From assembly GCA_036378175.1 (NCBI GenBank), contig DASUWY010000029.1:1-38384 (forward strand): a stretch of DNA of 38,384 nucleotides, in the 5' to 3' direction. The stretch comes from Thermoleophilaceae bacterium (GTDB lineage Bacteria; Actinomycetota; Thermoleophilia; Solirubrobacterales; Thermoleophilaceae). Shown one piece after another: positions 1 to 38,384 of this stretch. The notes under the pieces were generated by a model, which was given only the letters and a program-made list of their open reading frames with translations, did not search any database and had not been told where the DNA came from. The stretch's first letter is position 1. Each line of letters begins with the position of its first letter. Both the position numbers and the translations under genes were made by a program.

Positions 1-5
1 TGACT

Positions 6-38
6 AGTGGCTGGTCCAGTCACCAGTCACCAGCCACT
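6..38. repeat. Perfect 10-bp inverted repeat upstream of the first permease
   Basis: AGTGGCTGGT (6-15) is the exact reverse complement of ACCAGCCACT (29-38), with a 13-base loop. The loop and right arm also read as three 7-base units, CCAGTCA, CCAGTCA, CCAGCCA (17-37). It could be the end of a terminator or a small repeat element left of the window. No T-run follows it. Function not determined. Confidence 0.5.
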
Positions 39-60
39 CGCGCCCACCTGCGGCCCGGAG

Positions 61-66
61 TAGCTT
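61..66 (+). promoter_or_regulatory. Probable -10 element of the first permease
   Basis: TAGCTT lies nine bases before the ATG at 76. There is no Shine-Dalgarno sequence at normal spacing, so the mRNA probably starts within one or two bases of the start codon. No convincing -35 hexamer is visible. Inference from the same pattern at several genes in the window. Confidence 0.4.
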
Positions 67-75
67 TGCCTACAG

Positions 76-1968
76 ATGGCTGAACGGAGGCCTAAGCACC
101 AGGCGCTCGAGCGTGTGCTCGGCACGGGCGCCCTTTTCTCCACCGCCTACGGCAACGTCGGCAGCTCGATCTACTACGCGCTCGGGCTCGTGGCGGTGCT
201 GGCGCTCGGCATGACGCCGGTGGTGTTCCTCATCTCCGGCCTGATCTTCGCCGCCACCGCCGCCACCTACGCGGAGGCCACCGCGATGTACCCGGAGGCC
301 GGCGGCTCGTCCTCGTTCGCGCGGCACGCCTTCAACGAGTTCTGGTCCTTCTTCGCCGCCTGGGGCCAGATGCTCAACTACATCATCACGGTCGCGATCT
401 CGGCCTTCTTCGTGCCGCACTACCTGAGCGTCTTCTGGCCGGCGCTGCACCATTCGCCCGGCGACATCATCGGCGGCATCATCGTCGTGGTCCTGCTCGG
501 GCTCCTGAACATCATTGGGGTGAAGGAGGCGGCTGGGCTCAACATCTTCCTCGCCCTCGCCGACTTCGCCACTCAGCTGGTGCTGGTGGTGGTCGGGCTC
601 GTGCTCGTGTTCAACCCGCACACGCTCGTCCACAACGTGGACCTCGGCACGTACCCCACGATCTCGAACTTCCTCATCGCGATCCCCGTGGGCATGGTCG
701 CCTACACCGGCATCGAGACGATCTCGAACATGGCCGAGGAGGCGCGCGACTACGGCCACACGATCCCTCGTTCCATCGCGGGCGTGGTGATCGCGGTGAT
801 CGCCATCTATGCGTTCCTGCCGTCCGTGGCTCTGTCCGCGATGCCGGTTGTGAACGGCCACACCGAGCTCGCCACCACCTACGCCGCCGACCCGATCCTG
901 GGCGTGGTGAAGAACATCGACCTGGGCGGCCTGCAGAAGCCGGCGGAGATCTACGTGGGCATCCTCGCGGCCACCATCCTCTTCATCGCCACGAACGCCG
1001 GCGTGATCGGCGTGTCGCGGCTCACCTATTCGATGGGACAGCACCGGCAGCTGCCCGAGAAGCTGCGTCAGCTCCACCCGAAGTACCGCACCCCGTACAT
1101 CGCGATCATCGTGTTCGGCATCATCGCGATCCTCACGATCCTGCCGGGGCAGGCTGACTTCCTCGGCAAGATGTACGCGTTCGGCGCGATGCTGTCGTTC
1201 ACGATCGCGCACCTCGCGGTGATCAAGCTGCGCGCGAAGGAACCCGATCGCGAGCGGCCGTACCGCGGGCCGGGCCAGATCAAGATCGCGGGGCGGCAGT
1301 GGCCGCTGTTTGCGATCGGCGGAGGGCTCGGCACCGGGATCGCGTGGGTCGTGGTCACGGTCCTGAACATCTCCACGCTCATCTTCGGAACGATCTGGCT
1401 GGCGGTGGGCATCACCACCTACGTGCTGTACCGCCGCAAGCAGGGACTCACGCTCACGCAGACCGCCAAGGTGGTGGTGCCGAGGCCCGTGGTGGAGCGC
1501 GAGGTGGAGTACGAGTCGATCCTCGTGGCGTTCGAGGACGAGGACTACTCACCCGAGGCCGTCTCCACCGCGGTCAAGCTCGCGGCGCGCAGGCGCCGGG
1601 GCATCCACGTCGTGGTGCTGATCACGGTGCCCACCACCTCGCCGATCGGTGCCGCGATGCCCAAGCAGGAGGCCACCGCCTCCTCCACGATCGACTCCGC
1701 GCGAGTGATCGGAGGCCGGCGTGTGACCGGCCACTGGGAGAAGGTGAGGCCCGGTGAGGCCGGGCGCCGGATCGTGGAGGAGGCCCGCTCCATCCGGGCG
1801 CGCGCCATCGTGATGACTGCACCCAAGCGCCGCCCGGCGGGGTCGCTCTTCGGCCGCACGCTCGAGACGGTGCTCGCAGAACGGCCGTGCCGTGTGATCA
1901 TCGAGGCGCTGCCGAACGGGTCCGCGCCCGCGAAGGTCGCGGAGCGGCGGCCGGTCGCGGCCGCCTGA
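76..1968 (+). CDS. APC-superfamily permease with C-terminal USP domain
   Basis: 630-residue secondary transporter of the inner membrane. Residues 1 to about 450 contain some 12 hydrophobic segments of the amino acid-polyamine-organocation (APC) fold, including the conserved TGIETISNMAEEAR stretch in the TM6 region. From about residue 476 (VEYESILVAF) a cytosolic universal-stress-protein domain follows, with a G-rich nucleotide-binding-like loop (GSLFGRT, about residue 592). Substrate unknown: APC proteins move amino acids or, as in KimA, K+. A very similar second permease and two TrkA proteins follow, and in Mycobacterium a homologous-looking permease (Rv2690c) lies beside the TrkA pair ceoB/ceoC, so cation transport is a real option. 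The ATG at 76 has no Shine-Dalgarno and is probably near-leaderless. Confidence 0.85.
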   Translation: MAERRPKHQALERVLGTGALFSTAYGNVGSSIYYALGLVAVLALGMTPVVFLISGLIFAATAATYAEATAMYPEAGGSSSFARHAFNEFWSFFAAWGQMLNYIITVAISAFFVPHYLSVFWPALHHSPGDIIGGIIVVVLLGLLNIIGVKEAAGLNIFLALADFATQLVLVVVGLVLVFNPHTLVHNVDLGTYPTISNFLIAIPVGMVAYTGIETISNMAEEARDYGHTIPRSIAGVVIAVIAIYAFLPSVALSAMPVVNGHTELATTYAADPILGVVKNIDLGGLQKPAEIYVGILAATILFIATNAGVIGVSRLTYSMGQHRQLPEKLRQLHPKYRTPYIAIIVFGIIAILTILPGQADFLGKMYAFGAMLSFTIAHLAVIKLRAKEPDRERPYRGPGQIKIAGRQWPLFAIGGGLGTGIAWVVVTVLNISTLIFGTIWLAVGITTYVLYRRKQGLTLTQTAKVVVPRPVVEREVEYESILVAFEDEDYSPEAVSTAVKLAARRRRGIHVVVLITVPTTSPIGAAMPKQEATASSTIDSARVIGGRRVTGHWEKVRPGEAGRRIVEEARSIRARAIVMTAPKRRPAGSLFGRTLETVLAERPCRVIIEALPNGSAPAKVAERRPVAAA

Positions 1969-1996
1969 TCCCCCAGGGACCGCCGCCCTGCCGTTC

Positions 1997-2002
1997 TAAC
2001 AT
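1997..2002 (+). promoter_or_regulatory. Possible -10 element before the small membrane protein gene
   Basis: TAACAT ends seven bases before the GTG at 2010. This fits the TAnnnT spacing seen at other apparently leaderless genes here. It overlaps the ATG at 2001, so if it is used the start codon must be 2010. Confidence 0.3.
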
Positions 2003-2009
2003 GCGCCTC

Positions 2010-2210
2010 GTGCAGCGGGCCTATCGGGAGTCCACGCGCGCCGTCGGCGCGATCATCTGCGTACTGGGGATCGCCATGGTGATCATCACGCTCGCGCGGG
2101 GAGGCGGGCCGCTCGCTCTCGGCGTGATCGTGGGCGTGGCGTTCGCCATCCTAGGGGCGCTGCGGGTGGTCATCGCCAACCGGCTCACTCCGCCCGGCGG
2201 CAAGACGTGA
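2010..2210 (+). CDS. Small two-helix membrane protein, unknown function
   Basis: About 66 residues with two hydrophobic helices (roughly residues 11-26 and 35-55) separated by a short LARGGG turn, and a basic N-terminus. No family recognised. The GTG at 2010 is chosen because it stands seven bases after a TAACAT hexamer; an ATG at 2001 in the same frame adds three residues and has no ribosome-binding site either. The stop codon overlaps the GTG start of the next permease (GTGA, 2207-2210), so the two are probably translationally coupled and the small protein may be an accessory of the transporter. Confidence 0.55.
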   Translation: MQRAYRESTRAVGAIICVLGIAMVIITLARGGGPLALGVIVGVAFAILGALRVVIANRLTPPGGKT

Positions 2211-4132
2211 ATCCGCGTCGCGGGTTCGGCGTCCCCGCGATCTTCGCCATCGCACTGGGAGCGGCCGGATCGTCGGTGTACTTCATCCTCGGTGTCGTCG
2301 CCGGCTATTCGCTCGGGCTGACGCCGATCGTCTTCCTGCTCGCGGCGATCTTCTTCGTCATCACGATGATGACCTACGTGGAGGGCAACGCTCTCCACCC
2401 GGAGCGCGGAGGCGCTTCGACGTTCGGGCGCTATGCGTTCAACGAGCTCTGGAGCTTCATCGCCGGCTGGGCGATCATCCTCGACTACCTGCTGGTGATC
2501 GCGATGGGCTCGTTCGCGATCGCGCACTATCTGGCCGCATTCGGCGGTTGGATGGACGACAAGGTCGCCGAACACGCGATCGCCGGCGCGGCGATTGCGT
2601 GGGTGGTGTTCTCCAACATCCGAGGCCTCTCCGCCGAGCGCTACCGCTTCGTGCTCCGGCTCGGCCTGCTCAACCTGACGCTCGCCTTCGTGATCGTCGC
2701 GGTGGGGGCGGTGAAGGTGTTCGACTTCGGGAAGATCAGCGACTCGATCCACCTCGGCAGCGCCCCCACCTGGAGCAACCTGCTCGTGGGGGCCGTGATA
2801 GCCACCGTGGCGCTGACGGGTATCGAGGCTGCGTCCGGCCTTGCGGGCGAGCTGCGGATGCGCGGCCCGGATCTGCGTCGCCTGGTGGTGCTGGGCACGG
2901 TCACCGTGCTGGTGTGGTTCGTGTCCGTGTCGATCATCGCGCTGATGGCGGTGCCCGTTGTGGACGGCCATACGGCGCTTGGAAGCACGTACCTCGAGGC
3001 GCCGGTGCTTGGCGTGGTGACCCAGTACGTGCCGCCCGACTGGCTGGCGCACCTCCTCCGCTATCTCGTGGGCATCACCGCGGCGCTGGTGCTGGTCACC
3101 GCGCTCAACGGGCAGATGCTCGGGCTCTCGCGCCTCTCCTACTCGCTCGCCACGAACCGCCAGATCCCGAGCGCGCTCGGGAGGCTCCACGGCGATCCGC
3201 CGGCGCCGTTCATGGCGATCCTGATCGCGGGCGTCCTCTCCTTCGTGCTGGTCGTGACCCTGGACCTGAAGGAGATGGCCGGCATCTTCGCCTACGGCGC
3301 GATGCTCGCGTTCACCATCGCGCACCTGTCGATCGTCGCACTGCGCTTCAGGGAGCCGGACTTCGAGCGCCAGTTCAAGGTGCCGCTGTCGTTCGAGTTC
3401 CGCGGGCGCTCGGTGCCAGCGCCGGCCCTGCTCGGGGCGCTCGTGTCCTTCCTCGCCTGGATCAGCGTCCTCGTGCTGCACGCCGGTGCCCGCTATGTGG
3501 GCAGCGCGTGGATGGCGGGCGGGATCGTGCTGTACGTCGTCTACCGGAAGAGCCAGGGCAAGTCTCTGCGCAGGCGCTTCACCATTCCGGCGGCGGCGCT
3601 CTACGAGCCGCCGGAGGTCGAGTACGGAAGCATCCTGGTGCCCGTGTTCGGCGACCCGCTCGACGACGACATCGTCGGCACCGCCGGCCGGCTTGCGTCC
3701 GAGGAGGGCGAGCCGGGGGAGGGCGGCACGGTGATCGAGGCGCTGTACGTGCTGGAGGTGCCGATGTCGCTGCCGCTCGACGCGCGCGTGCCCGACGACC
3801 GCATCGCGCTCGCCCGGCGAGCCCTCGCGCGCGCGAAAGAGGTGGGGGAGGAGTACGAGGGCGTGGAGGTGGCCACAGCCGTGGTGCGCGCCCGCTCGGT
3901 GGGGGCCGGCATCGTGGAGGAGGCGCGCCGACGCGGCGTGGACGCCATCGTGGTCGCGGCGGAGCAGCCGAGCCGCGTACGAGGCGGCGCCCTGCTCGGC
4001 GGCCGAGGCGGACCCCGCGAGCGCTTCGTGGGCGAGATGACCCGCTACATCGTGGAGAAGGCTCCCTGCAGGGTGATCCTCACGGCCGCGCCGAGCGGGG
4101 AGGAGGGGATCAGGGAAGGAGTCGCACCCTAA
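2207..4132 (+). CDS. APC-superfamily permease with C-terminal USP domain, second copy
   Basis: 641-residue paralogue of the permease at 76-1968, with the same layout: about 12 membrane segments (residues 8-450), a TGIEAASGLAGE motif at the TM6 region, then a USP-like cytosolic domain starting near residue 471 (VEYGSILVPV). The USP part carries Gly/Arg-rich insertions (GGALLGGRGGPRER), so its nucleotide site may be altered. The start is the GTG that overlaps the stop of the small membrane protein. About 100 bases later comes the first of two TrkA proteins. Amino acid or K+ uptake is inferred; the substrate cannot be read from the sequence. Confidence 0.83.
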   Translation: MNPRRGFGVPAIFAIALGAAGSSVYFILGVVAGYSLGLTPIVFLLAAIFFVITMMTYVEGNALHPERGGASTFGRYAFNELWSFIAGWAIILDYLLVIAMGSFAIAHYLAAFGGWMDDKVAEHAIAGAAIAWVVFSNIRGLSAERYRFVLRLGLLNLTLAFVIVAVGAVKVFDFGKISDSIHLGSAPTWSNLLVGAVIATVALTGIEAASGLAGELRMRGPDLRRLVVLGTVTVLVWFVSVSIIALMAVPVVDGHTALGSTYLEAPVLGVVTQYVPPDWLAHLLRYLVGITAALVLVTALNGQMLGLSRLSYSLATNRQIPSALGRLHGDPPAPFMAILIAGVLSFVLVVTLDLKEMAGIFAYGAMLAFTIAHLSIVALRFREPDFERQFKVPLSFEFRGRSVPAPALLGALVSFLAWISVLVLHAGARYVGSAWMAGGIVLYVVYRKSQGKSLRRRFTIPAAALYEPPEVEYGSILVPVFGDPLDDDIVGTAGRLASEEGEPGEGGTVIEALYVLEVPMSLPLDARVPDDRIALARRALARAKEVGEEYEGVEVATAVVRARSVGAGIVEEARRRGVDAIVVAAEQPSRVRGGALLGGRGGPRERFVGEMTRYIVEKAPCRVILTAAPSGEEGIREGVAP

Positions 4133-4143
4133 GCGGAGACCGC

Positions 4144-4178
4144 CCTGCAATTTCCGCAACGCCGCAATTCCGCAACTC
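4144..4178. repeat. Tandem 8-bp repeat, locus 1
   Basis: Four units of the form YCYGCAAY: CCTGCAAT, TTCCGCAAC (one extra base), GCCGCAAT, TCCGCAAC, then TC. It begins 11 bases after the permease stop codon. The same repeat type occurs directly after aspS at 19790-19823, so it is a dispersed element rather than chance. Confidence 0.6.
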
Positions 4179-4215
4179 TCAGCGTCCGCGGAAGCAATTC
4201 GCGCCCTGGCAACGG

Positions 4216-4221
4216 TATTGT
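4216..4221 (+). promoter_or_regulatory. -10 element of the trkA-like gene
   Basis: TATTGT stands seven bases before the GTG at 4229, which is also the start predicted by family alignment. There is no Shine-Dalgarno, so the transcript is probably leaderless. Confidence 0.45.
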
Positions 4222-4228
4222 GGACGCT

Positions 4229-4660
4229 GTGTTTGTTCTCATCGTCGGCTGCGGCAGGGTCGGCTCCACCGTCGCCCGCAGCATGCTCCAAGACGGGCAC
4301 GAGGTGTCGGTGCTCGACGAGGACGCGGAGGCTCTTGCGCTGCTCGAGAAGAACCAGGACCAGGCCTGGGAGGATCTCGGCGGTTCCTTCACCGTCGGCA
4401 CCGCGCTCGAGATAGACGCGCTGCTCGAGGCGGGGATCGAGAGGGCGGACGCGTTTGTGGCCGCCACGGACGGGGACAACACCAATCTGGTGATCGCGCA
4501 GATCGCAAAGCGGCGCTTCAACGTGCCAACTGTGGTTGTGCGCGTGCTGGATCCGGCGCGCGCGGAGTGGTACAGCCAGCAGGGGCTGAGCACCGTATGC
4601 CCGACGGCCGTCGCGATCGACATGCTCCAGAACGCGGTGCGCGCGGAGGTGAAGGGGTAG
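4229..4660 (+). CDS. TrkA/RCK_N-domain protein (CeoB-like), single domain
   Basis: 143-residue cytosolic Rossmann-fold regulator of potassium transport. It has the nucleotide-binding loop VGCGRVGS near residues 6-13, an acidic residue at the end of strand 2 (LDED), and the typical TDGDNTN segment. Only the N-terminal RCK domain is present; the TrkA_C domain is missing, while the next gene has both. The GTG at 4229 is preferred over the GTG at 4220 because TrkA proteins begin directly with the first beta strand and a -10 hexamer sits seven bases upstream. Only three bases separate it from the second trkA gene, so the two form an operon and probably a hetero-oligomer, like CeoB/CeoC of Mycobacterium. 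No TrkH/KtrB membrane subunit is in the window. Confidence 0.85.
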   Translation: MFVLIVGCGRVGSTVARSMLQDGHEVSVLDEDAEALALLEKNQDQAWEDLGGSFTVGTALEIDALLEAGIERADAFVAATDGDNTNLVIAQIAKRRFNVPTVVVRVLDPARAEWYSQQGLSTVCPTAVAIDMLQNAVRAEVKG

Positions 4661-4663
4661 GCG

Positions 4664-5335
4664 ATGTACATAGTCGTCGTGGGCGCCGGGAAGGTCGGCT
4701 GGAACCTCGCTCGCGAGCTGATCGGCAAGGGGAATGAAGTGACGGTGATCGAGTCCGAGCCGTCACGTTTCGCGATGGTCGAGGAGGAGCTCGAGCATGC
4801 CGTTCACTACGGCGACGGATCCGAGCTGTGGGTGCTCGAGCGCGCGGGCGTGGCGCGCGCTGACATGGTGATCGCCGTCACCGGCGACGACGAGGACAAC
4901 ATCCTCATCTGTCAGGTGGCGCGCGAGAAGTACGGCGTGGAGCGCGTGATCGCACGCTGCAACAACCCGCGCAACCTCCAGCACTTCGAGCTGCTCGGGA
5001 TCAAGCCGGCTGTATCCGCCACTGATCTGATCCTGCGGCTCATCGAGCACGAGGTGCCGCGCTACGGATTCCTCCATCTCCTGGACCTCCCGCAGGAGCG
5101 CCTGGAGATCATCGAGATCGAGGTGGCCGAGGGCTCGCCCGCCGCGGGCGCCATGGTCAAGGACCTCGGACTTCCCGACGGGTCGCTTGCAATCGCCATC
5201 CTCCGTCACGGCACCGGCTTCGTCCCGCTCGCTGACTCGGTGATCGAAGCGGGCGACGAGGTGCTCATCGTGCTCGACACCGGACTCGAGACGAAGATCA
5301 CCGACCGCTTCCAGCCTCCCGCCGAGGCGGCCTGA
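4664..5335 (+). CDS. TrkA family potassium uptake protein with RCK_N and RCK_C (CeoC-like)
   Basis: 223 residues. The N-terminal Rossmann domain has VGAGKVGW (about residues 6-13), an acidic strand-2 end (VIESE) and TGDDEDN. A C-terminal RCK_C/TrkA_C domain (about residues 140-217) follows, with the usual GSPAAG and DEVLIVLDT segments. It senses nucleotides and gates a K+ transporter from the cytosolic face. It follows the single-domain TrkA by three bases with AAGGGG upstream, and its stop overlaps the next start (TGATG). The membrane partner is not identified; the two APC-USP permeases upstream are the nearest candidates. Confidence 0.88.
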   Translation: MYIVVVGAGKVGWNLARELIGKGNEVTVIESEPSRFAMVEEELEHAVHYGDGSELWVLERAGVARADMVIAVTGDDEDNILICQVAREKYGVERVIARCNNPRNLQHFELLGIKPAVSATDLILRLIEHEVPRYGFLHLLDLPQERLEIIEIEVAEGSPAAGAMVKDLGLPDGSLAIAILRHGTGFVPLADSVIEAGDEVLIVLDTGLETKITDRFQPPAEAA

Positions 5336-6564
5336 TGGCGGACCGGACGGTCGACTACCTGCTGATCGGCGGGGGACTGGCCGCCGGAAACTGCGCTCAG
5401 GTGCTGCGCGACGGAGGCGCGGACGGCTCGATCCTCCTGGTGGGACGCGAGCCGGACCTGCCGTACCACCGGCCGCCGCTTTCGAAGGGCTTCCTGCAGG
5501 GCAAGGAGTCCCGCGAGGACACGCTTGTGAACCCGGCCGACTGGTGGCAGGAGAACAACGTCGAGGTGCTCACCCGCACCAGCGTGCTCAAGCTCGATCC
5601 GGGGGAGCGCATGGCGCAGCTATCCACGCGCGAGGAGGTGTCGTTCGACAAGGCGCTGATCGCCACGGGCGCCAACGTGAAGCGCTTGAGCGTGGACGGC
5701 TGTGACCTCGACGGGATCCATTATCTGCGCACGCTCGGCAACAGCGCCTCGATCCGGGAGGACGCGGAGCAGGCGGAGCATGTGGTGCTGATCGGTGGCA
5801 GCTACATCGCCACCGAGGTGGCGGCTTCGCTCACCCTGCTCGGGAAGAAGTGCTCGCTGGTGATGATGGAGGACGTCACGCTCGAGCGTTTCTACGGGCA
5901 GGAGGTCGGGCGCTTCTTCCAGGGGATCCTCGAGGATCATGGGATCGAGGTGAACGGGGCCGACGAGCTCGCTCGTTTCGAGGGGTCCGATGGACGCGTG
6001 ACGAAGGTGGTCACGAAGTCGGGGAAGGAGCTGCCGGCCGAGTGCGTGGTAATCGGAGCGGGCGTGAGCCCGGACGTGACACTGGCGAAGGCGGCGGGAC
6101 TCGAGATCGGCGATGCGGGTGGGGTGAAGTGCTCCGCGACGCTCGAGAGCTCCGCGCCGGGGATCTGGGCCGCGGGCGACATGTGCGAGTACGACAGCAT
6201 CATCCACGGCTCGCACATGCGCATCGAGCATTGGGACGTGGCCTTCAACCACGGCCAGACCGCCGCGGTGAACATGCTCGGACGCTCCACCCCGCACGAC
6301 GTCGTGCCCTACTTCTTCTCGGACCTCGCCGACTGGGTGAGCTACGAGTACGTCGGGCCCGGCTCGGGGGAGACCGTCATGCGCGGGTCGCTCGACGACG
6401 CCGACTTCACCGTCTTCTACCTCGGGGAGGACGGCACGGTGAAGGCGGCGCTCACCGTGGGACGCTCGGAGGACCTGGAGCACGCCCGCCGCTTCATCAA
6501 GGAGAAGATCGTGCCGGAGCGCCAGCAGCTGGCTGACGAGGCGACGGATCTGTCTGAGGTCTAG
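5335..6564 (+). CDS. FAD-dependent NAD(P)H oxidoreductase, ferredoxin-reductase type
   Basis: 409 residues, in the class of rhodocoxin/putidaredoxin reductases. FAD-binding motif LLIGGGLAAGNCA near residues 7-19, the YHRPPLSKGFL segment typical of this family, NAD(P)-binding motif VVLIGGSYIATEVAAS near residue 145, and the second FAD motif GIWAAGDMCEY near residue 279. It has no disulfide CxxC, so it is not a thioredoxin or dihydrolipoyl reductase. It would pass electrons from NAD(P)H to a ferredoxin or another acceptor; the partner is not in the window. The ATG overlaps the stop of trkA, so it is co-transcribed with the TrkA pair, though no functional link is obvious. Confidence 0.85.
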   Translation: MADRTVDYLLIGGGLAAGNCAQVLRDGGADGSILLVGREPDLPYHRPPLSKGFLQGKESREDTLVNPADWWQENNVEVLTRTSVLKLDPGERMAQLSTREEVSFDKALIATGANVKRLSVDGCDLDGIHYLRTLGNSASIREDAEQAEHVVLIGGSYIATEVAASLTLLGKKCSLVMMEDVTLERFYGQEVGRFFQGILEDHGIEVNGADELARFEGSDGRVTKVVTKSGKELPAECVVIGAGVSPDVTLAKAAGLEIGDAGGVKCSATLESSAPGIWAAGDMCEYDSIIHGSHMRIEHWDVAFNHGQTAAVNMLGRSTPHDVVPYFFSDLADWVSYEYVGPGSGETVMRGSLDDADFTVFYLGEDGTVKAALTVGRSEDLEHARRFIKEKIVPERQQLADEATDLSEV

Positions 6565-6601
6565 GCCCGCGCCTCGCCCTCCGGGCGGCGCAGGTTGGTA
6601 G

Positions 6602-6673
6602 CTGGGGAATCAGGACTCGAACCTGAACTAACGCATCCAGAGTGCGCCGTGCTGCCAATTACACCATTCCCCA
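6602..6673 (-). tRNA. tRNA-Gln (anticodon CTG)
   Basis: On the minus strand the acceptor stem TGGGGAA pairs with TTCCCCA, followed by discriminator G. The anticodon arm is GCGCA/TGCGT around the loop CTCTGGA, giving anticodon CTG. The T arm is CAGG-TTCGAGT-CCTG. The U1-A72 pair is typical of tRNA-Gln. CCA is not encoded. Confidence 0.93.
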
Positions 6674-6679
6674 CCGACA

Positions 6680-6702
6680 ATATGGGAAAGTCTCTCCCAT
6701 AT
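6680..6702. repeat. 8-bp inverted repeat beside tRNA-Gln
   Basis: ATATGGGA (6680-6687) and TCCCATAT (6695-6702) are exact reverse complements with a 7-base spacer. The element lies just upstream of the 5' end of the minus-strand tRNA, in its promoter region. It may be an operator or simply part of the tRNA promoter. Confidence 0.4.
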
Positions 6703-6785
6703 GGCTCGCGGGATTGTAGCCACGCGTAGCTGCCGTCACCGGCGAGCACAAACAACATAGTCGACCGTTCCGTCCGAACTTGATG

Positions 6786-6799
6786 CGAACATACGTTCG
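6786..6799 (+). promoter_or_regulatory. LexA-binding site (Gram-positive SOS box)
   Basis: CGAACATACGTTCG matches the Bacillus/actinobacterial LexA consensus CGAACRNRYGTTCG at every position. Its last base is the first base of the GTG start codon of the HNH gene, so LexA bound here would cover the core promoter and start. The gene is predicted to be induced by DNA damage. Confidence 0.72.
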
Positions 6800-7383
6800 T
6801 GTCACGGAAGGCCCCTGAGAAGACCCGCGAGGCGGTTCGGCTGCTGCGTGCGGCCGGTCTATCCAGATCCGCGGTCGCGCGCGAGCTCGGGATCACGAAG
6901 CCGACCGTGACCTACCACGCCAAGGCGCTGGGGCTGCCCTCGAACTCAAAATGCAACCGCCGTTACAACTGGGACGAGATTCAGCGCTACTACGACGCCG
7001 GGCATTCGATAACTGAGTGCCAGCGGCACTTCGGGTTTGCCCGCAAGACGTGCATGGATGCGGTCGCTCGCGGCGCGGTGCGTTCGCGGCCTCAGCGGCT
7101 TCCGGCGGTCACATACCTCACGTTCGATCAGGTTCAGCATCGGGGCACCGTCAAACGGGCACTTCTTCGTGAGCGGCTCAAGGACGACCGCTGCGAGCTG
7201 TGCGGCATCTCGGAGTGGCAGGGCAAGCCGCTCTCGCTCGCGCTTCATCACGTGAACGGCGACGGCCGCGACAACCGCCTCGAGAACCTCCAGCTTCTCT
7301 GCCCCAACTGCCACAGCCAGACGGAGAACTTCGCCGGCCGCAACGTTGTCCGGCTCCGGCGAGAGCCCGATGAGACCGCCTAA
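6799..7383 (+). CDS. HNH endonuclease with N-terminal helix-turn-helix motifs
   Basis: 194 residues. The N-terminal half holds one clear helix-turn-helix (about residues 8-45, LSRSAVARELGITKPTVTYH) and a second HTH-like segment (about 55-92, ITECQRHFGFARKT). The C-terminal HNH fold carries a zinc knuckle, C132xxC135 and C168xxC171, with active-site H150-H151 and a following N..NLQLLC element. This predicts a sequence-directed metal-dependent nuclease. An in-frame TGA at 6781 leaves GTG 6799 as the only sensible start; there is no Shine-Dalgarno. A perfect LexA box overlaps the start. The 3' end overlaps the convergent ABC gene by four bases. Homing-type, DNA-repair or defence roles are all possible; none is shown. 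Confidence 0.82.
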   Translation: MSRKAPEKTREAVRLLRAAGLSRSAVARELGITKPTVTYHAKALGLPSNSKCNRRYNWDEIQRYYDAGHSITECQRHFGFARKTCMDAVARGAVRSRPQRLPAVTYLTFDQVQHRGTVKRALLRERLKDDRCELCGISEWQGKPLSLALHHVNGDGRDNRLENLQLLCPNCHSQTENFAGRNVVRLRREPDETA

Positions 7384-9170
7384 GCCGCCGCCTGCTCCGC
7401 CCAGTCGCGGTACAGCCGCGCGTACGCGCCGTCGTGCTCGAGCAGCTCCTCATGCGTCCCCTGCTCGACGATCCGGCCGTGTTCGAGCACCACGATGCGC
7501 CCCGCACCTCGGATCGTCGAGAGCCGGTGGGCGATCACTATCGCTGTCCGCCCGGCCAGCAGCCGGCGCAAACCGTGCTCGATCTTCGCCTCGGTCTGCA
7601 CGTCCACATTCGAGGTCGCCTCGTCGAGGATCAGGATCCGCGGGTCGGCGATCGCCGCTCGGGCGAACGCCACGAGCTGTCGCTGCCCGGCCGAGAGGTG
7701 GCCGCCGCGCTCGCCCACCTCCGTGTCGTATCCCTCCGGCAGCCCTTCGATGAACTCGTGGGCGCCCACCGCGCGAGCCGCCGCACGGACGTCATCTGCG
7801 GTTGCGCCGGTACGGCCGAACGAGATGTTGTCGCCGATCGTTCCCGAGAAGAGGAAGCCCTCCTGCGGGACCACACCCAGCTGCGAGCGGAGCGAGCGCT
7901 CCGTCACCTCGCGCAGGTCGTGGCCGTCGATGAGGATCGCTCCGTCCGTGGGGTCGTAGAAACGCGACACGAGCTTGGCGAAGGTCGACTTCCCGGCGCC
8001 GGTCTCGCCCACGAGTGCGACGGTCTGCCCCGGAGGCACAACGAGGTCTATATCCCTGAGCGCATACTCGCCGTCGCCGTAGCGGAAGGAGACGTGATCG
8101 AAGCGGATCTCGCCGCGCACCTTCGGCAGGTCCACCGCGTCCGGCCTCTCCACGAGATCGGGCTCCTCGTCGAGAAGCTCGAACACCTTGTCGAGCGCGG
8201 CCATGCCGGCCTGGTAGGTCGTGTAGAGCTGCGAGAGCTGCTGGATCGGATCGAAGAATGTGTTGAGGTAGAACACGAACGACGCGAGCACACCGATCGT
8301 CACGTCGCCCCCGGTGACCACCTGGTGGCCGCCGTAGAGGAGGATCGCGGCGGTCGCCACCGCGGAGAGGAACTCCACGGACGGGAAGTACGCCGCGTTC
8401 AGGTAGACGGTCGTCATGTTGGCCGCGCGGTTCTCCTCGTTCAGATCACGGAACTGCGCGCGGTGGCGGCGCTCCTGGCTGAACGCCCGCACCACGCGGA
8501 TGCCCGACAGCGTCTCCTGCAGGTACGCCGTCACGTACGCGATCTTCTCTCGCGTGAGCCGGTACGCCTCCGCCGACACGATGCGGAACACGAGGCTGCC
8601 GATCAGCAGCACCGGGAAGGTGAGGAACGTGATCAGCGCGAGCTTCACGTCGAGCACGAGCAGGATCGCGGCGGTGCCGATCAGCGTCAGGCTGGCCGAG
8701 AAGAGCGTGGTCACGCCGTCGGTGACGAGCTGGTCCAGCGCCTCCACGTCATTCGTGAGCCGCGAGATCACCACGCCCGCCTTGTTGCGCGAGTAGAAGC
8801 CGATCGACAGCTTCTGCAGGTGCGTGAAGATCTGGAGGCGCAGGTCCTGCAGGGCGCGCTGGCCCACCCACTCCACGAGATACGTCTGCATGTAGGTGGC
8901 GCCCCAGTTCACGAGCGCGCTCACGAGGAACACGATCACGATCACGTCGAGTGCGCCGAGGTCGTGTGTCTTGATCCCCGAGTCGATGGCCTTGCCCGCG
9001 AGGTACGGCGGCGCGAGCCCCGCGACGGTGCCGGCAAGCAGGAAGACGAACATCACCGCCACCCGCAGCCGGTACGGGCGCAGCAGCTCGAGCAGGCCGC
9101 GCAGCTTGCGCGCGCGCTGGTCCTCCTGGCGGCGGATCAGGTGCCAGAGCGTGGTGAGTCGTTCCCTCAC
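7380..9170 (-). CDS. ABC exporter subunit, catalytic-site partner (MdlB-like)
   Basis: 596-residue half transporter: a six-helix exporter membrane domain (about residues 30-330) followed by an ATPase domain. The ATPase has Walker A GETGAGKST, a modified signature LSAGQRQ, Walker B ILILDEATSNVD with the catalytic Glu, and H-loop IAHRLST. The neighbour at 9167-10933 has the complementary pattern (normal LSGGQ but Asp in place of the catalytic Glu). The pair should therefore form a heterodimer with one full and one degenerate ATP site, as in TM287/288 and BmrCD. Substrate unknown; drugs or lipids are usual. The start overlaps the upstream subunit by four bases. Confidence 0.9.
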   Translation of the reverse strand: MRERLTTLWHLIRRQEDQRARKLRGLLELLRPYRLRVAVMFVFLLAGTVAGLAPPYLAGKAIDSGIKTHDLGALDVIVIVFLVSALVNWGATYMQTYLVEWVGQRALQDLRLQIFTHLQKLSIGFYSRNKAGVVISRLTNDVEALDQLVTDGVTTLFSASLTLIGTAAILLVLDVKLALITFLTFPVLLIGSLVFRIVSAEAYRLTREKIAYVTAYLQETLSGIRVVRAFSQERRHRAQFRDLNEENRAANMTTVYLNAAYFPSVEFLSAVATAAILLYGGHQVVTGGDVTIGVLASFVFYLNTFFDPIQQLSQLYTTYQAGMAALDKVFELLDEEPDLVERPDAVDLPKVRGEIRFDHVSFRYGDGEYALRDIDLVVPPGQTVALVGETGAGKSTFAKLVSRFYDPTDGAILIDGHDLREVTERSLRSQLGVVPQEGFLFSGTIGDNISFGRTGATADDVRAAARAVGAHEFIEGLPEGYDTEVGERGGHLSAGQRQLVAFARAAIADPRILILDEATSNVDVQTEAKIEHGLRRLLAGRTAIVIAHRLSTIRGAGRIVVLEHGRIVEQGTHEELLEHDGAYARLYRDWAEQAAA

Positions 9171-10933
9171 AGACCCACCTCCTCAGCCTGCTCGAGCGGC
9201 TTGCGGTTGAGGAACACCTGGTCCGGCAGACCCTTCTCCGCGATCTCGCGGTAGAGGTCGGAAGTCTCGAGCAGCTCGTCGTGCGTGCCCTGCGCGGCGA
9301 TGCGGCCGTTCTCGAGCACGACGATCTCGTCGGCGAGCGCGATCGTGGACAGCCGGTGGGCGATGATGAAGGTCGTGCGGCCGCGCGTGAGCTCGTTCAA
9401 GGCTCGCGTGATGCGGCTCTCGGTGGTGGCGTCCACGCTCGATGTGGCGTCGTCGAGGATCAGGATCCGCGGGTCCTTGAGCAGCGCCCGCGCGATGGCG
9501 ATCCGCTGCCGCTGCCCACCGGAGAGCGTGTAGCCGCGCTCGCCGATTCTCGTGTCCCACTCCTCCGGCAGCTCGCTGATGAACTCCTCGGCGCCCGCAC
9601 GGCGCGCGGCGTCGCGCACCTCCTCATCGGAGGCATCAGGCCGCGCGTAGGCGATGTTGTCGCGAACGCTCGCGGAGAACAGAAACGGATCGTCGGACAC
9701 GAACGCCACCTCGCGCCGCAGGGAGCCCGGCTCCACGTCGCGAACGTCCGCGCCGTCCACCACCACGGCGCCCTCGCTCACGTCGTACAGCCGCGGGATG
9801 AGCATCACGAGCGTGGACTTGCCAGAGCCGGTCGGCCCGACGAGCGCGACCGTGCGGCCGGCCTCCACCGTCAGGTCGATGTCGCTCAGCACCTGCCGGC
9901 CGCCCTCGTAGCCGAAGCTCACGTCGCGCAGCTCCACGCGCCCGCGGCCGCTCGGCAGCGGCGGCGCGTCCGGCGGCGCCACCACCCGCGGCTCGCGGTC
10001 CAGGATCTCGAACACCCGCGCGCCGGACGCCACCGCGCGCTGAGCCATGCCCAGGGCGATCCCGAGCATCCGCATCGGCCCGGTGAGCATCATCACGTAG
10101 CCGTAGAACGCCACGAACTCGCCCACCGTGATCGTCCCGTGAATCGCCTCGCGCCCGCCCACGAACAGCAGCGCCGCGAGCCCAAGGTTGGGCAGGAACG
10201 CGATCAGCGGCGAGTAGAAGGCGCTGAGCCGCGTGGAGATCATGGACTGGTCGAACACTCGCTTCACCGCCACCCGGAAGCGCGCCAGCTGCCGCTCCTC
10301 CTGCGCGAACGCCTTCACCACGCGCACGCCCGACACGTTCTCCTCGGCCTCCGCCGTGAGTTCCGCGATGCGCTGCTGAACCTCCTGCGACGCGGGCCGG
10401 TTCTTGCGCCCGTACACGAATGCCACCCAGATCACGAACGGCGTGGGCGCGAGCGTGACGGCCGCCAGCCCGGGGTTCACGCCCACCATCACCCCGGCGG
10501 CGATCAGGATCGTGAGAGCGGACTGCGCCATGAAGATGAGCCCGTAGCCGAGGAAGAAGCGGACGGACTGGAGATCGACGGTGGAGCGCGACATGAGCTG
10601 GCCGGTCTGCTGCTCGTCGAAGAAGCCGAGCTCGAGCTCCTGGAGATGCCCATAGACGCGGTTGCGCAGGTCGAACTCCACACCGAGCGACACCCGGCCC
10701 GCCACCAGGCGTCGCGCCGCGCTCAGCGCGAAGCGAAGCCCGGCCGCCGCCAGGATCGCCGCGGCGAGCGGCCACAGGTCCACGCGGCCGTTGCGGATCT
10801 CGTCGACGGTGCGACCGACGAGATAGGGGATGAGCACCCCGGTGCCCATCGCGAGGGCCGCCAGGAGAAAGGACCAGAAGACGCCGACCCGGTAGGGCCG
10901 GAGGAATCCGAGCAGTCTCCTGAAAGTCGCCAC
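9167..10933 (-). CDS. ABC exporter subunit, degenerate-site partner (MdlA-like)
   Basis: 588 residues: exporter membrane domain (about 15-310) and ATPase with Walker A GPTGSGKST, signature LSGGQRQR and Walker B ILILDDATSSVD. The residue after the Walker B Asp is Asp instead of the catalytic Glu, the mark of the non-hydrolysing half of heterodimeric exporters. It is the first gene of a two-gene operon, overlapping its partner by four bases. The GTG at 10933 is preceded eight bases upstream by TAAAGT and has no Shine-Dalgarno, so translation is probably leaderless. It is divergent from the first hydrolase gene. Confidence 0.9.
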   Translation of the reverse strand: MATFRRLLGFLRPYRVGVFWSFLLAALAMGTGVLIPYLVGRTVDEIRNGRVDLWPLAAAILAAAGLRFALSAARRLVAGRVSLGVEFDLRNRVYGHLQELELGFFDEQQTGQLMSRSTVDLQSVRFFLGYGLIFMAQSALTILIAAGVMVGVNPGLAAVTLAPTPFVIWVAFVYGRKNRPASQEVQQRIAELTAEAEENVSGVRVVKAFAQEERQLARFRVAVKRVFDQSMISTRLSAFYSPLIAFLPNLGLAALLFVGGREAIHGTITVGEFVAFYGYVMMLTGPMRMLGIALGMAQRAVASGARVFEILDREPRVVAPPDAPPLPSGRGRVELRDVSFGYEGGRQVLSDIDLTVEAGRTVALVGPTGSGKSTLVMLIPRLYDVSEGAVVVDGADVRDVEPGSLRREVAFVSDDPFLFSASVRDNIAYARPDASDEEVRDAARRAGAEEFISELPEEWDTRIGERGYTLSGGQRQRIAIARALLKDPRILILDDATSSVDATTESRITRALNELTRGRTTFIIAHRLSTIALADEIVVLENGRIAAQGTHDELLETSDLYREIAEKGLPDQVFLNRKPLEQAEEVGL

Positions 10934-10941
10934 GTCGTATT

Positions 10942-10947
10942 ACTTTA
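10942..10947 (-). promoter_or_regulatory. -10 element of the ABC exporter operon
   Basis: On the minus strand TAAAGT stands eight bases before the GTG start, in an A/T-rich island (10938-10960) that also serves the divergent hydrolase gene. Confidence 0.4.
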
Positions 10948-10949
10948 CT

Positions 10950-11013
10950 TAATGAAGTCTTGACGGTCGGCCGCTGCGCGAGCTACTTCCCGCCCTCCGC
11001 AGGGTTCTATCCA
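10950..11013 (+). promoter_or_regulatory. Conserved promoter/leader element of hydrolase gene 1
   Basis: This segment aligns with 12714-12778 upstream of the second hydrolase. Shared parts are TAAtGAAgTctT versus TAAaGAAtTacT (probable -10 region), then after about 30 bases the identical 12-mer AGCTACTTCCCG (10981-10992), and then a GTTcTATCC block (11004-11012). Conservation outside the coding region suggests a shared operator or structured 5' leader. Function inferred only. Confidence 0.45.
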
Positions 11014-11026
11014 GCAACCAAAGCGG

Positions 11027-11043
11027 GCGCCATGGGATGGCGC
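11027..11043 (+). promoter_or_regulatory. Hairpin just before the ribosome-binding site of hydrolase gene 1
   Basis: GCGCCAT (11027-11033) and ATGGCGC (11037-11043) form a perfect 7-bp stem with a GGG loop. The Shine-Dalgarno GGAGAGGAG starts on the next base, so the stem may influence ribosome access. Confidence 0.4.
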
Positions 11044-11056
11044 GGAGAGGAGCTCC

Positions 11057-12040
11057 ATGGATGGAACGCGCTGCGCGCGGCTGTTACTGAGTGTGGCATT
11101 CGCGCTCGCGCTCCTCGCCGGCACGGCACACGCGCGCCCCGCGGGGCTCCGCGTGGGCGTCGCGGATCAGAACGCGAGCACCTTCGCGAAGCCGCTCTAC
11201 CGCCGGCTCGGCGGCCGGATCTCGCGCCTCATGGTTCCGCTGAACGCCGCCCAGGACCCCTACCGGCGCGCCTGGGTGGAGCGCTGGCTTGCGGCGGCGA
11301 AGGCCGACGGCGTGGAGCCGCTCGTGGCGTTCAGCCGCTTCTACGGCACGCCGTACAAGCTGCCGTCCGTGGCTCAGTACCGGCGGGCCTTCCGGGCGTT
11401 CCGTCAGGCGTTCCCGCAGGTGACCGAGTTCATCCCGTGGAACGAGGAGAACCATCAGGCGCAGCCCACGTTCAGCCACCCGGCGCGGGCGGCCGCGTAC
11501 TACGAGGTGATGAGGAACAACTGCCCGCGCTGCAAGATCGTCGCGGCCGATGTGCTGGATACCCATGGCGCGGCGGCATGGCTGACGAAGTTCCTTCGCG
11601 CCCTCCACGGGCCGCGCCCGCGACTCTGGGGTCTCCACAACTACATCGACGCGAACCATCACCGCCTCACCGGGACCGAGCGCGTGCTCGCCACGGTGCG
11701 CGGCACCATCTGGCTCACCGAGACCGGCGGCCTCGTGAAGACCGCCGCGCTGCCCTACGGCGAGAAGCGCGCCGCCGGCGCGATCCGCTTTCTGTTCGGC
11801 ATCGTGCGCAGGTGGCCCACCCGCATCGGGCGCGTGTACGTCTACAACTGGCGGGGCGTGGTGAACGCGCGGCTCGCCCGCAAGCACCCGCTCTACTGGG
11901 ACTCGGGCCTCACCGAGCCGAACGGCAGGCCGCGCCCCGGCTACTACGCGCTGCGCTACGAGCTCAAGCGGATGCGGCTCGGTTGCTGGAGCCCGAATGC
12001 GGCGTTCAGTACGGCGGCGTGGCTCGCCGGCTGCAACTAG
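11057..12040 (+). CDS. Secreted glycoside-hydrolase-like protein (clan GH-A type), paralogue 1
   Basis: 327 residues. Signal peptide MDGTRCARLLLSVAFALALLA with an AHA-type cleavage site near residue 26. The mature part resembles a TIM-barrel glycosidase: W-N-E130-E-N fits the acid/base glutamate after strand 4 and L-T-E222-T-G-G fits the nucleophile after strand 7. A CPRC pair and two C-terminal cysteines (LGCW and AGC) are shared by all three paralogues and suggest disulfides. Strong Shine-Dalgarno GGAGAGGAG five bases before the ATG. The CAZy family is not certain (GH39- or GH128-like). The probable substrate is an extracellular or cell-wall polysaccharide. The 3' end overlaps the convergent gene by four bases. 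Confidence 0.75.
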   Translation: MDGTRCARLLLSVAFALALLAGTAHARPAGLRVGVADQNASTFAKPLYRRLGGRISRLMVPLNAAQDPYRRAWVERWLAAAKADGVEPLVAFSRFYGTPYKLPSVAQYRRAFRAFRQAFPQVTEFIPWNEENHQAQPTFSHPARAAAYYEVMRNNCPRCKIVAADVLDTHGAAAWLTKFLRALHGPRPRLWGLHNYIDANHHRLTGTERVLATVRGTIWLTETGGLVKTAALPYGEKRAAGAIRFLFGIVRRWPTRIGRVYVYNWRGVVNARLARKHPLYWDSGLTEPNGRPRPGYYALRYELKRMRLGCWSPNAAFSTAAWLAGCN

Positions 12041-12633
12041 CCAGGGGCGCCGGGCGGCGTGCACGCACGCCTCACCAGCAGGGCCACGGCCATGGCCGCA
12101 AGCACGACCCCGGCGACCGCGAGCACGACGATCCACCACGCACTCCAGCTGTGGTGGCTCGCCGGCATTCCGCCGCCGCCCGCCAGCCGCTCCTCAGCCC
12201 GCTGCCAGTCCGCGCGGCTCATGTGCCGCCACCTGCCGTCAGCCATCCAGCTCAAGCCTGCGCCGCCCATCATCGCCGCCGCCCCCATGGAGTAGCCGCC
12301 GCCCATCATGCCGTTGCCGCCGGCCGGGGCACAGCCCGCGAAACGGGCGCCCATCAGCTGGTGCATGCGCGTCTCGCCGGCGTCTCCGAGCATCGATTGC
12401 ATGCGCTCGTTCATCGTCTGATGCAGGGCGGTGGATCCGAGCGCCCGGCCCATCGCGTACTCGCCGATGTGGTCGAGGTCGGTTCTGGACAGGTCCGAGC
12501 AGGTCTTCGATCCCGACCGCAGCTGCGCCACCAGCGCGCCGCCGGCGGCCTGTTCGGTGCGGGGTGCGGCGGACGCGGCGCTCGGGGGAATCACCGCGAG
12601 GACGAGGCAGAAGAGAGCGATGCGCAACCGCAT
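12037..12633 (-). CDS. Met-rich membrane protein with signal peptide, unknown function
   Basis: 198 residues. Signal peptide (MRLRIALFCLVLAVIPPSAASA), then a conserved-looking region with paired cysteines (KTCSDLS near residue 44, FAGC near residue 98) and repeated Met/Gly (GNGMMGGG, MGAAAMMGG). One C-terminal membrane helix (WWIVVLAVAGVVLAAMAVALL) is followed by a short basic tail, which puts the Met-rich part outside the cell. The ATG at 12633 is preferred over a longer form from 12699 because it begins exactly at the signal peptide. I recognise no named family. Met-rich exposed loops can bind copper, but nothing else here supports that. It is divergent from the second hydrolase and convergent with the first. 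Confidence 0.65.
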   Translation of the reverse strand: MRLRIALFCLVLAVIPPSAASAAPRTEQAAGGALVAQLRSGSKTCSDLSRTDLDHIGEYAMGRALGSTALHQTMNERMQSMLGDAGETRMHQLMGARFAGCAPAGGNGMMGGGYSMGAAAMMGGAGLSWMADGRWRHMSRADWQRAEERLAGGGGMPASHHSWSAWWIVVLAVAGVVLAAMAVALLVRRACTPPGAPG

Positions 12634-12713
12634 GGGTTGATCGTCGTCCTCGCGGGGACGACGCACCACCGCGCCGCGCCGCACTCCTCGTACGGCCAAG
12701 TACGGACGGTTCT

Positions 12714-12778
12714 AAAGAATTACTCACCCCGCCACGGCGCACAGCTACTTCCCGGCCGCGGCGTGTTTATCCCGACGA
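12714..12778 (+). promoter_or_regulatory. Conserved promoter/leader element of hydrolase gene 2
   Basis: This is the counterpart of 10950-11013: TAAAGAATTACT at the left, the identical AGCTACTTCCCG at 12743-12754, then GTTTATCC at 12765-12772. The A/T-rich island 12711-12724 also faces the divergent membrane-protein gene. Confidence 0.45.
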
Positions 12779-12844
12779 CCAGCAGACGTGCAAGGCGGAA
12801 GGATCGCCATCAGGGCGACACAGCGAGTGGGGCAGAGGCTAGGG

Positions 12845-13831
12845 ATGGCAATGGCGATGGCGCTGACATGCGGCGCCACGCTGATCGCCGCGCCGGCCGC
12901 GAACCCCGCCCCGCCGCGCCAGGCTCCGCTGCTCGTCGGCGTGGGCGATCAGAGCCCAGCCACCTTCACGAAGCCGCTCTACCGCCGGCTCGGCCTGCAG
13001 ATCTCCCGGCTCGTCGTGCCCTGGAACGCAGCGCTGCATGCGGACCGTCGCGCCTGGGTCCGCCACTGGCTGGCCGCCGCCCGCGCCGCCGGCAAAGAGC
13101 CGCTCGTGTCCTTCGGCCGCTTCTCGGGCCAGTCGATGCGCCCCCCGAGCGTGTCGGCCTACCGCCGCGCGTTCCTGGCCTTCAGGCAGGCGTTCCCCGG
13201 GGTCCGCGAGTACACGCCATGGAACGAGGCCAACCACCAGTCACAGCCCACCTTCAGGCGCCCCGCCCGGGCGGCCGCCTACTACGAGGTGATGCGTGCG
13301 GGCTGTCCCACCTGCCAGATCGTGGCCGCCGATGTGCTCGACATCCACAGCGCCGAGCGCTGGCTCCGCCAGTTCATCCACGCTCTCCACGGCCCGGTGC
13401 CGCAGCTCTGGGGCCTTCACAACTACATCGACGTGAACCGCCATCACCCGGTGGCCCACGGCGGCACCGCTCGCATGCTGGGCGTGGTGCCCGGCCAGGT
13501 GTGGCTGACGGAGACGGGTGGCCTCGTGAAGACGGCGGCGCTCCCCTACAACGAGAAGCGCGCCGCTCGCGCCACGCGCTACCTCTTCACGATCGCCGGC
13601 GCGTGGCGAGCCAGAATCTCCCGCGTGTACATGTACAACTGGCGCGGCGTGCTCACCGCCCGGCAGGCGCGCCGCCAACCGAAGGCGTGGGACTCCGGGA
13701 TGACCGAACCCAATGGCAAGCCGCGGCCGGCCTACTTCGCGCTTCGCTCGGAGCTGCAGCGGCTGCACCTGGGCTGCTGGGATCGCAGACCGAGCGTTCG
13801 CAGGGCTCGCTGGCGGGCGGGTTGCAGGTGA
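12845..13831 (+). CDS. Secreted glycoside-hydrolase-like protein, paralogue 2
   Basis: 328 residues from this start. Same architecture as the proteins at 11057 and 13828: hydrophobic secretion signal, LLVGVGDQSPATF opening, W-N-E128-A-N, L-T-E223-T-G-G, a CPTC pair and two C-terminal cysteines. The ATG at 12845 has AGAGG six bases upstream. In-frame GTG codons at 12827 and 12788 would add a basic N-region, which a Sec signal normally needs, so the start is uncertain by up to 19 residues. The stop overlaps the GTG start of the third paralogue (GTGA), so these two are one operon. A conserved leader element lies upstream. Confidence 0.72.
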   Translation: MAMAMALTCGATLIAAPAANPAPPRQAPLLVGVGDQSPATFTKPLYRRLGLQISRLVVPWNAALHADRRAWVRHWLAAARAAGKEPLVSFGRFSGQSMRPPSVSAYRRAFLAFRQAFPGVREYTPWNEANHQSQPTFRRPARAAAYYEVMRAGCPTCQIVAADVLDIHSAERWLRQFIHALHGPVPQLWGLHNYIDVNRHHPVAHGGTARMLGVVPGQVWLTETGGLVKTAALPYNEKRAARATRYLFTIAGAWRARISRVYMYNWRGVLTARQARRQPKAWDSGMTEPNGKPRPAYFALRSELQRLHLGCWDRRPSVRRARWRAGCR

Positions 13832-14796
13832 GAGCAATCGTGCTGACCCTGGCGCTCGGCGCCGCCATTGCGATGCCTGCGCAGGCAAGCGCGTCGCTCA
13901 CGGTCGGCATCGGCGACCAGAACGTGCCGACGTTCCAGCAGCCGCTCTACCGGCAGCTCGGCGCGCCGATTGCGCGCGTGATGGTGCCTTGGAACGCGGC
14001 GCTCCACCCGCGCTACAGGGCGTTCGTCACGGACTGGCTGGCGGCGGTGCACGCCGCGGGGGCGAGGCCGTTCGTGACCTTCGGACGCTGGAGCGGGCAG
14101 TCGATGCGCGCTCCCTCGGTGCCGTCCTACCGGCGGGCCTTCGCCGCGTTCCGGCGCGCCTATCCACAGGTGCGCGAGTACGCCACCTGGAACGAGGCGA
14201 ACAACCAGGCGCAGCCCACCTGGCGCCGGCCGGGGCTCGTGGCCCGCTACTACAACGTGATGCGGGCGCGCTGCCGCGGCTGCCGGATCGTGGCCGCGGA
14301 CGTGCTCGACACGCTGAGCGCCCCGAAGTGGCTCCTGCGCTTCATGCGGGGCGTCCGCGGACCGCGGCCGCGGCTGTGGGGCCTCCACAACTACATCGAC
14401 GTGAACCGCCACCACTCGATCGCCTACGGCGGCACCGCCCGGGTTCTGAAGACCGTTCCGGGGCAGGTCTGGCTCACCGAGACCGGCGGCCTCGCGCAGA
14501 CCGCCGCGCTGCGCTTCAACCTCGGGCGCGCGGCGGGCGCGATGCACTACCTCTTCCGGATCGCGGACGCGTATCCCCGCATCACGCGCATCTACGTCTA
14601 CAACTGGCGAGGTGTGGTGACGGCGCGAACCGCGAAGCACCACCGCAAGTGGTGGGACTCCGGCATCACCGATCCGAACGGCAAGCCCAGGCCCTCGTAC
14701 TTCGCGCTCAGGCAGGAGCTGAAGCGGCACCGCCTGGGCTGCTGGGCCGCCCACAGGGGAAAGCGGCCGCTGTCGCAGGCCGGCTGCCGGCGCTAG
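13828..14796 (+). CDS. Secreted glycoside-hydrolase-like protein, paralogue 3
   Basis: 322 residues. Signal peptide MRAIVLTLALGAAIAMPAQASA, then the shared core with W-N-E123-A-N, L-T-E218-T-G-G, a CRGC pair and C-terminal cysteines (LGCW, AGC). The GTG at 13828 overlaps the preceding stop codon by four bases. It has no leader of its own and depends on the promoter of paralogue 2. All catalytic-type residues are kept in all three copies, so none looks like a pseudogene. The enzyme activity is not known. Confidence 0.75.
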   Translation: MRAIVLTLALGAAIAMPAQASASLTVGIGDQNVPTFQQPLYRQLGAPIARVMVPWNAALHPRYRAFVTDWLAAVHAAGARPFVTFGRWSGQSMRAPSVPSYRRAFAAFRRAYPQVREYATWNEANNQAQPTWRRPGLVARYYNVMRARCRGCRIVAADVLDTLSAPKWLLRFMRGVRGPRPRLWGLHNYIDVNRHHSIAYGGTARVLKTVPGQVWLTETGGLAQTAALRFNLGRAAGAMHYLFRIADAYPRITRIYVYNWRGVVTARTAKHHRKWWDSGITDPNGKPRPSYFALRQELKRHRLGCWAAHRGKRPLSQAGCRR

Positions 14797-14807
14797 CGAA
14801 GCGGCGA

Positions 14808-14881
14808 TAGCTCCGGGTGGACTCGAACCACCGACCTCACCATTATGAGTGGTGCGCTCTAACCGGCTGAGCTACGGAGCC
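14808..14881 (-). tRNA. tRNA-Met (anticodon CAT, elongator type)
   Basis: On the minus strand: acceptor GGCTCCG with CGGAGCT (a G-U pair at position 1-72), D arm GCTC/GAGC, anticodon arm CACCA/TGGTG around the loop CTCATAA, T arm GGTGG-TTCGAGT-CCACC, discriminator A. The CTCATAA loop and overall form fit elongator tRNA-Met. A lysidine-modified tRNA-Ile2 also has CAT but is less likely. CCA is not encoded. It ends 11 bases from the third hydrolase stop. Confidence 0.9.
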
Positions 14882-14904
14882 CTGCGTGTAGAAGAGTATC
14901 GGCG

Positions 14905-15789
14905 GTGAACGACCGCCCTCTGCTCCTCTCGGTGCCCAACGTTAGCGAGGGCAGCGACGCCGCGACCATCGACGCGATCGGCCGCGCGTTCGCGCCCGCG
15001 CGGCTGCTCGACCTGCACACGGACCCCGATCACGGCCGCAGCGTGTACAGCCTCGCGGCGCCGCAGGGCGAGCTTGCGGAGGCGCTCGTCTCGGGCGCGC
15101 GCGCGGCGGTGGCGCGCATCGACCTGCGCCGCCACCGGGGGGCGCATCCACACGTTGGCGCGATCGACGTGGCGCCCGTGGTGTACCTCGATGAGAGCGT
15201 GCGCGGCGCCGCCTGCGCCGAGGCTCTCACCGCCGCCGCGCTGATCGGGAACGAGCTCGAGCTGCCCGTGTTCCTGTACGGCGACCTCGCCACGACGGAC
15301 GCCAGCCGCGAGCGCGCGGCCATCCGAAGGGGCGGCCCGGCAACGCTCGCGGAGCGAATGCGTGCCGGCGAGCTCCGGCCCGACCACGGCCCGCCGCTGC
15401 CGCACGAGAGCGCGGGAGCGGTGCTCGTCACGGCGCGGCCGCCGCTGATCGCGTTCAACGTCGACCTGGCGACGGAGGACGTGGAGCTGGCGCGGCGGAT
15501 CGCCGCGCGCCTGCGCGAGTCGGGCGGGGGCCTGCCGGGCGTGCGCGCCATTGGGCTCGACCTGCCCGCGCGCGGCCGCGCGCAGGTCTCGTTCAACGTG
15601 CACGACCACGCGCAGGCGCCGCTGCGCGTGCTGGTGGACGAGGTGCGGCGCGACGCGCCGGTCGCCGAGGCGGAGCTCGTGGGCCTGGCGCCCGCCGCGG
15701 CGTTCGAGGACTTCCCGCCCGACCTGCCGATCCGCAACTTCAACCCGGAGCTGCAGCTGATCGAGAACGCACTACGATCACTCGTCTGA
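14905..15789 (+). CDS. ftcD: Glutamate formiminotransferase
   Basis: 294 residues. Opens with LLLSVPNVSEGSD, characteristic of formiminotransferase N-terminal domains, followed by the DHGRSVYSL and RRHRGAHPHVGAIDVAPVV motifs containing the active-site histidine region. It transfers the formimino group from N-formimino-glutamate to tetrahydrofolate at the end of histidine degradation. No cyclodeaminase domain is fused and no other hut gene is nearby. The GTG start has no Shine-Dalgarno; an AAGAGT hexamer ends seven bases before it. The start region faces the tRNA-Met gene. The stop overlaps the next ATG (TGATG). Confidence 0.9.
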   Translation: MNDRPLLLSVPNVSEGSDAATIDAIGRAFAPARLLDLHTDPDHGRSVYSLAAPQGELAEALVSGARAAVARIDLRRHRGAHPHVGAIDVAPVVYLDESVRGAACAEALTAAALIGNELELPVFLYGDLATTDASRERAAIRRGGPATLAERMRAGELRPDHGPPLPHESAGAVLVTARPPLIAFNVDLATEDVELARRIAARLRESGGGLPGVRAIGLDLPARGRAQVSFNVHDHAQAPLRVLVDEVRRDAPVAEAELVGLAPAAAFEDFPPDLPIRNFNPELQLIENALRSLV

Positions 15790-16142
15790 TGGCTCAGACG
15801 AGGAAGAAGCGCAGCCGCAAGCACCGCGGCACCGCCGCGGGGACGATCGAGAAGGCGGCGCACAACCGCAGCAGCCGCCAGTCGAGCGCCAAGCCGTCGG
15901 CGAAGACCACGCGCGAGGCGCGCATGATGCGGCCGCCAAGCTGGCGCGGCGCGGCCAACAAGGCCGCCATCGCGGCGGTGGTGTTCGGCCTCCTGCTGCT
16001 TCTGCTCTTCAAGCGCCCCGCCGTTGAGGCCGTGCTCTGGACGGTCCTCGTGTTCTTCTTCTACACGCCGCTCGGCTACTGGACGGACCGCGCCGTGTAC
16101 AACCGCCGCATGCGGGCGAAGGCGAAGAAGCCCGAACGGTAG
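15789..16142 (+). CDS. Small basic two-helix membrane protein, unknown function
   Basis: 117 residues. A strongly basic, Ser/Lys/Arg-rich N-terminal half (about residues 1-55) precedes two hydrophobic helices (about 57-75 and 79-95) and a basic tail. The ATG overlaps the ftcD stop, so it is coupled to it. The basic tail may contact nucleic acid or membrane phosphates, but no family is recognised. The stop codon TAG forms the first three bases of the probable -10 box of the next gene. Confidence 0.7.
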   Translation: MAQTRKKRSRKHRGTAAGTIEKAAHNRSSRQSSAKPSAKTTREARMMRPPSWRGAANKAAIAAVVFGLLLLLLFKRPAVEAVLWTVLVFFFYTPLGYWTDRAVYNRRMRAKAKKPER

Positions 16143-16145
16143 ATT
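16140..16145 (+). promoter_or_regulatory. -10 element of the MBL-hydrolase/hisS/aspS operon
   Basis: TAGATT ends eight bases before the ATG at 16154. There is no Shine-Dalgarno in the gap (GGGGCGCG), so the mRNA is probably leaderless. Confidence 0.45.
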
Positions 16146-16153
16146 GGGGCGCG

Positions 16154-16792
16154 ATGGACGTGCGCATGTTCACCGTGGGGCCGGTCCAGGAGAACTGCTA
16201 CCTGTTCCGGCGGGATGGCTCGGACAGGGCGCTGATCGTCGACCCCGGTGACGAGGCGGACCGTCTGCTGGCCGCCGTCGACGAGCTGGGCGTCACGCTC
16301 GACGCGATCCTCCTCACGCACACCCACTTCGACCACGTCGGTGCGGTGGCCCCGGTTGCCCGCGCCACGGGCGCGGAGGTGTGGGTGCCGCAGATCGAGA
16401 AGCCCGTGCTGGCGGACATCATGAGCTTCGTGCCATGGCCGGGCTTCGGCCCGTACGAGAGCTGGGACGCCGAGCACACCCTGAGCGGCGGCGAGAAGCT
16501 CGAGCTCGCGGACTTCGAGATCGACGTGCTGTTCACGCCGGGTCACAGTCCCGGCCACGTGACCTATTCGATCCAGGACGAGCAGGCGATCTTCTCCGGG
16601 GACGTGCTGTTCCAGGGCTCGGTTGGCCGCACCGACCTTCCTGGCGGCGACTGGCCGACGCTCCTCGAGTCGATCCGCACTCTCGTGGACACGCTGCCGG
16701 AGGACACCACGGTGCATCCCGGCCACATGGGCCTCACCACCCTCGGCGCCGAGCGCGCGAGCAATCCCTTCCTCGCCGAGCTCGCCCGCTGA
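16154..16792 (+). CDS. MBL-fold metallohydrolase, glyoxalase II-like
   Basis: 212 residues. Metal-binding HTHFDH motif near residues 55-60, the TPGHSPGHVTY histidine, FSGDVLF with the bridging Asp, GRTDLPGGDW, and the final HPGHMG histidine. This is the full set for a binuclear metallo-beta-lactamase-fold hydrolase of the hydroxyacylglutathione-hydrolase type. In Actinomycetota the natural thiol ester would not be glutathione, so the substrate is open. One base separates it from hisS, the same order as Rv2581c-hisS in Mycobacterium. Confidence 0.88.
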   Translation: MDVRMFTVGPVQENCYLFRRDGSDRALIVDPGDEADRLLAAVDELGVTLDAILLTHTHFDHVGAVAPVARATGAEVWVPQIEKPVLADIMSFVPWPGFGPYESWDAEHTLSGGEKLELADFEIDVLFTPGHSPGHVTYSIQDEQAIFSGDVLFQGSVGRTDLPGGDWPTLLESIRTLVDTLPEDTTVHPGHMGLTTLGAERASNPFLAELAR

Positions 16793-16793
16793 C

Positions 16794-18038
16794 GTGGCCG
16801 GCGGCAAACTCCAGGCCCCGCGGGGCACATTCGACGTGCTGCCCGAGGAAGGCAGGCGGCGCGCCGCGCTGCGCGCGATCTGTGAGGAGCTGATCGAGCC
16901 CGCCGGCTACGGCCCGGTGGACACTCCGATCTTTGAGGCCACCGAGCTCTTCGCGCGCGGGGTGGGGGAGACCACGGACATCGTGCAGAAGGAGATGTTC
17001 ACCTTTGAGGACCAGGGCGGCCGCTCGCTCACGCTGCGCCCGGAGGGAACCGCGGGCGCGTGCCGCGCGTACCTCGAGCACGGGATGCACAAGCAGCCGC
17101 AGCCCGTGAAGCTCTGGTACTGGGGGCAGTTCTTCCGCCACGAGGCGCCCCAGGCGGGCCGCTACCGGCAGTTCAACCAGGTGGGCGTGGAGGCGATCGG
17201 CTCCGACGACCCGTCGCTCGACGCCGAGGCGATCCTGCTGCTGTCGCAGATCCTGGAGCGCGCGGGGGCGAAGGGCGTGCGGCTGCGGCTCGGCAGCCTC
17301 GGCACGCCCGAGACGCGCCGCGCCTACTCGGACGAGCTCCGCGAGTACCTGCGCAGCCACGAATCCGAGCTCTCCGACGAGGTGCGCGACCGGCTCGACG
17401 CGAACCCGCTTCGGGCGTTCGATTCGGACCACCCGGGCACGAGGGCCGTGGTGAAGGACGCTCCCAAGCTGCTCGACCGCCTGAACGAGGACGACGCCGC
17501 GCACTTCGCGGAGGTGCGCGCGCTGCTCGACGAGGCAGGGCGCGACTACGAGATCGACGCGGCGCTGGTGCGCGGCCTCGACTACTACACGCGCACCGTG
17601 TTCGAGTTCACGAGCGACGCCCTCGGCGCTCAGAGCGGAGTGGGCGGGGGCGGCCGCTATGACGGCCTCATGGAGCAGCTCGGCGGTCCTCACACGCCGG
17701 GAGTCGGCTGGGCGGCCGGGATCGAGCGCATCCTGATGGTGTCGGAGCTGGGCGCCCCCAAGGTCGCGGCCGACGTGTACGTGGTGCGCGATGGAGCCGG
17801 CACGGCGACCGAGTTCAAGACTCTCGCCGCGCTCCGGGACGCCGGCTTCACCGCCCAGATGGAACAGGCCGGCCGTTCGGTGAAGGGGCAGTTCAAGCAG
17901 GCGGACCGGCTTGGCGTTCGAGCCGTGCTGATCGTGGGTGCAGACGGGCTTTCGGTGCGGGACATGCAGTCCGGCGACCAGCGCGACATGCCGGACCTGG
18001 CCGGGGCGCTGCAGGCGCTCAAGGAGGTGCTTGCGTGA
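16794..18038 (+). CDS. hisS: Histidyl-tRNA synthetase
   Basis: 414 residues, the usual size. Class II motif 2 in FRHEAPQAGRYRQFNQ, histidine-specific motifs RGLDYYTRTVFEF and GGGGRYDGL, motif 3 GVGWAAGIERILM, and a C-terminal anticodon-binding domain (about residues 325-414). Charges tRNA-His with histidine in the cytosol. The GTG at 16794, one base after the preceding stop, gives the family-typical start GGKLQAPRGTFDVLPEE. The gene ends with the ribosome-binding site of aspS. Confidence 0.96.
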   Translation: MAGGKLQAPRGTFDVLPEEGRRRAALRAICEELIEPAGYGPVDTPIFEATELFARGVGETTDIVQKEMFTFEDQGGRSLTLRPEGTAGACRAYLEHGMHKQPQPVKLWYWGQFFRHEAPQAGRYRQFNQVGVEAIGSDDPSLDAEAILLLSQILERAGAKGVRLRLGSLGTPETRRAYSDELREYLRSHESELSDEVRDRLDANPLRAFDSDHPGTRAVVKDAPKLLDRLNEDDAAHFAEVRALLDEAGRDYEIDAALVRGLDYYTRTVFEFTSDALGAQSGVGGGGRYDGLMEQLGGPHTPGVGWAAGIERILMVSELGAPKVAADVYVVRDGAGTATEFKTLAALRDAGFTAQMEQAGRSVKGQFKQADRLGVRAVLIVGADGLSVRDMQSGDQRDMPDLAGALQALKEVLA

Positions 18039-19789
18039 AGCCACCGCGCCCGAATCTCTACCGAGACACCTGGGCGGGCGACGTTCGCGCAGACCACGTG
18101 GACCAGGAGATCCGCGTGGCGGGCTGGGTCCACCGCCGCCGCGACCACGGCGGGCTGATCTTCATCGACCTTCGCGACCGCACCGGGATCCTCCAGCTCG
18201 TGTTCCGCCCGGAGGAGGCGCCGCAGGCCCACGCCGCGGCGCACTCGCTGCGCTCGGAGGACGTGCTCACCGCGCGCGGCCGGGTGGTGCGCCGCGAGGA
18301 GGGAACCGTCAACCCGCAGCTGCCCACCGGCGAGGTGGAGCTTGCCGTGGACGAGATCGAGCAGCTGGCGGACGCCGAGACGCCTCCGTTCGAGGTGGAC
18401 AGCGACAAGCAGGTGGACGAGCTGCTGCGGCTCCGCTACCGCTACCTGGATCTGCGTCGCGAGCCGATGCAGGAATCGATCGAGCTGCGACACCAGGTTG
18501 TCGCCGCGATCCGCGACTACCTGAACGAGCGCGGCTTCCTCGACATCGAGACGCCGTTCCTCACCCGCTCGACGCCGGAGGGCGCGCGCGACTTCCTCGT
18601 GCCGAGCCGCATCGATCCCGGCTCGTTCTACGCGCTGCCGCAGTCCCCTCAGCTGTTCAAGCAGCTCCTGATGGTCGCCGGCTTCGAGCGCTACTACCAG
18701 ATCGTCCGCTGCTTCCGCGACGAGTCCTCGCGCGCTGACCGGCTGCCCGAGTTCACGCAGCTCGACATGGAGATGTCGTTCGTGGAGGAGGAGGACGTGA
18801 TCGGCCTCTGCGAGGGCCTGATCCAGGCGTTTCTCGCGGCGGGCGGCGTGGAGGTGAGCGTGCCGTTCGACCGCGTGAGCTACGCGGAGGCGATGCTGCG
18901 CTATGGCACCGACCGCCCGGACCGCCGCATCGGCATGGAGATCCAGGATCTCGGCGAGGCGTTTGCGCATTCGGAGTTCCAGGTCTTCCGCGGCGCGCTC
19001 GAGTCGGGTGGCGTGGTGCGCGGGCTGAAGGCGCCGGGCGGCGACCTCACCCGCAAGCGCTTCGACGAGCTCACCGAGCAGGCGAAACAGCTCGGCGCGA
19101 AGGGGCTCGTCTGGGCCGTGGTGGAGGCAGAAGGCTGGCGCTCGCCGATCGCCAAGTTCCTCAAGCCCGAGGAGATCAGCGCTGTGGCGTCACAACTGGA
19201 CGCCGCCGAGGACGACGCGATCCTGATCGTGGCCGACACGGCGGACATCGCGGCGCGCGTGCTCGGCCAGCTGCGGCTCGAGCTCGCGCCGGCGGCCGAG
19301 GGTCACGACCTCCTGTGGATCGTCGACTTCCCGATGTTCGAGTGGAACGAGGACGAGAAGCGCTGGGACGCGTTGCATCACCCGTTCACCAGTCCGAAGG
19401 GTGAGCTCACCAGCGATCCTGGCGGCTGGTCGAGCCGCGCCTACGACGTCGTCTGGAACGGCTGGGAGATCGGCGGCGGCTCGATCCGTATCAACCGCCC
19501 CGACGTGCAGCGCAAGGTCTTCGAAGCCCTCGGCATAGGCGAACAGGACGCCCAGGAGCGCTTCGGCTTCCTCCTCGACGCCCTCAAGTACGGAGCCCCG
19601 CCCCACGGCGGAATCGCGTTCGGAATCGAACGCATTGTGGCCATGCTGAGAGGAAGCGACTCGATCAGAGAAGTGGTCGCCTTCCCAAAGGCAGCGTCGC
19701 AGGCAGACCCGCTCACAGGAGCACCAGCACCCGTGGACCAAGAGCAACTGGACGAGCTAGCACTGAAGGTAACGCGACCTCGGGATTAG
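18035..19789 (+). CDS. aspS: Aspartyl-tRNA synthetase, probably non-discriminating
   Basis: 584 residues: OB-fold anticodon domain, class II core with FRDESSRADRLPEFTQLDMEMSF (motif 2 region), the bacterial insertion domain and motif 3 GIAFGIERIVAML. Residue H38 (in RRRDHGG) and G90 (in REEGTVN) match the His/Gly pair that marks non-discriminating AspRS such as that of Pseudomonas aeruginosa. It would then charge both tRNA-Asp and tRNA-Asn, with GatCAB amidating the latter. The GTG at 18035 overlaps the hisS stop and has AAGGAGG seven bases upstream. The last 40 codons use unusually many A-ending codons compared with the rest. Confidence 0.95.
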   Translation: MKPPRPNLYRDTWAGDVRADHVDQEIRVAGWVHRRRDHGGLIFIDLRDRTGILQLVFRPEEAPQAHAAAHSLRSEDVLTARGRVVRREEGTVNPQLPTGEVELAVDEIEQLADAETPPFEVDSDKQVDELLRLRYRYLDLRREPMQESIELRHQVVAAIRDYLNERGFLDIETPFLTRSTPEGARDFLVPSRIDPGSFYALPQSPQLFKQLLMVAGFERYYQIVRCFRDESSRADRLPEFTQLDMEMSFVEEEDVIGLCEGLIQAFLAAGGVEVSVPFDRVSYAEAMLRYGTDRPDRRIGMEIQDLGEAFAHSEFQVFRGALESGGVVRGLKAPGGDLTRKRFDELTEQAKQLGAKGLVWAVVEAEGWRSPIAKFLKPEEISAVASQLDAAEDDAILIVADTADIAARVLGQLRLELAPAAEGHDLLWIVDFPMFEWNEDEKRWDALHHPFTSPKGELTSDPGGWSSRAYDVVWNGWEIGGGSIRINRPDVQRKVFEALGIGEQDAQERFGFLLDALKYGAPPHGGIAFGIERIVAMLRGSDSIREVVAFPKAASQADPLTGAPAPVDQEQLDELALKVTRPRD

Positions 19790-19823
19790 TCTGCAGTTCT
19801 GCAATTCAGCACCTCTGCAACTC
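19790..19823. repeat. Tandem 8-bp repeat, locus 2
   Basis: Starts on the first base after the aspS stop: TCTGCAGT, TCTGCAAT, TCAGCACC, TCTGCAAC, then TC. The period is exactly eight. The unit (TCYGCAAY) is the same as at 4144-4178. Confidence 0.65.
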
Positions 19824-19857
19824 CCTGAGGGCCGCCCTCCCACACACCAGGTACCGC

Positions 19858-19866
19858 TGCTAACTT
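19858..19866 (+). promoter_or_regulatory. Extended -10 promoter of the structured RNA
   Basis: TGCTAACTT combines a TGn extension (19858-19860) with a TAACTT hexamer (19861-19866). The first base of the RNA's closing stem (19874) is seven bases further on, at the position expected for the transcription start. No -35 consensus is visible. Confidence 0.55.
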
Positions 19867-19873
19867 TGCACGC

Positions 19874-20036
19874 GGCCCGAGCTTGTTCGTGAGCCGTCTC
19901 AATGTTTGAGCCAACACCATGGGAGCCGGGAGTCCGGCTCGGGGTTGGGCCGTGGCCCGCCCCGGAGGACACCCAATCTTGCTGAGCAAGGTTCAACTCC
20001 CGAGGCGGCAGCGGCAAGCTGGGGCCATTTTTCTTT
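19874..20036 (+). ncRNA. ssrS: Structured non-coding RNA, candidate 6S RNA
   Basis: Closing stem GGCCCGAGCTTG (19874-19885) with CAAGCTGGGGCC (20015-20026), 11 of 12 pairs. Then an internal loop and a second stem GCCGTCTC (19893-19900) with GAGGCGGC (20002-20009), then a large open region. Its 3' side can form a small hairpin (CTTG/CAAG, 19978-19990), and its apex holds strong hairpins (GAGCCGG/CCGGCTC at 19923-19940; GGGG..GGGC/GCCC..CCCC at 19941-19963). The T-run ATTTTTCTTTCT follows the closing stem. A long rod with a central bubble and about 155 nt is the form of 6S RNA, which binds sigma-A RNA polymerase. In Bacillus the 6S-1 gene bsrA lies in the same aspS-mnmA neighbourhood. Identity is inferred; a different structured RNA cannot be excluded. 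Confidence 0.6.
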
Positions 20037-20070
20037 CTCTCGGCCCACGTTTCTGAGACCCTTTCACCAC

Positions 20071-21531
20071 ATGGGCGACATCGCGCAGCTCGCGGACCAT
20101 CTCTCGGCGCCGCGAGGCCAGGGACGGCTGGAGGGCTGGGCGCACTTCGGGGTGGCCGGCGGCGCGGCGTGCGGCGACCTCGTGCGGATCGCGGTGCGCG
20201 TGGAGGGGGACCGGATCGCGGAGAGCGGCTTCACGGCGAGCGGCTGCGCTGCCGCACGGGCGGCCGCCAGCGCGGTGGTCGAGCTCACCGAGGGCACCCT
20301 CTTCCTCGACGCCGCGCGGCTCACCGGCGACAACATCTCGGAGGAGCTCGGCGGGCTGACGCCGCTCGGCCGGCACGCGGCGGACCTCGCGGCCGAGGCG
20401 CTTCACCGCGCCCTGGGCGCCGCCGCCCGTGACGGCGCGCCCCGCCTCCCGCAGGACGAAAGGCGCACGCTTGTGGCCATGAGCGGCGGCGTGGACAGCG
20501 CGGTGGCGGCGGCTCTCGCGCTCGAGGCCGGTCACGAGGTTGTGGCCGTGACGCTCGAGCTGTGGGCGCATCCGGAGAACGACGGCGAGCGCAGCTGCTG
20601 CTCTCCGCAGGCGGTGATCGGCGCGCGCGCCCTCGCGCACCGAATGGGTCTTCCTCACGTGACTCTCGACCTCCGCGATGCGTTCAAGCACGAGGTGGTG
20701 GAGAACTTCGTGGAAGAGCACGACGGCGGCCGAACGCCCAATCCGTGCGTGCGCTGCAACGGTCTCGTGCGCTTCGACCGCATGCTCGCTCTCGCCGGCG
20801 CGCTGGGGGCCGCGCGGCTCGCCACGGGGCACTACGCGCGCGTCGAGCGCGACGGAAGCGGGCCGCTGCTTCGGCCCGCCGCCGATCCGCGCAAGGACCA
20901 GACGTACATGCTCGCGCGCCTCGAGCCGCACGAGCTCGAGCGCCTGTGGTTCCCGCTCGGCGAGCTGGAGAAGCCCGCGGTGCGCGAGATCGCGCGGCAG
21001 CAGGACCTGCCGGTGGCCGAGAAGCCCGAGAGCCAGGACCTCTGCTTCCTCGCGGGGATCGATCGCCGGCGGCTTCTCCGTCCGGGCAGGCCCGGCGACA
21101 TCGTCGACCGGCGCGGTCGCGTCCTCGGCCGGCACTCCGGCCAGGAGGGATTCACGGTCGGCCAGCGTCGCGGTATCGGCGTGGCGGCGCCCGAACCTCT
21201 GTACGTCCTCCACAAGGACGCCACCAGCGGCCGCGTGACGGTGGGCCCGCGCGAGGCGCTCGCCACCACTCGCGTGCCGGTGACCGGGGCCCGGCTGCTG
21301 CGCCCCGGCGCGGCTGTGAACCGCGTGAAGCTCCGCTACCGCGCGGCGCCGATCGCGTGCCGCGTGCTGGGAGATCGCGGGGCCGGTGAGCACGAGAGGA
21401 TCGACGTCCTGCTGGAGTCGCCGGTGGACGGCGCCGCGCCCGGTCAGACTGCATGTCTAATGTGCGATGACTCCATCGTGGGATGGGGAACGATCGCCGA
21501 ACCCGACCTGGAGGCAGCGAATGCCGCATGA
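20071..21531 (+). CDS. mnmA: tRNA 2-thiouridine synthase MnmA with fused NifU/IscU-like N-terminal domain
   Basis: 486 residues. Residues 1 to about 118 resemble an Fe-S scaffold: A-C34-G-D and S-G-C59-A match the first two cluster cysteines, while the third (expected after His in RHAADLAAEAL) is Ala103. From residue 131 a full MnmA follows: PP-loop SGGVDS (138-143), a CC pair at 176-177, N-P-C226-V-R-C229-N and S-Q-D-L-C325-F with the catalytic cysteines, and the C-terminal beta-barrel with GFTVGQRRGIG. It thiolates U34 of tRNA-Lys, -Glu and -Gln. The ATG at 20071 has no clear Shine-Dalgarno. The 3' end overlaps the next gene by 11 bases. The fusion suggests direct cluster or sulfur supply to MnmA. 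Confidence 0.88.
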   Translation: MGDIAQLADHLSAPRGQGRLEGWAHFGVAGGAACGDLVRIAVRVEGDRIAESGFTASGCAAARAAASAVVELTEGTLFLDAARLTGDNISEELGGLTPLGRHAADLAAEALHRALGAAARDGAPRLPQDERRTLVAMSGGVDSAVAAALALEAGHEVVAVTLELWAHPENDGERSCCSPQAVIGARALAHRMGLPHVTLDLRDAFKHEVVENFVEEHDGGRTPNPCVRCNGLVRFDRMLALAGALGAARLATGHYARVERDGSGPLLRPAADPRKDQTYMLARLEPHELERLWFPLGELEKPAVREIARQQDLPVAEKPESQDLCFLAGIDRRRLLRPGRPGDIVDRRGRVLGRHSGQEGFTVGQRRGIGVAAPEPLYVLHKDATSGRVTVGPREALATTRVPVTGARLLRPGAAVNRVKLRYRAAPIACRVLGDRGAGEHERIDVLLESPVDGAAPGQTACLMCDDSIVGWGTIAEPDLEAANAA

Positions 21532-21913
21532 CACGATCGAGCTGACCACCCCCATCGGGCGTGACTGGGATCCCGTGGTGCGGCTCGTGCTCGGGGGCAT
21601 CGCGGACAGGCTCAACCTCGGCTTCGAGGAGCTCGACGATCTTCAGCTCGCCGTCGAGCGCCTGCTGCTCGAGGCGGGCTCGCAGGACTCGGTCACCCTC
21701 GCGTTCGAGATTTCCGAGAACGGCGTGCGCACGCGCATCGGCCCGCTGCGTGCGGGGGCGCTCGCGGAGGCGCTACAGGGGCCGCCCCCTCCACCGGGCG
21801 AGCTCACGCTGCGGCGCATCCTCGAGACGGTGGTCGACTCGTTCGGAGTCGAGCAGGTGGCCGACGACGGCCGGCTGATCGTCCGCCTCGAGAAGGTGGT
21901 CCGGGGAGCTTGA
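21521..21913 (+). CDS. RsbW-like anti-sigma factor / HATPase-like protein
   Basis: 130 residues. Opens MPHDTIELTTPIGRDWDPVVRLVLGG and contains LDDLQLAVERLLLEA, which lines up with the N-box helix of RsbW/SpoIIAB kinases, but the usual Asn (as in E..TNA) is absent, and no clear G1/G2 ATP-lid motifs follow. It may bind the sigma factor without kinase activity. The ATG has GGAGG six bases upstream, inside the end of mnmA. The next gene is a SigB/SigF-type sigma factor, the partner expected for such a protein. A homologous pair order is common in actinomycetes; the regulatory role is inferred from this. Confidence 0.68.
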   Translation: MPHDTIELTTPIGRDWDPVVRLVLGGIADRLNLGFEELDDLQLAVERLLLEAGSQDSVTLAFEISENGVRTRIGPLRAGALAEALQGPPPPPGELTLRRILETVVDSFGVEQVADDGRLIVRLEKVVRGA

Positions 21914-21915
21914 CG

Positions 21916-22659
21916 GTGACGTCGCTTCCAAGCTCGCAAACGGACGACCGCGAGCTGCTGCGCCGCTATCACGAGGACGGAGACCGCAGCGCCCGCGAGC
22001 TTCTCGTGCAGCGCCACCTGCCGCTCGTGCGCGCGCTGGCGCGCCGCTACGCCGGCCGGGGCGAGGCGCTCGAGGACATCGAGCAGGTGGGCGCGATCGG
22101 CCTGCTCAAGGCGATCGACCGCTACGAGCTTTCCCGCGAGGTCGCTCTCACCACCTACGCCACTCCCAACGTGGTGGGCGAGATCAAGCGCCACTTCCGC
22201 GACAAGGGCTGGGCGATCCGCATCCCGCGCGGGCTCCAGGAGCTGAACTCGAAGATGTCCGCCACGATCGAGCGGCTCACCGCGAAGCTCGGCCACTCGC
22301 CGAGCATCGCCGAGATCGCCCAGGAGCTGCAGACCACGCCGGAGCAGGTGCTCGAGGCGATGGAGGCGGGCTCGGCATACGCGCCGGTGTCGCTGTCGGC
22401 GGGCCCCACCGCCGAGGGCGAGCTCGATCCGATGGAGACGATCGGCTCAGAAGACCTGAACTTCGAGCGCTCCGAGCAGCGCGCCTCGCTCGAGCCGGCG
22501 CTCGAGATGCTGCCAGAGCGCGAGCGCGAGATCCTGCGTATGCGCTTCGAGGACGGGCTCACGCAGACGCAGATAGCGGAGCAGGTGGGCGTGTCTCAGA
22601 TGCACGTTTCGCGGCTGATTCGCAAGTCTCTTGCCCGCATGAGGGCGGAACTCTCTTAA
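21916..22659 (+). CDS. RNA polymerase sigma factor, SigB/SigF/SigG type
   Basis: 247 residues from the GTG at 21916, which has GGGGAG seven bases upstream (a TTG at 21910 overlapping the previous stop is the alternative). Region 2 (EDIEQVGAIGLLKAIDRY, with TTYATPNVVGEIKRHFRDKGW), region 3 (LNSKMSATIERLTAKLGHSPSIAEIAQEL) and region 4 (LPEREREILRMRFEDGLTQTQIAEQVGVSQMHVSRL) are all present; region 1.1 is absent. This is a group 3 sigma-70 factor for a stress or developmental regulon, probably held in check by the upstream RsbW-like protein. Confidence 0.92.
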   Translation: MTSLPSSQTDDRELLRRYHEDGDRSARELLVQRHLPLVRALARRYAGRGEALEDIEQVGAIGLLKAIDRYELSREVALTTYATPNVVGEIKRHFRDKGWAIRIPRGLQELNSKMSATIERLTAKLGHSPSIAEIAQELQTTPEQVLEAMEAGSAYAPVSLSAGPTAEGELDPMETIGSEDLNFERSEQRASLEPALEMLPEREREILRMRFEDGLTQTQIAEQVGVSQMHVSRLIRKSLARMRAELS

Positions 22660-22663
22660 CGCC

Positions 22664-22680
22664 GGGTCAACAGTTGACCC
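22664..22680. promoter_or_regulatory. 17-bp perfect palindrome between the sigma gene and the peptide-transport operon
   Basis: GGGTCAAC-A-GTTGACCC: eight-base arms and one central base. It starts four bases after the sigma stop codon. It has no T-run, so an operator for the downstream importer operon is more likely than a terminator. GTTGACC also resembles a -35 box. The rest of the leader (22681-22846) holds G-rich runs and a TGCGGC/GCCGCA hairpin (22795-22818). Confidence 0.5.
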
Positions 22681-22846
22681 ATACGTTGCGCCATGAAAGA
22701 GGTGTAAGTTTCTGGGCCGCGAAGTCAGTGCAGAGCCGGATTGGGGGGAGTTTGGGGGAGAGAGGAGACCCGGCGATCGAGCACGAATCCACGGTGCGGC
22801 AACCGTCTAATGGCCGCAGCTACAAGCCCTTGAAGGATCCAACAGC

Positions 22847-23812
22847 TTGACTGGAACGATCGAACTCGGTCGCGAGTCGGCCACCGACACCGAAGTCGGC
22901 GTAATCGAGGCGCGTACTCCGCTGGAGCTCTTCTGGCGGAGGCTGCGGGACGACAAGGTGTCGATGACGGCCCTGGTGTTCATCGTGGTGCTGATCGTGA
23001 TCGCGATCGGCGCGCCCCTCATCGTCAAGCTCGTGGGCGCCCGCCCGCCGAACCAGCAGGGCACGCAGTACCTCGACATGTTCGGCACGCCCACGGGGCC
23101 CACCAGCAAGAACATCTTCGGCGTGGACGAGCTGGGCCGGGACGTATTCAGCCGCATCCTCTACGGCGCGAGGGTCTCGCTCGAGGTCGCCGTGGTGGCC
23201 ACCGGCATCGCCGTCGTGATCGGCGTGGTGATCGGAATGATCGCCGGCTACTTCCGCGGGTGGGTGGACACGGTGCTCTCGCGGATCATGGACGTGGTCC
23301 TGGCGTTCCCGATCCTGCTGCTGGCGATCGGCCTGGCCTCGGCGTGCTCGCTCGGCAAGGGCTGCCTCGGCGGCGCGATCAAGCCGGGCCTGCCGGTGCT
23401 GATCCTCGTGATCGCGCTCGCCTCCTGGCCCTACATCGGGCGAATCATCAGGGGCCAGGTCTTGTCGCTGCGCGAGAAGGAGTTCATCGAAGCCTCGCGC
23501 TCGCTTGGTGCGTCGAACAGCCGCATCATCTTCAGGGAGCTCCTGCCGAACCTGGTCGCGCCGATCATCGTCTACACGACTCTGGTGCTGCCCACCAACG
23601 TTCTGTTCGAGGCGGCGCTCTCGTTCCTCGGCGTCGGCGTTCAGCCGCCGACGGCGAGCTGGGGGCAGATGATCGCCTCGGCCGTTCCCATCTTCGACAG
23701 CGCCTGGTGGTACATGGTGTTCCCGGGAGTGGCACTGGTGCTCACCGTGCTCGCATTCAACTTGGTCGGCGACGGGTTGCAGGACGCACTCAACCCGCGC
23801 TCCGATCGCTGA
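22847..23812 (+). CDS. Oligopeptide/dipeptide ABC transporter permease (DppC/OppC type)
   Basis: 321 residues. A first helix (about 42-64) is followed by the family segment FGVDELGRDVFSRILYGAR, five more helices, and the cytoplasmic EAA loop EASRSLGASNSRIIFRELLPN that contacts the ATPases. The start is a TTG at 22847 with GAAGGA about nine bases upstream; no other start lies before the conserved region. It is the first gene of the importer operon, 38 bases before the binding protein. Placing the C-type permease first and away from the B-type permease is unusual for this family. Confidence 0.88.
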   Translation: MTGTIELGRESATDTEVGVIEARTPLELFWRRLRDDKVSMTALVFIVVLIVIAIGAPLIVKLVGARPPNQQGTQYLDMFGTPTGPTSKNIFGVDELGRDVFSRILYGARVSLEVAVVATGIAVVIGVVIGMIAGYFRGWVDTVLSRIMDVVLAFPILLLAIGLASACSLGKGCLGGAIKPGLPVLILVIALASWPYIGRIIRGQVLSLREKEFIEASRSLGASNSRIIFRELLPNLVAPIIVYTTLVLPTNVLFEAALSFLGVGVQPPTASWGQMIASAVPIFDSAWWYMVFPGVALVLTVLAFNLVGDGLQDALNPRSDR

Positions 23813-23850
23813 AGTTCCATTACGACCCAGAAGGGAGAGGACAAGACCCC

Positions 23851-25632
23851 ATGAGAATCCCCAAGGCGCTACCTGCGGCGCTCGCGGTGGGTGCCACGGC
23901 ACTCGCCGTAGCGGCATGCGGTAGCGGTGGAGGCAGCTCGAGTAGCAGCGGCGGCGGAAACGCCGGCACCGCTCAGAGCAACGGTGCGGCGGCTGGCTTC
24001 ACCGGTGGCGCCAACATCGCCGTCAAGCAGGGCCAGACGAAGGGCGGAACGCTCAACCTGATCTCAGCCGAGGGATGGGAGCATCTCGATCCGGGCCAGA
24101 GCTACTTCCAGATCGACTACAACGTGGTGTACGCGACTCAGCGTCCGCTGTATGGCTACATGCCGGACAACGGCAAGAAGGTCGTTCCCGACCTGGCGGC
24201 GGGGCCGCCGCAGATCTCCAAGGACGGCAAGACCGTCACCGTGAAGATCAAGCCGAACGTCAAGTGGAGCCCGCCGCTGAACCGGACGGTCACCTCGGCT
24301 GACGTGAAGTACGCCTTCGAGCGCGACTTCAACCCGAACGTGCCGAACGCGTACGCGTCGAGCTACTACCCGATCGTCGGCTCGGACAAGTCGAAGGGCG
24401 GCCCGATCTCGGGCATCTCGACGCCTGACAAGACCACGATCGTGTTCCACCTGAAGACGGCGTTCGGTGGGACGTTCGCGCAGTCGCTGACGCTGCCCGG
24501 CAGCGCGGCGGTGCCGAAGGAAGTCGCGGGCTCGATGGACAAGAAGAACCCGACGGCCTACGACAGCACCCCGACGAAGCAGGCGTTCGACGGGCCGTAC
24601 ATGATCCAGAGCTACAACGCCGGCCGGAGCATCACGCTCGTCAGGAACCCGAACTGGAACCCGACGACCGACTTCCGCCCCGCGTACGCCGACAAGATCG
24701 TGTGGAAGGCCGGTGCGGATGCCAACGTGGCGGCGCGCCAGACGCTGGACAGTCCTGACCTGCTGATGATGGACACGCCGCCGGCGCCGGTGCTGAAGAC
24801 CGCGTACCAGAGCAAGCGCAAGCAGCTGTCCGTGGCGCCGCTGGGCGACTACTACGCGACGCTCAACACGCAGACGCCGCCGTTCAACAACGTCAACCTG
24901 AGGCGCGCCGTCGTGGCCGCCGCCGACCGCCAGGCATACCTGCTGGCGCGCGGCGGCAAGCTCGTCGGCCAAGTGGCCACCCACTTCCTCGGACCGACAG
25001 ACGCGGCGTTCAACGCCGCGGGTGGAGCGAACGGCTTCGGGTTCGACTTCCTGAAGAACCCGAGCGGTGACATGCAGGTGGCCACGAAGTACATGAAGGC
25101 CGCCGGCTACGCGAGCGGCAAGTACACGGGGAAGGAGACCGTGCTGATCGTCGGCTCGAACGCCGATCCGGGGCCGAAGGAGATGCAGATCGTCCAGAAC
25201 GGTCTGAACTCGCTCGGCTTCAAGACCCAGATCAAGGCGGTGCCGCAGCAGACGATGTACTCGAAGTTCTGCGGCTACGTGAAGGCGAAGGTCCAGGTGT
25301 GCCCGACAGCCGGCTGGATTCCGGACTTCTCGGACGCCTATGCGTACCTGTACGTGCCGTTCAGCGGGAAGGCGATCATCCCGGTGAACAACTCCAACTG
25401 GGCTGTGCTGAACGATCCGAAGATCAACGCCGCGATGGACCAGGCGGCCGCGATCACCGATCCGCAGAAGCGCATCCAGGCGTGGGCGAACGTGGACAAG
25501 ATGATCACGTCCACCGCCCCGGCCATCCCCGAGATCTGGGCAACGAACGCGCTGCTCAAGGGGAACGCGGTCAAGGGAGTGCTCGATACGTGGAACGACG
25601 ACTGGGATCTCTCGTTCAGCTCGCCTCACTGA
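23851..25632 (+). CDS. Peptide ABC transporter substrate-binding lipoprotein
   Basis: 593 residues, SBP family 5 (cluster C). Lipoprotein signal with lipobox LAVAAC (Cys near residue 23), then a Gly/Ser-rich linker and the mature fold starting at KGGTLNLISAEGWEHLDPGQSY. Typical segments include SADVKYAFERDFNP and FNNVNLRRAVVAAADRQ. Captures peptides or related solutes outside the membrane and passes them to the permeases. AAGGGAGAGG is the ribosome-binding site. A strong hairpin after the stop codon (25666-25691) may keep this gene's mRNA level above that of the downstream genes. Confidence 0.92.
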   Translation: MRIPKALPAALAVGATALAVAACGSGGGSSSSSGGGNAGTAQSNGAAAGFTGGANIAVKQGQTKGGTLNLISAEGWEHLDPGQSYFQIDYNVVYATQRPLYGYMPDNGKKVVPDLAAGPPQISKDGKTVTVKIKPNVKWSPPLNRTVTSADVKYAFERDFNPNVPNAYASSYYPIVGSDKSKGGPISGISTPDKTTIVFHLKTAFGGTFAQSLTLPGSAAVPKEVAGSMDKKNPTAYDSTPTKQAFDGPYMIQSYNAGRSITLVRNPNWNPTTDFRPAYADKIVWKAGADANVAARQTLDSPDLLMMDTPPAPVLKTAYQSKRKQLSVAPLGDYYATLNTQTPPFNNVNLRRAVVAAADRQAYLLARGGKLVGQVATHFLGPTDAAFNAAGGANGFGFDFLKNPSGDMQVATKYMKAAGYASGKYTGKETVLIVGSNADPGPKEMQIVQNGLNSLGFKTQIKAVPQQTMYSKFCGYVKAKVQVCPTAGWIPDFSDAYAYLYVPFSGKAIIPVNNSNWAVLNDPKINAAMDQAAAITDPQKRIQAWANVDKMITSTAPAIPEIWATNALLKGNAVKGVLDTWNDDWDLSFSSPH

Positions 25633-25665
25633 GAGGTACGCTGACTGACTGATCACTGACAGCGA

Positions 25666-25691
25666 GAGGGCCCGCCGCGAGGCGGGCCCTC
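25666..25691 (+). terminator. Strong intra-operon hairpin after the binding-protein gene
   Basis: GAGGGCCCGCC (25666-25676) pairs fully with GGCGGGCCCTC (25681-25691) around a GCGA (GNRA) tetraloop. No T-run follows, so it is more likely an mRNA-stabilising or partial-termination hairpin than a full terminator. The permease starts 13 bases later. Confidence 0.65.
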
Positions 25692-25704
25692 ACGCGCCTC
25701 GACC

Positions 25705-26663
25705 ATGGGCCGCTACATAATCCGCCGCACCCTCTGGGTCATCCTGCTCCTTTTCGTGGTGAGCGCGGTGACCTTCCTGATCTTCTACGAGCTGCCGTCG
25801 GCCGACCCGGCGGTGCTCCGCGCCGGCAAGTCGCCGGACCCGACGCTGATCAAGCAGATCAGGCACACGCTCGGGCTCGACCAGCCGGTGTACGTCCAGT
25901 ACTACAAGTACATGAAGGGGATCATCCTTCACTTCGACTTCGGCTACAGCTTCCAAGACTCGCAGCCGGTGCGGAAGGAGATCTTCAGCCGGCTGCCCGC
26001 CACGATCTCGCTCACCTTCGGCGCTGTCGTCGTCTGGCTGCTCATCGGACTCCCGGTCGGCATCGTGTCGGCGATCCGCCGGCGCACGATGGCGGACCGC
26101 GTGAGCATGGGCGCCGCGCTCCTCGCGATCTCGGCACCGGTCTACTGGCTCGGGCTCGTCGCGCTCTACCTCTTCGCCAACGACATCGGCCTGATCCACA
26201 TCTTCAACGGCGCCGGCACCTACACGGGGCTCACCGCCAACCCGGGCAAGTGGTTTGGGTCGCTGCTATTGCCGTGGTTCGTGCTTGCCGCTAGCTTTGC
26301 CGCGTTCTATGCGCGGTTGCTCCGGGCAAACCTGATCGACGTTATGGGGGAGGACTACATCCGCACGGCCCGTGCCAAGGGCCTGCCCGAGCGCCGCGTG
26401 ATCGGACGTCACGCCATGCGCTCGGCGATCACCCCGATAGTCACGGTGCTCGGCCTCGACATCGGCATCCTGCTGGGAGGTGCCATCCTCACTGAGACCG
26501 TGTTCAACATTCCTGGCATCGGGCGCCTCGCCTACGAGGGCATCGTGAACGCCGACCTTCCGGTGATCCAGGGCACCGTGCTGTTCGGCGCCCTGTTCAT
26601 CGTGGTGGCCAACTTCATCGTCGACATCGCCTACGCCTACCTCGACCCGCGCGTCCGCTACTC

Positions 26664-26667
<4 letters not shown>
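25705..26667 (+). CDS. Oligopeptide/dipeptide ABC transporter permease (DppB/OppB type)
   Basis: 320 residues. MGRYIIRRTLWVILLLFVVSAVTFL opening, the DPAVLRAGKSPDP and RHTLGLDQPVYVQYYKY periplasmic segment of B-type permeases, and EAA loop DYIRTARAKGLPERRVIGRHAMR. It pairs with the C-type permease at 22847 to form the channel. Its stop overlaps the start of the first ATPase gene (GTGA). Confidence 0.92.
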
Positions 26668-27718
<1,051 letters not shown>

Positions 27719-27722
<4 letters not shown>

Positions 27723-28744
27723 GCGATGCGCTCGTTGAGGTGCGCGACGTGGTCAAGCACTTCCCGATCACCCAGGGGATCATCTTTCAGAAGCAGGTGG
27801 CCGCGGTGCATGCGGTGGACGGCGTCTCGTTCGACGTGCTGCGCGGCGAGACGCTCGGCATCGTGGGCGAGACCGGCTGCGGGAAGAGCACCACGGCCAG
27901 GCTGATCAGCCGCCTCCTCGAGCCCACGGCCGGCACGATCCGCTTCGAGGGCCACGACATCACCCACCTCAAGCAGGGTCAGGTGAAGCCTCTGCGCAAA
28001 GAGGTGCAGATGATCTTCCAGGACCCCTACTCGTCGCTCAACCCACGCAAGACAGTCGGCTCGATCATCGCGGAGCCATTCAAGATCCACGGGCTCAAAC
28101 AGGGCAAGGGGGAGCGCAAGCGCGCGGTGCAGGAGCTGATGGAGCAGGTGGGCCTCAACCCCGAGCACTTCAACCGCTACCCGCACGAGTTCTCGGGCGG
28201 TCAGCGGCAGCGCATCGGCGTGGCACGCGCGCTCGCTCTTCAGCCCAAGCTGATCATCGCGGACGAGCCGGTGTCGGCGCTCGACGTTTCGATCCAGGCG
28301 CAGATCCTCAACCTCCTCCGCGATCTCCAGCGGGAGATGGGGATCACGCTGATCATGATCGCCCACGACCTCTCCGTCGTCCGTCACATGTGCGACCGCG
28401 TGGCCGTGATGTACCTCGGGAAGGTGGTTGAGCTCGCCGACAGCGACACGCTCTACCAGCAGCCGCGCCACCCGTACACCGGCGCACTGCTGTCAGCCGT
28501 GCCCGTGCCGGACCCGGACCTCGCCGCCGCGCGCAAGCGCCAGATACCCGGCGGGGACGTGCCGAGCCCGACCAACCCGCCCCCGGCGTGCCGCTTCAAC
28601 CCGCGCTGTCCGAAGGTCCAGGACCTGTGCCGCCAGGACGAGCCGCTGCTCGCCCCCAAGGACGGCGGCTCGCTCGCCGCCTGTCACTTCCCGCTCACGC
28701 AGGCCGAGGCCGCGGAGCGTCTCGGCACCGCCGAGCACGCGTAG
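27719..28744 (+). CDS. Oligopeptide/dipeptide ABC transporter ATPase (DppF/OppF type)
   Basis: 341 residues. Walker [11 protein letters not shown]-loop [11 protein letters not shown], signature FSGGQRQRI, Walker [14 protein letters not shown]-loop IAHDLSVV, C-terminal extension with [15 protein letters not shown]. It forms the ATPase heterodimer with the preceding gene and is the last gene of the importer operon. Confidence 0.94.
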
Positions 28745-28827
28745 TTCAGCTCGGCCTGCACCCAGCAACCGCGCTTTTTCCTGCATTGCGCTGGCTTTGC
28801 ACGGGTTCTTGCGACAAACTGGGCGTC

Positions 28828-28856
28828 TTGACACACCTCGGATGGCGTGCAACAGT
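28828..28856 (+). promoter_or_regulatory. Possible promoter of the leader/small RNA
   Basis: A perfect TTGACA (28828-28833), a 17-base spacer, then AACAGT (28851-28856), which matches the -10 consensus at three of six positions. The start would be near 28863, at the first hairpin. Confidence 0.35.
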
Positions 28857-28933
28857 GGTTCTGCACAGGTTCGGCGCCTGAAGCTGTGCGATAGGCAACT
28901 CGGGTACCCCAGTTCACTAAGAAGGAGCCCTCC

Positions 28934-28954
28934 ATGCACATTCGTGGTGGCTGA
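28934..28954 (+). CDS. Six-codon upstream ORF (MHIRGG)
   Basis: ATG CAC ATT CGT GGT GGC TGA, with AAGGAG six bases before the ATG, one of the best ribosome-binding sites in the window. Its last codons (GGTGGCT, 28946-28952) can pair with the 5' arm of the terminator (GGCCGCC, 28980-28986) in seven pairs with two G-U, an arrangement expected of an antiterminator. A leader-peptide role is inferred. Confidence 0.4.
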   Translation: MHIRGG

Positions 28955-28978
28955 GTAAGAGGGAAATGAAGTTGAAAG

Positions 28979-29001
28979 AGGCCGCCGAGGGCGGCCTTTT
29001 T
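28979..29001 (+). terminator. Rho-independent terminator before the MFS gene
   Basis: AGGCCGCC (28979-28986), GAG loop, GGCGGCCT (28990-28997), then a five-base T-run ending at 29001. This is the clearest intrinsic terminator in the window. Confidence 0.85.
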
Positions 29002-29054
29002 CATGCGCTCGCACGGGTGGTTAAGCGCGCCATTTCGTGCTGTACTGGACCGGC

Positions 29055-30326
29055 ATGGGTTGGGTCTCGCAACTGCTCCGCGAGGAGCCCCGCGCGCGAC
29101 GGTTCTTCTTCGCGTACTTCCAGTCGACGCTGGGCACGGGGGCCGCGTACGTCGCGATTCTGCTTGTGGCCTACGAGCGGCTCCATTCCGCTTGGGGCAT
29201 TTCGCTCGTACTGCTTGCGGAGATTGCTCCCCCGATCGCGCTCGGTCCGCTGTTCGGCGCCGCCGTGGACCGCTGGTCGCGCCGTGCCGCGGCCATCACG
29301 GCGGACTGTGTGCGCTGCGCCGCCTTCATCGGCATCGCGTTCACGCACAGCTTCATCCTCACGTTCGTGCTCGCGCTCATGGCGGGCGCCGGCACCGCGC
29401 TCTCAAAGCCCGCGATCATGGCCTCGCTTCCGAGCGTGCTGTCGCCCACGCGGCTCGCGCAGGGCACCGCGCTCTACGGCGCGCTCACCGAGATAGGTCT
29501 CACCGCGGGCCCCGGCCTCGCGGCGATCGTGCTCCTCTTCGGAGGGCCCGACGTGCTGCTCGCGGCCAACGCGGCCACGTTCGGCATCTCCGCCGCCGTG
29601 CTCAGCACGATCCGCTTCGGCGCGGTGGACGCGAAGGCGAGCGCCCGCGGCTCGCTGCTCGGTCAGGCGCGAGAAGGCATCGGGGTGGCGCTGCGCGACA
29701 GGGTGATCCGCACGGTGGTGGGCGCCACCAGCTCGATCCTCTTCTTCGGCGGGTTGATCAACGTCGCCGAGCTCTTGTTCGCGCGCGAGCTGGGCGCCGG
29801 GCGCACGGGTTACGCGCTGCTGGTCACCCTGTCTGGCGTGGGCATCGCCACGGGCTCGCTCATGGGCAAGGAGGGAGGGCCGCTCGGGTACCTGGAGCGC
29901 CGCTTCCTCGCCGGCCTCGGCCTCGTGGCGCTCGGCTGCATAGCGGCCAGCGCGTCGCCGATCTTCGCGGGGGTTGCCGTGGCGGTCACCCTCTGCGGCA
30001 TCGGCAACGGCATGGTGATCGTGTTCCAGCGACTGATCCTGCAGAGGAGCGTGGACGAGTCGCTGCTCGGGCGCGTGTTCGGGGTGCAGGTGGCGTCCGA
30101 CGGCATCGCCTTCACGAGCTCGTACCTGCTCGCGGGCGGTCTGCTCACGCTCGTGGGGCCGCGCACGATGTTCATCGTGGCCGCGGCGGGCGGCTCGCTG
30201 GTGGTGGCCGCCACGGCGCGCGGCCTGCGCGCACGCTGGAAGGCCGGCGAGCCGCCGGCTGATTCCTCCGCGCCTGCAGAGGTGCCGGAGGAGCTAGCTG
30301 TCGTGGGCGGTCCGGAGCTCGGATAG
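29055..30326 (+). CDS. MFS transporter
   Basis: 423 residues with about 12 hydrophobic helices and the loop 2-3 region FGAAVDRWSRRAAAITAD, which fits the MFS motif A (G..aDr..rr). Related to efflux permeases of the MFS_3/enterobactin-exporter type; substrate unknown. The ATG at 29055 has no Shine-Dalgarno. TGTACT ends eight bases before it, so a leaderless transcript of its own is possible. The last 33 bases overlap the convergent HD-GYP gene. A terminator and tiny ORF lie upstream. Confidence 0.83.
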   Translation: MGWVSQLLREEPRARRFFFAYFQSTLGTGAAYVAILLVAYERLHSAWGISLVLLAEIAPPIALGPLFGAAVDRWSRRAAAITADCVRCAAFIGIAFTHSFILTFVLALMAGAGTALSKPAIMASLPSVLSPTRLAQGTALYGALTEIGLTAGPGLAAIVLLFGGPDVLLAANAATFGISAAVLSTIRFGAVDAKASARGSLLGQAREGIGVALRDRVIRTVVGATSSILFFGGLINVAELLFARELGAGRTGYALLVTLSGVGIATGSLMGKEGGPLGYLERRFLAGLGLVALGCIAASASPIFAGVAVAVTLCGIGNGMVIVFQRLILQRSVDESLLGRVFGVQVASDGIAFTSSYLLAGGLLTLVGPRTMFIVAAAGGSLVVAATARGLRARWKAGEPPADSSAPAEVPEELAVVGGPELG

Positions 30327-31697
30327 CGCGCCGCCGGCCGGCAGGTGCCGGGTGGCGAGCAGCGAGCGCACCGCCTCCACCGACACGCGCTCGTCGGGCA
30401 CGCCGCGCCGGACCACGCTCGCGAGCGCGGACACGATGCGCGGGTCGAACTGCGTTCCGGCGTTAGCCCACAGCTCCTCGAGCGCCGTCTCGCGGCTCAT
30501 GGCGGCGCGGTACGGGCGGTCCGTGGTCATCGCGCTGTAGGCGTCGCAGGCGAACACGATGCGTGCGGCCAGCGGGATCTCGTAGCCGGCGATGCCGTCG
30601 GGATAGCCATTGCCGTCCCAGCGCTCGTGGCAGGAGCGCACCACCGCCCCCACGCGTCCGAGGAGGCCGCCCACGCGGTCGAGCAGCACCTGGCCCTCGA
30701 TCGTGTGGGTCTTCATCAGCTCGAACTCCTCGTCGCTCAGGGCCCCGGGCTTGTTGATGATCTCCTTCGGGATCACGATCTTGCCGACGTCGTGCAGGAG
30801 CGCGGCGAACTCGAGCTCCTGGCGCTCCTCGGGATCGATCTCCAGCTCGTCGGCAACCGCGTTCACGAGCTCGACCACGCCGCGGCAGTGGTCCGCCGTG
30901 TAGTTGTCGTCCGCCTCGACGACGTCGGAGAGGAGCATCACGGTGCCCTTGTATGCGCGGTTCAGCTCGAGCGCGGCGCTGTAGCGCTCCTTGCGCTCCT
31001 GCGAGAAGGTGCGGAGCAGCCACACGAGCGGGACGATCGCGGCGAGCCCGATCAGGTTCTGCTCGGAGGCGGCGGCGGTGACGAGCCCGATCGGCCAGAG
31101 CACGCCGTCCACGCGGTAGGTCCAGACGGCGATGGCGAGCGTCTCGCGCACGGTGAGGCCGCGGATGAGGCGCTCGCGCAGCGCGGCGGGCACGGAGTCC
31201 GTGACCATCTGCGCGGCGAGCGCGAGGACGTAGACACCGAGGGCGGCCGCACGGACGGGCGTTCCGTCGAGCAGGCTGATCACAACCACCGGCCCGATCG
31301 CGAACCACGAGTCGGAGATCGCGTACGGCCAGCGGTCGAAGTGCTTTCGCCGCTGCACGAAGTCGGGAACCATCGCCACGAGGTGGCCGGCCGGAACGAG
31401 CATCGGCACGGCGGGCAACGGGACGAGGAAGAGCATCGGCACGAACACGAGCGGCGCGGCCACCGCGGTGCAGCTGCCCACCTCGAACTCCACCCGCGAG
31501 ATCACCGCGAAGAGGAGCACGAGGCCCGCCATGACGAGCGGGTCGGCGTGGCGGTTCCAGTCGAGGAACGTGGCAATCGCCGCGGCGGTTGCCACGTACG
31601 CGGTTGCGAGCGCAGCCACCACACCGCGCTCCCGGACGGACATGGGACGCGGGTGACGGGCGCGCAGGTCACGGACCAGACGCTCTTCGCCCCTCAT
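30294..31697 (-). CDS. Membrane-bound HD-GYP domain phosphodiesterase
   Basis: 467 residues. The N-terminal half has five to seven hydrophobic helices (about residues 22-230). A cytosolic HD-GYP domain follows (about 250-430) with the HD pair in LLHDVGKIVIP, HERWDGNGYPDGI containing the GYP signature, and further His residues (DHCRG, KTHTIEG). Such domains hydrolyse cyclic di-GMP to GMP. The membrane part probably senses a signal. The ATG at 31697 is taken; an ATG at 31643 (MSVRERG) is an alternative. No other c-di-GMP gene is in the window, although a PilB-type ATPase, a class sometimes controlled by c-di-GMP, starts 6 kb away. It overlaps the MFS gene tail to tail. Confidence 0.87.
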   Translation of the reverse strand: MRGEERLVRDLRARHPRPMSVRERGVVAALATAYVATAAAIATFLDWNRHADPLVMAGLVLLFAVISRVEFEVGSCTAVAAPLVFVPMLFLVPLPAVPMLVPAGHLVAMVPDFVQRRKHFDRWPYAISDSWFAIGPVVVISLLDGTPVRAAALGVYVLALAAQMVTDSVPAALRERLIRGLTVRETLAIAVWTYRVDGVLWPIGLVTAAASEQNLIGLAAIVPLVWLLRTFSQERKERYSAALELNRAYKGTVMLLSDVVEADDNYTADHCRGVVELVNAVADELEIDPEERQELEFAALLHDVGKIVIPKEIINKPGALSDEEFELMKTHTIEGQVLLDRVGGLLGRVGAVVRSCHERWDGNGYPDGIAGYEIPLAARIVFACDAYSAMTTDRPYRAAMSRETALEELWANAGTQFDPRIVSALASVVRRGVPDERVSVEAVRSLLATRHLPAGGALSELRTAHDS

Positions 31698-31846
31698 TAC
31701 TTACGAGTTGTCGGTGCTCTCGCGTGCGCGCGTAAATCCGGGAGAGAGATTGCACGACATCCGTCCACGGAACCTCCACGGGTATTGGCAGGCTTTCGTG
31801 CGATACGACGTTCGCAAAGTGCGACTGCAATCTGAGGGCGGACATC

Positions 31847-31852
31847 TAGACT
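31847..31852 (+). promoter_or_regulatory. -10 element of the alaS operon
   Basis: TAGACT ends eight bases before the alaS ATG, and the gap CACCGTCC has no Shine-Dalgarno. It is probably a leaderless transcript. Confidence 0.45.
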
Positions 31853-31860
31853 CACCGTCC

Positions 31861-34470
31861 ATGAAGGCGGCCGAGATCCGCGAGAAGTTCCTGTCCTTTT
31901 TCGAGGGGCGCGATCACCTGCGCGTGCCCTCGGCGTCGCTCGTGCCGTCGACCTATGACCCGTCGGTGCTTCTGACCACGGCGGGCATGCAGCCGTTCCA
32001 GCCCTACTTCCGCGGCGAGGAGACGCCGCCGCACGTGCGGCTCACGTCGTGCCAGAAGGTTTTTCGCACCACCGACATCGAGAACGTGGGGCTCACGGCC
32101 CGCCATCTCACGTTCTTCCAGATGCTCGGCAACTTCTCGTTCGGCGACTACTTCAAGCAGGGCGCGGTGGACGCGGCGTGGGAGCTCTCGCTGAACGGGT
32201 TCGGCTTCGATCCCGAGCAGATCTGGGTCACCGTCTTCGGCGGCGACGAGGAGCTGGGCATCGGCCCGGACGACGAGGCGATCGCCTGCTGGCACTCGGT
32301 CGGCGTGCCGGATGGCCGCATCGTCCTGCTCGGCCGCGAGGACAACTTCTGGCAGGCGGGGCCAACGGGCCCGTGCGGACCCTGCTCCGAGCTCTACCTC
32401 GACCGCGGGCTCGACTTCGGGCGCGAGGAGGACCGGCCGGGGGACGACACCGAGCGCTTCCTCGAGTACTGGAACCTCGTGTTCATGCAGCTCTTCCTCC
32501 ACGACGACGGCTCGACCACGCCGCTGCCCAAGCAGAACATCGACACGGGACTCGGGCTCGAGCGGATGGCGGCCATCATGCAGGACGTGCCGTCCGTGTT
32601 CGAGACGGACGAGTTCCTGCCGCTCGTGCAGCTCGGCGAGTCGCTGTCCGGCCGCAAGATGGGGGAGAGCCAGGAGGTCACGCGCGCGCTGCGGATCCTT
32701 GCGGACCACGGGCGCGGGATGACGTTCCTGCTCGGCGACGGCGTGGTGCCGTCGAACGAGGAGCGCGGCTACGTGCTGCGGCGGATCATGCGCCGCGCGG
32801 TGCAGCAGGGACGCAAGCTCGGCATCGAGCACCGGTTCCTGCAGCAGCTCTGCGACACCGTGATCGACGTGATGGGCGACGCCTACCCGGATCTCCGCTC
32901 GCAGCGCGACACGATCATGAAGTGGGCGGCCTCGGAGGAGGAGAGCTTCGGCCGGACGCTCGAGCAGGGCGAGCGGCTGCTGGCCGAGATCGTCGCCCGC
33001 GCGAAGCGGGACGAGACCTCGTGGGTGGATGCCGAAGAGGCGTTCCGCCTGCACGACACGTATGGCTTTCCCTACGAGCTCACGAAGGAGCTGCTCGCGG
33101 AGGAAGGCCTGTCGGTGGACGACGAGGGCTTCGCCGAGCTGATGGAGCAGGCGCGCCAGGTGGCGCGCGCCGGCGGCCGCCGCAGCGGCGGCGAGAAGCA
33201 CGAGCGCGTGCTCACCTTCGCGCGCAACGCGGGCTTCCAGACCCGCTTCGTGGGCTACGAGACCACCGAGTGGGACACCACCATCGGCGCGCTCGAGCGC
33301 GAGAACGGACGCTTCCTGGCGAAGCTCCCAGAGAGCCCCTTCTACGCGGAGGGTGGCGGCCAAGTGTCGGACACCGGGGTGGTGGAGACGCCGTCCGGGC
33401 GTGCGGAGGTGGCGAACGTCTACCGCATCGGCGACGACCAGACGGTCGCGCTCGAGCTGAAGGACGGCGAGATCGAGATCGGCGAGCCGGCGCGCGCGCT
33501 CGTGAACCGTGACACGCGCCTGGCCACGATGGCGAACCACACGGCCACCCACCTTCTCCACGCCGCACTGCGCGCGGAGCTCGGCACCCACGTGCGCCAG
33601 GCGGGGTCCTATGTGGGTCCGGACAAGCTGCGCTTCGACTTCACCCACGGCGAGCGGCTCACGCACGCGCAGATCGCGGCGGTGGAGGAGCGCGTGAACG
33701 AGTGGATCCTGCAGAGCCATCCCGTGCGCGCGGTGGAGACCACCCGCGACGAGGCGGAGCGGCTCGGGGCGATGGCGCTCTTCGGCGAGAAGTACGGCGA
33801 CATCGTGCGGATGGTGGAGGTCGAGGACGTGTCGCGCGAGCTGTGCGGCGGCACGCACGTGGGGACGACGGCGGAGATCGGTCTCTTCCACCTCACGCAC
33901 GAGACGTCCAGCGCGTCGAACGTGCGACGGGTGGAGGCGGTCACCGGTCCCGGCGGAGTCGATCTCTTCCGCAGGCGCACGCGTGAGTTCGCGGAGCTCG
34001 CGGCGATGCTCAAGGTGCCGGAGCAGGACGTGGTGTCCGCGGTGGAGAAGCTGCAGCAGCAGCTGCGTGAGGCGCAGCAGCGCCCTCGTCAGGACGACCG
34101 CGCGGTGGCCGACTCGCTTGTGAGCGGCGCCAGGGAGATCGGCGGGATCAGAATCGTGACCGAGGTGGTGGAGGCGCCCGACGCGAAGGCGCTGCTCGAG
34201 CTGTCGGATCGCGTGAAGCAGACGCTCGGTGATTCGGCCGTGGTGCTCGGCACGGCGGTGGACGGCCGCGTGCACCTCGTGGCGAACTTCGCCGACGCGG
34301 CGGTGCGGCGCGGACTCAAGGCAGGCGACGTCGTGCGCACGGCGGCGCAGGTGGCCGGCGGCGGCGGAGGAGGGCGCGACACCATGGCGCAGGCCGGCGG
34401 CCGCGACCCCGAGAAGCTCCCCGAGGCGATCACCGCGGCGCGAGTTGCGATAGAACGCGCCCTGGGATGA
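31861..34470 (+). CDS. alaS: Alanyl-tRNA synthetase
   Basis: 869 residues, full length. Class II catalytic core with FFEGRDHLRVPSASLVPS and RHLTFFQMLGNFSFGDYFK, tRNA-recognition domain, editing domain with zinc-binding H560-T-A-T-H564 and C662-G-G-T-H666, and a C-terminal DHHA1-like domain ending in the glycine-rich GGGGGGRDTMAQAGG. Charges tRNA-Ala and clears Ser/Gly mischarging. The ATG at 31861 gives the family start MKAAEIREKFLSFFE; an in-frame extension to 31708 is not needed. No T-box is seen upstream. The stop overlaps ruvX (ATGA). Confidence 0.97.
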   Translation: MKAAEIREKFLSFFEGRDHLRVPSASLVPSTYDPSVLLTTAGMQPFQPYFRGEETPPHVRLTSCQKVFRTTDIENVGLTARHLTFFQMLGNFSFGDYFKQGAVDAAWELSLNGFGFDPEQIWVTVFGGDEELGIGPDDEAIACWHSVGVPDGRIVLLGREDNFWQAGPTGPCGPCSELYLDRGLDFGREEDRPGDDTERFLEYWNLVFMQLFLHDDGSTTPLPKQNIDTGLGLERMAAIMQDVPSVFETDEFLPLVQLGESLSGRKMGESQEVTRALRILADHGRGMTFLLGDGVVPSNEERGYVLRRIMRRAVQQGRKLGIEHRFLQQLCDTVIDVMGDAYPDLRSQRDTIMKWAASEEESFGRTLEQGERLLAEIVARAKRDETSWVDAEEAFRLHDTYGFPYELTKELLAEEGLSVDDEGFAELMEQARQVARAGGRRSGGEKHERVLTFARNAGFQTRFVGYETTEWDTTIGALERENGRFLAKLPESPFYAEGGGQVSDTGVVETPSGRAEVANVYRIGDDQTVALELKDGEIEIGEPARALVNRDTRLATMANHTATHLLHAALRAELGTHVRQAGSYVGPDKLRFDFTHGERLTHAQIAAVEERVNEWILQSHPVRAVETTRDEAERLGAMALFGEKYGDIVRMVEVEDVSRELCGGTHVGTTAEIGLFHLTHETSSASNVRRVEAVTGPGGVDLFRRRTREFAELAAMLKVPEQDVVSAVEKLQQQLREAQQRPRQDDRAVADSLVSGAREIGGIRIVTEVVEAPDAKALLELSDRVKQTLGDSAVVLGTAVDGRVHLVANFADAAVRRGLKAGDVVRTAAQVAGGGGGGRDTMAQAGGRDPEKLPEAITAARVAIERALG

Positions 34471-34862
34471 GCCGGATACTCGCGCTCGACTTCGGCGAGG
34501 CGCGCTGCGGCTGCGCAATCTCCGATCCAACAGGCACTCTCGCCACGCCGGTGGGCGCGGTGGAGCGCCCTGCTTCGCGGCGCGGGCTTGCCACGATCGC
34601 AGCGCTGGCGCGTGACAGGCAGGTGGAGCGCGTGGTGGTCGGCCTTCCCCTTACGCTCGCCGGCGAGGAGGGACAGCAGGCTCGCGCCACGCGCGAGTTC
34701 GCGGCCCGCCTCGGTGAGCTCCTTTCGGTGCCCGTGGAGCTGCACGACGAACGGCTCACCACGCGACAGGCGGAACGCACGGGAGGCGGCGCGGACGCCG
34801 ACTCGCGTGCGGCCGCGCACCTGCTGGAGGCTTACCTGGCGGCGAGCGGACGGGCGACGTGA
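34467..34862 (+). CDS. ruvX: RuvX/YqgF-family Holliday-junction-resolvase-like nuclease
   Basis: 131 residues with the RNase H-like fold. LDFGEARCGCAISD at the start carries the first catalytic Asp; VVVGLPLTLAGEEG, HDERLTTRQAE and DSRAAAHLLEAYL complete the motifs. YqgF proteins act in 16S rRNA processing and possibly in recombination. Both flanking overlaps are four bases (alaS and mltG). The alaS-ruvX-mltG order is widely conserved in Firmicutes and Actinomycetota. Confidence 0.93.
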   Translation: MSRILALDFGEARCGCAISDPTGTLATPVGAVERPASRRGLATIAALARDRQVERVVVGLPLTLAGEEGQQARATREFAARLGELLSVPVELHDERLTTRQAERTGGGADADSRAAAHLLEAYLAASGRAT

Positions 34863-36061
34863 GCGAGCAGTGGCTACGCTCCGACGAGGAGCGCGAACGC
34901 GCGCGTCTGGAGCGCGAGGCACGACGCGCGGGACGCGACGGTGATGGTCTTTACGTTCAGAAGCGTGAGCCGCGGCCGCGCGCGCCGCGGCGGCCACATG
35001 GGCCGCGCGCACCACACGGACGCAACGTGATGGCCAGACGCGTTATCGCGGTCCTCGCCCTGGTCGTCGTGGTCGCGGCGGCCTGGTTTCTCATCTCGCT
35101 GTTTCAGCCGTTCACCGGCAGCGGCTCCGGCAGCGCAACGGTGAGCATTCCCCGCGGCGCGAACGTGAGCACCATCGGGGACATCCTCGCGAGGCGCGGC
35201 GTGGTGTCGAGCTCGTTCTTCTTCGAGGTGCGCGCGCGTCTGTCAGGCCGTACCGGCGACCTCAAGCCGGGGGTGTACCACCTCAAGCACGACATGAGCT
35301 ACTCTGCGGCGCTCGACGCGCTCACGAAGGGCGTTGCGCCGAACGTGGTCCAGGTGGTGATCCCGGAGGGGCGCTCGCGCCGCGAGATCGTGCCGCTCAC
35401 AGGCAAGCTCAAGGGCAGCTACATGGCCGCCACCGTGCACTCGCCCTACCTCAATCCCCGCCGCTACGGCGCGAAGCACGCGCGCAACCTGGAGGGATTC
35501 CTCTTCCCGGCCAGCTATCAGCTGAAGAAGGGCGCCAGCGTCAATGCGCTTGTGAAGGACCAGCTTCAGGCGTTCCGCCAGAACTTCGGGAAGGTGAACC
35601 TGTCGTACGCGCGCAAGAAGAACCTCACGCCGTACGACGTGCTCACGATCGCGTCCATGGTCGAGCGCGAGGCATCGATCCCAAGGGACCGCCCGCTGAT
35701 CGCGTCCGTGATCTACAACCGGCTGCACGACCACATCCCGCTCGGCATCGACTCCACCCTCCGCTACGCCCTCAACGACTGGACGAAGCCGCTGCGCGTG
35801 TCACAGCTCGCCTCGCCGAGCCCGTACAACACCCGTAACCACCAGGGGTTGCCGCCCGGCCCGATCGGCAACCCCGGCCTCGCCTCGATCGAGGCCGCGG
35901 CGCACCCCGCGCACACGAGCTACCTGTTCTTCGTGGTCAAGCCGTGCGGGAACGGCGCCCACGTGTTCTCGAGCACTGACGCGCAGTTCCAGCGCGACAG
36001 CGCGCGCTACAACGCCGCCCGGCAGCAGCGCGGCGGCCGCTCGCCCGAGAAGTGCAAGTAG
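34859..36061 (+). CDS. mltG: Endolytic murein transglycosylase MltG
   Basis: 400 residues. Basic cytosolic N-terminus (1-60), one membrane helix (about 62-82), then the extracytoplasmic YceG domain with a LysM-like part (SIPRGANVSTIGDIL) and the catalytic segment around E269 (SMVEREASIP), IYNRL and GIDSTLRYAL. Cleaves nascent peptidoglycan strands and limits their length. The GTG overlaps ruvX; an internal ATG at 35030 just before the helix is an alternative start. The gene overlaps aroE by 10 bases. Confidence 0.93.
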   Translation: MSEQWLRSDEERERARLEREARRAGRDGDGLYVQKREPRPRAPRRPHGPRAPHGRNVMARRVIAVLALVVVVAAAWFLISLFQPFTGSGSGSATVSIPRGANVSTIGDILARRGVVSSSFFFEVRARLSGRTGDLKPGVYHLKHDMSYSAALDALTKGVAPNVVQVVIPEGRSRREIVPLTGKLKGSYMAATVHSPYLNPRRYGAKHARNLEGFLFPASYQLKKGASVNALVKDQLQAFRQNFGKVNLSYARKKNLTPYDVLTIASMVEREASIPRDRPLIASVIYNRLHDHIPLGIDSTLRYALNDWTKPLRVSQLASPSPYNTRNHQGLPPGPIGNPGLASIEAAAHPAHTSYLFFVVKPCGNGAHVFSSTDAQFQRDSARYNAARQQRGGRSPEKCK

Positions 36062-36849
36062 CACTCGCGGGGGTGCTGGGGTTCCCGGTAGCGCACAGCC
36101 GCTCGCCGGACATGCAGAACGCGGCGTTCCGGATCCTCGGTCTCCACTGGCGCTACGTGAAGCTCCCCGTGCCGCCCGCGCTCTTCACGGAGACGGTGCG
36201 CGCGCTGCCGGGCTCCGGCTTCCGCGGCGCGAACGTGACCATCCCGCACAAGCGCGCGGCCCTCGAGCTCGCGGACGAACGCACACCCTCGGCCGCCGCG
36301 ATCGGCGCGGCGAACACGCTCACGTTCCTCGAGCACGGCCGCATCGAGGCGCACAACACAGACGCCCCCGGCTTTATCGCGGCGCTGGGGGAGGACGACG
36401 TCCGCGGCCTCAGGGCATGCGTGCTGGGCGCAGGCGGCGCCGGCCGCGCGGTGGCATGGGCACTGCGCGAGGCAGGAGCGGCGGAAGTGTCGGTGTGGAA
36501 CCGGACTCCAGAACGAGCGACCGACCTGGCAAAGGCGCTGGGAGTGACCTCCGTCCTCCGGCCTCCGTCCTCCGACCTGCTGGTCAACGCCACCAGCGTC
36601 GGTCTAGAGCCGCGACTCGACGAAGCAGCAACGCTCGAAGCGCTGCAACTCGACCAGCCCGCCCCGATCGTCGTCGACCTGGTCTATGGAGAGACGCGCA
36701 CGCCACTTCTCGAGTGGGCCGATCGGGCGGGCTCCCGCACCGTCGACGGCCTCGAGGTGCTCGTGCGCCAGGGGGCGCTCAGCTTCGAACGCTGGACGGG
36801 CCTGGACGCGCCGCTCGAGGCGATGCGCGCGGCGGCGGCGTCCAGATGA
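36052..36849 (+). CDS. aroE: Shikimate dehydrogenase
   Basis: 265 residues. Substrate site GFPVAHSRSPDMQNAAF, catalytic K67 (NVTIPHKRAAL) and D104 (HNTDAPGF), then the NADPH-binding loop GAGGAGRAVAWAL and NRTPERA. Reduces 3-dehydroshikimate to shikimate for aromatic amino acids. The GTG at 36052 lies inside the end of mltG. A 14-bp tandem repeat (36548-36575) encodes part of the RPPSSDLL segment. The stop codon sits in a hairpin (36840-36858). Confidence 0.94.
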   Translation: MQVALAGVLGFPVAHSRSPDMQNAAFRILGLHWRYVKLPVPPALFTETVRALPGSGFRGANVTIPHKRAALELADERTPSAAAIGAANTLTFLEHGRIEAHNTDAPGFIAALGEDDVRGLRACVLGAGGAGRAVAWALREAGAAEVSVWNRTPERATDLAKALGVTSVLRPPSSDLLVNATSVGLEPRLDEAATLEALQLDQPAPIVVDLVYGETRTPLLEWADRAGSRTVDGLEVLVRQGALSFERWTGLDAPLEAMRAAAASR

Positions 36850-36858
36850 CATCTGGAC
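36840..36858. repeat. 8-bp inverted repeat across the aroE stop codon
   Basis: GTCCAGAT (36840-36847), spacer GAC, ATCTGGAC (36851-36858), all eight pairs perfect. The TGA stop (36847-36849) lies in the loop side. There is no T-run. It could be a transcript-end hairpin or an operator for the following pilus-related gene. Confidence 0.5.
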
Positions 36859-36909
36859 ACATCGCTCTGGCCCTAAACATCCGTCCATCCCCTGCCGATA
36901 TGCAGGGCG

Positions 36910-37521
36910 ATGGCTCTCCCCCGTCCAGCCCTCCTCGGGATCCTCGGAGCACTGCTCGTGGCTGCCACCTTCATGGTCATGCACCGTGGCGGCAGCTCCA
37001 CGGCCTCCTCGGCTCCCCCTACCGTGCCCGCGCACGCGGCGGCGCCCAAGCCGGCGCAGGCAGGCCACGCAGGGGCAAAGCCGGCTAAGCACGTCACGGC
37101 GGCACCGGCCAAGCCGGTGAAGCATGCGGCGGTCAAGCACACCGCGGCGAAGAAGTCCGCCCCCGTCAAGGTGAACACACCGGCCGGCCAGGAGGCGGGC
37201 GCGTCGGTGGGTCTCCCGCTGAAGGTGGCACAGGCATTCGCCAAGAAGCAGGTGGTGGTTCTCTACTTCGGCGCGCAGGGCGCTGATGACAACCTCACCG
37301 CCGATTCGGTCCGCTCCCTCAAGGCAAGCGCTGGACACCGGGTTGCTGTCTTCATGGACAAGCTCTCCAACTTGGCGGACTACCGTCGTGTCGTCGAGGG
37401 GCTAGACGTCTCCCAAGCTCCGTCGATCGTCCTCATCGACCGCCACCAGCAGGCGCAGGTCCTTGAGGGCTTCATCGACGCCGGGTCACTCCGCCAGGAC
37501 GTGGCGGACGTGACTCGATGA
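36910..37521 (+). CDS. Membrane-anchored protein with thioredoxin-fold-like domain lacking CxxC
   Basis: 203 residues. A short hydrophobic anchor (about residues 7-25), a long Ala/Lys/Pro/His-rich linker (about 28-100, many AKPAKH-type repeats), then a domain of about 90 residues. Its VVVLYFGAQGADDN strand, SLKASAGHRVAVFMD, and QAPSIVLIDRHQQ segment with a cis-Pro-like position look like a thioredoxin fold. The CxxC active site is absent (AQGADD), so no redox role is expected. The stop overlaps the start of the PilB/GspE gene (ATGA), suggesting a part in pilus or secretion assembly. No named family recognised. Confidence 0.72.
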   Translation: MALPRPALLGILGALLVAATFMVMHRGGSSTASSAPPTVPAHAAAPKPAQAGHAGAKPAKHVTAAPAKPVKHAAVKHTAAKKSAPVKVNTPAGQEAGASVGLPLKVAQAFAKKQVVVLYFGAQGADDNLTADSVRSLKASAGHRVAVFMDKLSNLADYRRVVEGLDVSQAPSIVLIDRHQQAQVLEGFIDAGSLRQDVADVTR

Positions 37522-38384
37522 CGGATCGCCCCGACGCTCCACACCTTCAGGCGATCCAGGGCGGCGAGGCCGCGGCCGCGGCGGCGGCCATAGACACGAC
37601 GGTCGACCCTGGGACCGGGCTCACGCCGCCGCGCATGCGCGGCGGGCGCGGGCGCTTCATCTCGGATGTGATCGTCGAGCTCGGCTTCGCGGCCGAGGAG
37701 CGCGTTCAGGCGGCGGTCGAGGAGGCGAAGTCCACCGGCCGCACGCCGGAGCAGGTGCTGCTGCAGTCGGGCGCGCTGAGCGCCGAGCAGCTCGCGCGCG
37801 CCACCGCCGAGCGCTTCGGGCTCGATCACGTCGACCTCTCGATCTACAAGCCGGACCTCGGCGCGCTCAACCTCGTGAACGCGCAGGCCGCGCGCCGCTA
37901 CAACGCGGTGCCGATCGGCTTCGAGGAGGGCGTGCTGCTGGTGGCGATGGCGGACCCGTCGAACGTGCTCGCACTCGACGACCTCAAGCTTCTGACGGGC
38001 CATGAGCTGCGCGCGGTCGTCGCGTCCGAGGAGGACGTGGGGGCGCTGATCTCGCGCATGAACCGCCTTGACGACGCGATCGCCGAGGCCGTCCAGGAGG
38101 ACGACAGCGAGGATCTCGCGCTCGTCTCGGACATCCGCGAGTCCGCGGACGACGCTCCGGTCATCAAGCTCGTCAACTCGGTGATCGCGCAGGCGGTGCA
38201 GGACGGCGCCTCGGACCTCCACTTCGAGCCGGACGCGAGCCGCGAGATGCGGGTGCGCTTCCGCGTCGACGGCGTGCTCAGCGAGGGCACCACGATCCCG
38301 CGCCGCATGGTGGCCGGCGTGGTGTCGCGCGTGAAGATCATGGCCAACCTCGACATCGCGGAGAAGCGGCTGCCGCAGGACGGC
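37518..38384 (+). CDS. PilB/GspE-type ATPase, 5' part (runs off the window)
   Basis: 289 residues are visible; the gene continues past the window end. After an Ala-rich start, an MshEN/T2SSE_N domain (about residues 45-150, FISDVIVELGFAAEERVQ and PIGFEEGVLLVAMADPSN) is followed by the beginning of the ATPase region (PVIKLVNSVIAQAVQDGASDLHFEP, and RFRVDGVLSEG). The Walker motifs lie beyond the end. It powers type IV pilus or type II secretion assembly. MshEN domains can bind c-di-GMP in some relatives. It is translationally coupled to the preceding thioredoxin-fold-like gene. Confidence 0.92.
   Translation, partial: MTDRPDAPHLQAIQGGEAAAAAAAIDTTVDPGTGLTPPRMRGGRGRFISDVIVELGFAAEERVQAAVEEAKSTGRTPEQVLLQSGALSAEQLARATAERFGLDHVDLSIYKPDLGALNLVNAQAARRYNAVPIGFEEGVLLVAMADPSNVLALDDLKLLTGHELRAVVASEEDVGALISRMNRLDDAIAEAVQEDDSEDLALVSDIRESADDAPVIKLVNSVIAQAVQDGASDLHFEPDASREMRVRFRVDGVLSEGTTIPRRMVAGVVSRVKIMANLDIAEKRLPQDG

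Follow-up and report, generated by a model that had tools for sequence, protein, structure and literature searches.

Genes and RNA features at the aspS locus

The window, that is, the whole stretch of 38,384 nucleotides of Thermoleophilaceae DNA that was analyzed, contains a predicted RNA gene between aspS and a gene for a NifU_N–MnmA fusion protein (Table 1). The AspRS protein is 92% identical in a very close relative, the Thermoleophilaceae metagenome-assembled genome L115. Between aspS and the RNA promoter, positions 19798-19835 hold a short element, CTCTGCAACTCCCTGAGGGC..., that lies near a palindrome and is possibly a dispersed repeat, with one other copy in the same genome and one in a sister genome (L027, about 1501-1535; L026). 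In the NifU_N domain of the fusion protein, an IscU-like scaffold, two cluster cysteines seem by eye to be kept (ACGD and SGCA) and the third is an alanine (HAAD); the same fusion is found in other orders of the class, where different cysteines are absent (L030, L037). Further downstream, at 21467-22659, a sigma-70 factor gene, whose SigB/SigF-like product has regions 2, 3 and 4, is overlapped at its start by a small open reading frame that has no Pfam match, an arrangement like that of an anti-sigma/sigma pair.

Table 1. Features of the aspS–mnmA region, with coordinates on the window.
Feature	Position	Strand	Basis or remark
aspS, upstream neighbour	18035..19789	+	Pfam tRNA-synt_2, GAD, OB-fold
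Extended -10 element TGCTAACTT	19858..19866	+	TG at 19858-19859; hexamer TAACTT at 19861-19866
6S RNA (predicted)	19872..20029	+	RF00013 model 1-187, 48.3 bits, E 6.5e-9
Closing stem	19874..19885 with 20015..20026	+	11/12 pairs, one G.G; covariation helix 1
Inner closing stem, 8 bp	19893..19900 with 20002..20009	+	Covariation helix 1; helix 2 in alignment A5
P2/downstream helix	19906..19912 (UUGAGCC) with 19990..19996 (GGUUCAA)	+	Comparative structure; predicted product-RNA template
Central bubble, 5' strand AACACCAUGGGAGCC	19913..19927	+	Conserved motif
Apical (internal) stem, imperfect rod GGG..UCC..CGGGG..GGGC / GCCC..CCCCG..GGA..CCC	19928..19974	+	Comparative structure, covariation
Central bubble, 3' strand, short hairpin AAUCUUGC-UGA-GCAAGGUU	19975..19993	+	Predicted fold; overlaps P2 3' strand
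T-run, terminator-like	20028..20036	+	T-rich bases after closing stem
NifU_N–MnmA fusion, downstream neighbour	20071..21531	+	Pfam NifU_N, tRNA_Me_trans

Identification of the 6S RNA gene

An earlier note on this DNA had proposed that the spacer encodes the 6S RNA of its lineage and had named an RF00013 search and a covariation analysis of homologous aspS spacers as checks. A default Rfam scan of the whole window reports only two tRNAs and no 6S RNA because the fast filters of Rfam drop the match at 19872-20029. With laxer filters on the aspS spacer, RF00013 is the sole family of the Rfam library with a significant match, which covers the full-length model and passes the curated cut-off (48.3 versus 46.4 bits), for the window sequence by a margin of only 1.9 bits. 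Relatives score 63.7 (G041), 60.3 (G009) and 60.1 bits (G014) at the same locus, matches in other orders of Thermoleophilia score up to 83.9 bits, and the relative L105 lies under the cut-off at 38.3 bits. Compared with RF00013, the window RNA has a shorter apical stem, with a gap of about 20 model positions.

Two covariance models of our own were also used: R1, built from 23 homologous loci that include the window sequence, and R2, a second, wider model. R1 scores 157.9 bits on the + strand of the window, a value inflated by the presence of the window among the 23 R1 sequences, and 40.9 bits on the - strand; R2 scores 139.1 bits. R2 recovers a 6S RNA that RF00013 misses in one genome (G071) and is thus the more sensitive model. 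A single R1 match occurs in 24 of the 31 genomes of the window's own family (f1) and in each of 41 genomes of family f3 of the same order; families f2 and f4 of that order have no match among those listed for R1. Assembly gaps explain at least four of the seven f1 misses, as three of these genomes lack any aspS match and in a fourth the contig ends about 130 bases from aspS. In the window's genome, R1 and R2 searches return one 6S copy only; a second copy was not found with RF00013 either, whose next match there scores 16.7 bits.

The RF00013 result, together with the many compensatory changes described below, supports the proposal, and comparison at the sequence level confirms 19872-20029 on the + strand as a genuine 6S RNA gene of the ssrS type with a predicted product of about 155-160 nt. 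A known family gains a member, and what is unusual is the taxon.

Secondary structure and covariation

The predicted fold of a 170-nt segment has a free energy of -88.5 kcal/mol, compared with -69.5 +/- 4.4 kcal/mol for shuffled sequences (z -4.3; 0 of 200 shuffles). The closing stem with 11 of 12 pairs and the second stem of 8 bp, both claimed earlier, are present. The apical hairpins of the same claim appear in the single-sequence minimum-free-energy fold and give way to one imperfect rod in the comparative structure; enforcing this rod costs only 2.3 kcal/mol (-86.2 versus -88.5). The rod varies in length within the family, given a 10-20-nt insertion in the apical loop (CCAGGC...) of some relatives (L066, L106, L071 and L020). 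On the 3' side of the central bubble, a short hairpin is predicted at -7.0 kcal/mol in the window RNA, and at least 51 of 62 loci have one that folds below -2 kcal/mol; of the others, about nine escaped the hairpin search pattern and visibly carry CCUGC-GAGA-GCAGG.

The main alignment consists of 23 strand-corrected loci, in which a core and the -10 element do not vary, and reveals a single 6S type in the window's family. RNAalifold predicts 42 pairs from these loci, 22 of them with compensatory change. Among the cells of the paired columns, 94.8% are paired versus 86.3% in shuffled alignments, double-change cells number 71 versus 19, and sliding the partners lowers the paired cells to 32-53%. 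In helix 1, which comprises the closing and inner closing stems, both sides are changed in 11 of 20 pairs. A 63-sequence alignment of families across the class (A5), made with a strict threshold that excludes weak antisense matches, gives 92.9% paired cells, 29 of 42 pairs double-changed and 461 double-change cells, with both sides changed in all six pairs of its helix 2 and 97.3% of the P2 cells paired; these pair counts are upper values because A5 was fitted to the structure of the model. For both alignments, none of 500 shuffles reaches the observed pair counts, and a slide of a single column already brings a sharp loss. The predicted closing stem, P2 and apical rod are supported by these compensatory changes.

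Predicted promoter and 3' end

The RNA is predicted to start at about 19872-19874. The extended -10 element that had been noted seven bases before the first base of the closing stem (19874) is present, and its position is conserved: of 62 loci, 56 have TGnTAnnnT starting 12-16 bases ahead of the RNA, at an estimated chance rate of about 2% in the 25 bases searched, based on five fixed letters. G19859, T19861, A19862 and T19866 do not vary among 23 relatives. The window's own family would rely on the extended -10. Loci of other families seem by eye to have a TTG-rich, -35-like element. The T-run claimed for the 3' end also exists. Over the 10 nt that follow the stem, the fraction of T is 0.34 in the own family and 0.56 elsewhere, and falls to 0.13-0.16 in the next 10 nt; no simple terminator is called at the window locus.

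Gene neighbourhood across lineages

In nearly all loci examined in Thermoleophilia and other classes of the phylum, the gene immediately upstream of the 6S gene is aspS. The link to Bacillus bsrA that had been drawn from the aspS neighbourhood is real: B. subtilis bsrA is flanked by aspS and yrvM (PMC11077062), and RF00013 matches occur just behind aspS in a Bacillus sp. (L163), Thermosyntropha, Syntrophomonas, other Bacillota and one Chloroflexi metagenome-assembled genome. The downstream gene varies. It is mnmA in the window's own family, and in other orders mnmA is found about 700-850 nt further downstream. Judged by sequence alone, the gene in this position encodes a RarA-like ATPase in other classes and a TcdA/YrvM-like protein in Bacillus.

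Proposed function of the RNA

Where would a product RNA start? All 62 loci carry the motif GA(G/C/A)CC(G)AA(C/T) in the 5' strand of the bubble, 61 of them ending it with C, and the conserved unpaired start motif GAGCCAAC is present. The product RNA of B. subtilis 6S-1 starts at nucleotide 40 (PMC8876501) and reads 5'-GUUCGGUCAAAACUA (PMC12005410). Alignment of the motif to Bacillus places the start at C19915, from which we infer a product RNA 5'-GUUGGCUCAAACAU that would share 10 of 14 positions with the product of B. subtilis 6S-1.

We propose, with a probability of about 95%, that this is the single 6S gene of the genome, that it is expressed from its own sigma-70-type extended -10 promoter behind aspS, and that its RNA holds RNA polymerase until a product RNA frees it. 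The proposal rests on what was observed: homology and structure, a conserved promoter motif, synteny and copy number. That the RNA binds polymerase, serves as template for a product RNA and is under growth-phase control is what membership of the 6S family would lead one to expect. The rod with its central bubble would mimic an open promoter, so that the housekeeping sigma-RNA polymerase holoenzyme would be held by the RNA when growth slows. Once nucleotides are available again, the polymerase would initiate at C19915 and copy P2 into a short product RNA predicted to begin GUUGGCUCAAAC. Its synthesis would open P2 and refold the bubble in the manner of Bacillus 6S-1, releasing the polymerase. 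Prediction has the 3' hairpin of the bubble formed before release, which is the situation in Bacillus 6S-1 and differs from that in E. coli (PMC8876501), so a release of the Bacillus kind is expected.

Three other readings of the locus deserve consideration. About 41 nt separate the end of the RNA from the mnmA start codon, and the closing stem is followed by a T-run, as might be seen in a cis-acting leader (a riboswitch or attenuator) of the mnmA fusion gene. However, aspS is the constant upstream neighbour while the downstream gene changes between lineages, which contradicts an mnmA leader, and the only significant family match is to RF00013; a leader is very improbable. An Ms1-type RNA, which would bind core RNA polymerase without sigma, comes to mind because the genome belongs to Actinomycetota, the phylum in which Ms1 is the known polymerase-binding RNA (PMC9130861). 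The full RF00013 match, the location behind aspS and the retained product-RNA start motif argue against it, as do the length of about 158 rather than about 300 nt and the end hairpins and HAD-IB hydrolase neighbour that mark Ms1 (PMC9130861), and we give this reading still less credence than the leader.

The region is also 66% G+C and folds easily, as would a functionless stable fold such as a read-through terminator region of aspS. Covariation refutes this idea, and the conservation of the unpaired GAGCCAAC, of the promoter and of the RNA throughout the class speaks against it as well, which makes it the least plausible of all, with almost no weight. A 6S RNA that sequesters polymerase thus remains our preferred reading.

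Distribution and probable loss in Actinomycetota

DNA homologues of the locus occur in 25 of 61 relatives, a few of these matches being partial or to a separate short repeat. RF00013 matches 119 of 199 genomes of the class Thermoleophilia, which NCBI taxonomy places in Actinomycetota, and 140 of 396 genomes sampled across the phylum. Families f2 and f4 (e.g. L196-L215) have aspS and no 6S RNA after it, and searches for a diverged copy with RF00013, R1 and R2, over whole genomes and unfiltered aspS loci, gave nothing above noise. In one genome (G155), no more than about 35 nt separate the aspS stop from the start of an mnmA-type gene. The presence of aspS and the lack of a detectable 6S RNA in f2 and f4 suggest clean losses.

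6S RNA has been described as unknown in Actinobacteria except for a Streptomyces candidate (PMC11077062, PMC9130861), and a limited literature search returned no paper that names 6S RNA together with Thermoleophilia or Coriobacteriia. The window thus has an ordinary 6S RNA where the literature reports none, and because many of these genes pass the Rfam cut-off, routine annotation may mark them already. A 6S gene at aspS was probably ancestral to Actinomycetota and shared with Bacillota; Thermoleophilia and other deep classes would have retained it, and independent losses would account for its absence from at least two families of the order and from Actinomycetia, where Ms1 took over. If this is true, the published absence of 6S RNA from Actinobacteria is a secondary loss. 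A 6S RNA at the Bacillus locus in Thermoleophilia would provide a place and an outgroup for dating the replacement of 6S RNA by Ms1, and sister families with and without 6S RNA in one order offer a natural comparison for the cost of the loss.

Comparison with known polymerase-binding RNAs

Like the window RNA, Ms1 of Mycobacterium and Streptomyces has a central bubble and comes from the same phylum; it binds polymerase, as the window RNA would. Ms1 is about 300 nt long, has extra hairpins at both ends, binds core polymerase only and neighbours a HAD-IB hydrolase gene (PMC9130861). The window RNA has 158 nt and lies between aspS and mnmA.

The E. coli 6S RNA (ssrS) lies in another gene context. 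It is also a rod with a central bubble and has the GAGCC motif before the product-RNA start. The 9-bp hairpin in its 3' bubble strand forms only on release (PMC8876501).

B. subtilis 6S-1 (bsrA) differs from the window RNA in its length (about 190 versus about 158 nt), in the G+C-rich composition of the window RNA, in its downstream gene (yrvM versus mnmA) and in the existence of 6S-2 in the same organism, compared with the one copy found here. Both genes lie behind aspS on the same strand, and both RNAs have a central bubble with a short 3'-strand hairpin, predicted in the window RNA. They also share GA(C/G)C(C/G)AAC at the product-RNA start (GUUCGGUCAAAACU in Bacillus versus the predicted GUUGGCUCAAACAU). 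Judged by sequence, the RNA of the window is of the B. subtilis 6S-1 type.

Follow-up and report, generated by a model that had tools for sequence, protein, structure and literature searches.

A NifU-like domain without its third cluster cysteine fused to C-type MnmA, a possible sulfur relay or docking domain of the tRNA thiolase

Free human ISCU2 binds Fe2+ through C69, D71, C95 and H137, and its C138 accepts the persulfide, with only background persulfidation left in C138S (PMC11021402). SufU of Mycobacterium tuberculosis accepts the persulfide on C40 of a C40-G41-D42 motif. Its zinc is held by C31, D42, C67 and His354 of SufS; the metal swaps C40 for that histidine, and C40 then accepts the SufS sulfur (PMC10216065). 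An IscU fold can thus transfer sulfur with non-canonical ligands and with its first cysteine as the acceptor. On the side of the tRNA thiolases, C-type MnmAs carry a CC-CxxC-C set of cysteines, and the T. thermophilus member holds a [4Fe-4S] cluster according to PMC8584467 and to Shigi et al. 2020 as cited in PMC11784392 and PMC8584467. A NifU domain is not reported for the described enzymes of this type (PMC11784392, PMC8584467). Plasmodium falciparum MnmA has a putative SufE-like domain at its N-terminus, for which a role in passing on sulfur from SufS has been proposed (PMC10219651). In Clostridium perfringens, desulfurase, scaffold and MnmA are encoded by neighbouring, co-induced genes, iscR-iscS-iscU(nifU)-trmU (PMC2940859).

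Here we describe a single gene that joins a NifU/IscU-like domain to a C-type MnmA. With the T. thermophilus type it shares the CC-CxxC-C cysteines, the PP-loop and the three MnmA domains, but it has the NifU domain in addition. The fold and residues C34, D36, C59 and H102 are common to A. fulgidus IscU (4EB5) and clostridial-type NifU; it differs from these scaffolds in the covalent link to MnmA and in the Ala, Gly or Val that proteins of its type have for the third cysteine. The fold is also that of B. subtilis and M. tuberculosis SufU, in which the cysteine of CGD takes up the persulfide, and the ability of the mycobacterial protein to work with a non-canonical fourth ligand (C31) resembles the altered site of the fusion. 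The SufU of the same genome has Lys-Cys where the fusion has His102-Ala103 and is not joined to MnmA. The arrangement is like that of P. falciparum MnmA, with an N-terminal domain of the sulfur-acceptor type (SufE/SufU fold) and SufS as desulfurase, although the Plasmodium domain is SufE-like rather than NifU and belongs to another lineage and to the apicoplast; the two fusions appear to be of independent origin. Unlike in C. perfringens, scaffold and thiolase are no longer separate genes. Text searches of a partial literature collection did not find a paper on a NifU-MnmA fusion. Each domain is known by itself. The literature searched did not contain the two joined together with a site remodelled throughout a lineage, although such proteins are surely present in sequence databases without having drawn comment.

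The fusion gene and its start

Within the window (the whole stretch of DNA analysed, 38,384 nucleotides), the gene lies downstream of aspS and a 6S RNA (Table 1). The NifU_N profile (PF01592) matches aa 7-116 with an E value of 4.5e-21 (75.7 bits, cut-off 22), and the MnmA profile NF001138 matches aa 133-475 with 332.4 bits (cut-off 284). TIGR00420 is also passed, at 272.5 bits against 236.95. The cut-offs of the clostridial-type NifU profile TIGR03419 (73.9 vs 187.9 bits) and the SufU profile TIGR01994 (37.3 vs 92.5 bits) are missed. The protein has both features of a C-type MnmA, the SGGxDS PP-loop and the CC-CxxC-C cysteines. On the NifU/IscU side the fold, the Asp and the His are present and the set of three cluster cysteines is incomplete because of A103; the SufU-type acceptor cysteine in CGD (C34-G35-D36) and the second cysteine (C59) are there. 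A preliminary description of this DNA had given the same frame, coordinates and residues (C34, C59, H102, A103, C226/C229 and C325), all of which are correct; D36 and the C176-C177 pair can be added to them. The genome contains no second full-length match to the fusion protein. Since all 88 aligned fused proteins match both NifU_N and tRNA_Me_trans, the fusion is not due to chance.

Table 1. Features at the fusion locus (positions in the window; aa, residues of the fusion protein)
Feature	Position	Strand	Remarks
aspS	18035..19789	+	conserved upstream neighbour; hisS further upstream
6S RNA (RF00013)	19872..20029	+	between aspS and fusion; 48.3 bits, gathering 46.4
NifU-MnmA fusion gene	20071..21531	+	486 aa; ATG at 20071; stop codon counted in
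NifU_N/IscU-like domain	20089..20418	+	aa 7-116; Pfam NifU_N and AF2 match to 4eb5_C
C34-G35-D36, first scaffold Cys and Asp	20170..20178	+	C34 = ISCU2 C69, SufU C40/C41
C59, second scaffold Cys	20245..20247	+	equivalent to ISCU2 C95
H102-A103	20374..20379	+	His kept (ISCU2 H137); Ala for third Cys (ISCU2 C138)
MnmA part	20458..21495	+	aa 130-475; three domains (HUP, PRC-barrel, C-terminal barrel)
PP-loop SGGVDS	20482..20499	+	aa 138-143 (S138-S143)
C176-C177, CC motif of C-type MnmA	20596..20601	+	lacking in one fused MnmA
C226-x-x-C229, CxxC motif of C-type MnmA	20746..20757	+	DxxC in E. coli
C325, last Cys of CC-CxxC-C motif	21043..21045	+	kept in all fused MnmAs
Small overlapping gene before sigma factor gene	21521..21913		no Pfam match; looks like an anti-sigma factor
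Sigma-70 family factor	21910..22659		regions 2-4; downstream of fusion

An AlphaFold2 model built with 88 fused sequences (pLDDT 95.5, pTM 0.93) predicts a long helix, residues 98-120, that leads into the MnmA part. It superposes on the MnmA structures 2hma and 2det with Z-scores of 39.0 and 37.8 (345-347 residues aligned, rmsd 2.3) and on A. fulgidus IscU 4eb5_C with a Z-score of 20.8 (131 aligned, rmsd 2.1). The latter is also the best sequence match in the PDB.

The preliminary description had allowed that the true start might lie downstream of the NifU region. The 6S RNA upstream, an aligned N-terminus and codon constraint exclude this. The 6S RNA was found by a local Rfam scan, having been missed by a scan of the whole window at the gathering threshold, and occurs at the equivalent place in relatives of families f2, f5 and f6. 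Because it overlies the upstream extension of the frame, that extension is non-coding; the stretch upstream of 20071 is far more conserved against the closest relative than the gene is, and it lacks a codon pattern. The first residues of the fusion align with those of an 84%-identical relative, against which the 116 codons of the NifU part have 15, 10 and 39 mismatches at codon positions 1, 2 and 3, a pattern of codon-position constraint.

Loss of the third cysteine and history of the locus

NifU-domain and whole-protein searches covered 299 genomes of the class (Thermoleophilia, judging from a Thermoleophilaceae MAG that is the closest relative with a name) and 396 of the phylum, and the loci were then fetched. 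Readable fused NifU-MnmA proteins were found in 99 genomes in these searches within one phylum, and in all 99 the C-D-C-H-C site is incomplete. The site is complete in all 24 canonical NifU proteins, whether stand-alone or encoded by a gene just 5' of an unfused mnmA (f6, f29, f51, f67). The type to which this gene belongs, C-D-C-H-A/G with one V and here called A-type, comprises 82 sequences from families f1-f5 and f23. C34, D36, C59 and H102 are invariant (100%) among them, against a mean top-residue frequency of 0.56 for the NifU domain. The alignment of fused homologues at A103, which the preliminary description had proposed, gives Ala (65), Gly (15) or Val (1) throughout the 81 sequences that have a residue there, the remaining one having a gap. 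A single variant among relatives with a normal scaffold had been the other doubt raised, and it can be dismissed, as the normal third cysteine occurs in no close relative. Neither random decay in one scaffold nor an error in start choice or assembly has any appreciable probability left, in view of the 99 genomes, the codon constraint and the synteny.

Other fused families have altered the site differently. The third cysteine is mostly kept and the His lost in f8, f55 and f73, and likewise in f10. C34 is the sole ligand left in f9, the f16 site is mixed, and one f34 protein has lost its site including C34. The f9 loci with first-Cys-only NifU domains (L106, L110-L112, L131, L132, L142) lie in genomes that encode NifS; the f9 genomes G018 and G072 contain a stand-alone NifU whose site is complete. 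The f5 locus L072 probably reflects a frameshift. The nifU and mnmA genes of one genus in f6 occupy different, overlapping frames (5883-6314 and 4864-6222 in L056; 5926-6357 and 4907-6301 in L057). Immediately before SGGVDS, no ATG, GTG or TTG start was found in the frame of mnmA; in these two loci the start may lie further upstream, or frameshifting may produce a fusion.

We considered whether the covalent fusion caused the cysteine loss. This is weakened by some f23 genomes in which nifU(CDCHA) and mnmA are separate, overlapping by a few bases, with the third cysteine absent from that NifU as well. The loss therefore tracks service to MnmA, not covalent fusion.

The gene order hisS-aspS-(6S RNA)-nifU-mnmA-(sigma factor) recurs across the class, whole or in part. 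A sigma factor gene is found downstream of mnmA in f6, f8, f9 and f23 as well. At the equivalent place, f6 has the separate genes aspS-6S-nifS-nifU-mnmA; f29 has nifS-nifU-mnmA, and in f23 nifS lies directly 5' of the fused nifU-mnmA. NifS/IscS was not found in 29 of 30 f1-f4 genomes (TIGR03402, E below 1e-60). Because separate nifS-nifU-mnmA genes occur in f6 and f29 and nifS lies beside the fusion in f23, the likely history is one of neighbouring nifS-nifU-mnmA genes that underwent fusion, with nifS subsequently lost in f1-f4. SufS is present in those sampled f1-f4 genomes that were checked. In G000 the main and clear cysteine desulfurase is SufS, adjoining SufU, and none of the other Aminotran_5 proteins tested in G000, G103 and G093 is an IscS. 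TusA is the first carrier of the E. coli sulfur relay. It was not found in 13 of 17 f1-f4 genomes searched and is present in the genome of this fusion. Fused proteins occupy two parts of the MnmA tree: some group with the class and f23, others with f55, f16, f73 and f34. This implies two or more fusions, or else several splits, a single fusion being neither supported nor excluded; the NifU tree is built on too few columns to settle the number.

A possible sulfur relay and the alternatives

Aligned with ISCU2, residues C34, D36, C59, H102 and A103 correspond to C69, D71, C95, H137 and C138, so that the fusion retains the four iron-binding positions but not the persulfide acceptor. The fused domain probably hands sulfur to MnmA rather than building Fe-S clusters. 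In the explanation we favour, which taken as a whole has a chance just short of even, the NifU domain came from an adjacent nifU gene and is an Fe-S scaffold no longer. That the scaffold became a SufU-like relay which supplies MnmA with sulfur in cis is a tentative reading of nearly even chance, drawn from the residue roles in ISCU2 and SufU and from the spacing of the SufS histidine: in all five SufS proteins inspected (G000 and relatives), a His precedes the catalytic Cys by 19 residues, as His354 precedes Cys373. Also in its favour are the invariant C34, D36, C59 and H102 beside a changed position 103, the lack of NifS/IscS in 29 of 30 f1-f4 genomes, the nifS genes next to nifU-mnmA in f23, f29 and f6, the lack of TusA in 13 of 17 genomes and the parallel in Plasmodium MnmA. 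The domain would dock a cysteine desulfurase, SufS in the lineage of this gene and the adjacent NifS in f23. Zn or Fe(II) would be held by C34, D36, C59 and H102, and a SufU-like ligand swap would let C34 take the persulfide. This could then pass in cis to C226/C229/C325 of the MnmA active site, which probably carries [4Fe-4S], for thiolation of U34. Loss of the C103 equivalent would remove the ISCU2-type persulfide acceptor and a cluster ligand, sending sulfur to tRNA and not to a nascent cluster. The specific proposal of a dedicated sulfurtransferase, whose Cys2-Asp-His site takes SufS sulfur and feeds a [4Fe-4S] MnmA in cis, is plausible and somewhat less probable than the broader one. Put most generally, we infer a sulfur relay or docking domain of MnmA.

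Several observations run counter to the relay. In f9, f16, f34 and f7 the sites are eroded further while MnmA is intact, and the relay therefore cannot be needed everywhere; a docking role may be all that remains in these families. In NFS1-bound ISCU2, C69, the equivalent of C34, is dispensable for persulfidation (PMC11021402). Direct transfer from a desulfurase to MnmA is described for B. subtilis YrvO, as cited in PMC10219651. The domain could accordingly be a docking adaptor that binds the desulfurase (or tRNA) and stabilises the enzyme, with sulfur passing directly from desulfurase to MnmA and the metal site a structural leftover kept for folding in some lineages. Family f7 speaks for this reading. 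Its MnmAs (L186-L215) carry an N-terminal block of about 79 residues without the metal site, 27 of 32 blocks having no cysteine at all, and the remnant was matched in 58 of 61 genomes, over 30 genera. The block is about as conserved as MnmA (mean top-residue frequency 0.776 vs 0.795), and hhalign relates it to NifU with a probability of 94.9 (E 4e-8). In the f7 model, predicted with confidence (pTM 0.91), it consists of three strands and a helix; IscU is absent among the listed PDB matches, a list filled by the MnmA part. The f34 protein, also without the site, fits as well. The absolute conservation of C34, D36, C59 and H102 in 82 diverse sequences, in a domain otherwise far more variable, points instead to metal or thiol chemistry in proteins of this type, and on balance we hold a purely adaptor role to be unlikely, if the strongest of the alternatives.

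The sulfur relay must also be weighed against delivery of iron. The preliminary description had suggested that Fe-S cluster or sulfur delivery is built into the thiolase, with a cysteine of the MnmA part completing the site. The fusion proves real, old and widespread, and sulfur delivery is its best reading; completion by an MnmA cysteine is not supported, because the presence of the MnmA cysteines does not depend on whether the NifU part has lost its third cysteine. The CC-CxxC-C set occurs phylum-wide, including MnmAs that have no fused NifU domain, and all five cysteines are present in every fused MnmA but one, which is without the CC pair. They are kept in f7, which has lost all NifU ligands, and in f9, which has lost all but C34. 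Besides, the retained C34-D36-C59-H102 already offers four possible metal ligands. The phylum-wide occurrence likewise led us to reject the fusion as the cause of the C-type set. A domain that holds Fe(II) or, with a partner cysteine completing the site, [2Fe-2S] and loads the [4Fe-4S] cluster of MnmA would agree with the kept residues, the Fe2+ binders of free ISCU2 (PMC11021402), and with a C-type MnmA part, whose T. thermophilus relative has such a cluster (PMC8584467). Yet C-type MnmA exists phylum-wide without the fusion, all A-type proteins are without the third ligand of the cluster, and f7, f9 and f34 retain all MnmA cysteines with most or all NifU ligands gone, which makes iron or cluster donation improbable. 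Still less credible is a regulatory role, in which the metal or oxidation state of Cys2-Asp-His gates MnmA and couples tRNA thiolation to iron, zinc or redox. A conserved metal-type site whose scaffold role is not obvious would suit it, but genes in the order nifS-nifU-mnmA speak for a role in supplying sulfur.

If the sulfur relay holds, a fused IscU-fold donor would be to bacteria what the SufE-like domain of MnmA is to Plasmodium. The sulfur route to C-type [4Fe-4S] MnmA and the part played by its cluster are called unclear in reviews (PMC11784392, PMC8584467); the fusion found in nature points to a candidate for the donor domain, and donor and acceptor become testable in one protein. A clade that has lost the acceptor cysteine throughout, yet retains all four residues for Fe(II) binding, is a natural experiment on the division of IscU residues between clusters and sulfur transfer, and the series from separate genes through a fused partial site to a site-less remnant portrays a scaffold losing its job stepwise.
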